NCBI RefSeq assembly: GCF_004114955.1
Contig: NZ_CP030053.1
Coordinates: 3,782,001 to 3,846,000, forward strand
DNA: 64,000 bases
From: Bradyrhizobium guangzhouense
GTDB lineage: Bacteria; Pseudomonadota; Alphaproteobacteria; Rhizobiales; Xanthobacteraceae
Direction: 5' to 3'
Shown: in pieces, positions 1 to 64,000 of the stretch
Numbering within the stretch: position 1 is the stretch's first letter
Layout of the letters: each line of letters starts with the position of its first letter
Made by a program: the position numbers and the translations under genes
The notes under the pieces: model-generated
Seen by the model: only the letters and a program-made list of their open reading frames with translations
Database searches by the model: none
What the model was told of the DNA's origin: nothing

Positions 1-153
1 CTTGGTGAGCCACTTCTTGGCGTCGACGAGCTCGCGCTCCATCTGGCCGACCAGCGCGACCGGTCCGCCGAAGCCGAGAAAGCCCAGCCGCAGGAAATAG
101 CGCACCAGTTCGCCCATCTTTCCGCGTTCGATGTCAGTCGTTGTCGTCGTCAT
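1..153 (-). CDS. chrA: Chromate transporter, N-terminal part (cut by window edge)
   Basis: Only the first 51 codons are in the window; the reading frame is open to base 1. The start ATG is at 153. After a short Thr-rich leader the protein reads GELVRYFLRLGFLGFGGP, the amphipathic entry and first membrane segment of CHR-family transporters, followed by a Met-Glu-Arg-Glu stretch typical of the family. Such proteins export chromate across the inner membrane. The gene lies 70 bases downstream of the DUF1259 gene and would end the minus-strand operon that begins with the broken chrB. The family call rests on the N-terminus and on the context. Confidence 0.8.
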   Translation of the reverse strand, partial: MTTTTTDIERGKMGELVRYFLRLGFLGFGGPVALVGQMERELVDAKKWLTK

Positions 154-223
154 CACTTGTCCCCATCGCCGTGATATGCGGGCTGCAAAATCGATCGAGC
201 GGCTCCTTCGCTCAATCCTTGGC

Positions 224-1135
224 TCAACTCTTCGTGCTGGCAGTCTTGTCGAGCGCCGCGCGCAGACCTTCGGCGAGCTTGACGGCGTCGTCGTTCGCCC
301 AGAAGTGCATGAAGAACAGCCTGGGCTGCTCGTCGAGCATGTGGCTGTGCAGCGCGGTCACCTCGATGCCGTGTGCCCGCAGCGCCTGTATGACCGGGTT
401 GACCTCGTCGCCGGTCAGCACGAAATCGCCGGTGATGGCAGCCTTCCCGCCCCCGGTCGGCTGGAAATTGATGCCGATCGCGACGCCCATCGGGCCGACG
501 GGAGTCAACGCCGTGCCGTCCTGTGTGATTGGGTCTCGCCGCTTGACGTTGAACTGGTAGACGCCGCCGTTGGCCTGGCCCTTCACGCCGATGATCTGGT
601 CGAGCTTCGCCGTGTCGAGATCGACGGCCGGCGGCGGGCTCGCCGGCGCTGCGACCGTCAGCGGCGTCTTGCTCTCGGCCAAGGCATCGTGGATCGCCGA
701 GGCCAGCTTGACGGGGTCGCCCTGGCCGGCGACGTGCATGTAGAAGGTCGCCGGGCTCGCGCGCAGCAGATGATTGTGCACGGCGGTGATCTCGAGACCG
801 CCCGCGATCATCTTCGCCATTACGGGATTGATCTCGGTCTCGAGCAACACAAGGTCGCCCATGACCATGACGCCGCCGTGCCCCGGCTTGAACGCGACCC
901 AGCCGCCAAGCGCCAGCGCCGGCTTGATCGTCACGCCGTCCAGCGTCACGGAAAGATCGGTCCGGGGGAAGCCGTAGCGATGGACGTCGTCCGAGACGGC
1001 GGGCTTGCGTCCCAGCGTCTGGTCGACCTTCTGCCAATCGACATTCTGCGCATTTGCCGCCGAGACGAAGGAGCCGGAAGCAGGTGCCAAGAGGCATGCG
1101 CCGAGCGCGATCAGCGCGTGAATTGTCAGTTTCAT
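224..1135 (-). CDS. Periplasmic DUF1259 (LppY/LpqO-type) protein
   Basis: A 303-residue secreted protein with a signal peptide of about 29 residues. The mature part is two copies of one domain. Each copy has a dimer-like core with a His-rich signature (VHNHLL around the middle, LHSHML near the C-terminus) followed by a Phe-x-Met-His strand. DUF1259 proteins of this length are commonly encoded beside chrA, as here; their biochemical role is not established. A GAGGAG ribosome site lies 7 bases before the ATG at 1135. The upstream PepSY gene ends 17 bases away, so the genes are probably co-transcribed. Confidence 0.85.
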   Translation of the reverse strand: MKLTIHALIALGACLLAPASGSFVSAANAQNVDWQKVDQTLGRKPAVSDDVHRYGFPRTDLSVTLDGVTIKPALALGGWVAFKPGHGGVMVMGDLVLLETEINPVMAKMIAGGLEITAVHNHLLRASPATFYMHVAGQGDPVKLASAIHDALAESKTPLTVAAPASPPPAVDLDTAKLDQIIGVKGQANGGVYQFNVKRRDPITQDGTALTPVGPMGVAIGINFQPTGGGKAAITGDFVLTGDEVNPVIQALRAHGIEVTALHSHMLDEQPRLFFMHFWANDDAVKLAEGLRAALDKTASTKS

Positions 1136-1152
1136 CGTACTGCTCCTCGAAC

Positions 1153-1386
1153 TCAGTTGCGTTCTTTGATCTGGCCGCTGCTGTCGACGACGAGCGTCAC
1201 CGGCTTACCGTCCTTCAGCGCTTTGGCGGTGGTACCTTCGGCCGTCGACTTGACGTCTTTCACCTGCGAGTAGCCGGCCGCCTGAATCTTGGCGACCAGC
1301 TCTTCCTGGGTCAGGGCGCGGGCGGGCGAGAAGCTCGCCGCTAGCGCCACGAAGAGCGCTGCCCGATCAATCGTCGATGTTCGCAT
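1153..1386 (-). CDS. Small secreted PepSY-domain protein
   Basis: A 77-residue protein with a signal peptide ending near ARA. The mature part (TQEELVAKIQAAGYSQVKDV, then a turn and a VTLVVDSSGQI strand) is a single PepSY-like fold. Small exported PepSY proteins are thought to act as inhibitors or modulators in the periplasm; no partner can be read here. A longer reading starting at 1422 exists, but AGGAGAT lies just before the ATG at 1386 and the signal peptide begins there, so that start is chosen. It lies between the chrB remnant and the DUF1259 gene in the same orientation. Confidence 0.75.
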   Translation of the reverse strand: MRTSTIDRAALFVALAASFSPARALTQEELVAKIQAAGYSQVKDVKSTAEGTTAKALKDGKPVTLVVDSSGQIKERN

Positions 1387-1435
1387 GTCTGATCTCCTGG
1401 TTGTCACTGCCCCAGAAGTCATCAGTGCTCCGGCC

Positions 1436-1697
1436 TCACTTGACCTTGTTGGTCGGCCAGTTGCGTGTCTCCTTGGTCGCGTCGCGGCACCATCGGTAGA
1501 ACACGTCGTAGAGCTGGAGACCGGCGTCCAACTGCTCGAGGTCGTCCTGGAACATGCGCGACCGGCCGAGCGATGCCGCGAGCAGGCCCGCGCCTCCGGC
1601 GCTCGTCGATGCGGACATCAATGAGCGTCGGCGCGGCTGCCGTGCCTACAAATCGAGACAGTTTATCCGGGGAAATGGAGGGATACGATGCTGACAT
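1436..1697 (-). pseudogene. chrB: Remnant of rhodanese-type chromate resistance protein ChrB
   Basis: Reading from an ATG at 1697 with an AAGGG site upstream, the first 32 codons give SISPDKLSRFVGTAAAPTLI followed by DVRIDE, the usual N-terminus of the rhodanese-ChrB fusion. Near 1597-1603 the frame breaks. The neighbouring frame then gives AGLLAASLGRSRMFQDDLEQ, LYDVFYRWCRDATKET and NWP, which is the typical C-terminus. Family members are roughly 270 residues; about 85 codons remain, so an internal deletion removed most of the rhodanese and ChrB domains and shifted the frame. The position ahead of PepSY, DUF1259 and chrA fits the first gene of a chromate operon. The family match is from recall. 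Confidence 0.75.
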
Positions 1698-2027
1698 GCT
1701 GCGCCCTTGGTGATCAGGACGCGATTCTTTGGCATGACGCCTCGCGGGGAGATCGCACATCCCCGTAGCGCAAATAGAACGCCTCAGGCGCGAGCTGTCA
1801 ACGGCGTTTGCCTTGGGTGCGCCCGAAAACCATCGATGGAGCGTCACGAAGATTTCAGCACACGATAGGAACGAAATCGAGATCGCCCCGGGGTCACACC
1901 TCTGGCGGGGAACCCCCGCTTGAAGGAGCCACGCAATATCACATACACTGGTCGTCCGGGATCAAGCAGACTCCCGGCGAGACTTCGGTCCAAGTTCTGC
2001 GCAGCACGCAACACGTGGAGCTTGCGC
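1698..2027. other. Intergenic region, 330 bases, no gene seen
   Basis: The region separates the divergent chrB remnant and ATP-grasp-like gene and should hold both promoters. No convincing small gene, tRNA or long inverted repeat was found. An in-frame extension of the downstream gene begins at 1920, but its first 36 codons are Arg-rich and look non-coding. Confidence 0.5.
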
Positions 2028-3062
2028 ATGGATACCGAACGACAACTCTCTCCCCGACGCATCGTCGCCATCCTCTCGCGAGGAGATACCGTCGCGCGCC
2101 GAGATGCCACCTCGAGAAACGGCCGCTTCGCTGACGTGTTCGAAGCTCTCGCCACCGTCGGCGTCGACGGGCGCCCCGTGATCTACGACGAAAGCTTTGC
2201 CGACGCCGTCCGCGAACAACTGCTCGCGGTCGACGGCGTGCTCGTCTGGGTCAATCCGATTCAAGACGGCCGAAACCGCGCAAGCCTCGACGCTTTGTTG
2301 CGCGACGTTGCTGCGCAGGGCGTGTGGGTCAGCGCCCATCCGGACGTCATCCTCAAAATGGGCACCAAGGAAGTCCTCTATCGTACCCGTTCGATGAGCT
2401 GGGGATCGGACACGGCGCTGTATCAAACCGCGGCCGCCATGCGCGCCGAGTTGCCGAGCCGGCTCGCCGCCGGTCCGCGCGTGATCAAACGCAACCGGGG
2501 CAATGGCGGCCAAGGCGTCTGGAAGGTCGAGAAACTGCCGACCTCCTCCATGATCAAAATCCTGGATGCGACCAAGGTCGCACCCGAGGAACTGACGCTG
2601 GATGATTTCCTGCGTCGCTGCGCGGAGTATTTCGAGAACGGCAGCGTCATCGACCAGGCATTCCAGTCCCGCCTGAGCGAGGGGGTGGTGCGCTGCTATA
2701 TGGCCGGCGATCGCTGTGCCGGGTTCGGGCACCACAAGGTCAAAGCCCTGGTCGAGACGCCGGCCGCGCGATCCGAGGCCGGACCGCGGCTCTACACATC
2801 GAACGCGGACCCGCGCTTCCAGCGGCTGCGCCGGTTGATGGAGGACGAGTGGACGCCACAGCTAATTTCGCTGCTGGACATCGCGCGAGATGACCTCCCC
2901 GCGATCTGGGACGCCGACTTCATGCTCGGGCCCGTCCAGCCCGACGGCAGCGACAGCTACGTGCTCGGCGAGATCAACGTCAGCTCGGTGCATCCCTATC
3001 CGAGCGAGGCGACGGCGGAAATCGCCAGGCGGGTTGCCGACCGGCTGCAACTTAAGCTCTGA
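2028..3062 (+). CDS. Cj0069-family, ATP-grasp-like protein
   Basis: A 344-residue soluble protein. The central GPRVIKRNRGNGGQGVWKVE carries the Lys and Gly-rich loop of an ATP-grasp nucleotide site, and LGEINVSSVHPYP near the C-terminus supplies the Glu-x-Asn pair that binds metal in glutathione-synthetase-like ATP-grasp enzymes. By family this suggests an ATP-dependent carboxylate-amine ligase; the substrate is unknown. The start at 2028 is preferred over 1920 because GTGGAG lies 7 bases upstream and the upstream extension is Arg-rich and unconserved in character. The gene stands alone: chromate genes lie divergently upstream and an ABC-ATPase fragment begins just after its stop. Confidence 0.75.
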   Translation: MDTERQLSPRRIVAILSRGDTVARRDATSRNGRFADVFEALATVGVDGRPVIYDESFADAVREQLLAVDGVLVWVNPIQDGRNRASLDALLRDVAAQGVWVSAHPDVILKMGTKEVLYRTRSMSWGSDTALYQTAAAMRAELPSRLAAGPRVIKRNRGNGGQGVWKVEKLPTSSMIKILDATKVAPEELTLDDFLRRCAEYFENGSVIDQAFQSRLSEGVVRCYMAGDRCAGFGHHKVKALVETPAARSEAGPRLYTSNADPRFQRLRRLMEDEWTPQLISLLDIARDDLPAIWDADFMLGPVQPDGSDSYVLGEINVSSVHPYPSEATAEIARRVADRLQLKL

Positions 3063-3079
3063 CGCGCGCTGACGGTCAG

Positions 3080-3181
3080 CGGCTCAAGCGCCTGCACCTT
3101 TCCGTGTCACTCGATTTGCAGGACGGAGAATGTGTCGCCCTGCAAGGGCCCTCCGGGATCGCAAAGACCTTGCTGCTCCGC
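3080..3181 (+). pseudogene. Fragment of an ABC transporter ATPase (Walker A region)
   Basis: One frame reads LDLQDGECVALQGPSGIAKT LLLR, the first beta strands and P-loop of an ABC ATPase. The expected Gly-Lys-Ser/Thr of the Walker A box has become Ala-Lys-Thr. After this point the reading is unlike any ABC protein, and no signature motif, Walker B or H-loop follows. The remaining bases to 3473 show only a short out-of-frame tail and no recognisable gene. I read it as a relic of a lost transporter gene between two intact genes. Confidence 0.55.
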
Positions 3182-3473
3182 CCTCCCCAGCGAGCCCTCT
3201 CGACAGAGGCTCTCCGCACCAAAATGAAAGTTCGAAAGTGTGGGCCAGTTCATAGAACCGCCGGCGCCGGACCAGCACAGTTGGAAGAGCGACTTTGGCT
3301 TGAAGTGGCGCCGACGTTACGGCCGAAGGTATGGGGCAAGTTCTTTTGGCCGAGCCGGCCGATCTCATCGACATTGCGACCTAAAGATGTATCTACTGAA
3401 ATAGTATGTAATAGTTGTACTCTGGCTCGCCCTCGAACGACAGTTCGGCCGCGAGCCGCCAGGGAGGCAGGAC

Positions 3474-6400
3474 ATGCGTCGCGATTTGACGATCAAGACC
3501 GGCAGCATGGCCGGCACGTCGGACTTCCGGGTGCTGGCCCCGATCAAGAAGGGGTTCGTGCCGTCCCTGGACGCGACCACGTACAAGACGCGCGTCAAAT
3601 ACGTTCTGCGGGCGCTCAACGGCGGACGCGCGAGCGCATATGAATACGAACTCGCCCGCGTCCTGTCCGACTCCGTGGACCGCGTCGGACGCATCCACTC
3701 CGTCGGCATCGCCGTGCTCGAGCCCGAGGACGATGCCGCGGATGCCGTGGACTACGTGCTGCTGACGGCAACGTTCGACGGCTCCTGGGAGGCCTATGTC
3801 CGCGTCATCTGGCAGAAGGCCGCGCGCCTGCTCGATCTCATCTTCTGCAATACCGAGGGCTATGTCCTCGGCTACGAAAACACCTATGAAGACTGGGGCA
3901 TATGGCTGAAGAGCCGGCAGAGCGAAGCCTACTTCCTCTACACCACGCCAGACCTGACCGTGGACGACACCCGCTTCCTGCGGATGGAAGAGCGGGTTTA
4001 TCGGCGCGCCTCGGGCGCCGATGCCGATCGGATCGTCACGGAAATCAAGATTCCCTCGCCGGAGGAGATTGCGCGACGGTCCATCTTCCAGGTCGACGGC
4101 CTCATCGGTGTCGATCCCACCGACGCAGGCTTCAGCAAGCCCCTCACCCTCGAAGCCGCCGGCCGGCCACCCTTCCGTCACGGCGTGCGCGCGCTCGCCG
4201 GGCTCTACCATCTGGCCGATTTCTATCCGCCGGGAACGCATGACGGGGTGATCCTGCACCGTGCGGCGCATGAGCTGCTGCCGGAATTCGTCGCCATGAT
4301 CAACGACGGCAACAGCTACGCCGAAGGCATTGGCCGCGCGCGCCTGCGCATTGACGAGGCGATGACCTGGCTGATGACCCCGCCCGATGTCGCGGAGCCG
4401 CGGATCGACCTGCCGTTGACCCCGCCGAGCGAACAGACATTGCAGGATCCCGGCAACGTACAGGCCGGGATTGTGAACCCCTACCCGGATTCGGACCATG
4501 GCGGCCTGCTGTTGCTGCAGTTTGCGACGCCGGCTGCACTCGCCGCGTTCCTGAACGTCCTGAAGGTGACGACCGAAGCCGACGCCCTGAGCGCGGGGCA
4601 GATCGTCACCAACATCGCCTTCACGGTCGAGGGCCTGCGTCATGCAGGACTGACGGACGACGAGGTGCGCAGCCTGCCGGAGGAATTCGTGCAGGGCATG
4701 GAACGGCGCGCCGGCCTGCTGGGCGACGTCCGCTGGAATCATCCCGGGCGATGGCGCCTGCCGGCGAGCAACTGGGCGCTCGGGGTCGATGCGCCGGACC
4801 TGCGTGCAGATGACCCGACGCCGCGCATCGACATGGGCGCCGTCCACGCCATGCTTCAGCTGCGCCACTTGTCCGCGGCCACGCCGATGGCGGAGACGCG
4901 AGCCGCGCTGATGGCCGAGATGAAGCGTCTGGTCGATGTCGATCCCGGCATAAGGCCGCTCTCGATCCAGTGGATGCAGCGACAGCGCGATGCCTCCGGT
5001 GACGTGCAGGACCATTTCGGTTTCAAGGACGGCACGTCCAATCCGGTGCTCAACAAGCGCGATGCCGGCCTGCGCTATTCCAATCAGGTGCATCTCGGCG
5101 AGATCCTGTGCGGCTACCCGAATGTGGCCGACAAGACCGCCCCCTACGGCGACACCGACAATCGCGCTCACGCAATGCTTCGCGACGGCAGTTTTCTGGC
5201 GCTGCGCAAGCTGCGGCAGGACATCGAGGAGTTGGAGGAGGTCCTGCTTCGCAGCACGCGGCAGGCGACCGATGCCGCAGCCGCCGGCGACCCCGTCCCG
5301 CCCCTGACGCGCGAGACGTTTCTGGCCAAGATGATGGGGCGCTGGCCCACCGGCCACCCGAAGGCGGGGCAGCCGCTGACCCCCACGCCCCCAGCCGGCC
5401 CGGGGTACAACGACTTCAACTATGATTACGACGCGAAGGCCGAGCTGTGCCCGTTCCACGCCCATATCAGGCGCGCCAATCCGCGGGTGCGATTGACCAG
5501 GGCCGATGGCGGCGCCCGGCCGCCGCGCATCGTCCGACGCGGCATGTCCTACGGTCCGCCTGCCAAGCGCGGCGACGCGCAGGCTGCCAAGGACGCCCTG
5601 CAACAGGAGCGCGGTCTCGTCTTCATGGCCTACAACGCCAGCCTGGGCGAGCAGTTCGAGGTGGTGCAGAGCTGGCTGGCCGGCGGCAACAGTTCGGGCG
5701 GCTCCTCCGGGGAAAGCGATCCCTTCCTCGGCCTCGCCGAACCAGGCCGGCTCCGGCATTTCCGCTTCGAGCACGAAGGCCAGACCGTTCGCATGGCACT
5801 CGACGGCTCGGACCGCCTGCACGACGAGCCCCGCCCTTTCGTTCGTCTCGAATGGGGCGCGTATTTCTTCGCGCCATCGAAGAAGGCGCTGGCGAGCCTG
5901 CAACAATGGGCTGCGAGCCAGGGACGCAAGCCACTGGTGCCTTGGAGCGTGGACGACGGCGAGAAAGAGATCGCACGGCTGCGCGAGATCGAGCGCGTCC
6001 AGGGCGAAGCCGCAGCGATGGCAGGGTGGAAGACGGTGATCGAAGATCCGGATTCGGCCGCGAATTTCATCAATGCGTCGATCTGGGCCGCGATCCGCGA
6101 GCGCCACGGCGGCGTGCTGCGCACACCCTTCGGGGTGCTGGTGGCCGACCGGGACATGGTCACACAGGTGCTGACCGATCCCTACCGGCATTTGACCATC
6201 ACCGGCTATCTCCCCCGCATGCAAGTGTCGTTCGGCATTCTCTATCTCGGCCGCGACGCCGGACAGGAAGACCAGGCCTATGAGAAGGAATCCGCCGTCT
6301 GCAACGACGCCATCATGGCTCTCGACCAGCCGGCTGCATTCCTACTCGCGCGAGCGACTACGCAGAAAGTCCTGCAAACTCTGGTCGACCTATCGATCAA

Positions 6401-8237
6401 ATTTGCCAAGGACGATGGCGAGGCGAGCTGGGAGCTGACGGTCGATGTACGCGAGCTGCTGGAGCCGCTGCTGGCCGTGTTCTGCGAGGAATGGTTCGGG
6501 CTGACCGAGCAAGACGGTTTCTTCCGCAAGCAAGGCTATCGCTGGGACTGGACGCCGGATCAGCCGCCGAACTATCCCGGCCATTTTCTGTCGCCCTCGC
6601 GCTACATCTTCCAACCACATCCCAATCAGGAGGTGGAGGCGATTGGCGCTGCGCACGGCTCGGCAGTACGGACCGCCATGATCGGTTTCCTCAACCGCTT
6701 CAAGACAACGATCACCGCGCCCGTCACCAGGGCCGTGCTCGATTCTCAACGGGCGCAGGGCGACATCCCGTTTGTGGCGCGCACCGTGGCCGGCTCGATG
6801 ATGGGCTTCATTCCAACCGTCGAAGGCAATTTGCGCCGGATCTTGAATGAATGGTTGCGCGAGGGGACCTTGTGGTCGTTGCGCGCGCGCTATGCCGGCA
6901 CGGCCGCAACAGACTACACCGATGCCCTCAACCGGTTGGGAGACGATTTCATCCCGGCGATGCAGCTGCGCGCGGTGCCCGAATTGATATGGCGGACGGC
7001 CGTCGCTTCGTTCGCGCTGGGAACCGGCGAGCACACGGTCGATGTCAGCCCAGGTGACATCGTCGTCGCCGGCGCGGTCTCTGCGACCCAGCAGAACCTC
7101 GTCGATGGCCGCAAGGACTACTATCACGCTTTCGGCGGTAACCGCAGGGTCGCGGGCCATCCCACGCATGCGTGTCCCGGCGCGCATCCGGCGCTGGCGG
7201 TGATGCTCGGTTTCTTCAGCGGGCTGGTGGAGTCGACGCTGCCGTTGCGCGCGGGCCCGGCGCCGCTGACGCTAAGTTTGGACGGAAGGCTGCCGGGAAA
7301 CCCCGGCTCTCCCCTCACCCTTGCCCTGGAGACCAGAATGCTGACCGCCAACGATTTTCGTTCATTCGATTTACGCTCGGCACCCATTGCAGCACTCCAC
7401 GATCCCCATGAATTTCAGATCCGGAGCGCCAAGCAATTGCCGCGCATCGCCACGGCTGAGCTGGTGACACTCGGTGATTCATGGCTGTTCAAATTCCCGT
7501 TTGGCCTTCGCCCAAGCCTCACTTCATCACTCGAGAAGCTCGGATACGCGGCGGCTGACAGCCATCGCTTCGGTACATTCGGAGCGCGCCTGGAGGATTT
7601 GGCCGGCCCCAGTAGCCTGGACGCACTGAGAAACTGTTTTCAAAACCCCGATCCATTCGCGCCGCCACCGCAGGCGTTGCTGATCGGCGGCGGCGGAAAC
7701 GACATCGTTGCTGGCTACACCACGCCGTCAAGCACGCCGCTTTACAAGATGCTGCTTCAGGCGCCCCCCACCAATACCGACCCGTTGATCGAGAGTGAGG
7801 TTCACGCGTTTATCGACGTCAAGATCGCGAACTTCTACCGGACCATCCTCGATTGCCTCGTTAACGAGCTGAACACCAACATTCCCATCCTGATCCACGA
7901 TTACGATCATTCGATTCCCGACAACCGCCCGGATCCGGCGGCAGGGCCCTGGCTGCACCCGATCTTCAACGCACGCGGCATCACCGATCCGGCGGTATCG
8001 CAAGACGTTATACGACGTCTGATCGACAGGGTGGGCGCGATGGTGGCAACGGTTGCAACGAGCTATCCGGGCCACGTATTCCCGGTCAAAACCGCGGGCA
8101 CGCTGGAAGCGGATCCTCGTTTTCAGCAAAATTACAAGCTGCTGTGGGCCAACGAATTCCATCCGACCGAGGACGGCTTCGACCTGCTTGCCAAGGTGGT
8201 CGCCGATAAGCTCAAGACCGGTTTCAACATCGGCTGA
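3474..8237 (+). CDS. DyP-type peroxidase / cytochrome P450 / SGNH hydrolase fusion
   Basis: A 1587-residue protein with AGGGAGG just before the ATG. Residues 1-320 are unrecognised (a FDGSW motif at 101-105). Residues about 330-820 are a DyP peroxidase: GFKDG at 516-520 with Asp519, proximal His664 in AHIRRANPR, and Arg689 in RRGMSYGP, so all catalytic residues are present. Residues about 855-1260 are a P450 with thiolate Cys1234 in GHPTHACPG; the usual Phe seven residues earlier is Ala1227. The I-helix reads GFIPT rather than AGxDT, and the K-helix has ExxxR (1170-1174). Residues about 1328-1587 are an SGNH hydrolase with GDSW at 1334-1337 (Ser1336), GGGGND at 1405-1410 and NEFHPT with His1563. 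No signal peptide is seen. The frame is uninterrupted for 4.7 kb. The pathway is unknown; coupling of peroxide chemistry, oxidation and ester cleavage is inference. Confidence 0.88.
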   Translation: MRRDLTIKTGSMAGTSDFRVLAPIKKGFVPSLDATTYKTRVKYVLRALNGGRASAYEYELARVLSDSVDRVGRIHSVGIAVLEPEDDAADAVDYVLLTATFDGSWEAYVRVIWQKAARLLDLIFCNTEGYVLGYENTYEDWGIWLKSRQSEAYFLYTTPDLTVDDTRFLRMEERVYRRASGADADRIVTEIKIPSPEEIARRSIFQVDGLIGVDPTDAGFSKPLTLEAAGRPPFRHGVRALAGLYHLADFYPPGTHDGVILHRAAHELLPEFVAMINDGNSYAEGIGRARLRIDEAMTWLMTPPDVAEPRIDLPLTPPSEQTLQDPGNVQAGIVNPYPDSDHGGLLLLQFATPAALAAFLNVLKVTTEADALSAGQIVTNIAFTVEGLRHAGLTDDEVRSLPEEFVQGMERRAGLLGDVRWNHPGRWRLPASNWALGVDAPDLRADDPTPRIDMGAVHAMLQLRHLSAATPMAETRAALMAEMKRLVDVDPGIRPLSIQWMQRQRDASGDVQDHFGFKDGTSNPVLNKRDAGLRYSNQVHLGEILCGYPNVADKTAPYGDTDNRAHAMLRDGSFLALRKLRQDIEELEEVLLRSTRQATDAAAAGDPVPPLTRETFLAKMMGRWPTGHPKAGQPLTPTPPAGPGYNDFNYDYDAKAELCPFHAHIRRANPRVRLTRADGGARPPRIVRRGMSYGPPAKRGDAQAAKDALQQERGLVFMAYNASLGEQFEVVQSWLAGGNSSGGSSGESDPFLGLAEPGRLRHFRFEHEGQTVRMALDGSDRLHDEPRPFVRLEWGAYFFAPSKKALASLQQWAASQGRKPLVPWSVDDGEKEIARLREIERVQGEAAAMAGWKTVIEDPDSAANFINASIWAAIRERHGGVLRTPFGVLVADRDMVTQVLTDPYRHLTITGYLPRMQVSFGILYLGRDAGQEDQAYEKESAVCNDAIMALDQPAAFLLARATTQKVLQTLVDLSIKFAKDDGEASWELTVDVRELLEPLLAVFCEEWFGLTEQDGFFRKQGYRWDWTPDQPPNYPGHFLSPSRYIFQPHPNQEVEAIGAAHGSAVRTAMIGFLNRFKTTITAPVTRAVLDSQRAQGDIPFVARTVAGSMMGFIPTVEGNLRRILNEWLREGTLWSLRARYAGTAATDYTDALNRLGDDFIPAMQLRAVPELIWRTAVASFALGTGEHTVDVSPGDIVVAGAVSATQQNLVDGRKDYYHAFGGNRRVAGHPTHACPGAHPALAVMLGFFSGLVESTLPLRAGPAPLTLSLDGRLPGNPGSPLTLALETRMLTANDFRSFDLRSAPIAALHDPHEFQIRSAKQLPRIATAELVTLGDSWLFKFPFGLRPSLTSSLEKLGYAAADSHRFGTFGARLEDLAGPSSLDALRNCFQNPDPFAPPPQALLIGGGGNDIVAGYTTPSSTPLYKMLLQAPPTNTDPLIESEVHAFIDVKIANFYRTILDCLVNELNTNIPILIHDYDHSIPDNRPDPAAGPWLHPIFNARGITDPAVSQDVIRRLIDRVGAMVATVATSYPGHVFPVKTAGTLEADPRFQQNYKLLWANEFHPTEDGFDLLAKVVADKLKTGFNIG

Positions 8238-8251
8238 GGCGGGGCGCCGGC

Positions 8252-11200
8252 TTACTGGAGCCGTCCTGCCTGTTCCGCATGCCAGTGCATGCCGAGCGCG
8301 CGGAGCTTTTCGGCAGCCTCAGTTGCGGTTTGACGGGCCATTTCAACCTGGCCCTGCTGCGCGAGAAGCTCGGCGTGCGCGGCCAGGTTCAGAGCGGCAT
8401 CGCGCAGCGAGCCGCGCCAGCCTGCGGAGGTTTCGGCCCGCAGCAACCAGCGCCGGCCTCGTCCAAAATCCCCCCGACGGGCCGAAAGCCTCGCGAGTGC
8501 GCGGCACGCCATTGCCTCGCCCAGCCGCTCGCCTTCGCGCGCGCGGCCCAGCACATGGGCTGCGTACCGCCGTGCCGTATCGACATCGCCTTCGGCCGCC
8601 GCCGCCTCGACCAGCCAGCTATATTGCACCGACGTGTAGAAGTGAAAGTTGCGCCGCTCCATCCATTGCGCGGCGTTTCGTAGCTGCTGCAAGCCATCGG
8701 CATCGCCGGTCGTGGACCAGCGGGCAAATCCGGATGCCGCGCGGCACGCCGTCAGCATCAGCAGGCTGCGCATGTTTTCGGCGGCGCGAGCGCCCTCCAC
8801 GGCCAATTGCTCGGCCTCCTGCCAGCGGCCTTGCCAGACCAGCGCGACCGAGACCCAATTGCGCACAGAGCTCACGACCGGATGGGTCGAACCTTCGACC
8901 AGGCTCATCGCCTCGTTGAAACACTCATGGGCGCCATCGAAATCGCCCCGATCGGCCAGGATGCTGCCCTTGCACGACAACGAATAGGCCGAGCCGACGG
9001 CAATCGCGCCATGGCGGCGGCTGCGCGCAGTCGAGATGGCAGCGTCGATCAAGGCGGTGGCCTCGTCGTATTGGCAGCTCGCGGCGAGAATCTGCCCCAG
9101 CACGGCTTTTATCCGAGCGATCAGGCGGGGCTCCCCGAGCTTGTGCGCCCATTCCAGCGCCGTTCTCGTGTGTGTCACCCCTTCGCGAAAGCGGCCGAAG
9201 CCGTAGCAGGTGTAGCCGAGCCACTCATAAGCAGCGGCCGTCGCGCCGGTGTCGCCGAGCGAGGACGCGATCGCGACCGCCCGTTCGAACACGCTGGTGT
9301 CCTCGGTCAACGACAGGGGATCGAAGATGTTGGCCATGCCGAGTTTATTCGCCAGCAGGCACCAGCGCAGGGATTGCTCGCGCGAGCGATCCGGCAACCG
9401 ATCCAACGCATCCATGGCAGCCTTGTACTGGGCCCCGGCAAGGTCCAACGCGAAGGCCGCCATGGCCTTGTCGCCGGCGCGTTCGGCATAATGAGCGGCG
9501 TTTTCCCAATGCCCTGCCCCGCGCGAATGGTGGGCCAAGGCTTCCAGCGTGTCTTCGCGGTCGGCCTGCTCGGACCGCGCCAGCAAACTGGCTTCGATGC
9601 GCTTGTGCAAGGCCTGGCGCTCGTGCAGGGTGATGGTGTCGTAGACAGCGTCCCGCGTGATGCCGTGCTTGAAGCGAAGCATATCGCCGGCTGGATCGGC
9701 GAAGAGAAAATCCGCGTCGGCCAATGCCCGCAAGGTCTCCGCGTCGGGCTCGCTGCCGCAGGCCGCCACGAGCAGGCTCTTCGGGACCGTGTTTCCGATC
9801 ACCGCAGCGGCGCGGACAATCTTCACCTGACCCGGCGGCAGGCGCGACAGGCGCGACGCGACCAGCGTGGCGATCCATCCGCCTTGCTGGCTGCGCATCT
9901 CGAACGATGCATTGTCGTTGGCCGCGATGGAATGGCACAGCTCCTCGATGAACAGTGGCACCCCGCCGGCATAGGCGTGAACACGGGCCACGAGGAAGGG
10001 ATCGGCTTGCGGCACCCAGCGTCGTACGGCGATGTCGGTTTCCCCTCCCGCAAACGGCTTCAGCAGCATATGCGGCGCGCCGGAAATCCACTCGGTGCCG
10101 TCGTCGCGCGGCCGGCTGGCGAGGATGAAGCGCGGTCCATGGGGCAATTGCAGGAGTTTTTCCAGCAACTGCCGGCTCGCGTCGTCGGACCATTGCCAGT
10201 CGTCGATCACCATCATCAACGGCCCTTGTGCCGACAAGACGGTAAAGAACCCGAGCAGGTCACCGACGACGCCATCGACGGTCATGCGGCCGCCGCGCGC
10301 ATCGGCGCCGGTCGAGGCGAGTGCGACGATCGTTTCCGCGCGTGGACCGAGTTCGGCGAGCCATGGCTGCAGCGCGTCGCGGGCCGTCTCGTCGGCTTCG
10401 GCGATCGATGCGTCCGGTCGTATGCCCAAAGAGGCGCGCAGCATCTGCAGAAACGGTTGGAGCACCTCGGCGCCGACATAGCTCTCGCAGCTCCCCCGCA
10501 GCAGCTTGAACTGATCGGTATCGCAGTCTCGCAGCACCTCTTCCAGCAACCGCGTTTTGCCGAGCCCGGGACCGCCGACGACGACGGCACATCGTCGCGA
10601 GACCGGCTGTGGTTCGCTGAGAAAGCCCGTCAGAAAGTCGAACACTTCGTTGCGCCCGGTGAAGGGCGTCAAGCCGCGCCGGGACGTTGCGTCAAACCGC
10701 CGGGTCACCATGCTTCGTCGCAGCACCGCACGCGCTTGCGGCATCTCCGGCCCGGCGTCCGGCACCTGAACCAGGGCGCCGAGCTCGAAGAAATTCGCGT
10801 GCGGCCCAAGGGCATCAATGCTGGCGAGGATCTGGCCCGGGGCAGCCCGACGCGACAAATGCGCAGCCGTATTCACGACATCGCCGACCAGGTCATATCG
10901 GCCGGACTCGATATCCCCCTCGGTCAGAAGCAAGGTGCCCGCGTGGATGCCCGAATGCATGCGAAGCGGCAGTAGAGCCGGGGACACGCTGTCGTGGCGC
11001 AACAAGCCAACCCACCTGTGAATGTCGATGGCGGCTTCGGCGGCACGACGACCGTCATCCTCGCCGGACCGCGGATAGCCGAACACGGCCAGAACGCCAT
11101 CTCCCTGCGTCCGGATGACGCGCCCGCCATGCTTGGACACCGCGCGATGCCAGATATCCCTGAGCTGCCCCAGCAGTTCGGAGAGATGCTCGGATTCGAT

Positions 11201-11293
11201 TTCCCGGCCCAGCATGGTGGACCCGACGAGGTCAGAGAAAAGCACCGTCAATCGATGACGTTCGGCTTTCAGGTCGCGGGTCTGCGTGATCAT
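8252..11293 (-). CDS. Class III adenylate/guanylate cyclase-AAA-helical repeat regulator
   Basis: A protein of about 1013 residues. Residues 10-165 are a class III nucleotidyl cyclase domain: metal-binding Asp21 in FSDLVGST and Asp65 in TQGDGVLAVFG, then VGDVVNTAAHLS with Asn141. The Arg usually four residues after that Asn is His145. A P-loop ATPase follows (VVGGPGLGKTRLL, Lys246, and Walker B-like MMVIDDWQWSD), and the C-terminal half is alpha-helical and TPR-like. This is the layout of LuxR/MalT-like STAND sensors with a cyclase in front. The ATG at 11293 is chosen over an upstream TTG at 11365. It converges on the peroxidase-P450 fusion with a 14-base gap. The ligand and nucleotide product are unknown. 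Confidence 0.85.
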   Translation of the reverse strand: MITQTRDLKAERHRLTVLFSDLVGSTMLGREIESEHLSELLGQLRDIWHRAVSKHGGRVIRTQGDGVLAVFGYPRSGEDDGRRAAEAAIDIHRWVGLLRHDSVSPALLPLRMHSGIHAGTLLLTEGDIESGRYDLVGDVVNTAAHLSRRAAPGQILASIDALGPHANFFELGALVQVPDAGPEMPQARAVLRRSMVTRRFDATSRRGLTPFTGRNEVFDFLTGFLSEPQPVSRRCAVVVGGPGLGKTRLLEEVLRDCDTDQFKLLRGSCESYVGAEVLQPFLQMLRASLGIRPDASIAEADETARDALQPWLAELGPRAETIVALASTGADARGGRMTVDGVVGDLLGFFTVLSAQGPLMMVIDDWQWSDDASRQLLEKLLQLPHGPRFILASRPRDDGTEWISGAPHMLLKPFAGGETDIAVRRWVPQADPFLVARVHAYAGGVPLFIEELCHSIAANDNASFEMRSQQGGWIATLVASRLSRLPPGQVKIVRAAAVIGNTVPKSLLVAACGSEPDAETLRALADADFLFADPAGDMLRFKHGITRDAVYDTITLHERQALHKRIEASLLARSEQADREDTLEALAHHSRGAGHWENAAHYAERAGDKAMAAFALDLAGAQYKAAMDALDRLPDRSREQSLRWCLLANKLGMANIFDPLSLTEDTSVFERAVAIASSLGDTGATAAAYEWLGYTCYGFGRFREGVTHTRTALEWAHKLGEPRLIARIKAVLGQILAASCQYDEATALIDAAISTARSRRHGAIAVGSAYSLSCKGSILADRGDFDGAHECFNEAMSLVEGSTHPVVSSVRNWVSVALVWQGRWQEAEQLAVEGARAAENMRSLLMLTACRAASGFARWSTTGDADGLQQLRNAAQWMERRNFHFYTSVQYSWLVEAAAAEGDVDTARRYAAHVLGRAREGERLGEAMACRALARLSARRGDFGRGRRWLLRAETSAGWRGSLRDAALNLAAHAELLAQQGQVEMARQTATEAAEKLRALGMHWHAEQAGRLQ

Positions 11294-11583
11294 CGGCGCT
11301 GTCGAGGCCAGCTCGTTCCCAAACAGCAAGCGCGGCCCAAGCTGGCGCCAGACCGGATGCCGCAAGATATATCATACACACCAGTAGGGTGCCGGCTAGC
11401 GTCCTAGATCACAAAGGTAAATCTCGCGCGACGGCATATAAAGATCGGCAGATTTGCCGCCGCGGTTGCTTTGGACCGGCGGACCACGACCGGCTCGCGC
11501 CTAAATCTGCGATATGGGGCACGCGTCAGCACGATACCGTCGCGGCCAGGACGATCCGTTGCGCCATCGCCTGCCGAGGCGTC

Positions 11584-12333
11584 CTACTGTGCGGCCACAA
11601 AGAGCCTCCGGACCGCGGCGACCGGCGCGGCAAAGGCAAACCCGTTGCGTCGCGCAAGGACAATTCCGACCAGATTCCCCTGCAGATTGACCAGCGCACC
11701 GCCCGAACTCCCTTGGCCGACGCGGACGTCCGATTGGATCAGATCGCCGTTGGCGATACCCGGGCACGAACGATGCAAGGCTGACACGATCCCAAGCGTC
11801 ACGCTTTGCCCCCAATCCCCGGGGTTTCCGATCGCCAGGACCGACTGTCCCACCTCGATCGCGCCAGCGTAGTCGAGGGTCATCGCACGAAGATTGTCGG
11901 GGGCGACGCGGAGCAGCGCAACGTCATCCCGATCGGATCGCATGAGCACAAGGGCGTCCAGCGCCCGGCCATCCTGGAGTTTTGCCTTCACGACTGACGC
12001 GCTGGCAACCAGGTGATTTGCAGTCACGATGAAGCCTGCCAAGGCATCCACGATGACACCCGCTCCCTGCCATTCCCGCAGCGTCGGAGGATCGGGCAAC
12101 CCGGCTTCCGGATCAAAGATCCGCGGCTCCGACGGCACGCCCCAAGCCCGGATTCCCACCACGGCCGGCGAGATGCGCTTCACGAGAGGCGCAAGGTTCG
12201 TCGTCGAGAACGTCTCAGCCTGCTCCCTATCGAATTCATTGGCGCGGCAGACGCCGGATCCAAGGACAAGCGCCAGGCCCAACACGGGCACGACCGTCCA
12301 TGTGAGGGAGCGGCAGAAGGTGGCAAGTGGCAT
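11584..12333 (-). CDS. Exported DegP-like (S1C) serine protease without PDZ domain
   Basis: A 249-residue protein with a signal peptide ending near CRA. The chymotrypsin-like triad is complete: His in IVTANHLV, Asp in SDRDDVALLRV and Ser in GQGSSGGALV. The protein stops shortly after the protease domain, so the PDZ domains of DegP/DegS are absent. It probably cleaves or senses misfolded proteins in the periplasm, but without PDZ domains its targeting must differ. It lies upstream of, and in the same direction as, the cyclase-AAA gene, with 290 bases between them. No strong ribosome site is visible before the ATG at 12333. Confidence 0.85.
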   Translation of the reverse strand: MPLATFCRSLTWTVVPVLGLALVLGSGVCRANEFDREQAETFSTTNLAPLVKRISPAVVGIRAWGVPSEPRIFDPEAGLPDPPTLREWQGAGVIVDALAGFIVTANHLVASASVVKAKLQDGRALDALVLMRSDRDDVALLRVAPDNLRAMTLDYAGAIEVGQSVLAIGNPGDWGQSVTLGIVSALHRSCPGIANGDLIQSDVRVGQGSSGGALVNLQGNLVGIVLARRNGFAFAAPVAAVRRLFVAAQ

Positions 12334-12552
12334 GAGAGACGCCTATCCGAACGACGCTACTCGAGCAGCCTAACAACAGCGGATCAGGCGCGATTTGAGG
12401 AGGCTCAAAGTTCGCCGCGCCCTCTTCGGTGCCGCTTACGGATATTTCCTTAGGTGAAGCGCCCGAATTTCGGCCCCAAGACTGGTGCGTTAGAAATCCA
12501 TTGCCAGCACGGATTCGGCTCGTTGACGATGGAGCCTGCAGTGAACCATTCG

Positions 12553-12756
12553 ATGTACACTGTCGACAAGACAACCCATCTGAAGGTGGTCGTTTTGGTG
12601 CTTGCCGGTAGCATCGCCATGATGGCGATCACGCTGAGCGCCCGACTGGCTCGTCCTGAAGTCAATGCGCAGGTGACGGCGACCCGGACCGTTTACAAGC
12701 CCCGTCCCGACCACACCCTGACCGAACTGACCCGGCTAGAGAAGCATCCAATCTAG
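12553..12756 (+). CDS. Small membrane-anchored protein, Bradyrhizobium type
   Basis: A 67-residue protein. MYTVDKTTHLK is followed by one hydrophobic segment (VVVLVLAGSIAMMAITL) and a basic, Pro-containing tail. The shape matches a family of short one-span proteins I recall from Bradyrhizobium, function unknown. An ATG at 12529 in the same frame is an alternative start; the conserved-looking part begins at 12553. Neither has a clear ribosome site. It is followed after 22 bases by another small membrane protein gene in the same direction. Confidence 0.55.
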   Translation: MYTVDKTTHLKVVVLVLAGSIAMMAITLSARLARPEVNAQVTATRTVYKPRPDHTLTELTRLEKHPI

Positions 12757-12778
12757 AACGTTTGACGGAGTGCAGCGA

Positions 12779-12916
12779 ATGACCAACGAAGCAATCAAGG
12801 CGTTGATGGTACTTGCGCTCTACGGAGTACTTGAGATCGCACTCTTCTCCCCGTCCATCAGCAGATTTGCCAAGCGCATGGTGCCGTCTGGCAATCGTCG
12901 CGGGGGCCGTCGGTAA
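12779..12916 (+). CDS. Very small membrane protein (45 residues)
   Basis: The sequence starts MTNEAIKALMVLALYGVLEI and contains one hydrophobic helix, then an Arg-rich tail ending RRGGRR. A GGAG ribosome site lies 8 bases before the ATG. It follows the preceding small membrane protein by 22 bases and may be co-transcribed with it. No function can be assigned. Confidence 0.5.
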   Translation: MTNEAIKALMVLALYGVLEIALFSPSISRFAKRMVPSGNRRGGRR

Positions 12917-12949
12917 ATTCAGGAGGAGCGATTGGGCTGCGTGCCCTGA

Positions 12950-13708
12950 CTACAATGGCTCGTCGTCCAGCGTGGACGGCTCCATCTGCAGCGACACGAA
13001 ATCGCCTCCGCCGTAATCGTCCTCGGGATCCGGTCGATCCGGCTGGAGATAAAGCCGGTTCTCCACGGCACGAACGCCTGCAACATTCTCGCACGCCACG
13101 GTGACCGCCCGATGCGCGTTTTCACCCCTGATGACGCCACGGAGTGTGACCGTGCCGTCCTTTACGCTGACGTTCAGGCAGGTCGGCTGCCGCGGTATCC
13201 GGGCCAGCGCGGCGAGGACGGAACGACGAATCTGACCGTCGTCCCTGGAATAGCCGAAGGCACTGGTCAGCGGACCGGCAACGGCCGACAGGAAGTCGGA
13301 TCGGGTAATGATTCCGACGATGCGCTCGCCGCGCATGACAGGCACGTGGTTCAGATGCCGCCGCTCCATCATGTCGGCGACCTCGACAAGCGGCGCGTGC
13401 TCGGTGGTGAAAACCGGCTGGCGTGTCATCACCTGCTCGACCGTGCGTCCGTGCTCCTTCACGAACTCAGCTGCAGTCCGATCGGCTCCGCGCAACATCG
13501 TGAGCAAACGGTTGCGTTCGTGCGCCGTCCCGATTTCAGTCCGCCTGAGGAAATCGCTTTCGCACAGGATGCCGACGAGTTTCCCGGCCAGGTCCACCAC
13601 GGGCAGGCCGCTGATGTGATGGGCAAGCATCACCTTGATTGCATCGGCGACCAGTGCCTCCGGTCGTATCGTTACAACGCGTCTGGACATGATCTGGTGC
13701 GCGCGCAT
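12950..13708 (-). CDS. CBS-pair and BON domain protein
   Basis: A 252-residue cytoplasmic protein. Two CBS motifs occupy roughly residues 1-140 (QIMSRRVVTIRPEALVADAI; QVMTRQPVFTTEHAPLVEVA), each ending in the usual GIL/GII-S/R-SDFL strand. They are followed by a BON domain (SVLAALARIP...VSVKDGTVTLRGVI). CBS pairs bind adenosyl ligands and BON domains are associated with membranes or phospholipids, so it may be an energy-state sensor; this is inference. A TTG at 13750 would add 14 residues, but GGAGGAAG lies just before the ATG at 13708. The acidic C-terminus is unstructured. It is divergent from the downstream cytochrome gene. Confidence 0.85.
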   Translation of the reverse strand: MRAHQIMSRRVVTIRPEALVADAIKVMLAHHISGLPVVDLAGKLVGILCESDFLRRTEIGTAHERNRLLTMLRGADRTAAEFVKEHGRTVEQVMTRQPVFTTEHAPLVEVADMMERRHLNHVPVMRGERIVGIITRSDFLSAVAGPLTSAFGYSRDDGQIRRSVLAALARIPRQPTCLNVSVKDGTVTLRGVIRGENAHRAVTVACENVAGVRAVENRLYLQPDRPDPEDDYGGGDFVSLQMEPSTLDDEPL

Positions 13709-13826
13709 GTCTTCCTCCGAGAGAGACACAACAGGTATTTGCTGCGACAAATGACGTCTTGATCAGGATCAACGCCCGCCCGGTCCGCGATGCCATCCTG
13801 GAAACCAATATCGGAACACTTCGAAC

Positions 13827-14534
13827 ATGCGCTTACGAACGGTTCTGTTGACTGCGATCATCGTCGCGCTGTCCGCCTCCGGGGCGGCGGCGCCGGCCGG
13901 TTTGTCTGCGACACTGTCCGACCTCATGGCCAGACTTCAGCTTCAGCACGCAAAGCTTTGGTTTGCGGGCAAGCTGAGCAATTGGAGCCTGGCGAACTAC
14001 GAGATTCAACAGATCGATGCCAATCTTGAAGCGACCAGCAGGTTGCTCGCGAACCCGTCACAAGCCGAACGCGCCAAGGAGCAGATGAGGGCCGTACGCC
14101 AGGCGGTCCAGTCGAAGGACGTCCCCGCGTTCATGGCATCGTATGCCGGCCTGACAAACGAATGCAACGGTTGCCACCGGAGCAGCGGATATGCATGGAT
14201 CGTCATGCAGGTTCCGCTCACCCTGCCCGTTCCCAATCAGTTGTTCGTCGACCAGGTATCCGAGGGGCGCGCAATTGCCAACGCAACTTGCGGAACGTGC
14301 CACGTCGTCGCTGATGCTGCGAAGGAAGCACCTGCGTTCCGGCCGTCCCCGCCGACGTTTCCGGAGATCATCAGCCGACCGTCCTTCTCGGCCGACGGTC
14401 TGCGGCATTTCCTGACGTCGGGCCATCGGCGACTGGGACCAGACCAGGCAATGCCGAATCCGAGGCTCTCCGAATCCCAGGTCGAAGCCGTCGTGGCCTA
14501 TCTGGAGACATTGCGCGCTGACAAGCAGCGCTGA
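13827..14534 (+). CDS. Periplasmic dihaem cytochrome c
   Basis: A 235-residue protein with a signal peptide of about 22 residues. There are two covalent haem motifs: CNGCH at 113-117 at the end of a four-helix-like region resembling cytochrome c-prime, and CGTCH at 155-159 opening a class I-like domain with a Met-rich C-terminal part (GPDQAMPNPRLSESQ). It is probably a periplasmic electron carrier or sensor. The N-terminal helical half with a C-terminal haem is the pattern of c-prime-type gas-binding domains, but the axial residues were not resolved. It is transcribed divergently from the CBS-BON gene. Confidence 0.8.
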   Translation: MRLRTVLLTAIIVALSASGAAAPAGLSATLSDLMARLQLQHAKLWFAGKLSNWSLANYEIQQIDANLEATSRLLANPSQAERAKEQMRAVRQAVQSKDVPAFMASYAGLTNECNGCHRSSGYAWIVMQVPLTLPVPNQLFVDQVSEGRAIANATCGTCHVVADAAKEAPAFRPSPPTFPEIISRPSFSADGLRHFLTSGHRRLGPDQAMPNPRLSESQVEAVVAYLETLRADKQR

Positions 14535-14598
14535 GACGCGCCCATCTGCCCGGGGGTGCCCGTGCTCAAACGTTGCCGCAATCTCCGGCCGATGCACG

Positions 14599-15414
14599 CT
14601 AACGCAACGGCAGCAACTCCAGCTGGCTCTGCGCCGTCTTCACGGCCGCCGCGAACCAGCTCTGGCTGGGCGCCTCCTTGGCAAAACACTTGGTATAGGC
14701 CGCCATCGCCCGGTCTTCCCTGGCCATGTCGTCTTTCGGCACATTCTTTGCCATCATCTGCTTCCAGACCTTTTCGCAGGCCGGGATGTCGGCCGTCTTG
14801 ATGGCCTCGCTCGCGGCAAGGAAGAACACCTTATCGCCCTGGATCGCAACGACGTCGATCTCGTGCGGCGGCCCCTTGAGGTCGCCATTGCCGCGCACGC
14901 CGAGCACCGCGACTGCGGCGCTGACTGACGCCGGCTTGGTGATCGGCAACTCGGCATATTTCGCGAAGGCGGCGTCCTGGATCGCGGCATAGTAAAACGT
15001 ATCGGACTTGAACGCCGCGTCGATCTCCTGCGGCATGGGATCCTGGCGATGCTCGGCAAGCCAGTGCTTGAGCAGCGAGGTCGTCGTCACCACGGCCTGC
15101 TGCTTGTCACCCTCTGTGGCAAAGGCGAGCCCGTCAAGGTGGCCAAAGCCGATGTCGCCCTTGAACAGCGTGTCGACGTTCGACTTGCCCTCGGCCGGCA
15201 GCCCCTTGATGGCAACCGGCCCGACCAGGCCGCGCAGCACGCCGGTCAACTCGTCGAGCGCGGCATCGTGTTGCTTGCTGGTCTCGTCGCTCTCCTTGGC
15301 CTTCGAAAACTTTGCGATGTAGCGGTCGCGCAAATCGAGATAGTGCTGCTGGGAAGAGGCTGCGTGTGCAGACGTGGCGAGGGCAAGCAGGCAGAGCAGA
15401 GCGGTCAATCTCAT
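14599..15414 (-). CDS. Hypothetical periplasmic protein
   Basis: A 271-residue protein with a clear signal peptide (MRLTALLCLLALATSAHA). No family is recognised. The mature part is alpha/beta with single Cys residues at IPACEKVW and YTKCFAKE, which could form a disulfide. The start at 15414 is chosen because the signal peptide begins there; a longer reading from 15480 adds only a non-hydrophobic leader. It ends 64 bases from the convergent dihaem cytochrome gene. Confidence 0.6.
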   Translation of the reverse strand: MRLTALLCLLALATSAHAASSQQHYLDLRDRYIAKFSKAKESDETSKQHDAALDELTGVLRGLVGPVAIKGLPAEGKSNVDTLFKGDIGFGHLDGLAFATEGDKQQAVVTTTSLLKHWLAEHRQDPMPQEIDAAFKSDTFYYAAIQDAAFAKYAELPITKPASVSAAVAVLGVRGNGDLKGPPHEIDVVAIQGDKVFFLAASEAIKTADIPACEKVWKQMMAKNVPKDDMAREDRAMAAYTKCFAKEAPSQSWFAAAVKTAQSQLELLPLR

Positions 15415-15600
15415 TGCGATGTCCGAAGGGTTTTGCGGCAATCTCCAATCTTGGTGACGTTGCGGGCCCGGAAGGTTCATTCCTTGCGGTGTGCCCCGCT
15501 CCGCCGGAGAACCAATCCTTCACCAAGCCTGCCGGGTTCGATTGAGCGCCGGAAGCCCGGGAGGTAAATTCCGCTGCAATGTTTCCCGGGAACGACGTCC

Positions 15601-16149
15601 ATGAGCGACTTGCGCGCTGCGACCAGGCAATCCACGGCAAGAACCGGGATCATCGAGTTCGAAGGCGCCAGGGGAACGGTGAGCATCCCCTGCACCATCG
15701 CTGACGTCTCCGGCACCGGCGCGCGGTTGAGGCTCGACTGGTCGCTGGCGTTTCCGAAAGTGGCCACGCTGATCTTCGCCGACGGCTTGCGCAAGGCCTG
15801 CCGCGTGGCCTGGCAAAAGCGGCGGCTGCTCGGTGTCGCGTTCGCCGATGGCGTCGCGAGTGCCGACGAGCAGGCCCTGATGATGACCGAGGAGGAGCAG
15901 GCCCTGCACCGGCGGCACATTGGCGCCCAGGTCAAAGGCGCGCGCGAGGCCCGTGGCTACACCGAGGCCCAGATCGCGAACCTCGTCGGCATTTCGCCCG
16001 ACTTCGTCACGCGTGCCGAACGTGGCGAGATCAGCATCCCGCTGCACCAGCTCACCCGCATGGCCGACCTGTTTCTGGTTGACCTCGACAGTCTCGTCGC
16101 AGGCCCGGCGTCGATCGACCGTCCGCCGGCTGAGGCCCTGCTCCGCTAG
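15601..16149 (+). CDS. PilZ-like and XRE helix-turn-helix fusion protein
   Basis: A 182-residue protein. Residues about 5-85 have the strand pattern of a PilZ domain (RTGIIEF, then CTIADVSGTGARLRLDW and a LLGVAFAD strand). The D-x-S-x-x-G motif is present as DVSGTG, and the preceding Arg region is weak. Residues about 108-165 are an XRE-type helix-turn-helix (GAQVKGAREARGYTEAQIAN, then GISPDFVTRAERGEI). PilZ domains bind cyclic di-GMP and XRE domains bind DNA, so it may be a nucleotide-responsive repressor; ligand binding is not proven because the RxxxR motif is unclear. Its TAG stop shares bases with the stop of the convergent amine oxidase gene. Confidence 0.75.
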   Translation: MSDLRAATRQSTARTGIIEFEGARGTVSIPCTIADVSGTGARLRLDWSLAFPKVATLIFADGLRKACRVAWQKRRLLGVAFADGVASADEQALMMTEEEQALHRRHIGAQVKGAREARGYTEAQIANLVGISPDFVTRAERGEISIPLHQLTRMADLFLVDLDSLVAGPASIDRPPAEALLR

Positions 16150-18137
16150 CCCTTGTGGCAGCATGCCCCGCTGGCGGCGTCCTGTTCGCCCGCGAGCACG
16201 CTGCGGCTGTTGCGGTCCGGCGGGATGTCGAAGGCCGCGTTGGCCGCGAAGAAGCCGGTCGGCTTCAGCGTGAAGCCGGCATATTCGACCGGCATGATCG
16301 GAAAATCCTCGGGCTTGCAGATGTGGGTGTGGCCGAACGAGTGCCACAGCACGATATCGGCGTTCTCGATGTTGCGGTTCTGCGCGGCGTAGCGCGGCAA
16401 CCCGTCGCCGCCGGCATGGTTGTTGGGATAGTCGCCGCTGGCGTATTTCTCGTCCTTGTCGAAGGCGGTGACCCAGACGTGCTTGGTGGCGAAACCGCCG
16501 CGCCTGCGCACATAGCTACCCTCCTGCGCCAGCATCAGCGGGCTCGGATTGACCATGAGCTTGTAGGCTGGCGCGTTGCCGACCGAGTTGGTCTCGTTGG
16601 GATTGCTGATCTTCCAGAACCGGCCGGTCTCGCCATTGGCGGTGGCCGCCGCATCGCGCTCGCGTGACAGCACGCGCGTCGTCGTGTCGAAGGCGTTGCC
16701 ATGCGGGTTGTCCGCGCCCCAGGGCCGCGGCACGAATTCGTGCTCACTGACGGTGTTGCCGCCGCCGTCCAGATCCATGTGCATGCGCACGTTGAAGAAG
16801 TGCTGGTGCGTCGGGCCGCCGAGGACATCGTCGACCATGCCGCCCCATTTGTACGTCTCGCCCGGCTGCACGGCTGCGGTCTGGATGATGCCGGTGAGTT
16901 TTGTCTCGAGCTGGATGGTGCCGTCCTGGTAGAGGTACCAGTAGAATCCGTAATCGTAATTGCCGACGGTGGCGAAGAACGAGATCACGAGCCGTCGGGA
17001 ACGGCGCACCTCGAACAGGCCGTTGCGGAATTCGTAGTGTTTCCAGGCAATTCCGTAGTCTTCTTCATGCATGCAGATGGCGTTCTGCATGACGAAGGGG
17101 TTGCCGTTGTTGTCGGCGGCCGGCACGTCGAAATACCTGATATGACCGAGGCAGTCGCAGCCGAGCTCCAGCGCGTTGGCCAGCATGCCGAGGCCGTATT
17201 CGCCGGCATCGAACGCCGACTTCCAGAAATGGTTCGCGGTCGGATCGGCGTAAGGCACCACCATCTCGGTGACGCTGGCGCGATGGATCAGCGAGCGTCT
17301 GCGCATCCCGTCCTGGTAGGCGAGCTGGTGCAGCACCAGTCCCTCGCGCGGCGTGAAGCCGACCCGAAAACTCCATTTCTGCCAGTCGACCTTCCAGCCA
17401 TCGACCTTGAAGCTTGGACCTTCCGGCTGCTCGATATGCAGCGGCTTGATGTCGATGCGGGGATTGGCGACCTCATGGGCGCCGTAGTTCCGCTTCTTGC
17501 GCGGGATCGGCACGATCGGATCCGCGTCGGTGAGGTCGATGACCCTGCCGCCGATGAGGTCGACGACGGCGACCACGCCCTCGATCGGATGGGCGTAGCC
17601 GTTGTCCTGGAGATGTTCGCGGAAGAAGCTGACGGCGCGAACGATGCGCGCGCCGCGTTCATAGTCGAAATCGAAGAAGCCCGAGGAGAACGGATCGACC
17701 TGGACCAGCTCGATGTCCTTGTCGGTGAGCCCCCGCCGAACCATCGCCGCGCGCCAGCCCGGATCGGCCTTCACGACGGCCTCGCACTTGAAGAACTCCT
17801 CCAGCATTACCGATGGCTGCCCATAGGGTGCCTCGCGGTTCGGGATGACCTTTCGGGCGACGATCTCGTTGCGGCCGAGGTCGACGATGTGCTCGATCGC
17901 CTCGCCCGTCACCACGTCGAGAGTCAGCGCGAATGCACGACGTGGCGTCGCGCCCGCGGCCAGCTCCTGCTTGGTCGGCTCTTCCAGCCGAACAGTGGGG
18001 AAGCGGCAGTTCGCCGGCGAGGCTGACGCCGCGCGGACCAGCGCGCAGGCCGCAGTGATCTCCTCGGCGGTCAAGGGATCGAGCGGATGCGGCGTCGCGA
18101 GCTGCGTTGATGAACTGGCATTGACTGTATCGAGCAT
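16146..18137 (-). CDS. Copper-containing primary amine oxidase (TPQ type)
   Basis: A 663-residue enzyme that oxidises primary amines to aldehydes with release of ammonia and hydrogen peroxide. The topaquinone precursor is Tyr394 in VGNYDYGF. The catalytic base is Asp310 in AFDAGEYGLG. Copper ligands are His444 and His446 in HQHFF and His605 in GHTHICKPED. Length is usual for bacterial enzymes. No signal peptide is seen, so it is probably cytoplasmic, as in Arthrobacter-type oxidases. AGGAC lies before the ATG at 18137. It is co-directional with the serine hydrolase 15 bases upstream, and an AraC-family gene lies divergently ahead of both. The substrate (tyramine- or phenethylamine-like) is inference from this context. 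Confidence 0.93.
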   Translation of the reverse strand: MLDTVNASSSTQLATPHPLDPLTAEEITAACALVRAASASPANCRFPTVRLEEPTKQELAAGATPRRAFALTLDVVTGEAIEHIVDLGRNEIVARKVIPNREAPYGQPSVMLEEFFKCEAVVKADPGWRAAMVRRGLTDKDIELVQVDPFSSGFFDFDYERGARIVRAVSFFREHLQDNGYAHPIEGVVAVVDLIGGRVIDLTDADPIVPIPRKKRNYGAHEVANPRIDIKPLHIEQPEGPSFKVDGWKVDWQKWSFRVGFTPREGLVLHQLAYQDGMRRRSLIHRASVTEMVVPYADPTANHFWKSAFDAGEYGLGMLANALELGCDCLGHIRYFDVPAADNNGNPFVMQNAICMHEEDYGIAWKHYEFRNGLFEVRRSRRLVISFFATVGNYDYGFYWYLYQDGTIQLETKLTGIIQTAAVQPGETYKWGGMVDDVLGGPTHQHFFNVRMHMDLDGGGNTVSEHEFVPRPWGADNPHGNAFDTTTRVLSRERDAAATANGETGRFWKISNPNETNSVGNAPAYKLMVNPSPLMLAQEGSYVRRRGGFATKHVWVTAFDKDEKYASGDYPNNHAGGDGLPRYAAQNRNIENADIVLWHSFGHTHICKPEDFPIMPVEYAGFTLKPTGFFAANAAFDIPPDRNSRSVLAGEQDAASGACCHKG

Positions 18138-18152
18138 GGCGATGTCCTGACA

Positions 18153-19349
18153 TCAGCGCGGAGCGAGATGTGTCGCGATGGCGCGGAAGGCGGCAAACCA
18201 ACGCTGGTCGACCGGCACGTCCATCGCCTTGGGCTGCGTCGCCAGCTTGACGATGACGATGTCCGCGTCGAGATCGACATAGAGATGCTGGCCGTGGATG
18301 CCGATCGCGGTGAGCGCATTGCGCGCCGGATCGATCGTGAACCATTTGCCGCGATAGCGCGCGCCCGGGAAGAATTCGGCGAGATCGCCGTCCGCCCAGG
18401 CCTTGGGATCGCCGTTCTCTCTGATATCGTCGATCCACCAGCCCGGCACCACCTGCCGCCCCTCGACCACGCCGCGATTGCGCATCATCTCGCCGAAGCG
18501 CAACAAATCGCGCGCGGTCACGGAGATGCCGCCGGCGATGCGGCCCATGCCGTGGCTGTCCAGCGTGAGCGAACCGTCTTCCTCCGCGCCCAGGGGCTGC
18601 CACAGATAGTCGGAGAGGATGCGGTGGTAGGGCATGCCGCAGGCGCGCTCATAGATCCAGCCGAGCACCTCGGTGTTGGTCGAGACGTAGTGGAACACCT
18701 TGCCGTGCGGCTTGCCGGTGCCTCGCAGCGTCGCGAGATAGGCGCGCTGATGGCTGGGCTCGACGCCAGGCGGCGGCACATCCCAGCCCGAGGAGAAGCG
18801 ATAGCGCGCCACATCGCCGGCGGGGTCCTCGTAGTCCTCCTCGAACTGGATGGCGACAGCCATGTCGAGAAGGTTGCGGACTGTGCAGGTTCCGTAGACC
18901 GAGGTCTCGAGCTCCGGCACGTAGCGCACCACCCTCGCCTCGGGATCGACCAGGCCGCGCGCGGCCAGTACGCCGCCGAGCGTGCCTGATATCGCTTTGC
19001 TGATCGAGCAGATCAGATGCGGCGTGGTCACGCTCATGCCGTCGCCGTACCATTCGTGGATCAGCGTGCCCCGATGCATGACCAGCAGCGCATCGGCGAA
19101 GGTCTCTCGCAGCGTCGCCTCGATCGTGGTTGCTTTGCCATCGGGGGCGGTGAAGGCGAGCTTGGCCAACTCGCGCGGTGCGCTCACGATCGGCGTCGGC
19201 TGTGCAGAGCGACGGATTTCGGCGGTCGGCAGCACTTCACGGGTGTGGGTAAAGCCCCACCGGATGGCTGGAAAACTCCGCCAGTTGGCGCGGGTCACCT
19301 GGGCCTCCGGCACCGGCGGGCTGCCGCGCATGATCTCGGTCGGTCGCAT
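18153..19349 (-). CDS. Beta-lactamase-family serine hydrolase (NylB/class C type)
   Basis: A 398-residue protein with the penicilloyl-serine fold. The nucleophile motif is SISK in LICSISKAISG, and the Tyr motif is HYVSTN. The C-terminal strand has GIHGQHLYVDL in place of the KTG triad. This pattern is that of 6-aminohexanoate-dimer-hydrolase-like and esterase-type members rather than true beta-lactamases. The start at 19349 is chosen because GGAGGG lies 8 bases upstream; an ATG at 19415 would add 22 residues. It is co-transcribed with the amine oxidase, so it may hydrolyse an amide or ester that yields the amine substrate; this is inference. Confidence 0.82.
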   Translation of the reverse strand: MRPTEIMRGSPPVPEAQVTRANWRSFPAIRWGFTHTREVLPTAEIRRSAQPTPIVSAPRELAKLAFTAPDGKATTIEATLRETFADALLVMHRGTLIHEWYGDGMSVTTPHLICSISKAISGTLGGVLAARGLVDPEARVVRYVPELETSVYGTCTVRNLLDMAVAIQFEEDYEDPAGDVARYRFSSGWDVPPPGVEPSHQRAYLATLRGTGKPHGKVFHYVSTNTEVLGWIYERACGMPYHRILSDYLWQPLGAEEDGSLTLDSHGMGRIAGGISVTARDLLRFGEMMRNRGVVEGRQVVPGWWIDDIRENGDPKAWADGDLAEFFPGARYRGKWFTIDPARNALTAIGIHGQHLYVDLDADIVIVKLATQPKAMDVPVDQRWFAAFRAIATHLAPR

Positions 19350-19529
19350 CTCGATCCCTCCGCAAGCCAGCCCGGCTCGGGCGCCGGGGGTGGTCATGGG
19401 AAGACTGCACGGCATCAGGGCCGGGCGTTATCAAAATCCCGCAATATTTTGCTGGACAGCGCCTCTGGCCGTGCCAGTCTGGCGTCCTTCTTGCTAGCTG
19501 CTCGGCGAACCGAATTCCGACGTGCCGTC

Positions 19530-20561
19530 ATGGCCTTAAGCGCAACTCTTCCGATTCAAGACTCGGCTGCCAACCTGTTTCAGGCGAGCAGCACGGACGT
19601 GGACGAGCATTGCGCCGGGCTCGGTCGTTGGCGGCTGAGCTACGACCAGATCAGCGCCGGCGCGTTCCGCGGCAGCTTCACCCAGCTCTCCCTGCCCCGC
19701 GTCGAGGTGTTCCGCGAGATCACCAGCCAGCAGGTTCGCCAATATGGCCAGCTAGGCGCCAACAGTTTTGGCATCGGCCTGCCCTGGCATGGCGACGGCG
19801 AGATCAATTGCAACGGCGCCAGCGTTGCAGGCGCGCAAGTGATCACCTGCATCGACGCCGAGGTCGACATGTGCACGCCGAAGGCGTTCGAGTTTCGCGG
19901 CGTCGTCACCAGCGCGGCGCTGATCGAGGAGCTGGCCGCTCGCCTCGACATCGAGCTGCCGCGCACGGTCTGGCACCAGCTGCGGGCGATGGAGATGGCG
20001 GAGGCGCCGGTCGCGCGGCTGCGCGCGCACCTCGCAGCGATCCAGGAGATGATCACGACGGCGCCTGAACGCTTCGACGATGCGGGCGTCCGGCAAGCGC
20101 TGGTAGATGCTCTCCTCGTCGACATCATGGACATGCTGCCGACGGCACGCCCGACAGCTCCCGGCCGCAATGTCGTGGCACGCAAGCGTACTGTCGACCG
20201 CGCCCGCGCCCTGATGCATGGCAGCGGCGACCGCTCGCTCTCGCTGCTCGAGATCTGCAAGGCGGTGGGCGCCAGCCCGCGCAAGCTCGGCTATTGCTTC
20301 CAGGAGGTCCTGGGCACGAGCCCGATGCACTATTGGCGCGCGATGCGGTTGAACCGCGTGCGGCGCGACCTCAAGCGCGGCACTGAAGCGTCGGTCTACG
20401 ACGTCGCCGTGCAGCACGGCTTCTGGCACTTCAGCCAGTTCTCGCTCGACTACAAGCGGCACTTCTCCGAGCTGCCCTCGGAGACGCTGCGGCGCGCCAG
20501 ATCATCGCCGGCGATCTGCACGAGCTGGACCAGCCATCAATCGACTTCGAGTAGCCCGTAG
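19530..20561 (+). CDS. AraC-family transcriptional regulator (FeaR-like)
   Basis: A 343-residue protein. Residues 1-200 form a beta-rich ligand-binding half, and the C-terminal 110 residues hold the two helix-turn-helix units of AraC proteins (SLLEICKAVGASPRKLGYCF; YDVAVQHGFWHFSQFSLDYK) with the GTSPMHYWRAMRL linker. It is divergent from the serine hydrolase-amine oxidase pair across 180 bases, the usual position of a local activator, as FeaR activates the tyramine oxidase gene in enterobacteria. The last 20 residues are Ser/Thr-rich and unusual. No ribosome site is obvious at the ATG chosen. Confidence 0.85.
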   Translation: MALSATLPIQDSAANLFQASSTDVDEHCAGLGRWRLSYDQISAGAFRGSFTQLSLPRVEVFREITSQQVRQYGQLGANSFGIGLPWHGDGEINCNGASVAGAQVITCIDAEVDMCTPKAFEFRGVVTSAALIEELAARLDIELPRTVWHQLRAMEMAEAPVARLRAHLAAIQEMITTAPERFDDAGVRQALVDALLVDIMDMLPTARPTAPGRNVVARKRTVDRARALMHGSGDRSLSLLEICKAVGASPRKLGYCFQEVLGTSPMHYWRAMRLNRVRRDLKRGTEASVYDVAVQHGFWHFSQFSLDYKRHFSELPSETLRRARSSPAICTSWTSHQSTSSSP

Positions 20562-20578
20562 GCCGGGCCGTGGATGGT

Positions 20579-21385
20579 CTAGCGTCCCCGGAAGCGCGGC
20601 TTGCGGCGGCCCAGGAATGCCTCGACACCCTCCTTGTGGTCCTCGCTGAGGCTTGCGAGCGCAAACTGGTCGACATCCATGTGGCTGGCGAGATCGTCCA
20701 GCGCATGCGCGAGCCGGTTGACGGTCAGCTTGGTCATGGCAACCGACAGCGGCGGCTGCGCGGCCACCTTGCGGGCCAGCTCGATGGCGGCATCAAAGGC
20801 CCTGCCGGGGTCGACGACCTGTTCCACCAGGCCCCATTGATAGGCTTCGTCTGCGTTGATGCGTTCATCGGCCAGAATCACCGCCTGCTTGGTGCGGGCC
20901 GGTCCGATCAGATGCAGCATGCGCGGGATGCTCTGCCAACTCATGTTCATGCCGAGCCCGATCTCGGGCACCCGCAGATGCGCGTCGCTCCCCATGATGC
21001 GGAAGTCGAGCGCGACCGCGAGCGCCACGCCGCCGCCGATGCAAAAGCCTTCGATCGCGGCGATCGTGATCTGCTCCATCTCCTGCCAGGCGTGTGTCAG
21101 GCGCGGCCCGAGCTTCAGATGCCGCCGCAGCGCACCGAGATCCATGTCCTTGCGCGCATGCCCTTCAGCGTCCTTCAGGTCGAAACCGGCGCTGAAGGCG
21201 CCGGCATTGCCGGCCAGAACCACGACCGACGTCGCCGCGTCGTCCTCAAAACTGCGCGCGGCCGCCGTGAGCTGCCGCATCGCCTCCGGCGACAAGGCAT
21301 TGATGCCGTCATGACGGTCGAACCGCACGACCGCGATCCGTCCCTCGGGCCCGAGACCTTTCTCGATCTTGACCAAGTCCTTCAT
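20579..21385 (-). CDS. Enoyl-CoA hydratase/isomerase family protein
   Basis: A 268-residue crotonase-fold enzyme. The oxyanion-hole segments are GAFSAGFDLKD and IEGFCIGGGVALAVALDFRI. The catalytic region reads RVPEIGLGMNMSWQSIPRML: the Glu of PEIGLG is present, while the second Glu position of classical hydratases is less clear, so isomerase or hydrolase activity is possible. GGAGG lies 8 bases before the ATG at 21385 and decides it over 21397. It converges with the AraC gene (17-base gap) and diverges from the nitrile hydratase operon. A role in degrading acyl-CoA products of nitrile or amine catabolism is inference. Confidence 0.85.
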   Translation of the reverse strand: MKDLVKIEKGLGPEGRIAVVRFDRHDGINALSPEAMRQLTAAARSFEDDAATSVVVLAGNAGAFSAGFDLKDAEGHARKDMDLGALRRHLKLGPRLTHAWQEMEQITIAAIEGFCIGGGVALAVALDFRIMGSDAHLRVPEIGLGMNMSWQSIPRMLHLIGPARTKQAVILADERINADEAYQWGLVEQVVDPGRAFDAAIELARKVAAQPPLSVAMTKLTVNRLAHALDDLASHMDVDQFALASLSEDHKEGVEAFLGRRKPRFRGR

Positions 21386-21508
21386 TGGCGCCTCCAAAGC
21401 TGATTTTTTCTTTGATCGTAGCGCACATCAGGCGTCACGAATATGAGACCAATGGTGCCGCTACGAGCGCTCGACAGGACAGGATCATTGAGCTTAATCT
21501 TTCCCGCC

Positions 21509-22144
21509 ATGAGCCACGATCACGACCATCATCATCACCACGATCACGATCATTCGGAACTGTCCGAGACCGAACTGCGCGTGCGCGCGCTCGAGACTGT
21601 CCTGACCGAGAAGGGCTATGTCGAGCCGGCTGCGCTCGACGCCATCATTCAGGCCTACGAGACCAAGATCGGCCCGCACAACGGCGCCCGCGTCGTCGCC
21701 AAGGCCTGGACCGACCCGGCGTTCAAGGCGGCGCTGCTGGAGGACGGCAGCAAGGCGATCGGCACGCTCGGCCATGTCAGCCGCGTCGGCGACCATCTCG
21801 TCGTGGTCGAGAATACGGCCAAACGTCACAACATGGTCGTGTGCACGTTGTGCTCCTGCTACCCCTGGGAAATGCTGGGGCTGCCGCCGGTCTGGTACAA
21901 GGCCTCGCCCTACCGTTCGCGCGCCGTGAAGGATCCGCGCGGCGTGCTCGCCGATTTCGGCGTGAGTGTGCCCAAGGACGTCGAGATCCGGGTGTGGGAT
22001 TCCACCGCCGAGACGCGCTTCCTGGTGCTGCCGATGCGCCCCGCAGGCACGGAAGGATGGAGCGAGGCGCAGCTTGCCGAGCTCGTGACGCGCGACTCCA
22101 TGATCGGGACCGGCTTTCCCAAAACGCCGGGAGCACCGTCGTGA
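21509..22144 (+). CDS. nthA: Nitrile hydratase alpha subunit, cobalt type
   Basis: A 211-residue subunit. The metal-binding claw is VCTLCSC (Cys112, Cys115, Cys117); Thr at the third position is the cobalt signature, whereas iron enzymes have Ser. The N-terminus is a run of His and Asp over residues 3-15, which could hold metal for insertion. The enzyme hydrates nitriles to amides as an alpha-beta heterodimer. The ATG at 21509 is chosen because the His-rich start is a known feature of this family; there is no good ribosome site. The last codons overlap the GTG start of the beta gene. Confidence 0.92.
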
Positions 22145-22800
22145 ACGGCGTGCACGACATGGGCGGCATGGATGGGTTCGGCAAGGTCGAGCCCGAGCCG
22201 AACGAGCCGATGTTCCATGAAGAATGGGAGTCCCGCGTGCTCGCCATGGTCCGCGCGATGGGCGCGGCCGGCGCGTTCAACATCGACACCTCGCGCTTCT
22301 ATCGCGAGACGATTCCGCCGCACGTCTATCTCTCCAGCTCCTACTACAAAAAGTGGTTCCTGGGCCTCGAGGAGATGCTGATCGAGAAAGGCTACCTCAC
22401 CCGTGAGGAGGTCGCTGCCGGCCATGCCATGCAGCCCGGCAAGGCGCTCAAGCACGGCAAGTTCGATCTCGGTCAAGTCGAGCGCATCATGGTGCGCGGC
22501 CAATTCGCCCGCCCTGCTCCGTCGCCGGCAAAATTCAACATCGGCGACCGTGTGCGTGCCAAGAACATCCATCCGGCGACGCATACCCGGCTGCCGCGCT
22601 ATGTCCGCGGCCATGTCGGCGTGGTCGAGCTCAACCACGGCTGCCACGTGTTTCCTGACACGGCGGCGATGGAGCGTGGCGAGAATCCGCAATGGCTCTA
22701 CACGGTCGTGTTCGAAGGCCGCGACCTCTGGGGCGCGGACGGTGATCCGACCCTGAAGGTCTCGATCGACGCGTTCGAGCCCTACCTGGATCCGGCGTGA
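22141..22800 (+). CDS. nthB: Nitrile hydratase beta subunit
   Basis: A 219-residue subunit beginning [16 protein letters not shown], the standard beta-subunit start, on a GTG codon that overlaps the alpha stop by 4 bases (GTGA). The C-terminal SH3-like barrel is present ([40 protein letters not shown]) and includes the Arg residues that hydrogen-bond to the oxidised claw cysteines in this family. Overlapping genes imply coupled translation. The cobalt-type alpha subunit and the small activator gene complete the operon. Confidence 0.92.
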
Positions 22801-23177
22801 TGAGCAGCAGCGCTGCTGCCGCAGCGACGGCCGCCATTCCAAGCATTCCGCGTGACGACGACGGTCCGGTGTTTCGCGCGCCGTGGGAGGCGCACGCCTT
22901 TGCGATGGCGCTGACGCTACACGATCGCGGCGTGTTCACCTGGCCCGAATGGGCTGCAGCCTTGGCCTCCGAGATCAAGCGCGCGCAGGCCGCCGGCGAC
23001 CCTGATACGGGCGAGACCTACTATCTGCACTGGCTCGCTACGCTGGAGGGCCTCGTCGCACGCAAGGGAGTCGCGTCCGCGGAGACGCTGCATCGCTATC
23101 GTGACGCATGGGACCATGCCGCAGATCGCACGCCGCATGGCAAGCCGATCGAGCTGCGGGACGAGGATTTTTGCTAG
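22800..23177 (+). CDS. Nitrile hydratase accessory protein (cobalt insertion)
   Basis: A 125-residue protein related to the beta-subunit N-terminus, with FRAPWEAHAFAMALTLHDRG, FTWPEWAAALASEI and YYLHWLATLEGLVARKG. Such proteins (P14K, NhlE type) act as self-subunit-swapping chaperones that load cobalt into the alpha subunit. The ATG shares one base with the beta stop (TGATG). The Ala-rich first 13 residues are probably flexible. A palindromic repeat follows the stop and probably ends the operon. Confidence 0.88.
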   Translation: MSSSAAAAATAAIPSIPRDDDGPVFRAPWEAHAFAMALTLHDRGVFTWPEWAAALASEIKRAQAAGDPDTGETYYLHWLATLEGLVARKGVASAETLHRYRDAWDHAADRTPHGKPIELRDEDFC

Positions 23178-23192
23178 CTGGCGCCGTTTGTT

Positions 23193-23287
23193 GTCGCCCG
23201 GCTTGACCGGGCGACCCAGTACGCCGCGGCTTTTCCGTATCCCACGATCGTCTCTGGAATACTGGATCACCCACTTTTTGCGGGTGA
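23193..23287. repeat. Palindromic intergenic repeat
   Basis: The repeat lies between the convergent nitrile hydratase operon and queC. It has a perfect hairpin GTCGCCCGG/CCGGGCGAC at 23193-23215. A second pair follows, CCAGTA at 23217-23222 with TACTGG at 23260-23265, then a third, TCACCC at 23267-23272 with GGGTGA at 23282-23287. The folded form is a multi-arm structure. I recall elements of this kind dispersed in Bradyrhizobium genomes. It may also serve as a terminator on both strands. Confidence 0.65.
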
Positions 23288-23325
23288 TGACAGCGGAGGC
23301 GACGGTAACAGCGGAGACCGGAGCG

Positions 23326-24039
23326 CTATCGCCCTGCTACAAATTCCCGCCACCCCTTCGCCCGCAGGCTGCACGCCGGGCACTCGCCGCACCCATATCC
23401 CCAATCGTGCCGCGCGCCGCGTTCGCCGAGATAGCAGGTGTGCGACTGCTCGCGGATCAGATCGACCAGCGCATCGCCACCGAGATCATGCGCGAGCTTC
23501 CACGTCGCGGCCTTGTCGATCCACATCAGCGGCGTGTGTAACTCGAACCGCCGGGCCATGCCGAGCGAGAGCGCTGATTGCATGGCGCGGATGGTCTCGT
23601 CGCGGCAATCGGGATAGCCGGAATAGTCGGTCTCGCACATGCCGCCGACGATGTGGCTAATGCCGCGCCGATAGGCCAGCGCCGCGGCGAATGTCAGGAA
23701 CACGAGGTTACGGCCGGGCACGAAAGTGTTCGGCAGGCCGTCGGCGCCCATCGCGATCGCGACATCGCGCGTCAGCGCAGTCTCGGACACGGCCGCCAGC
23801 GTCGGGATCGACAGGGTGTGGCTATCGCCGAGCTTTGCCGCCCAATCCGCGCGCAGGGCCTTGATGCCCTCGAACAGGCGGTCGCGGCAGTCAAGCTCGA
23901 CGGCATGGCGCTGGCCATACTCGAACCCCAGGGTCTCCACGCGCGCGAAGCGGCTGAGCGCCCAGGCAAGGCAGGTGGTGGAATCCTGGCCGCCGGAAAA
24001 CAGCACCAGCGCGGTTTCGGAGGAAAATTTGTCGCTCAT
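23326..24039 (-). CDS. queC: 7-cyano-7-deazaguanine synthase
   Basis: A 237-residue enzyme that converts carboxy-deazaguanine to preQ0 with ATP and ammonia, in the queuosine pathway. The PP-loop is [13 protein letters not shown] near the N-terminus. The zinc site is the Cys set CYLGERG...[13 protein letters not shown] at the C-terminus. [12 protein letters not shown] and [15 protein letters not shown] are also diagnostic. A longer open reading to 24822 is antisense to mazG and is rejected; the ATG at 24039 gives the usual family length. It is divergent from mazG (126-base gap). Confidence 0.93.
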
Positions 24040-24165
24040 GGGCCGCGCTTTAGCACCGCATGGCAGAGCCGCCAACCGGTGGAAATCGGCCTGTTCCGCA
24101 CCGTGACGCTGGGATCGGTCAGCCGCTTTTGGCATAAGGCTTTGGACCCAGGAGACTGCCCCGCA

Positions 24166-25020
24166 ATGACCCCTTCCCGCGATATTTCCCGCCTGATCGA
24201 GATCATGGCGGCGCTGCGCACGCCGGTGACCGGTTGCCCCTGGGACCTCGAGCAGGATTTTTCGACGATCGCGCCCTACACGATCGAGGAAGCCTATGAG
24301 GTGGTCGACGCCATCGACCGCGGCGATCTCGACGATCTGCGCGAGGAGCTCGGCGACCTCCTGCTGCAGGTGGTGTTCCACGCCCAGATGGCGTCCGAGC
24401 AGAACGCCTTCGCGTTCGGCGACGTGGTCGAGGCGATCACACGGAAAATGATCCGGCGTCATCCCCATGTCTTCGCCGACAAGGACGGCAATCTCGCCTC
24501 CTCCCACGTCAAGGAGGTCTGGGACCGCATCAAGGCCGAGGAGAAAGCCGAGCGCGCCGCGCGCCGGCCGCCGGAGACAACGCCGCAGCACACGTCGTTG
24601 CTGTCGGGCGTCAAGGCCGGCCAGCCCGCGCTGACGCGCGCGATGGAGCTGCAGCGCAAGGCCTCGACCGTCGGCTTCGACTGGAACGATCCGCGCGCGG
24701 TGCTGCAAAAAATCCGCGAGGAAGCCGACGAGATCGAAGCCGCGCTCGACCGCAACGACAAGCAGGAGATCGCGGAGGAGACCGGCGACCTCATGTTCGC
24801 CCTCGTCAACCTCGCCCGCCATGTCGATGCAGATCCGGAAGCCGCGCTGCGCGCGACCAACGCGAAATTCGAAAAGCGCTTTGCCTATATCGAGCGCGCG
24901 CTGGAGGCGCAGGGACGCACGCTGGAGCAGGCGTCGCTGGCGGAGATGGACGCGCTGTGGGATGCGGCGAAGCGCGAGACGAAACCTGCATCAGAAGGAC
25001 GCAGGGAAGCGCGCCGCTAA
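24166..25020 (+). CDS. mazG: Nucleoside triphosphate pyrophosphohydrolase MazG
   Basis: A 284-residue protein with two MazG domains. The first contains [10 protein letters not shown] and the EExxE/ExxD metal site ([24 protein letters not shown]). The second contains [13 protein letters not shown] and [19 protein letters not shown]. It hydrolyses NTPs to NMPs and pyrophosphate, cleaning the nucleotide pool. AGGAG lies 10 bases before the ATG at 24166. It is convergent with hflX across a short palindromic repeat, close to the hfq-hflX-ntr cluster. Confidence 0.92.
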
Positions 25021-25027
25021 CTCCGCT

Positions 25028-25065
25028 GTCGTCCCGGATCTGCGCTTACGCTTGTCCGGGACGAC
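25028..25065. repeat. Palindromic repeat / probable bidirectional terminator
   Basis: A perfect 10-base inverted repeat, GTCGTCCCGG at 25028-25037 and CCGGGACGAC at 25056-25065, with an 18-base loop. It lies 8 bases after the mazG stop and 51 bases after the hflX stop on the other strand. The arm sequence is a common Bradyrhizobium intergenic repeat. No T-run follows, so a repeat is more certain than a terminator. Confidence 0.65.
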
Positions 25066-25115
25066 GGTGCTGTTGAGGAACCAGTTGTGAAACTCACACG
25101 GCAGGGCCGCAGCGT

Positions 25116-26498
25116 CTACGTCGCGTGATGCGGCACAGCGTCGAACCGGTTCACCACGATATCCCGCTTGGTCTCGTCCACCCGCACGGTCATATCAAAA
25201 CGACCATCGTGCAGCTCCTTCGCCAGCACCTCGGAATTGCGGTGCAGCCAGCTGATGCCGGCGCCGTCGGCGGCATCGATCGAGAGATCGAGCGTGGTGC
25301 GTGTTGCAGCGAGCCGCTCCTCGATCGCCGCGAGCAGCGCATCGATCCCCTCGCCCGACACGGCCGAGACCAGCATCGCCGGATGGTCCTCGGGCCGGCG
25401 GGCGGCGATATTCAGAAGCTCCTCGCGCTGTTCGGAATCGTAACGGTCGATCTTGTTCCAGACCTCGATGATGCGACCGGAATCGTCAGGATTGATGCCG
25501 AGCTGGCGCAGCACCGCGTCGACGTCGCTTTGCTGGGCCTCGGCATCCTCATGCGAGATGTCGCGCACATGCAGGATGACGTCGGCCTCCAGCACCTCCT
25601 CCAGCGTGGCGCGGAAGGCGGCAACGAGCTGGGTCGGAAGGTTGGAGATGAAGCCGACGGTGTCCGAGAGCATGGCCTTGCCGCCATGCGGCAGCGTCAG
25701 CGCGCGCAGCGTCGGATCGAGGGTCGCGAACAGCATGTCGGCAGCCTGCACGTCGGCGCGGGTCAGGCGATTGAACAGCGTCGACTTGCCGGCATTGGTG
25801 TAGCCGACCAGCGCAACCACGCGGTACGGCACGCGCTGGCGGCCGGCGCGATGCAGCCGGCGCGTTGCCTGCACCTTCTTCAGCTCGCTTTCGAGCTTGG
25901 TGATGCGCTCCTGGATCAGGCGGCGGTCGGCCTCGATCTGCGTCTCGCCGGGGCCGCCCATGAAGCCGAAACCGCCGCGCTGGCGTTCCAGATGGGTCCA
26001 GGACCGCACCAGGCGCGAGCGCTGATAGTTGAGATGGGCGAGCTCGACCTGGAGCGAGCCTTCCTTGGTCTTGGCGCGGCGGCCGAAGATTTCCAGGATC
26101 AAGCCGGTGCGGTCGAGCACCTTGGCCTGCAATTCCTTCTCGAGATTGCGCTGCTGGATCGGAGCCAGCGCGCAGTCCATCACCACGAGCTCGACGTCGA
26201 GGCTCTTGGCGAGCGCGGCGATCTCCTCGACCTTGCCCTTGCCGATATAGGTCGCGGGCCGGATCTGGTTGATCGGCGCGATGATGGCGTCGGCAATCAC
26301 GAGATCGATCGCGCGCGCGAGGCCAGCGGCTTCATCGAGCCGGGCTTCGGCGTCGCGTTGGACGTGACTCTCCGATTGCGCGTCGGCACTTCCCGCGCGC
26401 ACCCGCAAATAGGGGCCGACGACAAGCACCCGCCCCGTTTGCTTAGCCCCTGCCGATCGCGGACGATCGGCCTCCCCGTCGAAATTTCGGGGTTCCAA
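25116..26498 (-). CDS. hflX: GTPase HflX
   Basis: A 460-residue ribosome-associated GTPase that splits stalled ribosomes under stress in characterised bacteria. The N-terminal nucleotide-binding region has GKGKVEEIAAL and DCALAPIQQRNLE. A helical linker with GGPGETQIEADRRLI follows, then the G domain with G1 GYTNAGKST, G3 DTVGFI, G4 NKID and G5 VSAVSGEG. It follows hfq by 11 bases in the same direction, the conserved hfq-hflX pair. The first 20 residues are poorly conserved in character, and the start at 26498 is the only good upstream ATG. Confidence 0.93.
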   Translation of the reverse strand: MEPRNFDGEADRPRSAGAKQTGRVLVVGPYLRVRAGSADAQSESHVQRDAEARLDEAAGLARAIDLVIADAIIAPINQIRPATYIGKGKVEEIAALAKSLDVELVVMDCALAPIQQRNLEKELQAKVLDRTGLILEIFGRRAKTKEGSLQVELAHLNYQRSRLVRSWTHLERQRGGFGFMGGPGETQIEADRRLIQERITKLESELKKVQATRRLHRAGRQRVPYRVVALVGYTNAGKSTLFNRLTRADVQAADMLFATLDPTLRALTLPHGGKAMLSDTVGFISNLPTQLVAAFRATLEEVLEADVILHVRDISHEDAEAQQSDVDAVLRQLGINPDDSGRIIEVWNKIDRYDSEQREELLNIAARRPEDHPAMLVSAVSGEGIDALLAAIEERLAATRTTLDLSIDAADGAGISWLHRNSEVLAKELHDGRFDMTVRVDETKRDIVVNRFDAVPHHAT

Positions 26499-26509
26499 TC
26501 AGATCACTC

Positions 26510-26758
26510 TCAAGCCGGCTGATCCTCGCCGCCTTCGAACAGCTGGATCGGAGCGCCCGGCATGATGGTCGAGATCGCATGCTTGTAGACCAGCTGCGAA
26601 TGACCGTCGCGCCGAAGCAGCAAACAGAAATTGTCGAACCAGGTCACGATGCCCTGGAGCTTCACTCCGTTGACCAGAAAGATCGTCAGTGGCGTTTTGG
26701 TTTTGCGAACGTGATTGAGGAAGGTGTCCTGTAGGTTTTGTGCGCGGTCTGCCGCCAT
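26510..26758 (-). CDS. hfq: RNA chaperone Hfq
   Basis: An 82-residue Sm-like protein. Sm1 includes [20 protein letters not shown] and Sm2 reads [10 protein letters not shown], with the Lys-His of the proximal RNA-binding pore present. The Q-x-x-L and N-F residues for poly(U) and A-rich binding are visible. Hfq forms hexamers that pair small RNAs with mRNAs; in rhizobia it affects NifA expression. The 247-base gap to ntrX should hold its promoter. The C-terminus is short and acidic, normal for alphaproteobacteria. Confidence 0.95.
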
Positions 26759-27005
26759 TGTTTTTTTCTCGCTTTGAGTTTCTTTTTATTGCGCCGGGAG
26801 CGACCCTGTTTTCAAAATTGGGCCTTCTTCCGGTTGCCGCTCCTCATGAGATCCCCCTCGGAGGAACGGCTGATCGATTAGAGGACAGGTGGACATTTTA
26901 GGCAAGCTGCTTCACGCGGCAGGCCCCGCCCTAATTCTCCGAAAAACTACGGAAATAGATGATCTTTCGCGGATATCCCACAGGTGCAACCCCGACCTCG
27001 GGGCC

Positions 27006-28376
27006 CTAACCGACCCCGAGCGCCTTCAACTTCCGGTGTAGTGCCGACCGTTCCATGCCAACAAACTCGGCGGTGCGAGAAATATTTCCTGAGAAACGGC
27101 TGATCTGGGCAATCAAATAGTCGCGCTCGAACACTTCGCGTGCCTCTCGCAGCGGCAGGCCCATGATGTGCTCGCCATTGTTGCTGGTCGGCATCGCCGG
27201 CACCATCGAGCCGACGTCCTGAGGCAGCATGTCGGCGGTGATGATCACCTCCGGACCGCCTCCAGCCAGAATCATGACTCTCTCAACGTTGTTGCGAAGC
27301 TGGCGCACATTGCCCGGCCAGACATGCGATTGCAGCACTGCCATCGCGTCCTGGCCGATCTGACGCTTCGGCAGGCCGCTGCCGGCCGAGATCTGCTCCA
27401 TGAAATAGTCGATCAATTCAGGAATGTCCTCGCGCCGCTCCGACAGCGCCGGCACGCGGATCGGCACGACCGAAAGCCGGTGATAGAGGTCCTCGCGGAA
27501 ATGGCCGGCCGCGATCTCCTCTTCGAGATTGCGCGCGGTCGAGGAAATGATGCGGACGTCGACCTGCACCTTCGCGGTGCCGCCGACGCGCTGGAACGAC
27601 TGCTCGACCAGCACGCGCAGGATCTTGTTCTGGGTCTCGCGCGGCATGTCCGCGATCTCGTCGATGAACAGCGTGCCGCCGTGCGCCTCTTCCAGCGCAC
27701 CCGGCTTGCGCGGCTGCTCGCCGTTGGACTGCTCGATACCGAACAGCTCATGCTCCATACGCTCCGGCGTGATCGCCGCGGCGTTGATGACGACGAACGG
27801 GCCGTCGGCGCGGCCCGAGGCCATATGCAGCGTGCGCGCGGTGAGCTCCTTGCCGGCGCCGGCGGGGCCGACGATCAGGATGCGGCTGTTGGCCTTGGCC
27901 GCGCGCTCGATGGTCTGGCGCAGCTGGTTCATGCTCGGCGAGCGGCCGACCAGCGAGCTTGCGCTCGGCGCGAGCTGCTTCAACTCCTTGACCTCGCGCT
28001 TGAGCCGCGAGTTCTCCAGCGCCCTGGTGGCGACCAGAATGAGACGGTCGGCCTTGAACGGCTTCTCGATGAAATCATAGGCGCCGCGCTTGATCGCGGC
28101 GACCGCGGTCTCGATGTTGCCGTGGCCGGAGATCATCACCACGGGCAGATCGGCATTGTCCTTCTTGACCTGCTCCAGGAGCTGCAGGCCGTCGAGCTTG
28201 GAGCCCTGCAGCCAGATGTCGAGGAACACCAGATGCGGCCGGCGGTTGGCGATCTCGGCCAGCGCCGAGTCGCTGTCGCGCGCGGTCCTCGTGACAAAAC
28301 CCTCGTCCTCGAGGATGCCCGCAACGAGATCCCGAATATCGGCCTCATCATCGACAATCAGAATTTCACTTGCCAT
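27006..28376 (-). CDS. ntrX: Nitrogen/redox response regulator NtrX
   Basis: A 456-residue regulator. The receiver domain has the phosphorylation site Asp53 in LVFLDIWLQG. The AAA+ domain has Walker A GPAGAGKE, Walker B GGTLFIDEIAD and an Arg finger region, and the C-terminal Fis-type helix-turn-helix reads ISRTAEFVGMERSALHRKL. The GAFTGA loop needed to contact sigma-54 is missing: the segment after HELFG reads IEQSNGEQPRKPGALEEA. This is known for alphaproteobacterial NtrX and implies it does not activate sigma-54 promoters in the usual way. Its gene follows ntrY by 17 bases. Confidence 0.93.
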   Translation of the reverse strand: MASEILIVDDEADIRDLVAGILEDEGFVTRTARDSDSALAEIANRRPHLVFLDIWLQGSKLDGLQLLEQVKKDNADLPVVMISGHGNIETAVAAIKRGAYDFIEKPFKADRLILVATRALENSRLKREVKELKQLAPSASSLVGRSPSMNQLRQTIERAAKANSRILIVGPAGAGKELTARTLHMASGRADGPFVVINAAAITPERMEHELFGIEQSNGEQPRKPGALEEAHGGTLFIDEIADMPRETQNKILRVLVEQSFQRVGGTAKVQVDVRIISSTARNLEEEIAAGHFREDLYHRLSVVPIRVPALSERREDIPELIDYFMEQISAGSGLPKRQIGQDAMAVLQSHVWPGNVRQLRNNVERVMILAGGGPEVIITADMLPQDVGSMVPAMPTSNNGEHIMGLPLREAREVFERDYLIAQISRFSGNISRTAEFVGMERSALHRKLKALGVG

Positions 28377-28393
28377 GTGTCGCGCCTGTCTTC

Positions 28394-30829
28394 TCAGCTG
28401 CCTGTCGAGGCTTCGATTTTCGTTGAATCATTGGTCTTTTCAGCGGGCTCTTTGGTTTCGGCCGCCGGCTGTTTTGTTTCCTGCGCCGCGACGGGCACCT
28501 CGGCGGAATCCGCGGCCGTTTGCTTGATTTCGGGCGCGGCTGCGCCCTTGGCCGTATCCGTCACCGCTGCTGGCAACGGCTCGGCATCTTCGGCCTTCTT
28601 GGCCTGTCCGGAAACCGCAAAGCGCATGCGCATCCAGGCGCCACGCTGGCCTTCGCGGAAGTCGGAGGCATCCTTCAGCTCGATGCGGCCGCCATGGTCC
28701 TCCAGCACGCGGCCGACGATGGCAAGGCCAAGGCCTGTGCCCTTGGCGCGCGTCGTCACATAGGGCTCGAGCAGCCGCGAGCGCGCGACCTTGGGCAAGC
28801 CGATGCCGTTGTCGATGACGTCGATCAAGACGTCCTCGCCCTCGCGCGACACCACGACGTCGATGCGGCCCTTGCCACCATCCTTGCCGAGCTCCTCCGG
28901 CGGGACCTGCTCGATCGCCTCGGTGGCGTTCTTGACGATGTTGGTGACCGCCTGCGAGATCAGCCGCCGATCGAACTGGGCGCGCAGCGGATCCTCTTTG
29001 AACTCGGCCTCGATATCGAGCTCGGGATGGGCGACCTTCATCAGGAACACCGCCTGCCGCACGGTGTCGGCGACGTCCTCGCCTTCCATCACGGGTTTTG
29101 GCATCCGCGCAAAGCGCGAGAATTCGTCGACCATGCGCCTGATGTCGTCGACCTGGCGCACGATGGTGTCGGTGCACTGGTCGAAGATCTGCTTGTCCTT
29201 GGTTTCGGTGATGTCCTTGCCGAATTTGCGGCGGATGCGTTCGGCCGAGAGCTGGATCGGTGTCAGCGGGTTCTTGATCTCGTGAGCGATGCGGCGCGCG
29301 ACGTCGCCCCAGGCCGAGGTGCGCTGCGCCGAGACGAGCTCGGTGATGTCGTCGAGCGTGATGATGTAGCTGTCATGCGGCTGGTTCTTCTCGGCGCTGA
29401 CGCGCACCGACAGATTTCGCTCGGCGCCGTCGCGCGTGATCGTGATCTGGCCCTGCACCAGGCGCTGGGTGCCTTCCCGCGACGCCTTCATCATCTCGTC
29501 GAGCTCGGGCAGCACGTCGGAGAGTGGATGTCCGAGCGTCTCGGCCTCGGAATGCCCGATCAGCTTCTCGGCGGAGCGATTGAGGATGCCGACGCTGCCC
29601 GAGGTGTCGACGCCGATGATGCCGGCGCTGGCGGAGGACAGCACGGCCTCGATGAAGCGCCGGCGGCTGTCGATGAGGTCGCTGGCATTGACGAGCTCGT
29701 CGCGCTGGCTGCGCAATTCCTGCGTCATCTTGTTGAAGGTCTCGCCGAGCTGGGCGAGATCGCCTTCGGACTGATGCACGGCCACCTTCACATGGAGGTT
29801 GCCGGTCGAGACGGTGTGAGCGGCGTTCATCAGCCGACGGATCGGCGCCACAAGCGAGTTGGCGAAGTTGAGGCCGATCAGCACGGACGCCATCAGGATG
29901 GTCAGCGCGATCACCGCGAACATCAGCGCGAACGCGACCTGAATGCCGAGCCGGCGCGACTCGATCTGCGCATACTCGGCGGCGCCGATCTCCGTCTGGT
30001 TGACCTGACTGACGACATTTGGGTCGAGCGGGCGGGCGACATACAGGAACGTATCGTTGAAGGCGCGCAGGCGGATCACTGCAGCGACGGAGCTCGCGTC
30101 CGGAAGGACCGCGATTTCCGGCTCGGTCTCCTTGACGTTGCTGAGAAAATCCGGTGCCGGCGGCGAATAGGCCAGCCGCATGCCGGTGTCGGCAGACTCC
30201 AGGATGTTGGTGTTCTTGTCGATGATCATCGCGCCCGGCAAGTTGCGGGACGCGGCGCTGGCCGTCAGAATTTCGCGGAACGACCGCCGATCCTGATCAT
30301 AGAGCGGCCGTGCGTGGGCAATGTCGTTGGCCATTCCCAGAATGTCGCCCTGGATCAGCTGGGCATGGTCGTTCATGTAGGCCCGCGCGATCGTCAGCGA
30401 GTTCTGGATCAATTGGTTGGTGGGGCCCGAGAACAGCCGGTCGAGACCGCGCTCGATGGTGACGTTGGCGACGACGGCGACCAGCACCGCCGGCAGCACG
30501 GCAACGATCGAGAACAGGCTGACGATCTGGACATGGAGGCGTGCCGCCGCCCGTCCCCGCCGCCGGGCCAGGATCAGCTGCCAGAGCTCGCGGACGATGA
30601 TGCCGACCAGAAGCAGAATCGTGCCGGCATTGATCAGGTAGAACGAGCGCACCACTTGCGGCGTCGGCTCGATGCCGGTCAGCCCGGTCAGGACCAGGAA
30701 AGTCAGGAGCGCCGAGAGCAGCGCCAGGGCCACCGCAAACGGGGCCAGCCAGCGTCGGGCGGACCAGCGCCGGGGCTCTTCGGCTGGGGCCGTGTCAAAG
30801 GATGCGGCCGAGGTGTCTGCGCTGGTCAT
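28394..30829 (-). CDS. ntrY: Membrane sensor histidine kinase NtrY
   Basis: An 811-residue sensor. The N-terminus has several membrane helices around a periplasmic region of about 190 residues, then HAMP, PAS, the HisKA domain with the phosphorylated His in [15 protein letters not shown], and an ATPase domain with IVKNATEAIEQ and DNGIGLP. It phosphorylates NtrX in nitrogen and redox control. The C-terminal 80 residues are Ala/Glu/Thr-rich and probably unstructured. It heads the ntrYX pair, separated from ntrC by a gap that includes terminator-like hairpins and a small opposite-strand gene. Confidence 0.93.
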   Translation of the reverse strand: MTSADTSAASFDTAPAEEPRRWSARRWLAPFAVALALLSALLTFLVLTGLTGIEPTPQVVRSFYLINAGTILLLVGIIVRELWQLILARRRGRAAARLHVQIVSLFSIVAVLPAVLVAVVANVTIERGLDRLFSGPTNQLIQNSLTIARAYMNDHAQLIQGDILGMANDIAHARPLYDQDRRSFREILTASAASRNLPGAMIIDKNTNILESADTGMRLAYSPPAPDFLSNVKETEPEIAVLPDASSVAAVIRLRAFNDTFLYVARPLDPNVVSQVNQTEIGAAEYAQIESRRLGIQVAFALMFAVIALTILMASVLIGLNFANSLVAPIRRLMNAAHTVSTGNLHVKVAVHQSEGDLAQLGETFNKMTQELRSQRDELVNASDLIDSRRRFIEAVLSSASAGIIGVDTSGSVGILNRSAEKLIGHSEAETLGHPLSDVLPELDEMMKASREGTQRLVQGQITITRDGAERNLSVRVSAEKNQPHDSYIITLDDITELVSAQRTSAWGDVARRIAHEIKNPLTPIQLSAERIRRKFGKDITETKDKQIFDQCTDTIVRQVDDIRRMVDEFSRFARMPKPVMEGEDVADTVRQAVFLMKVAHPELDIEAEFKEDPLRAQFDRRLISQAVTNIVKNATEAIEQVPPEELGKDGGKGRIDVVVSREGEDVLIDVIDNGIGLPKVARSRLLEPYVTTRAKGTGLGLAIVGRVLEDHGGRIELKDASDFREGQRGAWMRMRFAVSGQAKKAEDAEPLPAAVTDTAKGAAAPEIKQTAADSAEVPVAAQETKQPAAETKEPAEKTNDSTKIEASTGS

Positions 30830-30897
30830 TCCGGCAATGGGTGCTGAAAACGGGTCCGCCCGGGCGGATACTGATGTATTCGTACCACATTGTTGCC

Positions 30898-30931
30898 GAA
30901 TTGCGACAATTCCGCGGCGTCTCCGCCGCGG
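30898..30931. promoter_or_regulatory. Paired palindromes upstream of ntrY
   Basis: Two adjoining perfect inverted repeats: GAATTG/CAATTC (30898-30912, 3-base centre) and CCGCGGCG/CGCCGCGG (30912-30931, 4-base loop). They lie 69-102 bases before the ntrY start and 82 bases before the divergent small gene, in the shared promoter region. The first has the form of a protein-binding site; the second could be an RNA hairpin. No binding protein can be named. Confidence 0.4.
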
Positions 30932-31012
30932 CAGACCGGCGCATCAACAGGAGATGCTGGCCATTTGCGAGTTTCCCCGGAACGGAATCCGCCCATCCGA
31001 GCTTAAATCGGC

Positions 31013-31159
31013 ATGGAAAGGATATTTCTCGCAACCATGGTGTCGGCCGTGCTGCTGCTGATCGTGGCCTCTGACCTGCTGGTCAACGGCCCGGGCAGGC
31101 AGGATCAGGCCGCGGAGCTCGCCAACATTCAGCCCGTCATGGCGCGCCTCATCAGGTAG
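31013..31159 (+). CDS. Small hydrophobic protein between ntrC and ntrY
   Basis: A 48-residue protein, starting MERIFLATMVSAVLLLIVAS, with one hydrophobic helix followed by a polar tail ending ARLIR. It could be membrane-anchored or secreted. It is on the strand opposite to the ntr genes and divergent from ntrY. No ribosome site is clear, and a second in-frame ATG at codon 9 is possible. Support comes only from composition and an intact frame. Confidence 0.4.
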   Translation: MERIFLATMVSAVLLLIVASDLLVNGPGRQDQAAELANIQPVMARLIR

Positions 31160-31277
31160 CTGAGAGATGCAGCGCTCGGTGGTTGCAAGACCAGTCGAAC
31201 GTTCCCGAGGAACATTTCAGCCCTATCAGGACTTTTGATCTCCGCGCCTGCCACGGACGGCCAGCGCGATCCGGACA

Positions 31278-31311
31278 GGCTCAGCTCCGCTGTGGTAGGG
31301 GGAGCTGAGCC
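31278..31311. terminator. Hairpin between small gene and ntrC
   Basis: A perfect 11-base inverted repeat, GGCTCAGCTCC at 31278-31288 and GGAGCTGAGCC at 31301-31311, with a 12-base loop. It lies between the convergent small gene and ntrC and could stop transcription from both. There is no T-run, so factor-independent termination is uncertain. Confidence 0.5.
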
Positions 31312-31351
31312 ACTCCCGCGCCAACGCTTTCCGCGCTTGTCGCGCGGGGGG

Positions 31352-32794
<1,443 letters not shown>

Positions 32795-32803
32795 CGTTAA
32801 TCC

Positions 32804-33973
32804 TCATTTTGCCCCCTGTGATGCAGACGACGACTTCCCGGCAGAGCCGTCGCGACTGCTGTGATCTGCGTGTTTGACCGATGTCGAGTACATCGGCATC
32901 AGCACGCGGAAGGTGGTCTTGCGCGGCTGAGACTCGCATTCGATGATGCCGCCGAGATCGCCGACGATCTTGGCAACCAGAGCAAGACCGAGGCCAGAGC
33001 CGGTCTGCTTGGTGGTCACGAACGGGTCGAACAGGTTGGGCAGAAGATCGTCCGGCACGCCTGGTCCATTGTCCCTCACGCAGAATTCGAGCGGCAGGGA
33101 TACCCGGGATTTTTGACCGGGGACTGACAGGCGCACGCCGGGGCGGAACGCGGTGGTGAGCTGGATCTCGGCGTCGGGGACGTCGATCAGCGCTTCGGCG
33201 GCATTCTTCACCAGATTGAGGAACACCTGGATCAGCTGGTCCTGGTTGGCCAGCACCGGCGGCAGCGAGGGATCGTAGTCCTCGATGAAGCGGATGTTGC
33301 GGGCAAAGCCTGACTGCGCCAGCCGCTTGACGTGATCGAGCACGGAATGGATGTTGACGGGACCGCGCACCACGGGTCGCTCGTCGCCGAACACCTCCAT
33401 GCGGTCGACCAGCGTCACGATGCGATCGGCCTCGTCGCAGATCAGGCGGGTCAGCATGCGATCTTCGGAGGATGCCTGCTGCTCCAGGAGCTGCGCCGCG
33501 CCGCGGATGCCCGAGAGCGGATTCTTGATCTCATGCGCGAGCATCGCTGCCAGCGCGATCACCGAGCGCGCCGCGCTGCGGTGGGTGAGCTGGCGATCCA
33601 TCTTGTCGGCGATGGAGCGCTCCTGCAGCATCACCACGATATGGCCGGGCCGCTCGGTGAGCGGGGCGACATGCAGATCGACCTGCCGATCGCCGCCCAT
33701 GCGCGGCGTGCCGAGATCGACCTTGTATTCGTTGACCGGCGAATTCGAGGAACGCACCTGATCGATCAGCGCCAGCAAGGGGCTGCCGAACGGCACCAGC
33801 TCTTTCAGCGACTGGCGCTTCAGAAACTGCGTCGAGATGTCGAAGAACGCTTCGGTCGCGATATTGGCGGCGACGATCTTGCCGTCCGGCCCGATCATCA
33901 GCACGGGATTGGGCAAGGCATCGAGGATAGCCTCGCTGTCGGCCGGCTTGCGATGGTCGGCGGCTGAGCTCAT
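32804..33973 (-). CDS. ntrB: Nitrogen sensor kinase NtrB
   Basis: A 389-residue cytoplasmic kinase without membrane helices. It has a PAS domain (residues about 12-120), HisKA with phosphorylated His147 in [18 protein letters not shown], and an ATPase domain with [23 protein letters not shown] and GSGLGLALV. It phosphorylates NtrC under nitrogen limitation and is controlled by PII in known systems. Its ATG overlaps the dusB stop by 4 bases (ATGA), so translation is probably coupled. An ATG at 34066 lies inside dusB and is rejected. The C-terminus is Ser-rich. Confidence 0.95.
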
Positions 33974-35046
33974 GCAGCGGCGCTCCATGCAAAATCGTCG
34001 AATGCATCCTGCAGCGATTGGTGGACGAGCCCAGGATCCTCGGAGGTCAAAATCTTCTGGCGCCACGCCTTCAGTGTCTGGGCCGGCGTGCCGCTGGCCG
34101 CGGCCGCAACATCGAGGGCCCAGCCGAGATGCTTGCGCGCATGCCTGAGACCGACGCGCAGGCCATAGAGTGCGCAGACGCCCTCATACAGCGTGCGGAC
34201 ATAATGCAATTGCGTCACGAGCGAGGGCGTGGCTTCAGCCGCCCCGCCCTTCAGCCGTCGCCCGATCTCGCCGGGCAGCCAGGGCTGGCCGTTGGCGCCG
34301 CGACCGATCATCACGGCATCGGCGCCGGAGGCCTCGAGCGCCGCGAGCGCCTTCTCGTAAGAAGTGATGTCGCCATTGACGACAAGGGGAATGGAGATGG
34401 CCTCGCGCACCGCGCGGATCGCATCCCAATCGGCCTCGCCCTTGTAGAACTGGCAACGGGTGCGGCCGTGAACGGTGACGAGCCTGACGCCGGCGGCCTC
34501 CGCGCGACGCGCCAGCTCCGGCGCGTTGCGGGTGCGATCGTCCCAGCCGAGCCGCATCTTCAGCGTCACCGGCACTTTCACCGCCGATATCGTGGCTTCG
34601 ATCAGGCCGACGGCGTGATCGAGATCGCGCATCAGGGCCGAGCCCGACTGGCCGCCGGTGACGTGACGGGCCGGACAGCCCATGTTGATGTCGATGATGT
34701 CGGCGCCTTCGGCCTCGGCAATCCGGGCGCCTTCCGCCATCCAATGCGCCTCGCAGCCGGCGAGCTGAACGACGTGAGGTCCGACACCGGTCGCTTCGCA
34801 GCGCAACCGCGACATGCGATGGCCGCTGGCGAGTTCATCGCTGGCGGTCATTTCGGAGACGACGAGACCGGCCCCCAGCTCGGCGGCCAGACGGCGGACG
34901 GGTGAGTCCGTCACTCCCGACATCGGTGCCAGGAAGACCGGGTTGGCGATTTCAATATCGCCTATTTTCAACGGCTTAGAGCCGGATACTGCCGAGCCGG
35001 TCACAGGGGTCTCGTTGCGTGGGCAGCGCCTCATCGCGCCTGCCAT
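33970..35046 (-). CDS. dusB: tRNA-dihydrouridine synthase DusB (NifR3)
   Basis: A 358-residue FMN enzyme that reduces uridine in the tRNA D-loop. The TIM barrel begins with [19 protein letters not shown]. The catalytic Cys is in [17 protein letters not shown], and phosphate/FMN motifs appear as [17 protein letters not shown] and VVNGDI. The helical domain follows. The order dusB-ntrB-ntrC is conserved in rhizobia, where the gene is called nifR3. The start used includes about 25 residues before the conserved core, so a slightly shorter protein is possible. Confidence 0.93.
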
Positions 35047-35058
35047 GATCTATCTTGC

Positions 35059-35073
35059 GCACAATTCTTGTGC
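35059..35073. promoter_or_regulatory. Candidate NtrC-type binding site before dusB-ntrBC
   Basis: GCAC and GTGC half-sites are separated by 7 bases, with a perfect GCACAA/TTGTGC inverted repeat and a trailing A. The NtrC consensus TGCAC(C)-N5-(G)GTGCA has the same half-sites and spacing. The site is only 13-27 bases before the dusB ATG, a position suited to repression. Autorepression of nifR3-ntrBC by NtrC is reported in rhizobia; application here is inference. Confidence 0.5.
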
Positions 35074-35253
35074 AGTCAAGCGTCATGCCTACAGTTTAGA
35101 CAGTTCTGCAGATCTTTCAAGTGCAGTGCAGCAAAATGCTTGACGCCACAATCCCGGGAAACCCCTTTTTTTGCGGGCCTGCCGTGCTAGAGCCATGCCG
35201 GCAATCACCCCACTCTCCCCGGCTCCCCCTTAGCAGTTGAATATTTGAGTCCT

Positions 35254-36435
35254 ATGGCGAAATCACAGCGCACCGCAGTCGTTCTCGTTGCGGCCGGACG
35301 TGGCCTGCGCGCAGGCGCCGGCGGCCCCAAGCAATATCGAGAGATCGGCGGCGTGCCCGTGATCTACCGCGCCATGGAAGCGTTCAGCACCCATCCTGAC
35401 GTGTTCGCCGTGCAGCCGGTGGTGAACCCCGACGACAGCGCCATGTTCGCTGCAGCGGTCGCAGGCCTCAAGCACGAGGCACCGACCCATGGTGGTGCGA
35501 CGCGCCAGGCCTCGGTGCTGTCGGGCCTCGAAGCGCTTGCCAAGCACAAGCCCGACATCGTCCTGATTCATGACGCCGCGCGGCCCTTCGTCTCGGCGGG
35601 CGTGATCTCGCGTGCGATCGAGGCGGCCAGTCGCACCGGCGCCGCCATCCCCGTCGTCCCCGTCACCGACACCATCAAGGTCACCAGCGCCGACGGCAAT
35701 GTCGAGGACACGCCTGACCGGGCGCGTTTGCGAATCGCGCAGACGCCGCAATCCTTTCGTTTCGATGTCATCCTCGAGGCGCATCGTCGCGCGGCCAAGG
35801 ACGGACGATCTGATTTCACCGATGACGCTGCGATCGCCGAATGGGCGGGATTGACGGTTGCGACCTTTGAAGGCGATGTTGCGAATATGAAGCTCACCAC
35901 CCCCGAGGATTTCGTGCGCGAGGAAGCGCGCCTGGCCAGCCTGCTCGGCGACATCAGGACCGGCACGGGATACGACGTGCACGCCTTCGGCGAAGGCGAC
36001 CACCTCATGCTCTGCGGCGTGCGCGTGCCGCACACGAAAGGTTTTCTCGCGCATTCCGATGGCGACGTCGGCCTGCATGCCTTGGTCGATGCGATCCTCG
36101 GCGCGCTCGCCGATGGTGACATTGGTTCGCACTTCCCGCCGAGCGATGCGAAGTGGAAGGGCGCCTCCTCCGACCAGTTCCTGAAATACGCCATCGAGCG
36201 CGTTACGGCGCGCGGCGGCCGCATCGCCAATCTCGAGGTCACCATGATCTGCGAGCGGCCGAAGATCGGGCCGCTGCGCGATGCCATGCGTGCACGCATC
36301 GCCGAGATCTCCGGCGTCGACATCTCGCGCGTCGCGGTGAAGGCGACCACCAGCGAGCGGCTCGGCTTCACCGGCCGCGAGGAAGGCATCGCGGCCACCG
36401 CGAGCGCTACCATCCGCCTGCCCTGGAGCGCGTAA
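35254..36435 (+). CDS. ispDF: Bifunctional IspD/IspF isoprenoid enzyme
   Basis: A 393-residue fusion of two steps of the MEP pathway. Residues about 1-225 are IspD, the CDP-ME synthase ([30 protein letters not shown]). Residues about 232-393 are IspF, the 2-C-methyl-erythritol cyclodiphosphate synthase ([20 protein letters not shown] with metal-binding Asp and His; [34 protein letters not shown]). Fusion of IspD and IspF is normal in alphaproteobacteria. A TTG at 35245 is possible, but the ATG at 35254 fits better. It is divergent from dusB, with 207 bases between them. Confidence 0.95.
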
Positions 36436-36439
36436 GGTC

Positions 36440-37048
36440 ATGGGCGGCAGCGACGCACGCGCCCTCTCCCGCTCGCTGCTCGATTTGTGCCGGATGCGCA
36501 AGCTGACGATTGCGACCGCCGAGTCCTGCACCGGCGGCCTCGTGGCCGGCGCGCTGACCGACATCCCCGGCTCGTCCGACGTCATCGACCGCGGCTTCGT
36601 CACCTATTCCAATGATGCCAAGCGCGCGATGCTCGGCGTCGAGGCAACCACGCTCGCCAATTTCGGGGCCGTCAGCAAGGAGACCGCAACCGCAATGGCG
36701 GTCGGCGCACTCGAACGCGCGGATGTCGATCTTGCCGTTGCCATCACGGGCATCGCGGGCCCTGGCGGCGCCACGCCGGGCAAGCCGGTCGGCCTCGTCC
36801 ATTTCGCCGCCGCTGCGCGCGACGGCCGCATCATCCATCGCGAGCAACGTTTTGGCGCGATCGGCCGCACCGCGGTGCGCCAGCGCTCGGTGGTCGAGGC
36901 GCTGCGCATGCTGATGGAGCTCGCCCGCGGCCCGCAAGCTGCCGCCAAGCCGCAACGCGCCGCCGCGAGCCGCCTGCGTCCCCGCGTCACGCGCACGCCG
37001 CGCCGCCATGCGGCAAAGCGCCGGCCGCCACGGTCGCCGCGGGGGTGA
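36440..37048 (+). CDS. pncC: CinA C-terminal domain protein (nicotinamide-nucleotide amidase)
   Basis: A 202-residue protein equal to the C-terminal domain of CinA. The catalytic segment is TIATAESCTGGLVAGALTD with the nucleophilic Ser, followed by YSNDAKRAMLGV, VSKETATAMA and AITGIAGPGG. It converts nicotinamide mononucleotide to nicotinate mononucleotide in NAD salvage. It starts 4 bases after the ispDF stop, so it is probably co-transcribed. The last 45 residues are Arg/Pro/Ala-rich and may bind nucleic acid or be disordered. Confidence 0.9.
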   Translation: MGGSDARALSRSLLDLCRMRKLTIATAESCTGGLVAGALTDIPGSSDVIDRGFVTYSNDAKRAMLGVEATTLANFGAVSKETATAMAVGALERADVDLAVAITGIAGPGGATPGKPVGLVHFAAAARDGRIIHREQRFGAIGRTAVRQRSVVEALRMLMELARGPQAAAKPQRAAASRLRPRVTRTPRRHAAKRRPPRSPRG

Positions 37049-37190
37049 CCGCACCCCGCGCTGTCGCGCGCAACGCGCGTTGCGGGACTGCGCGTCCTGA
37101 TTGCTTTTCAAATTGCACGCAAATTTGTCGAAATCGATCGCGATGTGCGATGCAATGATGCGACTAAAACGTCGTAACGCTCAAGCGATC

Positions 37191-37214
37191 TTGCGCCGGA
37201 AAATATTGGCGCAA
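37191..37214. promoter_or_regulatory. Inverted repeat upstream of the oxidase operon
   Basis: TTGCGCC at 37191-37197 and GGCGCAA at 37208-37214 form a perfect 7-base inverted repeat with an AT-rich 10-base centre. It lies 61-84 bases before the first cytochrome gene and so sits in its likely promoter. It does not match the FixK/FNR box. The binding protein is unknown. Confidence 0.45.
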
Positions 37215-37274
37215 TAATGCCGCTCTACGTTGTGATCCGGAATCAACCGGACCAGCATTGTGGAGGGCGACGAA

Positions 37275-37982
37275 GTGTTCGCTCGCGCCGCGGCTTCGGC
37301 CGCACTTGTTGTCACTTTGGCCGCCTTTGATGGTGCGGCCGCGCAAACGGCGAGTCAGCCGCCCGATACGATGGCGGCGCGGGTGGAAGCCTGCACGCCC
37401 TGCCACGGCAACAAGGGCGAAGGCACCAGCGATGTCTATTTCCCGCGCCTCGCCGGCAAGCCGTCGGGCTATCTCTACAATCAGCTGCTTGCTTTCAAGA
37501 GCGGCCGGCGGAAGTACCCGCCGATGAATTACCTGCTGGAATTCCTCACCGATCCGTACCTGCAGCAAATGGCGGAGTATTTCGCCGATCAGCATCCGCC
37601 TTTGCCGCCCGTCGCAGCCAACGATGCGAGCCAGGAGGTGCTGCAGCGCGGTCAGCTCCTGGTGTCGCGCGGTGACCCTCAGCGCCAGATACCGGCTTGC
37701 GGGAGCTGCCACGGACCGGCCTTGACCGGAATGGAGCCGGGAATTCCGGGCCTGCTCGGACTGCGGCCGAACTACATCAGCGCGCAATTGGGGGCGTGGC
37801 GCTATGGCACCCGCACCGCGAAAGCGCCGGACTGCATGCAGCAGGTCGCTGCCCGGCTGACCGAGGAGGACGTCACGGCAGTGGCGGCATGGCTTGCAAG
37901 CCGACAGGCCCCGGTGAACCTTGCTCCGGTACCCAAGGGCACCTACGTGCTGCCATTCGCCTGCGGCAGTGAAGGGGATTGA
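37275..37982 (+). CDS. Dihaem cytochrome c, first gene of oxidase operon
   Basis: A 235-residue exported protein with a signal peptide ending near AAAQ. Two CxxCH motifs are seen: CTPCHG at 40-44 and CGSCHG near residue 140. Each opens a class I cytochrome domain, the tandem layout of cytochrome c4-like proteins, which deliver electrons to terminal oxidases. The GTG at 37275 is chosen because GGAGGG lies 6 bases upstream and the signal peptide begins there; a GTG at 37260 would lack a ribosome site. The next gene starts 10 bases after its stop. Confidence 0.85.
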   Translation: MFARAAASAALVVTLAAFDGAAAQTASQPPDTMAARVEACTPCHGNKGEGTSDVYFPRLAGKPSGYLYNQLLAFKSGRRKYPPMNYLLEFLTDPYLQQMAEYFADQHPPLPPVAANDASQEVLQRGQLLVSRGDPQRQIPACGSCHGPALTGMEPGIPGLLGLRPNYISAQLGAWRYGTRTAKAPDCMQQVAARLTEEDVTAVAAWLASRQAPVNLAPVPKGTYVLPFACGSEGD

Positions 37983-37992
37983 GGAGATGGGG

Positions 37993-39243
37993 ATGCGTTG
38001 GTGCTCACCAATCCTTGGCGCCTGGCTGTTGCTCCTGGCCGTTTCGACCGCCGAGGCCCAGCAGGTCGACCCCGCCGGCAGCAACATCATCGCGCGCGGC
38101 GAATATCTGGCCCGCGCCGGCGATTGCATCGCCTGCCACACCGCGCCGGAGGGCCGAACATTCGCCGGCGCGCGCGCCATGCCGACACCGTTCGGGACTC
38201 TGTATTCGTCCAACATCACGCCGGACCGGGAGACCGGGATTGGCAAATGGACCGCGGAGGACTTTTACAAGTCGATGCATTACGGCCGCTTTCCCGACGG
38301 CGGACTGATGTATCCGGCAATGCCTTTCGCGTCCTACACCAAGGTTACACGCGCCGACACCGATGCGATCTTCGCCTATTTGAAGTCGATCCCGCCCGTG
38401 AACCAACGAAACCGCGAGCATGATCTGCGCTTCCCCTATGACAATCGCCAGCTCATCCTCGGCTGGCGCACGCTGTTCTTCAGCGAGGGCGAATTCAAGC
38501 CCGATCCGAGCAAATCGGCCGAATGGAATCGCGGCGCCTATCTGGTCGAAGGCCTCGGCCATTGCGGCATGTGCCACTCGCCGATCAATGCGCTCGGCGG
38601 CACCTCGCAGTCCGACGCCTTCAAGGGCGGCCTGATCCCGATGCAGAACTGGTACGCGCCCTCGCTGACCTCCAATCGCGAGGCAGGTCTCGGCGACTGG
38701 AGCATCAAGGACATCACCGACCTGCTCCAGACCGGCGTCTCAGCACGTGGCGTGGTTTACGGCCCGATGGCCGAGGTCGTGCACAACAGCCTGCAATATC
38801 TCAATGACGAAGACACCAGGGCGATGGCGGTGTACCTCAAGGGCATCGCCGAAGGCTCGTCACCGCCGCCGGCAAGCACGGTGCTCCCGAACACCGAGAG
38901 CAGCCTGCTGATCAGCCTCGGCAAGACCGTCTACGACAAGAATTGCGCCAGTTGTCACGGCACCCAGGGCGAAGGAAAGCCGCCGCACTGGCCACCGCTC
39001 GCCAACAATCAGTCGATCGAGATGCAGTCCGCGGTCAATCCGATCCGCATGGTGCTCAATGGCGGCTATCCGCCCGGCACCAAGGGCAATCCGATGCCCT
39101 ACGGCATGCCGCCCTTCGCCGGTCTCCTCTCCGACAACGAGGTCGCGGCCGTCGTTTCCTACATCCGCACGGCCTGGGGCAATCGCGGCACGCCGGTGTC
39201 GGCGCGCGAGGCCAATGACCTGCGCTCCGCTCCGTTGAACTGA
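37993..39243 (+). CDS. Trihaem cytochrome c (dehydrogenase-subunit type)
   Basis: A 416-residue exported protein with a signal peptide ending near AEAQ. Three haem motifs, CIACH, CGMCH and CASCH, are spaced as in the trihaem subunit of membrane-bound alcohol and gluconate dehydrogenases (ITPDRETGIGKWTAEDFYKS and YLVEGLGHCGMCHSP are typical). No dehydrogenase gene is adjacent, so here it probably feeds the oxidase encoded downstream. GAGGAG lies 6 bases before the ATG at 37993; an ATG at 37987 is a close alternative. Confidence 0.85.
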   Translation: MRWCSPILGAWLLLLAVSTAEAQQVDPAGSNIIARGEYLARAGDCIACHTAPEGRTFAGARAMPTPFGTLYSSNITPDRETGIGKWTAEDFYKSMHYGRFPDGGLMYPAMPFASYTKVTRADTDAIFAYLKSIPPVNQRNREHDLRFPYDNRQLILGWRTLFFSEGEFKPDPSKSAEWNRGAYLVEGLGHCGMCHSPINALGGTSQSDAFKGGLIPMQNWYAPSLTSNREAGLGDWSIKDITDLLQTGVSARGVVYGPMAEVVHNSLQYLNDEDTRAMAVYLKGIAEGSSPPPASTVLPNTESSLLISLGKTVYDKNCASCHGTQGEGKPPHWPPLANNQSIEMQSAVNPIRMVLNGGYPPGTKGNPMPYGMPPFAGLLSDNEVAAVVSYIRTAWGNRGTPVSAREANDLRSAPLN

Positions 39244-39252
39244 GGATCCGCC

Positions 39253-39429
39253 ATGTTCAATTCCGATCCTCCGACAAGCCCGGCCGCCGCCGACGAGGCC
39301 GTTGAGGAAATCGTTGCGCAGGGGCCGTCAGGCGCCATCGTGCTGGCCGGCATAGCCACGGCCTGCGTGGTCGCGATGTGGCTCGCCTTCTATCTGTTCG
39401 TCTTCCTGCCGCGCGGGCCGCTGCAATGA
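39253..39429 (+). CDS. Small one-span subunit of ba3-like oxidase (subunit IIa)
   Basis: A 58-residue protein starting MFNSDPPTSPAAADEAVEEI with a single membrane helix (IVLAGIATACVVAMWLAFYL) and a short PRGPLQ tail. In ba3-type oxidases a small subunit IIa supplies the helix missing from subunit II. The size, the single helix and the position directly before subunit II all fit. The stop overlaps the ATG of subunit II (ATGA). GAGGATCC lies before the start. Confidence 0.7.
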   Translation: MFNSDPPTSPAAADEAVEEIVAQGPSGAIVLAGIATACVVAMWLAFYLFVFLPRGPLQ

Positions 39430-39992
39430 GCGCAGAGCAAGCCCACGGCAGCAGCGTCGAGGTCGCCGCCCGCGCCGAACGGCGCTGGGCCGCGATCGCC
39501 GTCATCATCATCGTCGGCATGGCACTTCTCGCAGCTTTCGCCGGCATCCATCAGGCGACCATGCCGCAGCCGCGCGTCGAGACCACCGATCCCTCGCGGA
39601 TTCATCTGTCCGGTGAATTCGTCGAGAGCAATCTCGGCAGTGTGCTGGAGGATAACGGCAATGTCACCGTGCGCGCGATCGGCCAGCAATATTCGTTCAC
39701 GCCGGCGTGCATCGTGGTGCCCGTGGATACGCCGATCACGCTGCGCGCCACCAGCGCCGACGTCGTCCACGGCATCCTGATCCAGGGCACGAATATCAAC
39801 ACCATGCTGGTGCCCGGCTACATTTCCGAGCAGCTCATGCGCTTCACGCGGACCGGCGACTATCTGATGCCCTGCCAGGAGTTCTGCTCCTTCGGCCATG
39901 AGGGCATGTGGGGCAAGGTCAAGGTGATCGACAAGACCGAATTCGCAAGCCGCGCGAAGACCGGCGGGAGGCTGAGCTGTGTTGGCCAATAG
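39426..39992 (+). CDS. Cytochrome c oxidase subunit II (ba3-like)
   Basis: A 188-residue subunit with one N-terminal membrane helix (IAVIIIVGMALLAAFAGI) and a periplasmic cupredoxin domain. The CuA ligands are present: His in VVHGILIQG and the set CQEFCSFGHEGMWG with two Cys, Glu carbonyl, His and Met. Subunit II of aa3 oxidases has two helices, so the single helix supports a ba3-like type. It receives electrons from cytochrome c. It overlaps the small subunit gene by 4 bases and the subunit I gene by 14 bases. Confidence 0.9.
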   Translation: MSAEQAHGSSVEVAARAERRWAAIAVIIIVGMALLAAFAGIHQATMPQPRVETTDPSRIHLSGEFVESNLGSVLEDNGNVTVRAIGQQYSFTPACIVVPVDTPITLRATSADVVHGILIQGTNINTMLVPGYISEQLMRFTRTGDYLMPCQEFCSFGHEGMWGKVKVIDKTEFASRAKTGGRLSCVGQ

Positions 39993-41601
39993 AAAGCTCA
40001 TCCTCGCCCATTTCTGGCTGGCCTTCGCCGTGTTCGGCGTCGCGCTGACTCTCGGCGCCTGGCAGATGTTCATTCGCAGCCCGCTCGGCACCTGGCTCTC
40101 CAACCCCGAGCTCTATTACCGCTCGCTGACCGCGCATGGCACGGTCATGGGCTATGTCTTCCCGACCCTGGTCGCGATGGGATTTGGTTATGCCATCAGC
40201 GAGTCCGCGCTGGAGCAGCGCCTGGTCGGCGTGCGCTGGGCCTGGACCGGGTTCTGGCTGATCGTCGCCGGCAGCGTCATGGCGGTGATCCCGATCGCGC
40301 TCGGGCGCGCCTCGGTACTCTACACATTCTATCCGCCGCTGATCGGCAACGTGTTCTACTATCTCGGCGTGGTGCTGGTCGTCGTCGGCTCCTGGATCTG
40401 GGTCGGCTTGATGTCGATCAATCTGCGCGTCTGGCGCAAGGCCCATCCCGGCGCGCCGGTGCCGCTGGCGATGTTCGCCAATGTCGCGGGCTCTTATCTG
40501 TGGGCCTGGACCGCGGTCGGCGCTGCGCTCGAGCTACTGCTGCAGATCATCCCGGTGGCGGCGGGTCTGAAGAACACCATCGATGCGGGTCTTGCCCGCA
40601 TCTTCTTCTCCTGGACGTTGCACGCCATCGTCTATTTCTGGCTGATGCCGACCTATATCGCCTATTACACCATCGTGCCGCGCGCGATCGGCGGCCGGGT
40701 CTATTCCGACACCATGGCGCGGATCTCCTTCATCCTGTTCCTGGTGGTGGCGATGCCGATCGGCATGCACCACACGTTTGCCGATCCGCAAGTCGGTGCC
40801 GGTTTCAAATTCATCCATTCGGCCTTCACGGCACTGGTCGCACTGCCGACGCTGCTGACCGTGTTCACGATCTGCGCCTCGGTCGAGATCGCGGCGCGCC
40901 TGCGCGGCGGCCGCGGCCTGTTCGGCTGGATCGGGACCCTGCCCTGGGACAATCCGATGATGCTGGCGCTGGCGTTTTCGTTCGTCATGCTTGGCTTCGG
41001 CGGCGCCGGCGGCCTCATCAACATGAGCTATCAGCTCGATGCGTCCATCCACAACACGCAATGGATCACCGGCCATTTCCACCTGATCTTCGGCGGCGCC
41101 ATCGTCATCATGTATTTTGCGATCGCCTATGACCTGTGGCCGCATCTGACCGGCCGCGAGCTGGTCGATGTCAGGCTGATCCGCACCCAGCTCTGGCTGT
41201 GGTTCATCGGCATGATCGTGACCACCTTCCCGTGGCACTGGGTCGGCATTCTGGGCATGCCGCGCCGAATGGCCTATTTCGACTTCGGCGATCCCGCGAT
41301 CGCGCCGCAGGCGCTGTCCGTCACCCTGTCCGCAATCGGCGGCTTCATTCTGCTGACCTCGGGCATTCTCTTCCTGGTCATCCTGGCCCGCGGCATGCGC
41401 GGGCCGCAGGTTGACGCCGGTGCCTATCGCTTCGCCTCAGCCGTGCACCAACCCACGACGGTGCCGGTCGCGCTCAACACCCATGCACTATGGGTGGCGC
41501 TGATGATCGCGCTCACCATCACCAATTACGGCTACCCGATCCTCAACCTCGCGACATCTGCGGGAACGTCGGTGCCGGCCGTCTATGTCGGAGCGCAGTG
41601 A
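39979..41601 (+). CDS. Cytochrome c oxidase subunit I (ba3-like)
   Basis: A 540-residue membrane protein with about 13 hydrophobic segments. Haem and CuB ligands are visible: His in LTAHGTVMGYVF, His in WTLHAIVYFWLMP, the pair in MPIGMHHTFADP and the pair in GHFHLIFGG. The HPEVY motif of aa3 oxidases is replaced by HAIVY, and the K-channel differs, as in B-family oxidases. It reduces oxygen to water and pumps protons. The GTG start lies inside the end of subunit II with GGGAGG upstream. High oxygen affinity is expected for this family but cannot be read from sequence. Confidence 0.92.
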   Translation: MLANRKLILAHFWLAFAVFGVALTLGAWQMFIRSPLGTWLSNPELYYRSLTAHGTVMGYVFPTLVAMGFGYAISESALEQRLVGVRWAWTGFWLIVAGSVMAVIPIALGRASVLYTFYPPLIGNVFYYLGVVLVVVGSWIWVGLMSINLRVWRKAHPGAPVPLAMFANVAGSYLWAWTAVGAALELLLQIIPVAAGLKNTIDAGLARIFFSWTLHAIVYFWLMPTYIAYYTIVPRAIGGRVYSDTMARISFILFLVVAMPIGMHHTFADPQVGAGFKFIHSAFTALVALPTLLTVFTICASVEIAARLRGGRGLFGWIGTLPWDNPMMLALAFSFVMLGFGGAGGLINMSYQLDASIHNTQWITGHFHLIFGGAIVIMYFAIAYDLWPHLTGRELVDVRLIRTQLWLWFIGMIVTTFPWHWVGILGMPRRMAYFDFGDPAIAPQALSVTLSAIGGFILLTSGILFLVILARGMRGPQVDAGAYRFASAVHQPTTVPVALNTHALWVALMIALTITNYGYPILNLATSAGTSVPAVYVGAQ

Positions 41602-42416
41602 TGAGCACGCGCGATCTCTTCAGCTTTCAAAATCGCCACTTCAAGACCGCCGTCGGCGTCACCGCCGCGATCCTGATCGTGACGGCAATTGCCGGTTTCG
41701 TCGTGCTGCCCTTCGCACAGCCCTGGATCCAGTTCGCCAACGTCTGGGATGCGATTTGCAGCGCCGCAGGCGTGGTGCAGCGGACCGCAAGCGTTACAGC
41801 GCCCGAACAGACGAAACGCTTGTCCGAGGTCGTGCTGACCTCGCGCACGCTGGCGCGTCCGAGCCAGGAGGCGATCGGTCGCGGCGCAACGCTGGCGCAG
41901 CGCTGCGCGATCTGCCACGGCCCGACCGGCATCAGCCGCGCGGATTCGCCGAACCTCGCAGGCCAATATGCCGCGGTGATCTACAAGGAGCTGCACGATT
42001 TCCGTTCCGGCGCGCGCAGCAATGCCGTGATGTCGCCGTTCGCCGTCAACCTGACCGACGACGAAATTGCCGATCTATCAAACTATTACGCCTATCTGCC
42101 ACGGCTGCCGGCCTACCATCCGACGCCGCAACTGCCCAAGCCCAACATCGTCATCTATGGCGCGCCAATGCGCGGCATCGCGCCCTGCGGCGCTTGCCAT
42201 GGCAGCCTCGACAACAAGACCGGCAGCCCATGGCTGGAGGGACAGTCGGAGGCCTACATGAAGGCACAGCTCCAGGCATTTGCCGAAGGCGAGCGCCGCA
42301 ATGACATCAGCCAGCAGATGCGCAACATCGCCCGCGCCATGACGCCGCAGGAGATCGAGGCGGCCGCCGCGTATTACGCCTCGCAGCCGCCCGACATCGT
42401 GAAGGCAGTGGATTGA
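41601..42416 (+). CDS. Membrane-anchored dihaem cytochrome c, last gene of oxidase operon
   Basis: A 271-residue protein with an N-terminal membrane anchor (TAVGVTAAILIVTAIAGFVV) and two haem motifs, CAICHG and CGACHG, each in a cytochrome c domain (cytochrome c4-like). The ATG shares one base with the subunit I stop (TGATG). A tethered dihaem cytochrome next to subunits I and II is probably the direct electron donor. It ends the operon; a palindromic repeat follows. Confidence 0.87.
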   Translation: MSTRDLFSFQNRHFKTAVGVTAAILIVTAIAGFVVLPFAQPWIQFANVWDAICSAAGVVQRTASVTAPEQTKRLSEVVLTSRTLARPSQEAIGRGATLAQRCAICHGPTGISRADSPNLAGQYAAVIYKELHDFRSGARSNAVMSPFAVNLTDDEIADLSNYYAYLPRLPAYHPTPQLPKPNIVIYGAPMRGIAPCGACHGSLDNKTGSPWLEGQSEAYMKAQLQAFAEGERRNDISQQMRNIARAMTPQEIEAAAAYYASQPPDIVKAVD

Positions 42417-42425
42417 AGAAGGTTT

Positions 42426-42561
42426 CGTGCCCCGGACGCAGCGCAGCGCTCCTTCAGCGGTGCGCTGCAGAGCCGGGGCTCATCTCTCCGAGGCGTTCGT
42501 GCTGCGTGGGTCCCGGCTCTGCGCCGCAAAGCTGAGAACGATGCAGCGCGTCCGGGACACG
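42426..42561. repeat. Two-armed palindromic intergenic repeat
   Basis: The outer arms CGTGCCCCGGACGC (42426-42439) and GCGTCCGGGACACG (42548-42561) pair with one mismatch. Inside, GCAGAGCCGGG (42467-42477) pairs perfectly with CCCGGCTCTGC (42512-42522). The element fills the gap between the convergent oxidase operon and ratA. This GC-rich nested form is a dispersed repeat type I associate with Bradyrhizobium. Confidence 0.65.
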
Positions 42562-42569
42562 AGAGTTAC

Positions 42570-43052
42570 CTACGACGACGCGAGCTTCGGCCGGCCGTAG
42601 ATCGCATCCGCCCGTTTTTCGAACGCGGTGGAAAACCGCGCGAAGGCAGCGTCGAACATCGAGCCCATCAGCATGGCCAGCATGCGGCTCTTGAACTCAT
42701 AGGCGAGGAAGAAGCCGACGTCGCAGACGTCATTGCCGTCCTGCTGGCCTTTCGGCTCGAACGTCCAGCGGTTTTCCAGATTACTGAACGGACCTTGCAG
42801 ATATTCGACCAGAATCTTCAAGTTGGCGCGATCGAGCGTGACCCGGCTGGTGAAGGACTCCTTGACCAGCTTGAAGGACACCGTCATGTCGGCGACCAGC
42901 ACCTCGGTGCCATCGGGCTTGGCCATGCGCTGGCGGATCTTCAGCGCGCTGCACAGCGGCACGAACTCCGGGTAGCGCTCGACGTCGGCGACCAGATCAA
43001 ACATCTCGGATGCGCTGTGGTTGACACGGCGCTTGCTCGAAAATCGGGGCAT
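42570..43052 (-). CDS. ratA: RatA/COQ10 START-domain protein
   Basis: A 160-residue protein with a single START-like fold. The N-terminal FSSKRRVNHSASEMFDLVAD and VERYPEFVPLCSALKI are the family signature, and the C-terminal helix is FDAAFARFSTAFEKRADAIY. Members bind ubiquinone (COQ10 type) or were described as the RatA inhibitor of ribosome subunit joining in E. coli; which applies here is open. It follows lipA by 6 bases, a usual pairing in alphaproteobacteria. Confidence 0.87.
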   Translation of the reverse strand: MPRFSSKRRVNHSASEMFDLVADVERYPEFVPLCSALKIRQRMAKPDGTEVLVADMTVSFKLVKESFTSRVTLDRANLKILVEYLQGPFSNLENRWTFEPKGQQDGNDVCDVGFFLAYEFKSRMLAMLMGSMFDAAFARFSTAFEKRADAIYGRPKLASS

Positions 43053-43058
43053 ATCGGT

Positions 43059-44015
43059 TCAGCGCGCGGTCGCGGCCCGCGCGGCCTTCAGTCTCGCAAA
43101 ATCCTCACCGGCGTGATGCGACGAGCGGGTCAGCGGGCTCGCCGACACCATCAGGAAGCCCTTGGTGTACGCGACCTTTTCGTAAGACGAAAACTCGTCC
43201 GGCGGCACGTAGCGCATCACGGCGTGATGCTTGCGGGTCGGCTGGAGATATTGACCGATGGTCAGGAAATCGACGTCGGCAGAGCGAAGATCGTCCATCA
43301 CCTGCTGCACTTCGTGGCGCTCCTCGCCGAGGCCGACCATGATGCCGGACTTGGTGAAGATGGCGGGATCGAGCTCCTTGACCCGCTGCAGCAGCCGGAT
43401 CGAGTGGAAATAGCGCGCGCCTGGCCGCACCGTGAGATAGCGCGACGGCACCGTCTCGAGATTGTGGTTGAAGACGTCGGGCCGCGCGGCGACGACGACT
43501 TCCAGCGCGCCCTCCTTGCGCAGGAAGTCCGGCGTCAGGATCTCGATCGTCGTCGAGGGACAGGCAGCGCGGATCGCGCGGATGGTGTGAGCAAAGTGCT
43601 CGGCGCCGCCGTCGGCGAGATCGTCGCGGTCGACCGAGGTGATGACGACGTGGGCGAGACCCAGCTTGGCGACGGCCTCGGCGACGTTCTGCGGCTCGGC
43701 CGCATCCAGCGCATTGGGCAGGCCGGTCTTGACGTTGCAGAAGGCGCAGGCCCGGGTGCAGGTGTCACCCATGATCATGAAGGTCGCGTGCTTCTTGTCC
43801 CAGCACTCGCCGATGTTCGGGCAGCCTGCCTCCTCGCACACCGTGTGCAGGCCGTTGGCGCGCACGATGTTGCGGGTGTCGGCATAGCCGCGGGTGTTGG
43901 GCGCGCGCACGCGGATCCAGTCCGGCTTCGGCGGCGAAGCGGAATCGGGGCGGTTCACCTTTTCGGGGTGGCGCGGGCGCAGCGGGTTCGTGATGGTATC
44001 GACAATAACGACCAT
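43059..44015 (-). CDS. lipA: Lipoyl synthase
   Basis: A 318-residue radical SAM enzyme that inserts two sulfurs into octanoyl chains on lipoyl domains. The auxiliary cluster cysteines are in [13 protein letters not shown], and the radical SAM cluster is [10 protein letters not shown] (CxxxCxxC). The C-terminal [10 protein letters not shown] contains the Ser ligand of the auxiliary cluster. Length is normal. It is the first gene of the lipA-ratA pair and divergent from the glycosylase gene. Confidence 0.96.
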
Positions 44016-44145
44016 GATCTGTCCGGTCTGTTCAGGTCCTACCTAGTCGGTCTGGCTGTCTGCCGCAACCCGGCTCGCGCCGCTTCAGGGAACATGGCAG
44101 ATATGGGCAATATCCTGCTCTGTTCTCAGGCGATTCTCACCTCGA

Positions 44146-44748
44146 ATGGCTCCAGTCTCGAAGACTTCCACGCCCCGGCTCGGCAAGGCCCTGAAGCGCA
44201 GCTTTTTCGACCGCGACGTCCGCGAGGTCGCGCGCGATCTGATCGGGGCGACCATGCTGGTCGACGGCGTCGGCGGCATCATCGTCGAGGTCGAGGCCTA
44301 TCATCATACCGAGCCGGCGGCGCACTCCTACAACGGTCCGACGCCGCGGAACCAGATCATGTTCGGCCCGCCCGGCTTTGCCTATGTGTACCGCTCCTAC
44401 GGCATCCATTGGTGCGTCAACTTCGTCTGCGAAGAGGCGGGCTCGGCCAGCGCCGTGTTGATCCGCGCGCTGGAGCCGACCCATGGCCTCGCCGCGATGC
44501 GCCGCCGCCGCCATCTCCAGGAGGTGCACGCGCTGTGCTCGGGCCCGGGCAAGCTGACCGAGGCCCTCGGCATCACCATTGCGCACAACACCCTGCCGCT
44601 AGACCGACCGCCGATCGCACTGCATGCACGGACGGAGGATGTCGAGGTCGCGACCGGCATCCGGATCGGCATCACCAAGGCGGTCGAGCTGCCCTGGCGC
44701 TATGGCGTCAGAGGCTCGAAGTTTCTGAGCAAGCCGTTTCCGAAGTGA
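44146..44748 (+). CDS. DNA-3-methyladenine glycosylase (AAG/MPG type)
   Basis: A 200-residue base-excision repair enzyme of the mammalian-type AAG family. Signature segments are [33 protein letters not shown] with the catalytic Glu, then [20 protein letters not shown] with the Tyr residues that intercalate and stack on the flipped base, and [14 protein letters not shown]. It removes alkylated purines. It has its own promoter region of 130 bases shared with divergent lipA, and a palindromic repeat follows the stop. Confidence 0.9.
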
Positions 44749-44752
44749 TCAT

Positions 44753-44834
44753 CGTCATTCCGGGGCGGCTCGAAGAGCCGAACCCGGAATTTCGAGATTC
44801 CGGATTCGATGCTTCGCATCGCTCCGGAATGACG
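44753..44834. repeat. Cloverleaf-like palindromic repeat
   Basis: The outer arms CGTCATTCCGG (44753-44763) and CCGGAATGACG (44824-44834) pair perfectly. Three inner hairpins follow in order: GGCT/AGCC, CCGGAAT/ATTCCGG (44784-44803) and GATGC/GCATC. The element sits between the convergent glycosylase and valS genes. It is another dispersed repeat family of the Bradyrhizobium type, distinct in sequence from the others in this window. Confidence 0.7.
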
Positions 44835-44843
44835 GTGGTGGGG

Positions 44844-47720
44844 CTACGACGCCTGCTTGAGCCGCTCCAGCGCCTCGAGCAGCTTGGCCTTGCGGGCCAG
44901 CGCCGCCTCGCGCTTTTCGCGCTCTTCCTCAACGACCTCCTCGGCCGCGTTGGCGACGAACTTTTCGTTGGCGAGCTTGGACTCGGCACGCTTGATGTCG
45001 GCATCGGCCTTGCCGATTTCCTTGTCGAGGCGTGCACGCTCGGCGGCGAAATCGACCACGCCCTTCAGCGGCAGCGCGGCGACCTCGCCACGGACGAGGA
45101 GTTGAACCGCACCGTCAGGTGCGCGATCGGCGAAGGAGATGTCCGACAGCCGCGCCATCCGCTTGATGACGTCGGTCCAGCGCGGCGCGCGCTCCCTGGT
45201 CTCCGCCGAGGCCCCCGCGAGCACCAGCGCGGTCAAAGTCGCCGGCGCAATGTTCATCTCGGCGCGCACCGAGCGGATCTGCGTGATCAGGTCGATCACC
45301 CAGCCGATCTCCGCTTCCGCCTTGGGATCGGTGAAGTCGGCATGGTCGAAGATCGGCATCACGAACGCCGGCGAGACCAGTGGATCGGTCGGTCCGGCCG
45401 CAGCCGCAAGCATCGCAAGCTGCTCCGTCGTCGGTTCGGTCCGCTTCAGCGGCCATGGCGCCAGCGCGAGCAGCCCGTCGCGCTTGGCCGTCACCTCCCA
45501 CAGCTCTTCGGTGATGAAGGGCATGAAGGGGTGCAACAGCTTCAGGATCTCGTCGCGCGCCCAGGCGACCATGGCGCGGGTCTCGTCCTTGGCGGGGCTA
45601 TCAGGGCCGAGCAGCACGGGCTTGGCGAGCTCGACATACCAGTCGCAATAGACGTTCCAGACGAAGCGGTAGATGCTGCCTGCGGCATCGTTGAAGCGAT
45701 AGGCTTCGATGGCCTCGGTCACCTCGCGCGTGGTTTGCGCACTCTCATGCGCGATCCAGCGGTTCAGCGTTTCCTTGGCCTTTGCCGGCTCGAAGCCCTC
45801 GGGCACGGCGCAATTGTTCATCTCGGCGAAGCGCGAGGCGTTCCAGAGCTTGGTCGCGAAATTGCGGTAGCCCTCGACGCGGCTGGTGGCGAGCTTGATG
45901 TCGCGTCCTTGTGCGGCCATCGCGGCCAGCGTGAAGCGCAGTGCGTCGGCTCCATATTCGTCGATCAGGTTGAGCGGATCGATGACGTTGCCTTTCGACT
46001 TCGACATCTTGGCGCCCTTCTCGTCGCGGACGAGGGCGTGGATGTAGATCGTCGAGAACGGGATCTCCTTCATGAAGTGAAGGCCCATCATCATCATCCG
46101 GGCGACCCAGAAGAAGATGATGTCGAAGCCGGTCACCAGCGCATTGGTCGGGTAATAGCGCTGCACTTCGGGCGCATCTTCAGGCCAGCCGAGCGTCGAG
46201 AACGGCCACAGCGCCGAGGAGAACCAGGTGTCGAGCACGTCCTCATCGCGCGTGATGAAGCCTTCGCGCTTGTTGCGGTCGAGCGCCATCTCGCGGCCCT
46301 GCTCGGCCGTGATGACCTCCTGCTCGACGTAATAGCCGAGCGCGTGGCTGATCGCCTCCTCCTCGGTCTCCGCGACGAACACCTTGCCGTCGGGGCCGTA
46401 CCAGGCCGGGATCTGATGGCCCCACCAGAGCTGGCGCGAGATGCACCAGGGCTGGATGTTCTCCATCCACTCGTAATAGGTCTTTTCCCAGTTCTTCGGC
46501 ACGAAGGTCGTCTCGCCCGAACGCACCGCCGCGATCGCGGGTTTTGCCAGCGTCTTGGCGTCGACATACCACTGGTCCGTGAGATACGGCTCGATCACGC
46601 TGCCCGACCGATCGCCGTGCGGGACCATGTGGGTGTGCGGCTCGATGCGCTCGACAAAGCCGAACGATTCCAGCCGCTCCACGATGCGCTTGCGCGCCGC
46701 GAAGCGGTCGACCTTGTGGAACTCCTCGGCGAATTGCGCGGCGCCTTCCGGCAGGCCCTTCAGATAGTCCTCGTTGTCGAGGAGGTCGAGGCAGCCTTCC
46801 TTGTCCAGCACGCTGATGCGGCGCAGGCCGTGGCGATTGCCGACCTCGAAATCGTTGAAGTCGTGCGCCGGCGTCACCTTGACCGCGCCCGAACCCTTTT
46901 CGGGATCGGAGTATTCGTCCGCGACAATCTTGATCTTGCGGCCGACCAGCGGCAGGACCACGTTCTTGCCGATCAGCTTCTGATAGCGCTCATCCTCGGG
47001 ATGCACGGCCACGCCGGTGTCGCCGAGCATGGTCTCGGGCCGTGTCGTCGCAACCACGATGAAGGTGGAGCGATCCTCCGGGTCGAAACTCTTCCCCTCG
47101 ATCGGATAGCGCAAATACCAGAGGTGGCCCTTCACCTCGGTCTGCTGCACTTCGAGATCGGAGATCGCGGTGAGCAGCTTGGTGTCCCAGTTCACCAGCC
47201 GCTTGTCCTTGTAAATCAGCCCATCGCGGTGCAGCTCGACGAACACCTTGATGACGGCCTTGGACAGGCCCTCGTCCATGGTGAAGCGCTCGCGCGACCA
47301 GTCGCAGGAGGCGCCGAGGCGCTTGAGCTGGTTGATGATGGTGTCGCCGCTCTCGGCCTTCCACTGCCAGACCCGCTCGAGGAACTTCTCGCGGCCCATC
47401 TCGCGGCGGCCGGGCTGCTGGCGCTCCATCAGCTGGCGCTCGACCACCATCTGGGTCGCGATGCCAGCATGGTCGGTACCGGGCTGCCACAGCACGTCGC
47501 GGCCGCGCATGCGCTCGAACCGGCACAGGATGTCCTGCAGCGTATTGTTGAGGGCGTGGCCCATGTGCAGCGAGCCCGTCACGTTCGGCGGCGGGATCAC
47601 AATGGTGAAGGGCACCGCGTCGCGGCGGTCGGGACGGCCGGCCTTGAAAGCAAGGCTGTCCTCCCACACGACGGACATGCGGGCTTCGATATCGGCGGGC
47701 TGGTAGTTTTTCTCGATCAT
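44844..47720 (-). CDS. valS: Valyl-tRNA synthetase
   Basis: A 958-residue class I aminoacyl-tRNA synthetase. The HIGH motif appears as HMGHALNNT and KMSKS as AKMSKSKGN. The editing domain lies between them (VATTRPETMLGDTGVAVHPED). The anticodon-binding domain and the C-terminal coiled-coil arm (RARLDKEIGKADADIKRAES) complete the enzyme. The order tolC-popZ-valS is conserved in Rhizobiales. No unusual feature was seen. Confidence 0.97.
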   Translation of the reverse strand: MIEKNYQPADIEARMSVVWEDSLAFKAGRPDRRDAVPFTIVIPPPNVTGSLHMGHALNNTLQDILCRFERMRGRDVLWQPGTDHAGIATQMVVERQLMERQQPGRREMGREKFLERVWQWKAESGDTIINQLKRLGASCDWSRERFTMDEGLSKAVIKVFVELHRDGLIYKDKRLVNWDTKLLTAISDLEVQQTEVKGHLWYLRYPIEGKSFDPEDRSTFIVVATTRPETMLGDTGVAVHPEDERYQKLIGKNVVLPLVGRKIKIVADEYSDPEKGSGAVKVTPAHDFNDFEVGNRHGLRRISVLDKEGCLDLLDNEDYLKGLPEGAAQFAEEFHKVDRFAARKRIVERLESFGFVERIEPHTHMVPHGDRSGSVIEPYLTDQWYVDAKTLAKPAIAAVRSGETTFVPKNWEKTYYEWMENIQPWCISRQLWWGHQIPAWYGPDGKVFVAETEEEAISHALGYYVEQEVITAEQGREMALDRNKREGFITRDEDVLDTWFSSALWPFSTLGWPEDAPEVQRYYPTNALVTGFDIIFFWVARMMMMGLHFMKEIPFSTIYIHALVRDEKGAKMSKSKGNVIDPLNLIDEYGADALRFTLAAMAAQGRDIKLATSRVEGYRNFATKLWNASRFAEMNNCAVPEGFEPAKAKETLNRWIAHESAQTTREVTEAIEAYRFNDAAGSIYRFVWNVYCDWYVELAKPVLLGPDSPAKDETRAMVAWARDEILKLLHPFMPFITEELWEVTAKRDGLLALAPWPLKRTEPTTEQLAMLAAAAGPTDPLVSPAFVMPIFDHADFTDPKAEAEIGWVIDLITQIRSVRAEMNIAPATLTALVLAGASAETRERAPRWTDVIKRMARLSDISFADRAPDGAVQLLVRGEVAALPLKGVVDFAAERARLDKEIGKADADIKRAESKLANEKFVANAAEEVVEEEREKREAALARKAKLLEALERLKQAS

Positions 47721-47849
47721 GGGGCTGCTAGAAAGCCGCGCGCGGGGTTCAAGTCAACGGAAAGCTCAGCGGCAAAAGGGCTTTCCGGCCCGACCGGCAG
47801 GTCAAGTATGACATAGGAGCAGGGCTTTATCGGGGCCGGACGGCCCGGT

Positions 47850-48614
47850 TCAGCGGCCGCCGCGCGAGACCCGCTCGATTTCCGCCTTCACAATGCGCTC
47901 GACCAGGCCCGGCAGATTGTCGTCGAGCCAGGATTTCAGCATCGGGCGCAGCATCTCCTTGACCAGATCCTCCAGCGTCCGCGCGTTGCTGCTGAGCACC
48001 GTGTGGGCCAGCGAGTTGAAGGCGGATTCGACCGCCGAGACGGTCGACTGGGCGAGAATCGGCTGCTGCGGCGGCAGTGGCGGCGCGTCATAATCGACCG
48101 GCGCGTAGGACGGCGGAGGTGTCGGACGCGGCGGCGGCGCCTCGGCGAATTCGAGATCGTCGCGTGGCTCGACCTTGCGGAAGCTGGGCGGTGGCGGCGC
48201 CGGTGTCGGCTCCGGATCCATCGCCATCTCGTCAGTCAGCTCCAGCACGTCGGGCTCTGGCTCAGGCTCGGGTTCTGGCTCCGGAGCCCGCATCTCGGGC
48301 GCAGGCGTGGCCTCGTCGAGCCCAGCCAGCAGCGCGTCGATGTCGTCCTGGCTGTTGGGACCGGCATCAGCGTCCGGCGCGGGCGGCGGTGGCGGCGCGG
48401 GTTTCGCAGCCGGCGGCGGCGCGGGCTTTTCGGCGGCAGGTTTTGCAGGCGCGATCTTGGATGGAGGAATGTCGGCCATCGGCTTCGCTGCGGGCGCTGC
48501 CGGCTTTGCAGCCTCGGCGGGCGGCGGCTTCGCCTCGTCATCGGCAATGATGCGCCGGATCGAGGCCAGAATCTCCTCCATGGAGGGTTCTGTGACCTTT
48601 GCAGGCTGCGTCAT
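47850..48614 (-). CDS. popZ: Pole-organising protein PopZ (DUF2497)
   Basis: A 254-residue protein with three parts: the N-terminal helix PSMEEILASIRRIIADDEA that binds partners, a long Pro/Ala/Glu-rich disordered middle with a Glu-Pro repeat, and a C-terminal multimerising region (TLEDLVKEMLRPMLKSWLDD, VERIVKAEIERVSRG). PopZ forms a polar condensate that anchors chromosome origin proteins. The disordered middle is long. The ATG at 48614 is preferred; one at 48626 would add 4 residues. It lies between tolC and valS, all on the minus strand. Confidence 0.9.
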   Translation of the reverse strand: MTQPAKVTEPSMEEILASIRRIIADDEAKPPPAEAAKPAAPAAKPMADIPPSKIAPAKPAAEKPAPPPAAKPAPPPPPAPDADAGPNSQDDIDALLAGLDEATPAPEMRAPEPEPEPEPEPDVLELTDEMAMDPEPTPAPPPPSFRKVEPRDDLEFAEAPPPRPTPPPSYAPVDYDAPPLPPQQPILAQSTVSAVESAFNSLAHTVLSSNARTLEDLVKEMLRPMLKSWLDDNLPGLVERIVKAEIERVSRGGR

Positions 48615-48917
48615 CTCCGACTCCACATCATCAACGCCCTCGCATGCGTTGTTTTACACCAAGCACGACGGGATTGGCCGGTTCCGGACGTGTGCCCCGA
48701 CAATTTCGTCGCGACAGCCAGACTTGTCCCCAGATCACGGCTCAACGAGAGGCGGCGCGCCCCTGCCCCGTCACTCAAGCAACACGCACGCAACATCGGA
48801 TGCGGGCCGAATCGACCAGCAGCATCTTGGCAAGGCTATGTCAGGGCTTTTGACGATTGCAAGCAAAGCGCCGGTCGGTCTCTGCAGTTTGCGAGGCCGA
48901 CCGGAGAACTACGGCAA
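48615..48917. other. Intergenic region tolC-popZ with a terminator-like repeat
   Basis: Just after the tolC stop, CCGACCGG (48897-48904) and CCGGTCGG (48871-48878) form a perfect 8-base inverted repeat with an 18-base loop, a likely terminator for tolC. The remaining 250 bases should hold the popZ promoter. No further gene is seen. Confidence 0.45.
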
Positions 48918-50327
48918 TCAGCGTCCGTCAGGCGTACGCACGCCGGCCCAGCTGTCGCGGACCTGCTGGTAGTGCACGCTCGGATCATAGACGGTGGTGT
49001 TGAGGCCGAGCACCTGCGGTGCGAGGCGGCCGACGGCGGCGAGCACATTGTAGGATGCAACGACCCGATCGTGCTGTGCGGTAACAAGCGCGACGCGCGC
49101 ATTGACCAGCGCCTGCTGGGCATTGAGGACGTCCAGCGTCGTGCGCTGACCGGCCTTGGCCTCTTCGCGTACACCGTTCAGCGCGATCTCGGACGCGGTC
49201 ACCTGCGCCTGCGCGGACTGCACCTGCGCCTTTCCGGCCTGCAAAGTCCCCCAGAACTGCACCACGTTGGCGCGAACCGTGTCGCGAGTCTTTTCGAGGT
49301 TCAGACGTTGCTGCGCCAGGTTTTCCTTGGATTGGCGGATCAGCGAATATTCTGCGCCGCCCTGGTAGATCGGCACGGAAGCCGTCGCGATGGCCGACGC
49401 GGTGCTCGTTCGGAAGACCGTCAGCTGCTGCTGGTAGGCCGTGCTGGCAGTCGCCGCGACCGTGACCGTCGGCAGCAACGCGCCTTCGTTGATCTTGACC
49501 TGGAGATAGTTGACGTCGATGCCGTACATCGCAGCCGTGACGTCGGGATGTTCGGTCAGGCTGAGCTCGACGGCCGAGGCAAGCGTCGGCGGTAGGAACC
49601 GGTCGACCGGCGAGCCCGGCGCCAGATTCGCCGGCTCGTTTCCGATGATCCGGCGGAAATTTGCGCGCGTCGTCGTGAGCGTCGATTCCGCGGTCAGCGC
49701 TTGAGTCTTGCCGGCGGCGAGCTGCGCCTCCGATTGTGCGACGTCCGTGCGTGTCACCTCGCCCACGTTGAAGCGATCACGCGTCTGCTTCAGCGTCTGT
49801 TCGAGCACGCGCACGTTGCTGCGCTGGACCTCCAGTGTCGCGGAGTCGCGCAGATAGTCCATATAGATCGTAGCTGCACTCAGAAGCACGGATTGGTCCA
49901 TGCTGCGCAGCGCCTCGCGCGTGCCGGAGACCTGGCTCTCCGCTGCGCGCGTCTTGTTGGCGGTCTGATTGCCATTGTAGAGAGTCTGGCTGACGCTCAC
50001 GCTGGCGGCGTTGGGCTGAAGAGGCGGATCGCTATGGATCGCAAGGCCCTTCTGCGTCGCCTGGACATCCTGATACTGATACCCAGAGCTGAGGCTCAAA
50101 TTGACCTTGGGGCGATAGCCGGACAGGGCTTGGGGCACGCCTTCGTCGGTCGAGCGTACCTGCGCGCGCTGTGCGTTGAGCTGCGGATTGTTCTGATAGG
50201 CGCGCACCAGCGCAGCCTCGATCGTATCCGCCAATGCAGGCGTCGGCCCGGCAAGTGCCATCAGCAGGACCGATACTGCCGCTCCGGTGAAAAGCTTCAC
50301 CCCATGCATCCCTGAAATTCCGTTCAT
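48918..50327 (-). CDS. tolC: TolC-family outer membrane efflux protein
   Basis: A 469-residue protein with a signal peptide ending near ALAD. It has the two OEP repeats of TolC: a first helical hairpin starting TIEAALVRAYQNNPQLNAQR and a second near ALVNARVALVTAQHDRVVAS. The beta strands (YRPKVNLSLSSGYQYQDV; LLPTVTVAATASTAYQQQLT) form the outer membrane barrel. It is the exit duct for drug efflux and type I secretion, working with inner-membrane pumps such as the RND protein near the end of this window or others. An in-frame GTG is at 50333. It follows pcm in the same direction. Confidence 0.92.
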   Translation of the reverse strand: MNGISGMHGVKLFTGAAVSVLLMALAGPTPALADTIEAALVRAYQNNPQLNAQRAQVRSTDEGVPQALSGYRPKVNLSLSSGYQYQDVQATQKGLAIHSDPPLQPNAASVSVSQTLYNGNQTANKTRAAESQVSGTREALRSMDQSVLLSAATIYMDYLRDSATLEVQRSNVRVLEQTLKQTRDRFNVGEVTRTDVAQSEAQLAAGKTQALTAESTLTTTRANFRRIIGNEPANLAPGSPVDRFLPPTLASAVELSLTEHPDVTAAMYGIDVNYLQVKINEGALLPTVTVAATASTAYQQQLTVFRTSTASAIATASVPIYQGGAEYSLIRQSKENLAQQRLNLEKTRDTVRANVVQFWGTLQAGKAQVQSAQAQVTASEIALNGVREEAKAGQRTTLDVLNAQQALVNARVALVTAQHDRVVASYNVLAAVGRLAPQVLGLNTTVYDPSVHYQQVRDSWAGVRTPDGR

Positions 50328-50515
50328 TCTCACGCCAAGCTCGTGCCCGCGAGCCTGGTAACCGTATCCGAGTGGAGTCGTTGCCCCGCCGCAACATAAG
50401 ACGCGGTCAAGCGCGACGGAACTACCTCGGGGTGGTTCTCAGTGGAAACTCTTCACGTGCAGCATCCCGGCCACACTTCTGATTCAGAACGGGATTTTAA
50501 CGGGGATTTCGGCCG

Positions 50516-51175
50516 TCAGAAGACGAAGGCGGCCGCCTGTTCCAGGCCGGGGAGCACCGGGGCAGCCGCGTCGAACAGCGGCCGGTAGCCGAACTCGCCA
50601 TGGGAGCGGGTCACGATCACGGCCCGCGATGGCCTGGATTCGGCCGAGACCCCCACCAGACGACCGCCCTCCCCGAGCTGGCCAAACAGGCCGTCCGGCG
50701 TCACCTCGGTCGCACCGTTGAGGACGATCACGTCATAGGGCGCGGCAGCCGGGTCGCCCTCGGCGCAGGCGGCGGCCTTGCAGGTCACGTTGGTGAGCCC
50801 GAGCGCGGCGAAGGCGTCCTGGGCTTTCGTCACCAGCGCCGAATCGCTTTCCGTGGCCGTAACCTGGCGCGCGAGCTTCGCGGTCAGCGCGGCGAGGTAA
50901 CCTGTCGCGCATCCGACCACCAGCACGTTGTCGCCCTCGCCGATCTCGGCGGCCTGGAGCAGCTTGCCGATCAGTTGCGGCTTGATCAGGAAGCGCTTGG
51001 CTCCGCCCTCGCTGACGTCGAGATCGAGATCGAGATAAGCCAGTGCCTGTCGGCTCGCAGGCACAAAGGCCTCGCGGGGAACCGTGAGCATGGCATCGAG
51101 AATGCGGCGATCGGTGACGTCATTGGTGCGCACCTGGCCATCGACCATTTTCTGGCGCGCGGTCGAGAAACCGGA
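50516..51175 (-). CDS. pcm: Protein-L-isoaspartate O-methyltransferase family protein
   Basis: A 219-residue methyltransferase. The N-terminal region (TARQKMVDGQVRTNDVTDRR, VPREAFVPASRQALAYLD) and the SAM-binding strand NVLVVGCATGYLAALTAKLA are typical of the alphaproteobacterial PIMT branch found ahead of tolC. In the first glycine loop the usual GxGSG is GCATG, so activity on isoaspartate is not certain. The ATG at 51175 is chosen by the conserved start SGFSTAR. The gene order pcm-tolC-popZ-valS is normal. Confidence 0.87.
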   Translation of the reverse strand, partial: SGFSTARQKMVDGQVRTNDVTDRRILDAMLTVPREAFVPASRQALAYLDLDLDVSEGGAKRFLIKPQLIGKLLQAAEIGEGDNVLVVGCATGYLAALTAKLARQVTATESDSALVTKAQDAFAALGLTNVTCKAAACAEGDPAAAPYDVIVLNGATEVTPDGLFGQLGEGGRLVGVSAESRPSRAVIVTRSHGEFGYRPLFDAAAPVLPGLEQAAAFVF

Positions 51176-51315
51176 CATTTGCAGACCCTGCAAGGCGGAC
51201 GATGCCGCGGAGATGAATTCGCGGCATCTTTGGAACAGGCTCCGCGAAAACGCAACACGTCCGTTGGCCGGTCGGCCAACGGCTGCGCAACGTCAGCGCA
51301 TGGGGGCGCGGCGGC

Positions 51316-51495
51316 CTATTCGATCGCAACCGCCAGACGGCCAATCAGGGCCGCCACTTCGTCCAGCCGCGCCGAATCGGGTGTCTCGATCGCGCGAGCA
51401 AGACAGGCCAAGCACTGGTCATCGCTCAATTCAGGGATATCAGCCGGCAGAATCGAGGGGGCCTGGCGGGCACGATCGATCTGGATGTCGGGCAT
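51316..51495 (-). CDS. Small conserved-looking protein, function unknown
   Basis: A 59-residue acidic protein starting MPDIQIDRARQAPSILPADI with a C-terminal helix DSARLDEVAALIGRLAVAIE. It contains a Cys-x-x-Cys pair (DQCLACL). CGGAG lies 9 bases before the ATG at 51495. It lies between pcm and tRNA-Asn on the minus strand. The Rhizobiales distribution is a guess from character. Confidence 0.5.
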   Translation of the reverse strand: MPDIQIDRARQAPSILPADIPELSDDQCLACLARAIETPDSARLDEVAALIGRLAVAIE

Positions 51496-51709
51496 GTGAA
51501 TCAGCTCCGTAAGAGTCCGGCCCAACTACGCTCGATGTGAATTAAGTCGATTTGGTGCCGCCTGTGTTGCGCTGCGTGTCTCGGCGTACACATCCGCTTG
51601 AACGCGATTCTGCTGGGAATACCGGCGAGATGGCGTTGAGAGATCGGTCGAGCAAGATCGCGCGCAACATCAATGCGCGCCTGCAAATAATTGAAAATAA
51701 AGCGGAATT

Positions 51710-51784
51710 TGGCTCCCCGGGCTGGATTCGAACCAGCGACCATCCGATTAACAGTCGGATGCTCTACCGCTGAGCTACCGAGGA
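51710..51784 (-). tRNA. tRNA-Asn (GTT)
   Basis: Read on the minus strand, all four arms fold. The acceptor stem TCCTCGG pairs with CCGGGGA (one G-U). The anticodon loop CTGTTAA has anticodon GTT for Asn. The T arm includes GGTTCGAATCC. The 3-prime CCA is encoded (bases 51712-51710). A degraded copy of its anticodon arm lies at 56275-56298. Confidence 0.95.
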
Positions 51785-51920
51785 AAAGGGCGAACCGTTC
51801 GTTCGCGCGCGGCTGCGTATAACAAAGCCGATTGCGCTTGCAAAGGACGAATTCGTCATCATCCGCAAAGCATCGAGGAAGGGCTGATCCAGCCCCTCCT
51901 CAGGCTCGGATCAGGCCGAG

Positions 51921-52289
51921 TTATTCGGCGACAAACGAGGTGGTCTTGGTGCCGGGGTCGTAGCGCAGCCGCAGCGCTGTGAACTTGCAGAGGTTGACGT
52001 TCTTCCACAGCACGGACTCGTTGTAGTTCTGCCAGTCGACGCGGATGTTCCAGACGCAACCTTCATCGTCATCGTCGAACTCGACATAGGTGCTCGCCTG
52101 GTTCTGCAAGACCTTGTCAAGTTCGTTGTCCCATTCGTCCAGGCCATCGTCAGGGGCATTGAAGCCCAGGAATTTGATGGCGTAGCCGGTCTCGTTGACG
52201 ACAGTGACGTTGCGCGCATCGGCGGCAAAGGCTGCCGTGGCGGTGAGAGACAGGCCGACGGCAATAAGTCCGGAGAGAAAATACTTCAT
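51921..52289 (-). CDS. Small exported protein, function unknown
   Basis: A 122-residue protein with a signal peptide ending FAADA. The mature part is beta-rich (NVTVVNETGYAIKFLGFN, CVWNIRVDW, LCKFTALRLRYD) with an acidic loop DDDDEG and two Cys that could bridge. GGGGGA lies 7 bases before the ATG at 52289. I do not recognise a named domain; similar short exported proteins occur in Bradyrhizobium. It stands alone between tRNA-Asn and the flotillin operon. Confidence 0.65.
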   Translation of the reverse strand: MKYFLSGLIAVGLSLTATAAFAADARNVTVVNETGYAIKFLGFNAPDDGLDEWDNELDKVLQNQASTYVEFDDDDEGCVWNIRVDWQNYNESVLWKNVNLCKFTALRLRYDPGTKTTSFVAE

Positions 52290-52499
52290 CTGAAATCCCC
52301 CGATCGAAACAGGCATCAGCGCCCGACGTCGATCGGCGCAGGCGCCGCGGCAACAAACAATGTTGCCTTGAGAAATTCGTCCGGAGCGCAGTCGAAAGGT
52401 TCAACACACAATCGAACTGCACTCCGGAGCCGTGCGCGACGCGAGACGCGCACGAGCAGTTTTTATCGTTTCGATTTCTCAGCAGCAATGAACCGGCAT

Positions 52500-54203
52500 T
52501 CACAGATCGGCGGAGTTTGTTTTCTCCGGCGCGGGCACCGCCGCCGGCGTTACCGCCGCACCATTGGCCTTGCCGGTCACCGCGCCGACCAGTGCCTTCA
52601 CGGGATCATCGCCGGGCGCAAAGCCGCCCTGGCGCAGGATCTCGTCGATCATCGGCCGCAGTGCATGCACCTTGAGGAGCTCGCCGGCGAGCCCCTCGCC
52701 GAAGCCGACGCCGCCGCCCGCAGCCCCGTTGCTGCCGAACGCGCCGCCCGTATGCAGGATGCGGACGTCCTTGAGATTGGCGATCGGCTTGACCATCTCC
52801 GCCAGCGCCAAAGGCATCGTCTCGATCCTCTTCTTGGCGATCTCGAAATCAATCACGTTGCTGCCAAGCTTGTTCTGCGCCTCGTTCTTCATGGTGATGA
52901 CCGCAGCCTCGGCCTCGCCGATATTGCGGACGCCAACCGCCTTGATCTTGTTGGACTCAGCCTCGGCGGTCGCCAGCGTCTTGACGGCCTCGGCGCGGTC
53001 GAGCGAGGCCTTCTTGTCGGCTTCGGCCGCGACGATCAGCTCGGTCGATTTGCGCTCGGCCTCGGTGCGGGCCGCAAGTACCTGGGTGAGACGGGCGCGA
53101 TCGGCGACCTCAACGGCGCGCGCGGTGACGACCTTTTCCTCCGCCGAGACGGCCAGCGCTTCGGCGGCCTTGGCTTGGGCCACGGCCTCGGAGGTCTGCT
53201 TGCTCTTGGACGCGATCTGGATCTCGTTCTCTTGCGTGGCGATCTGGATCTCGCGCTGCGCGTCGGTCTTGCGCTTGTTGATGGCGAGATCCGATTCGAT
53301 GACCGCGGTTTCCTTGACCTGCTTGGCGCCGGCCTCCTTCTCCGCGACCGCCCGGTCGGTGTCGATGCGGGCGTTCTCTTCCGTCAGGCGCGCGGTCTGT
53401 GTCGCGGTTGCGACTTCGGCGCGGGTGCTCGCGGTCTTGTTGGCGATGTCGCGCTCCTGCGACAGCTCGGCCTCCTTCTTGGTCCGCTCGATCCCCAGCG
53501 TCTGCTGGCGCGCCTCGAGATCCTTCTGGGCGATCGCGACCTCGTTGTCGCGCACGATGGCATTGCGGTCGCGGCGGCGGGTCTCGGTGATGGTCTTGAG
53601 CTGGGTCAGGCCCTCGGCGTCGAAGAAGTTCTCCGGATTGAAGAACTTGACGTCGGTCTGGTCGAGCTTTGTCAGTGACACCGACTCCAGCTCGAGGCCG
53701 TTCGATTTCACGTCGGACTCCACGGTCGCCTGCACGTGCTTGACGAAGTCCGAGCGCTTTTCCTGGAGTTCCAGGATGGTCATGGTCGCCGCCACCGAGC
53801 GCAGGCCGTCGACGAATTTTGCCTCGACCTGGTTGCGGAGGGCCTCTGCATCGTTGGTGAGTGCGCCCAAGGTCTGGCTCGCGAGTGCAATGCTTTCGTC
53901 ATCGGGGCGAACGCGGACGTAGAATTCGGCGACGATGTCGACGCGCAGCCGGTCCTTGGTGATCAGGGACTCCCGTTCCTTGCGCTCGACCGTGAGCCTG
54001 AGCGTTTTCAGGTTGACGCTGGCATAGGAGTGGAAGATCGGCAGGATCATGGCGCCGCCGTCGAGCACGACTTTCTTGCCCCCTAAGCCGGTGCGCACGA
54101 AGGCCTCGTCGCGCGTCGCGCGTTTGTAGAGAATGGTGAAGATAATGCCCAAGACGATGATCAGCGCGACGCCGATCATGGCCGGGACTGCAATGTCGAA
54201 CAT
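52500..54203 (-). CDS. Flotillin-like protein (YqiK type)
   Basis: A 567-residue protein. An N-terminal membrane anchor (AVPAMIGVALIIVLGIIFTI) is followed by a SPFH/Band 7 domain (residues about 30-200) and a long Ala/Glu-rich coiled coil (residues about 215-440) as in flotillins. The C-terminus is Gly/Ala-rich. Flotillins scaffold membrane microdomains. GGAGAAAG lies just before the ATG at 54203; a TTG at 54215 is rejected. It is the third gene of an operon with the YqiJ-like and PspA-like genes, an association known for envelope-stress modules. Confidence 0.9.
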   Translation of the reverse strand: MFDIAVPAMIGVALIIVLGIIFTILYKRATRDEAFVRTGLGGKKVVLDGGAMILPIFHSYASVNLKTLRLTVERKERESLITKDRLRVDIVAEFYVRVRPDDESIALASQTLGALTNDAEALRNQVEAKFVDGLRSVAATMTILELQEKRSDFVKHVQATVESDVKSNGLELESVSLTKLDQTDVKFFNPENFFDAEGLTQLKTITETRRRDRNAIVRDNEVAIAQKDLEARQQTLGIERTKKEAELSQERDIANKTASTRAEVATATQTARLTEENARIDTDRAVAEKEAGAKQVKETAVIESDLAINKRKTDAQREIQIATQENEIQIASKSKQTSEAVAQAKAAEALAVSAEEKVVTARAVEVADRARLTQVLAARTEAERKSTELIVAAEADKKASLDRAEAVKTLATAEAESNKIKAVGVRNIGEAEAAVITMKNEAQNKLGSNVIDFEIAKKRIETMPLALAEMVKPIANLKDVRILHTGGAFGSNGAAGGGVGFGEGLAGELLKVHALRPMIDEILRQGGFAPGDDPVKALVGAVTGKANGAAVTPAAVPAPEKTNSADL

Positions 54204-54222
54204 GACTTTCTCCAATAATGAC

Positions 54223-54885
54223 CTAGCTGCTGCTTAGAGCGGGTTTGGTCGGTTTTAGTTCATCGTCGGCCCTGACAGCCACGAAGCGGGTATCGATGCG
54301 ATCGACCAGCAGCACGAGCGTGCCCTGCGGCAGAGGCGAAGAACTGGGAGCGGCCACCGCGGAGACGAAGTGGCGGTTGCCGTGGATATCGGCGACGCTG
54401 ACGCGCCCGGGCGGGCCCTGGTCGAGCGGGCCGACGACCACCTCGCCGACGCGGCCGACGAGATCGCCGAGGCCGATCGCGTAGCTTTCATCCTTCGGAA
54501 TGATCCGGGCGATGCCCCGGCTCATTCCGCGGACCAGCGGGATCGAGACGCCGACCGCCGCAAGCGAGGCGAGACCGGCCGGCAAGGGCCCGGCCACCAT
54601 CCGGGCAACGTCCTGGATGAGGAAGCCGGTGATCGAGAAAGCCCCCAGCGCCAGCAGCAGGAAGATCAAGAGCGGCACGCCGCCGACATTGATCCAGGAG
54701 ATGGCGTTGATCACACCATTGTCGCTGGGATGGCTGAAATCGATGCTGGTGCCGAGCATCTCGCTCAAGGAGGCCCCGACCAGCATCGTGACCACTTCGA
54801 GCGTGCCGACGATGAGGATCATGGCCGCCGTGATCGCGAACGGCCGGACCTCGGGCGACATGACGTGTTCGAGCAATGCGCTCAT
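54223..54885 (-). CDS. YqiJ-like membrane protein with OB-fold domain
   Basis: A 220-residue protein. Three hydrophobic segments lie in the first 120 residues (FAITAAMILIVGTLEVVTML; VPLLIFLLLALGAFSITGFL; GLASLAAVGVSIPLV). The C-terminal 80 residues form an NfeD-like OB fold (GLGDLVGRVGEVVVGPLDQG PPGRVSVAD). YqiJ/NfeD proteins are partners of flotillins. It lies 13 bases after the PspA-like gene and 19 bases before the flotillin gene. Confidence 0.82.
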   Translation of the reverse strand: MSALLEHVMSPEVRPFAITAAMILIVGTLEVVTMLVGASLSEMLGTSIDFSHPSDNGVINAISWINVGGVPLLIFLLLALGAFSITGFLIQDVARMVAGPLPAGLASLAAVGVSIPLVRGMSRGIARIIPKDESYAIGLGDLVGRVGEVVVGPLDQGPPGRVSVADIHGNRHFVSAVAAPSSSPLPQGTLVLLVDRIDTRFVAVRADDELKPTKPALSSS

Positions 54886-54898
54886 GACACGATACTCG

Positions 54899-56053
54899 TC
54901 AGGAGCGCGACTTCAACCGCGCGAGCCTGGCCGCAATCTCCTTGTCGCGATGGAGCGCGCTGAGCTCGTCGATGTCGCTCGAATACGGAATGCCCGCCGG
55001 CACGCCGGTGACGCGCGCCACCGCCCGGCCGGCACGCAACGCCTTCGCCGCAGCCGACGTGCCGCCGCGCTTGCGGGGCGAATGCGAGGCCTGGTGGCTT
55101 GCTTCGGCCTCGCTCTTTGCGAGATCGACGCGGCGCTGCTCGGCATCCTGCAGCGCCGAGAGCACGGCGCGCAGCGACGTCACGCATTGCTCGATCTTCT
55201 CGTTGTTCTCGTCGATGGCGCGGGACAGCACCTCGAACTGTGCCTCAAGATCCATCTGCCGGGCGATGCCGGCACGGGCGAGATCGTCGCGACCGTCGGT
55301 GATCGCGCCCTCGATCTTGGCGGCGAGGTCAGTCATCTCGCGTTCGATCTCGGTGCGGCGGGCGTTGAGGCGGTATTCCTCGGCGCGCGCGGCGGCGAGC
55401 GCATCGCGGGCCTCGCTCTCGGCGCGCTCGATCTCGCGAATGGCCTGGCCGACCACTTTCAGCTTGTTGTTACCTTCCGCCTGCTCGATCGCGTCATAGG
55501 CGATGCCGGCGATCAGACGTCCGACCCGGGACAGGAAATTCTCGGGAGCGGCTGCGATGGTATCCATGGCGTTCTCCTCCTCTGGCAGACTGTTCGGCGT
55601 GACGCCGTAGTGAACCTCGAAACCGTCGTCGGTGCGGATCAGGTGCGCGGGCACGCTCTGGCCCCAGCCCTCCGCGTAGCCGACGTAGTCGAAGGGCACG
55701 CTGAAGCGCCCCTGCACGGTGGAAATCGAAATGGTGGCCGGCCCCTTGATCTTGGCGAGCTTGTCATCGAGCGGCAGGCGGCGGCCATACGCCGCGCGAT
55801 ACTCGGCCCGGTCGCGCAGGCCCAGCGTCACCAGCCGCGACGGCAGCGCAGTCTCTTTCCGGATCGGCTCATAGGCATGGGCGTGCAGCAGCACGACGTT
55901 GGAGCCCACATTGTGGGTCCGCGCGACCTCATCGAGGATCTCCATCATCCGGTCATAGGCCTGGAACGTCGCCTCCATGGCGGCCTTGGCGGCCGGGTCA
56001 GGGGCAAGCCTGTATCGAAGCGCCGATGGCGCGTTTCGGGGCGACGGGCTCAT
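54899..56053 (-). CDS. TnpB-like N-terminal domain fused to PspA/IM30-like coiled coil
   Basis: A 384-residue protein in two parts. Residues 1-160 read ALRYRLAPDPAAKAAMEATF, LPSRLVTLGLRDRAEYRAAY and ATISISTVQGRFSVPFDYVG, then AHLIRTDDGFEV. Order and spacing resemble the N-terminal (WED and helical) half of IS1341-type TnpB proteins. The RuvC nuclease half is absent. Residues about 163-330 are a PspA-like helical coiled coil (FLSRVGRLIAGIAYDAIEQA; DLAAKIEGAITDGRDDLARA), and the C-terminus is basic. PspA proteins coat stressed inner membranes. It heads the operon with the YqiJ and flotillin genes. A second start at 55567 could give the PspA part alone. The TnpB resemblance is by eye and unproven; the PspA call is firmer. 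Confidence 0.7.
   Translation of the reverse strand: MSPSPRNAPSALRYRLAPDPAAKAAMEATFQAYDRMMEILDEVARTHNVGSNVVLLHAHAYEPIRKETALPSRLVTLGLRDRAEYRAAYGRRLPLDDKLAKIKGPATISISTVQGRFSVPFDYVGYAEGWGQSVPAHLIRTDDGFEVHYGVTPNSLPEEENAMDTIAAAPENFLSRVGRLIAGIAYDAIEQAEGNNKLKVVGQAIREIERAESEARDALAAARAEEYRLNARRTEIEREMTDLAAKIEGAITDGRDDLARAGIARQMDLEAQFEVLSRAIDENNEKIEQCVTSLRAVLSALQDAEQRRVDLAKSEAEASHQASHSPRKRGGTSAAAKALRAGRAVARVTGVPAGIPYSSDIDELSALHRDKEIAARLARLKSRS
55567..55583 (-). promoter_or_regulatory. Strong internal ribosome site before the PspA-like part
   Basis: On the minus strand AGAGGAGGAGAAC precedes an in-frame ATG at 55567 by a proper spacing. The bases also encode Glu-Glu-Glu-Asn of the long protein. The ATG opens MDTIAAAPENFLSRVG, a plausible PspA-type N-terminus. 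This permits two products from one reading frame. Confidence 0.6.
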
Positions 56054-56063
56054 GGAAAGCACT

Positions 56064-56084
56064 AAAGCACCATTTTGGTGCTTT
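56064..56084. promoter_or_regulatory. Perfect palindrome at the start of the PspA-YqiJ-flotillin operon
   Basis: AAAGCACCA and TGGTGCTTT are separated by TTT. A further direct copy of AAAGCAC lies at 56056-56062. The palindrome ends 11 bases before the long-form ATG (56053) and covers the place where a ribosome site should be. It could be an operator or a hairpin that hides the upstream start. No Shine-Dalgarno is seen for that start. Confidence 0.6.
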
Positions 56085-56248
56085 ACAAGGGGAGAACTCG
56101 ATCACGTTCCACTGATCCTGATGCACTCTATGGGTTAGTCGCCGTCGCCGGGGGCCGCGTTCAAGGCAGGGCCGTCACTCCCAGATCACCGCCGATCAAG
56201 ACTTCTTGCACGCGCGGGTTGCAGTTTGATGGAAAATCGGAAGCCGAT

Positions 56249-56298
56249 TAGCTCACCCACTTCCCCGACGGATCATCCGACTGTTAATCGAATGGTCG
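56249..56298 (+). pseudogene. Degraded partial tRNA-Asn copy
   Basis: Bases 56275-56298 match the anticodon arm and following bases of the tRNA-Asn gene at 51710-51784 in 23 of 24 positions, including anticodon GTT. A TAGCTCA D-arm start lies upstream at 56249-56255, but 9 bases farther away than in the tRNA. One anticodon-stem pair is lost and the T arm and acceptor are not intact. It is in opposite orientation to the real tRNA. Confidence 0.55.
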
Positions 56299-56351
56299 GC
56301 GTTCCGATTCACGTTATCCAGAAGCGCTCAGCTCCGACCGGACAACCATCG

Positions 56352-57494
56352 ATGGCTCCTCCGCATCAGGCGACCGGCTCTCGCGCTCGAACCGCCCGGC
56401 TGCCGTGGGCGCTCGCAGTCAGGATCGTGTACTGGCTGGTGTTGACAATGTTCATCTCCGTGGCGTGGTCGGCGGCTCAGGCCGAGACCGCCAAGCTGCG
56501 TGTCGCGACCCGCATCGTGCCGCCCATGGTGGTCGAAAAGAACGGCGTGCTGGGCGGCTTCAGCATCGAACTCTGGAACAGCATCGGCAAACGACTGAAC
56601 CGCGAGACCGAATATGTCGTGTTGCCCGATGTGAGCGAATTGCTCGACGCGGTGGCAAGCGGACGCGCCGATCTCGCCATCGCAGCGATCTCGGTCACGT
56701 CGGAGCGAGAGGACAGGTTCGACTTCTCTCAGCCGATCATGAACTCAGGCTTGCAAATCCTGGTACGCGGCACGGCCGTCAATGTCGAAGCCAATCCGCT
56801 GCGCGAGCTGATGCAATTGTTCTTCTCGCGCACCCTGCTGGTCTGGCTCGGCATTGCGCTGCTCCTGATCCTCGTGCCGGCGCATCTGATGTTCCTGGTC
56901 GAACGCACGCATCACAGCGGCATCATTCCAACCAAACAATATTTCCCCGGCATTTTCCATGCGATGTTCTGGGCGGCGGGCACGCTGGCCACCCAGGCCG
57001 ATCAGATGCCGCGGCACTGGATGGCTCGCATCGTGGCCGTGCTGTGGATGTTCACGGGCGTGGTGTTCGTCGCGTTCTATACGGCGCAGCTGACGGCTTC
57101 ATTGACGGTGCAGCAGATCAAGGGGCCGATCAATAACCAGCAGGACCTTGTCGGCAAGACCGTCGGCACCACGAGGGGTAGCACGGCAACGGCCTATCTG
57201 AACGAGCTCAAGGCACAGGTTCGCGAGTTCGAGAAGGTCGATGACCTCTACAAGGCGCTGCTGGACCGGCAGGTCGACGCCGTCGTGTTCGATGCGCCCG
57301 CCCTGCTCTACTACACCACGCACGACGGCAGCAGATTGGCGCGGACCGTTGGTGACGTGTTTCACAGGGAAGACTACGGCATCGTCTTTCCCACCGGCAG
57401 TCCATTGCGCAAGCAGGTCAACGAAGCCCTTCTGGGACTGCGCGAGAACGATACCTACCAGCGGATCTACGAGGAATGGTTCGGCAAGCGCTAG
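56352..57494 (+). CDS. Prokaryotic ionotropic glutamate receptor-like channel
   Basis: A 380-residue protein. After a signal-like helix (residues 20-43), residues 47-145 are the first lobe of a solute-binding domain (LRVATRIVPPMVVEKNGVLG GFSIELW). Residues 152-184 are helix M1, 200-220 a re-entrant pore region (FHAMFWAAGTLATQADQMP), 222-255 helix M2, and the second lobe follows to the end. M2 ends FYTAQLTASLTVQ, close to the SYTANLAAF signature of ionotropic receptors. The pore lacks the TVGYG potassium filter of GluR0, so its selectivity is open. An ATG at 56226 is possible, but the tRNA-like fragment lies there; 56352 is preferred without a clear ribosome site. Confidence 0.85.
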   Translation: MAPPHQATGSRARTARLPWALAVRIVYWLVLTMFISVAWSAAQAETAKLRVATRIVPPMVVEKNGVLGGFSIELWNSIGKRLNRETEYVVLPDVSELLDAVASGRADLAIAAISVTSEREDRFDFSQPIMNSGLQILVRGTAVNVEANPLRELMQLFFSRTLLVWLGIALLLILVPAHLMFLVERTHHSGIIPTKQYFPGIFHAMFWAAGTLATQADQMPRHWMARIVAVLWMFTGVVFVAFYTAQLTASLTVQQIKGPINNQQDLVGKTVGTTRGSTATAYLNELKAQVREFEKVDDLYKALLDRQVDAVVFDAPALLYYTTHDGSRLARTVGDVFHREDYGIVFPTGSPLRKQVNEALLGLRENDTYQRIYEEWFGKR

Positions 57495-57667
57495 TCGATC
57501 AGCGAACCGGGATCCCGTCATTCGACGGCGTGCAAATCAGATGATTTCGCTGCAAAGCGTATCTACGTCATGAATCTGTCAGATATGATTCGAAGCCCTT
57601 CCGGGTCTGCGTCGGATATCAGCCATTCAACAGCTTGTCCGCAGCATATCCACAGTCATCGCCCGAA

Positions 57668-57710
57668 GGATTTGTGCAGGAGTCGCAAAGTACTTGCTGC
57701 GCACAAATCC
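57668..57710. terminator. Inverted repeat between convergent genes
   Basis: GGATTTGTGC (57668-57677) and GCACAAATCC (57701-57710) pair perfectly over 10 bases with a 23-base loop. It lies between the channel gene and the convergent Cys-containing secreted protein, 12 bases past the latter's stop, and could terminate both. The 57632-57715 stretch also holds two sequences one or two bases away from DnaA boxes; I do not count them as an origin. Confidence 0.5.
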
Positions 57711-57722
57711 ACAGGGAGATCG

Positions 57723-57986
57723 TCAGCCTCCGGCCTGGTCGAACACGCTGCGGCAGGCCTCGCTCAGGCTCGAGCGGTTGCGGCGCAGGCACGCGGTGAT
57801 CGCACGCACGTTGGGGATTTCGCCGGCGCAGAGCCGGTAGACGTCGGGGGTGCAGGCCCGGCGCTGCTCCGCTGTGCCCTGCTGCGCGTCCGCGGTGGAT
57901 GCAAACAACGTCAGGAACAGGCCGAGTGTGGAAGCGCGACGCGCCCGGCTTCTCACACCCGCAAACCGCAAGAACCTCGCCTTCAT
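57723..57986 (-). CDS. Small secreted four-Cys protein
   Basis: An 87-residue protein with a signal peptide ending STADAQ. The mature part has four Cys in the order ACTPDVYRLCAGEIP, ITACLRRN and SEACRSVF, a helical hairpin likely held by two disulfides and resembling single cysteine-rich GLG1-type repeats common in rhizobia. Function is unknown. AGGAGA lies 7 bases before the ATG at 57986, which rules out the longer reading from 58082. Confidence 0.7.
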   Translation of the reverse strand: MKARFLRFAGVRSRARRASTLGLFLTLFASTADAQQGTAEQRRACTPDVYRLCAGEIPNVRAITACLRRNRSSLSEACRSVFDQAGG

Positions 57987-58169
57987 GACCGGTCTCCTGT
58001 CTACCCTGCCCGCCCGGCCGCCTTGGCCGGTGTGGGCAAAGAGGTAGGAGGAATAAATCGCGGGGGATGTGATCTCCTTCACACTTGCCGCCGCCTGGAG
58101 CCGCCTAGAGTTCCATCGGGGCTTTCTGGGGACTTTTCAGAAATCGCTAACCAAATCGATCCCGATCGC

Positions 58170-58195
58170 CCGATCGTTAAAATGCGAACGATCGG
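58170..58195. promoter_or_regulatory. Inverted repeat upstream of a small gene
   Basis: CCGATCGTT (58170-58178) and AACGATCGG (58187-58195) pair perfectly with an 8-base centre. The site lies 60 bases before the ATG at 58255 and in the region divergent from the four-Cys protein. It has the form of a dimeric repressor site; the regulator is unknown. Confidence 0.4.
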
Positions 58196-58254
58196 ATCAA
58201 TCGGGAAACAAACCGGCTTTGCGACAGTGCGCCATCCGCGTTCCGGAGGGTGTG

Positions 58255-58461
58255 ATGAGCGAAGCCGAATTCAATTTGATGCTGGATGCCGTCCGGGACG
58301 CCATGATTCACGACAATTTCGCAGCCGCGCCGGAGGAGGACTTCGTGCCCCGTTCGTGGAGCTTCGACGCGGCGGGCAAAACCGCGCTCAAGGCCGCGAA
58401 CGACAATGAGGGCGCCTGGCCCCTGCTGCCCTTTCCGGACGGCTGGTACGCCGCCTGCTGA
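58255..58461 (+). CDS. Small acidic protein, function unknown
   Basis: A 68-residue protein starting MSEAEFNLMLDAVRDAMIHD, with a Trp- and Pro-rich C-terminus (PLLPFPDGWYAAC). CGGAGGG lies 4-5 bases before the ATG at 58255, a strong ribosome site. No domain is recognised. Confidence 0.65.
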   Translation: MSEAEFNLMLDAVRDAMIHDNFAAAPEEDFVPRSWSFDAAGKTALKAANDNEGAWPLLPFPDGWYAAC

Positions 58462-58502
58462 GACCCTCCGGCCGAGCCTGACGGCCGGCCACTAGCCTCC
58501 GA

Positions 58503-58649
58503 TCAATTCTTGACGCTGTCCTCGTCGTCCTGCTGCGCCCTGTCGGGTGCCGCCGGCGGGAAGATGCTGTCATAGATCGCGCGCGCCTCGGCAATGAGGC
58601 GAGCCCTCTCCAGCTCGGATTTCGGGATAAACCGGACGATCTCGCCCAC
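58503..58649 (-). CDS. Small Bradyrhizobium-type protein
   Basis: A 48-residue protein: VGEIVRFIPKSELERARLIA, then EARAIYDSIFPPA and an acidic tail. I recall closely similar short proteins in several copies in Bradyrhizobium, function unknown. The start is GTG at 58649 with GGAG 5-6 bases upstream. It converges on the small acidic protein gene. Confidence 0.6.
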   Translation of the reverse strand: MGEIVRFIPKSELERARLIAEARAIYDSIFPPAAPDRAQQDDEDSVKN

Positions 58650-58840
58650 GTGTGCTCCAGCGCTCGATGGATGGGACTGATCCCTTCGCAGATGCGAAGT
58701 TTATGCCATCGGGCCTGAATCGAGGGTTTCCAACAAGCCCCGGGCAAACCCGGTGGGCGCGGCTCGCGGCGGCGCTGTCCGCGTCTTTCACGGACCGGCA
58801 CGACATCAAAATTTATGATGAAATATCAGAAGCTTGATGA

Positions 58841-58914
58841 TGGAGGCCACGTCGGGACTCGAACCCGAGTAAACGGTTTTGCAGACCGGCGCGTAACCAC
58901 TCCGCCACGTGGCC
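58841..58914 (-). tRNA. tRNA-Cys (GCA)
   Basis: On the minus strand the acceptor GGCCACG pairs fully with CGTGGCC. The anticodon loop TCTGCAAA has anticodon GCA for Cys, and the T arm includes GGGTTCGAGTCCC. The discriminator is T and CCA is encoded at 58843-58841. Confidence 0.95.
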
Positions 58915-58970
58915 CCGTAAGGGCGGAGCAATATAGGGGATCAACGGCTTAGGCAACCCCGACGGGGCAG

Positions 58971-59723
58971 TTACACCTTCGCGGCCCCGAGGTATCGGGC
59001 GAGAACCTCCTCCGTCGTGCCTGATACCACGATCCGCCCCTGTTCCAGCAGGATGGCGCGGTTGCAGGTGCTCTTGATCAGATCGAGATCGTGCGAGGCC
59101 AGCACCAGGATGCCGGCGCGGGCCACGATCTCATCGAGTCGCAGCCTGGCTTTCTTCCGGAACTGCTGGTCGCCGACGCCGATCCATTCGTCGAGCAGCA
59201 CGATCTCGCCTTCCACGGCGGTGGCGACCGCGAAGATCAGGCGCAGCATCATGCCGCTGGAGTAGGTGCGCAGCGGCAGGTCGAGCCGATCGCCGAGCTC
59301 GGTGAACTCGGCGATCTCGGCGCGCCGCGCGTCGATCTCGATGCGCCGTGCGCCGATCACGAGGCCGCGGCGCATGATGTTCTCGTAACCGGTCGCCTCC
59401 TCGTCGAAGCCGGCCGAGAGGTCGAACAGCGAGAGGCGGCGGCCGAGCACGTCGAGGCTACCGGCGGTCGGATGGTAGATGCCGGCGAGAACCCGCAAGA
59501 GCGTGGTCTTGCCGGCGCCATTGGCGCCGACGATGGCGAGGCGATCCCCCGCACGGATATCGAGGTCGATGCCGTCAAGCGCCGTGACGATGTGTGGACG
59601 CGCTGCCGCACGGCGCAGCGTCACGGCGCGAACGAAGCGGCTGCGCAGCGAGCGATCGCGGAACGAGAGTACCGGGAACGTCACCGAGACATTGCGCAGC
59701 ATGATGTGGGCTTGGGGGCTCAT
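58971..59723 (-). CDS. Polysaccharide ABC exporter, ATPase (Wzt/KpsT type)
   Basis: A 250-residue ATPase. Walker A is [11 protein letters not shown], the signature is YSSGMMLRL, Walker B is [13 protein letters not shown] and the switch His is in ASHDLD. The N-terminal region before the P-loop ([20 protein letters not shown]) and the YSSGM signature are typical of O-antigen and capsule exporters. It lacks the C-terminal carbohydrate-binding domain of some Wzt proteins. The permease gene ends 8 bases upstream of its start. Confidence 0.88.
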
Positions 59724-59731
59724 CCCGCGCC

Positions 59732-60586
59732 TCACAGCCAATACGCCACGCGGCGGCGGTATCTTGCGTAGCAGCCGAGCCCGATGGCCGCCGCAGTGAG
59801 CGCGTACGCGATGCCCAGCAGCCAATGCGCCGCGTCTATCGGCTGCGACAATAGCGGCTTGCGCACGAGATCGAGCAGCGTCGTAAACGGATTGACCCAT
59901 GTCAGCCAGGCGAGCGCGGTGCCGCGCACGCTGTCCTCGGTCCAGATCACGGGGGTGAGGAAGAAAACAAATTGCAGGCCGCTCACGATGGCAGATCCAA
60001 TGTCGCGAAAGCGCGCGCAGAGCACACCGAGCGCGACTGCGCCGCCGAGAAGAACGATCAGCAGAAGCGCAAAGCCGGGCAGCGCGAGCAGCATGGTCGA
60101 GCGTAGCGGCCAGGGCATCGCGACATGGAGCATGACGACGATCAGGAGATGATGGGCGAAGATGAGGACGTTGCGCGCGATCATCTGCAGCACGTGCACG
60201 ATCAGCGGTGCCGGCACGGCCTTGATCAGATGGCCGGAGGCCACGAAGACGTTGGCGCCTTCCTGGAGCGTGGTCGCGATCAGCGTCCAGACGATCAGAC
60301 CGACCGCGAAAGGCGGCAGGAAAGCAGCGATGTCCTGCTTGAACAGCGCGGCATAGACCGTGCCGACGCTTGCGATGGTCGCTGCCAGCGTCAGCGTGAT
60401 CCAGAGCGGTCCGATCACGGTTCGTCGGTAACGCAACGAGATGTCCATCAGGGCGAGCGTGCCCCAACGATCGAACTGCGCGGCCTGGGCCAGGATCTCC
60501 TTCGCTGCGCTCAGAATTCGGCTGCCCCCTTCTGGCTCCGGACCGGTCGACCGGCGGTCTGTATCTGCCCGTTCATTGCAGGGCAA
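59732..60586 (-). CDS. Polysaccharide ABC exporter, permease (Wzm/KpsM type)
   Basis: A 284-residue ABC-2 permease with six membrane segments. The amphipathic start [28 protein letters not shown] is the hallmark of capsule and O-antigen permeases, and [13 protein letters not shown] and LVRKPLL are conserved. It pairs with the downstream ATPase to move a lipid-linked glycan. The frame opens with TTG at 60586, and the first 25 residues look poorly conserved, so the true start may lie inside. No glycosyltransferases are in the window. Confidence 0.85.
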
Positions 60587-60615
60587 TCAACCGTTGAAGG
60601 GACGTCGGCCTGACG

Positions 60616-61356
60616 TCATGACCGTTTGCCGCGGCGGAAATCGCGCCGGCGGCCCTTTGGCGCCGGCTTCGGCGCCAGGTCCGGCATCTCGGCCTGAACT
60701 TCGCGGTAGCGTGTCAACAGCCGTTCAAAACTGGCGTTCAGCGTCTCGGCGATGTCGGGGCGCCGCTCGAGCCCCGCCAGCAGCGTGGCCGCGGCCTCGA
60801 TGGTCGATAGTCCATCCTTGCGCGGCTCCTTGCGCAGGCGACCATAGCGCGACGGATGTTTCGGGTTGAGGATGATGCGCTGGCATTTCAGCATCCAGGG
60901 ATTGCGCCACCACAGCGCCTTCGCCTGGCTCCAGGTGCCGTCGAGCAGCACCACGCCTTCGAGCTTGTTGAAGATGGCACGCTGGTTCTCCGCGACCTCG
61001 CCCTTGCGGTTGAGCGCGACGATCTCGCCCTCCACGTCGAGGTCAGCCGCGCGCGCCGAGCCGAGATAGAGCACAGCCCAATGCGAGGCGTTCTCGATGG
61101 GATGGCCGAGCGCCTTGGACAGGCTCGGCCAGGACAGGCCGACCTTCACGGTCGCATCAGCGAAATGCTTCGCCAGCAGTCGCGCAGTGCCGAGCGCCCT
61201 GTCCTGCTCCTGCGGATGCTGCAGGATAAGGAGCGACAGCTTGTTCTCGATCGGGGTGACACTGTCGCAGATGCAGAGCGGCATCGGCTTCTGGCAGTGC
61301 GGGCATTCAGGGATCGGCTCAGGCGCTGTGGCCGCGGTCTCGGCTGGGTTCGACAT
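60616..61356 (-). CDS. DTW-domain tRNA-uridine aminocarboxypropyltransferase
   Basis: A 246-residue protein. The DTW motif is DGTW in VVLLDGTWSQAKAL. An N-terminal Cys set (CPHCQKPMPLCIC) may bind zinc, and ILQHPQEQDRALGTARLL and RYGRLRKEPRKDGLSTIEA are family segments. TapT/DTWD enzymes add the 3-amino-3-carboxypropyl group from SAM to uridine in tRNA. The C-terminus is basic. The ATG at 61356 is chosen; the upstream reading overlaps Arg-rich non-coding sequence. It lies 37 bases after the RND gene. Confidence 0.87.
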   Translation of the reverse strand: MSNPAETAATAPEPIPECPHCQKPMPLCICDSVTPIENKLSLLILQHPQEQDRALGTARLLAKHFADATVKVGLSWPSLSKALGHPIENASHWAVLYLGSARAADLDVEGEIVALNRKGEVAENQRAIFNKLEGVVLLDGTWSQAKALWWRNPWMLKCQRIILNPKHPSRYGRLRKEPRKDGLSTIEAAATLLAGLERRPDIAETLNASFERLLTRYREVQAEMPDLAPKPAPKGRRRDFRRGKRS

Positions 61357-61393
61357 GACCGCCGCTATACGCTCCGCACGGCGGTTCAACAAC

Positions 61394-64000
61394 CTATTCC
61401 GCCGGGGCGGCCAGCGGCTGCGGCTCGGACCGCCGACGCAGGCGGTCAATCAGCAGGTAAATCACGGGCGTGGTGTAGAGCGTCAGGACCTGCGAGACGA
61501 ACAGGCCGCCGATGATGGTGATGCCGAGCGGGCGGCGCAGCTCCGTGCCTGGCCCGGTCGCGACAACAAGCGGAATGCCGGCGAACAGCGCCGCCATGGT
61601 CGTCATCAGGATCGGGCGGAAACGCGCCTGGCAGGCCTCGAAGATCGCCTCCGCCGAGGACAGGCCGCGCTGGCGCTCGGCGTCGAGCGCAAAGTCGACC
61701 ATCATGATGCCGTTCTTCTTGACGATGCCGATCAGGAGGATGATGCCGACAAAGGCGATCACCGTCAGCGGCGTGTTGGTGATCTGCAGCGCCAGCAGCG
61801 CGCCGAGGCCGGCCGAGGGCAGCGTCGAGATGATCGTGAGCGGATGGGCGAGGCTCTCGTAGAGCACCCCGAGCACGATATACATCGCCACCAGCGCGCC
61901 GAGGATCAAGAGCGGCTGGCGGCCGCTGGTCTTGGCGAAATCGCCGGCATTGCCGTCAAAGCTGCCGCGGATGCCCTCGGGCATGTGCAATTCATCGACC
62001 GCACGCTGGATGTTCTGCGTGGCGGCCTGGAGCTCGACGCCGGGCAACGTGTTGAACGACACTGTGGTCGAAGGGACCGACTGCGAATGATAGACCGCGA
62101 GCGCGGCAAGCCCGCGTGTCGCGTGGACCACCGCCGAAAGCGGCACCTGCACGTCGCCCGCACCCGCGACATAGATCCGCTCGAGATTGGACGGATCGAC
62201 CTGGAATTTCGGATCGATCTCCAGCACGGTCATGTACTGGTTGCGCTGGGTGTAGATGATCGAGATCTGGCGCTGCGAGAAGGCGTTGTTCAAGGCATTG
62301 TCGATGTCCTGAACCTTGACGCCGAGCGCTGCAGCCTTCTGGCGATCGATGTTCAATGTGAGCTGAAGTCCGCCGGGATCGCGGTCGCTCGAAATGTCGG
62401 TGATGCCCTCGACCGTCTCCATGCGCTTGGCCACGATCGGCGCCCATTTCTGCAGCAGGTCGAGGTCGGTGCTCGAGAGCGTGTACTGGTAATTGGAATC
62501 GCTCTGCCGGCCGCCGGCGCGGACATCCTGCGCGGCGAACATGAACAGGCGAATGCCCGGTACGGGGAACAACGCCTTCCGGAGACGATCGATCACGACC
62601 TGGGTCGAGACGTGGTCGCGCTCCTCGGGCGGCTTCAGGCTGATATACATGACGCCGCGGTTCGAGGTCGCGCCTCCCGGCCCGGCTCCGCCCCCTACGG
62701 TCGAACCGATGCCGGCCACAGCCGGGTCCTGCATCACGATGTCGGCCAGCCTTTGCTGGAGCGTCAGCATCGACTGGAACGAGATGTCCGCCGAGGCCCG
62801 TGTCGCACCGATAACGAAGCCGGAATCGTCCGTCGGGAAATAACCCTTGGGCACCTTGGCATAGAGCACCACCGTCAGGCCGATGGTGGCGAAGAACACC
62901 AGCAGCGTCAGCAATGGGAATTCGAGCACCGCCCGCAGGGTGCGGGCGTAGAACGCGACGATGCGCGACAGCGAGCCTTCGATCAGGCGATCGAACAGCG
63001 TGGCGGACTCCGAGGTGGTCTGCTTGACATAATGCGCGCAGATCATCGGCGTGACCGTCAGCGACACCAGGGTCGACACGACGATCGCGAAGGTCAGCGT
63101 CAGCGAGAATTCGCGCAGCAGGCGGCCGACGATACCGTCCATGAAGATCAGCGGCGTGAACGCCGCGATCAGCGACAGGCTGATCGAAACCACCGTGAAG
63201 CCGATCTGCTTGGCGCCCACGAGCGCCGCCTGCATCGGCCGCATGCCGTGCTCGAGATTGCGGAACATGTTCTCGATCATGACGATGGCGTCGTCGACCA
63301 CGAAGCCGACCGAGATCGCGAGCGCCATCAGCGACAGATTGTCGATCGAGAAACCTGCGACCCACATGCCGGCGCAGGTGCCGGCCAGCGCCAGCGGCAC
63401 CGATATGCCGGCGGCAATCGTCGGCGTCAGGCGGCGCAGGAACACGAACACCACGACCATCACCAGCACGGCGGTCGCGAGCAGCGTCCACTGCATGTCC
63501 ATCACGCTGGCGCGGATCGTCGAGGTGCGATCGACCAGGGTGGAGACGTCGACACCGGCCGGGATCCACTGCTTCAGCGCGGGGATCAGCGCCTTGACCC
63601 GGTCGACCGTGTCGATGACGTTGGCATCGCCCTGCTTGGTGATCTGGATCAGCACCGCCGGTTGCTTGTTGAACCAGGCGATCGAGCGCGCGTTGCGGAC
63701 GCTGTCCTCGATGTCGGCGACGTCGGAAAGGCGGACGAAATTGCCGTTCGAGCTCTTGATGACGATGTCGCGGAATTCCTGCGCCGTGCGCATCTGCCTG
63801 TTCAGCGACAGCGTCTCGCTCTGGCGCTCGCCGTTGAAGATTCCGACGGGACCAAGCGGGTTGGCGTTGACGATCGCGGTGCGCACGTCGTCGGTCGCTA
63901 TCCCCGCATTCGACAGTGCCACCGGGTTGAGTTGGATCCGAACCGCAGGCTGGTCGGCGCCTGACACCGTCACGTCGCCGACGCCGGGCACCTGCGAGAT
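61394..64000 (-). CDS. RND efflux pump permease, N-terminus outside the window
   Basis: At least 868 residues of an RND transporter, open to the window edge; about 170 residues at the N-terminus are missing compared with the usual length near 1030. It contains the proton-relay segment GFVVDDAIVMIENMFRN with paired Asp, the second half GIVKKNGIMMVDFALDAERQ and the docking/porter domains (GVKVQDIDNALNNAFSQRQI). The pattern is of the hydrophobe/amphiphile type, close to MdtB/MdtC. Substrates cannot be read. Membrane-fusion partners would lie beyond the edge. Confidence 0.92.
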   Translation of the reverse strand: MSQVPGVGDVTVSGADQPAVRIQLNPVALSNAGIATDDVRTAIVNANPLGPVGIFNGERQSETLSLNRQMRTAQEFRDIVIKSSNGNFVRLSDVADIEDSVRNARSIAWFNKQPAVLIQITKQGDANVIDTVDRVKALIPALKQWIPAGVDVSTLVDRTSTIRASVMDMQWTLLATAVLVMVVVFVFLRRLTPTIAAGISVPLALAGTCAGMWVAGFSIDNLSLMALAISVGFVVDDAIVMIENMFRNLEHGMRPMQAALVGAKQIGFTVVSISLSLIAAFTPLIFMDGIVGRLLREFSLTLTFAIVVSTLVSLTVTPMICAHYVKQTTSESATLFDRLIEGSLSRIVAFYARTLRAVLEFPLLTLLVFFATIGLTVVLYAKVPKGYFPTDDSGFVIGATRASADISFQSMLTLQQRLADIVMQDPAVAGIGSTVGGGAGPGGATSNRGVMYISLKPPEERDHVSTQVVIDRLRKALFPVPGIRLFMFAAQDVRAGGRQSDSNYQYTLSSTDLDLLQKWAPIVAKRMETVEGITDISSDRDPGGLQLTLNIDRQKAAALGVKVQDIDNALNNAFSQRQISIIYTQRNQYMTVLEIDPKFQVDPSNLERIYVAGAGDVQVPLSAVVHATRGLAALAVYHSQSVPSTTVSFNTLPGVELQAATQNIQRAVDELHMPEGIRGSFDGNAGDFAKTSGRQPLLILGALVAMYIVLGVLYESLAHPLTIISTLPSAGLGALLALQITNTPLTVIAFVGIILLIGIVKKNGIMMVDFALDAERQRGLSSAEAIFEACQARFRPILMTTMAALFAGIPLVVATGPGTELRRPLGITIIGGLFVSQVLTLYTTPVIYLLIDRLRRRSEPQPLAAPAE

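Follow-up and report, generated by a model that had tools for sequence, protein, structure and literature searches.

A conserved bacterial fusion of a DyP-type peroxidase with a divergent P450-like domain and an optional SGNH hydrolase, accompanied by a cyclase-AAA-TPR gene

The window, a stretch of 64,000 nucleotides from Bradyrhizobium guangzhouense, carries on its forward strand a single frame of 1587 codons plus stop. The frame runs without interruption and is preceded by a strong ribosome-binding site, both as described in an earlier note on this DNA, which had read three enzyme folds out of it: a DyP peroxidase, a cytochrome P450 and an SGNH hydrolase, each with its key residues in order. 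A second gene lies fourteen bases downstream of the fusion in convergent orientation. The features are as follows (source of each assignment in brackets):

3462..3467, + strand: GGGAGG ribosome-binding site, 6 nt 5' of the ATG (sequence)
3474..8237, + strand: gene of the 1587-aa fusion protein, P0001 (open frame, homologue search, alignment)
3474..4433, + strand: N-terminal domain, residues 1-320, conserved, without known family (alignment, profile searches)
4434..5918, + strand: DyP-type peroxidase, residues 321-815 (Pfam, NCBIfam, PDB, alignment)
5028-5030, + strand: Asp519 (alignment)
5463-5465, + strand: His664 (alignment)
5538-5540, + strand: Arg689 (alignment)
6006..7298, + strand: P450-like domain, residues 845-1275 (alignment, hhalign)
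6810..6818, + strand: site with Pro1114, in the place of the acid-alcohol pair (alignment)
6960..6962, + strand: Met1163, in place of the ExxR glutamate (alignment, final register by eye)
7173-7175, + strand: codon of Cys1234 (alignment)
7455..8234, + strand: SGNH/GDSL hydrolase, residues 1328-1587 (alignment, Pfam in relatives)
8252..11365, - strand: predicted class III cyclase - AAA_16 - TPR protein, convergent partner (Pfam, co-occurrence, alignment)

A homologue search over 5.8 billion proteins, in which 8000 candidates were scored, returned 495 homologues of the fusion at E<=0.001. Among the 120 matches listed, identity goes down to about 45% and most are full-length with the same domain order, so that the search for this order elsewhere, as suggested in the earlier note, did find relatives. 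The SGNH serine is present in 97 of the 120 (a few of them partial, e.g. P0041 and P0086), while the remaining 23 stop directly after the P450-like domain. The main alignment comprises the window protein and these 120 homologues (121 sequences, 71 after thinning at 80% identity). Here, residues 1-1280 are conserved, residues 1281-1320 form a variable linker, and the SGNH serine occurs in 98 of the 121 sequences, the window protein counted. The three domains named before hold across this alignment, with their key residues in the expected order. Because of the 495 homologues and this conservation, a chance or artefactual frame could be ruled out, and the comparison confirms the frame as real, intact and ancient. 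A gene that is normally split could be ruled out as well, since the 97 homologues carry the P450-like domain and the SGNH serine in one chain; in one metagenome-assembled genome the fusion is split (L012 and L015), with the break at contig ends. The SGNH part is optional, and the order therefore reads N-terminal domain (1-320), DyP (321-815), P450-like domain (845-1275) and optional SGNH domain (1328-1587). This composition of four predicted parts, the P450-like one being very divergent, is well supported. The source names of single homologous proteins include other families. In wider taxonomic samples, full-length relatives were found in the home genus only (2 of 398 for the phylum, 2 of 397 for the order), and the literature searched, which took in few subscription papers and no bioRxiv preprints, contained no report of such a fusion.

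The DyP domain is detected by standard profiles. NCBIfam TIGR01413 matches residues 510-805 of the window protein with E 2.9e-28, at 99.1 bits just below its cut-off of 100.5; Pfam Dyp_perox_C (PF20628) reaches 33 bits, above its cut-off of 20, and DyPs in the PDB match down to E 1.4e-25. In addition to the profile match, the distal Asp, proximal His and distal Arg of DyP-type peroxidases are all found: His664 is present in 121 of 121 aligned sequences, Arg689 in 120, and position 519 has Asp in 106 sequences and Glu in the other 15. The His, the Arg and the Asp/Glu site also hold in the six loci of a divergent clade and in a Sphingopyxis copy. The family thus has Asp519, His664 and Arg689 in common with DyP-type peroxidases (TIGR01413). 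It is unlike them in its 15 sequences with Glu for Asp519 and in its architecture, the domain being embedded in a chain of about 1250-1620 residues, whereas the matched PDB chains have 392-493.

Ordinary profiles did not detect a P450. Pfam p450 (PF00067) matched none of 31 diverse relatives at E<=0.1, none of seven P450-domain pieces at E<=10 and none of ten divergent or short relatives at E<=1, and a PDB profile search with the P450-like domain found no P450. For a profile-profile comparison, real P450s were collected with PF00067: 17 matches came from the window's genome, and others from 60 genomes of the phylum; 42 rows with the full domain and the Cys motif were kept, 39 of them distinct by their last 300 residues. 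With hhalign, the family domain aligned to 15 P450 rows with 51% probability and to the 42 rows with 93.9% (E 1.6e-7). The wider family alignment of 79 non-redundant sequences raised this to 96.6% (E 4.8e-10) over 334 collinear columns. In the latter run, all 14 controls, in which forward profiles were set against reversed ones or the profiles of DyP, SGNH and the N-terminal domain were used in both directions, remained at 1.2% or below, and both profiles reversed together gave 95.4%, as expected. In the 93.9% run, one control was an outlier, the DyP profile compared with a reversed version of itself (36%); barring the P450 comparison and its doubly reversed form, all others were at 2.6% or less. 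Domain profile searches, the check proposed in the earlier note, thus found the DyP domain. The P450 placed there at residues 855-1260 was missed by Pfam and PDB profiles, an outcome which that note would have counted against it, but was recovered by the controlled hhalign comparison at E 4.8e-10. Residues 845-1275 therefore appear homologous to P450s over the whole domain.

'Cytochrome P450' is the source name of 4 of the 63 relatives found with the P450-like domain, P0152 (NCBI) and P0155, P0160 and P0173 (JGI). Another relative of this domain, P0166 (415 aa, 34% identity, 52 member sequences), begins with a Met, and the domain may therefore also occur stand-alone. Separately, two short PF00067 matches in different open frames were observed at G000:C1:3184315-3184694, which looks like a broken ordinary P450 gene.

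Cys1234 occurs in 121 of 121 sequences and is aligned by hhalign with the haem cysteine of real P450s. It is kept in 107 of 108 sequences of the wider set (Met in the remaining one) and in all 25 rows of an alignment that takes in the divergent clade and Sphingopyxis. The usual haem-ligand loop of P450s is FxxGxxxCxG; the loop found here includes the cysteine ligand with CxG, is longer than usual, and has FGG preceding and HxCPG at the Cys. HxCPG, R1174 and GFxPT are near-invariant, with Pro instead of the Thr in Sphingopyxis. The ExxR of the K helix, present in all 42 real-P450 rows (39 distinct), is missing in the fusion family: position 1163, in a register set by eye that differs by one residue from that of hhalign, has Met, Phe or Leu in all 121 sequences and Glu in none, and position 1166 is Arg in 115. 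Some ExxR can be found within residues 1125-1215 in 97 of the 121, in the window as EWLR at 1126-1129 just after helix I, and within residues 1140-1200 in only eight. The acid-alcohol pair is replaced by Val/Leu/Ile-Pro, with Thr at the first place in 2 of 113 sequences. Pro1114 is present in all 111 sequences that have a residue at this position and in none of the 39 distinct real P450s, of which 34 have Glu or Asp at the acid place and 35 Thr at the alcohol place. Because the pair is lost, as in OleT-type peroxygenases, and fungal 9-AOS P450s likewise have a Pro in SRS4, we regard the domain as a putative peroxide-driven P450, which would use peroxide or hydroperoxide without a reductase.

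For the C-terminal part, the earlier note had predicted an SGNH fold at residues 1328-1587. The window protein alone matched no SGNH profile at E<=1 (Pfam), but Lipase_GDSL_2 (PF13472) matches 23 of 31 diverse relatives and the catalytic blocks are conserved, with Ser1336 in 98 of 98, Asn1409 in 94 of 97 and His1563 in 97 of 97 sequences (the remaining rows being gaps); the fold is thus recovered through the relatives. Matches to TesA-type proteins in the PDB were weak (E 0.56-0.83). The family shares the GDSW, GGND and His blocks with SGNH/GDSL hydrolases of the lysophospholipase L1/TesA type. It is unlike them in the acid of the DxxH motif (position 1560, Asn1560 in the window), for which 82 of 97 sequences have Asn and the other 15 Asp, and in that the domain is fused C-terminally and, on a quick tree, repeatedly lost. 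On this FastTree tree of 56 chosen sequences, built with the SGNH columns left out by a quick method with long branches flagged, SGNH presence needs four changes, which implies three losses inside an SGNH-bearing clade and an SGNH-less outgroup, L021. With tblastn (E<=1e-3), no SGNH relative was found in the flanks of nine short-form loci, nor for L021 and L071. At the other end of the protein, the N-terminal domain gave no Pfam or PDB match worth naming among 18 members; stray Pfam matches had E values of 0.0065 or higher and concerned one or two members each, and its profile showed no relation to the DyP, P450 and SGNH profiles in hhalign. This domain, the lost ExxR glutamate, the lost acid-alcohol pair and the Asn for the DxxH Asp go beyond the earlier note.

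The convergent cyclase gene is closely linked to the fusion. Among 242 congeneric genomes, searched at E<=1e-60 for the fusion and E<=1e-80 for the cyclase orthologue, the fusion is present in 25 and the orthologue in exactly the same 25; no genome had either of them alone at these thresholds. In 296 evenly sampled genomes of the family, both were found in the same five. The two genes are adjacent in 23 of the 25 genomes, with matches 18 to 374 bases apart; G064 and G1105 carry them on separate contigs. In G1105, each gene sits at the start of its contig; in G064, a contig start is close to the cyclase, and the frame after the fusion looks transporter-like by eye. Seventeen of the pairs are convergent, while the six of a divergent clade of about 40% identity are co-directional. 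In an earlier count by locus, 16 distinct loci had downstream DNA and 15 of them a neighbouring cyclase; in the exception, L003/L018, the cyclase sits on another contig. The best cyclase paralogue in the window's genome reaches 30% identity and 172 bits, whereas in a search of this kind the neighbours in the six divergent-clade loci score 682-703 bits. A mobilizable Sphingopyxis plasmid (L071, NZ_CP102385.1 32652-55048) keeps the pair at 32% and 38% identity; there, the fusion match begins at residue 507, abutting a Tn3 transposase, and a Crp/Fnr gene is annotated beside the cyclase orthologue. Adjacent genes travel together, and the 25 co-occurrences are therefore not independent events. The adjacency kept across two orientations and down to 38% identity is the stronger argument for a partnership, which, judged by gene content and order, is well supported. 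The 'self-contained' oxidation-hydrolysis machine of the earlier note is not supported, as the SGNH domain is missing in 23 of the 120 listed homologues, the N-terminal domain had been overlooked and the cyclase-AAA-TPR gene strictly co-occurs.

Class III nucleotide cyclases have two metal-binding Asp and a catalytic Asn and Arg. In an alignment of 25 cyclases, FSD is present in 24, GDG and the Asn in all 25, the Arg in seven and His in 18, including the window. This His marks the main-clade cyclases (18 of 25, again with the window), while the Arg is found in the divergent clade and in the Sphingopyxis copy. In class III cyclases the Arg serves transition-state stabilisation, and the His-bearing cyclases may differ in activity from the Arg-bearing ones.

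In the divergent clade, a patatin-like gene lies directly upstream of the fusion on the same strand in six of six loci, and no SGNH match was found in these loci. GxSxG and DGG are conserved in all six patatin-like proteins; the Pfam patatin match is above cut-off in all four tested and covers only the C-terminal part of the model. Among 30 chosen genomes (the 25 and five without the system), a patatin search found the six divergent-clade genomes and G1058, whose match of 39% identity lies on another contig. Patatin in trans looks like a replacement for SGNH as the putative acyl hydrolase of the divergent clade. The count over all 25 genomes speaks against this: the fusion extends to the end of SGNH in 8 and is truncated within SGNH by a contig end in one, six have the patatin, and ten have neither. 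TRAP-type transporter genes lie upstream of the fusion on the opposite strand in 7 of 15 loci compared (L005, L007, L009, L011, L013, L014 and L016; identified by Pfam in L009 and by blastp in the others), with DctP in all and DctQ-DctM in six; in five loci they are divergent and within about 2.4 kb. Upstream of the other eight, which include L072 and the window with its only 3.4 kb of upstream DNA, they were not found. The TRAP genes may be a shared chromosomal background or a substrate importer.

Three further observations concern the window. A Cj0069-family / DUF6815 gene (1920-3062, +) lies directly upstream of the fusion; none of the genes upstream of the window fusion, this one included, was seen beside relatives among the matches listed. 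Beyond the cyclase and on its strand, a 293-aa protein with a signal-like N-terminus (14599-15480, -) gave no Pfam, NCBIfam or PDB match and recurs in several Bradyrhizobium loci (L004, L005, L007, L009, L013 and L086). Farther downstream, a 1673-aa open frame starting from TTG (42795-47816, +), without Pfam match, is overlapped by a 958-aa frame on the other strand.

As a tentative reading, which we favour while rating it somewhat short of probable, we propose that the fusion is a diheme, self-sufficient acyl-lipid oxidase with a peroxide-driven P450 that works with cyclic-nucleotide signalling. Its product would be a probably cytoplasmic enzyme with two haems and four parts. A hydrolase, either the fused SGNH domain or the separate patatin of the divergent clade, would release an acyl substrate, on which the DyP domain would consume or form a (hydro)peroxide. 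The P450 domain, driven by peroxide and not by O2 and a reductase, would rearrange or hydroxylate the DyP product without a redox partner, and the cyclase-AAA-TPR protein would link a cyclic nucleotide to what the enzyme makes or to the oxidative state. The domain order, the conserved active-site residues, the lost O2-activation pair and the cyclase co-occurrence can be read from the sequences, and a peroxide chemistry shared by DyP and P450 fits the loss of the O2-activation residues. Beyond this, we infer the lipid substrate, the sharing of peroxide and the signalling. Against this reading stand the Pfam and PDB profiles that miss the P450, the ten genomes with neither fused SGNH nor patatin match, the Asn in the DxxH motif and the His for Arg in the main-clade cyclases. 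Dyes and phenols are the known substrates of DyPs, which are not known to act as lipid dioxygenases. The TRAP-type transporter of 7 of the 15 loci, which is of the organic-acid kind, could point to another substrate. Rather doubtful is the more specific idea of a bacterial oxylipin-like signalling cassette, in which SGNH in cis, or patatin in trans, would serve as acyl hydrolase and together with a DyP-P450 diheme synthase feed a dedicated cyclase-AAA-TPR protein turning the oxidised product into a cyclic-nucleotide signal; the synthase would then have arisen independently of the fungal dioxygenase-P450 fusions.

In a different account, the fusion would be an H2O2-driven detoxifying or catabolic enzyme whose DyP and P450 domains oxidise aromatic or plant-derived compounds and whose SGNH domain cleaves their esters, with no lipid involved. 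DyP families do act on aromatic compounds, SGNH enzymes cleave many esters, and the DctP and DctQ-DctM set upstream in 7 of the 15 loci would suit such a role. The other eight loci, however, did not show TRAP genes upstream, and a patatin-like phospholipase, a lipid-type hydrolase, stands upstream in all six divergent-clade loci; we consider this account unlikely. The residue losses in the P450-like domain could also mean that it is a non-catalytic, haem-binding or structural module and that DyP is the only oxidase, as the ExxR glutamate is missing in all 121 sequences (Met/Phe/Leu), the acid-alcohol pair is gone and Pfam p450 does not match. Yet Cys1234 is invariant, HxCPG, R1174 and GFxPT are nearly so, and CYP157 P450s reportedly have no ExxR either, which makes a loss of catalysis quite unlikely in our view.

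A defence-like or stress module, with the cyclase-AAA-TPR protein sensing a threat and fusion plus lipase acting as an effector that damages membrane lipids, would be in line with the patchy distribution (25 of 242 and 5 of 296 genomes) and with the 5'-lacking copy beside the Tn3 transposase on the mobilizable Sphingopyxis plasmid, which has kept its cyclase. Cyclase and patatin are also paired in nucleotide-signalling defence systems. However, Pfam matches for ten frames within the first 20 kb showed no evident defence gene, and two conserved redox haem sites would be unusual for a known effector, so that we rate this module as very unlikely.

If the proposed peroxide-driven diheme oxidase is real, a peroxidase and a peroxide-driven P450 would have been joined in nature a second time and independently, here in bacteria and with another peroxidase superfamily. 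The family also brings to light a P450-related branch that escapes Pfam, in which the cysteine is kept and both the ExxR glutamate and the acid-alcohol pair are gone. The strict co-occurrence with one cyclase offers a testable two-gene system, and the whole hints at an unstudied route by which bacteria produce oxidised molecules, perhaps lipids, and react to them.

Among known systems, CYP152 peroxygenases (OleT, P450BS-beta) resemble the fusion family in having other residues for the acid-alcohol pair, the alcohol giving way to Pro; in OleT the pair reads Arg245-Pro246 (PMC5377825). They are unlike it in standing alone and in having a carboxylate-binding Arg where the family has Val/Leu/Ile. 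CYP152 peroxygenases also keep ExxR. The plant oxylipin route (patatin/lipase, lipoxygenase, CYP74; in part PMC13049297) similarly combines an acyl hydrolase, a peroxide-forming enzyme and a self-sufficient P450; lipoxygenase and CYP74 are absent here, and the likeness is one of analogy only. Fungal dioxygenase-P450 fusions (linoleate diol, allene oxide and epoxy alcohol synthases; PpoA type) have a haem peroxidase-type enzyme N-terminal to the P450, as is the case here; these P450s act without a redox partner and keep HxC (PMC13049297, PMC4420034). In the 9-AOS branch, the P450s fused to dioxygenases show (V/A)PxT or TPxG in SRS4 (PMC13049297), with a Pro like Pro1114. The fungal peroxidase belongs to the cyclooxygenase superfamily, whereas an N-terminal peroxidase-cyclooxygenase domain was not found in the bacterial protein, where the peroxidase is a DyP. 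To our knowledge, the fungal fusions also lack an SGNH domain, a comparable N-terminal domain and a cyclase partner. The two kinds of fusion are convergent at most: by analogy, the bacterial protein may work like the fungal dioxygenase-P450 fusions, while forming a separate, DyP-based family with a P450-related domain.
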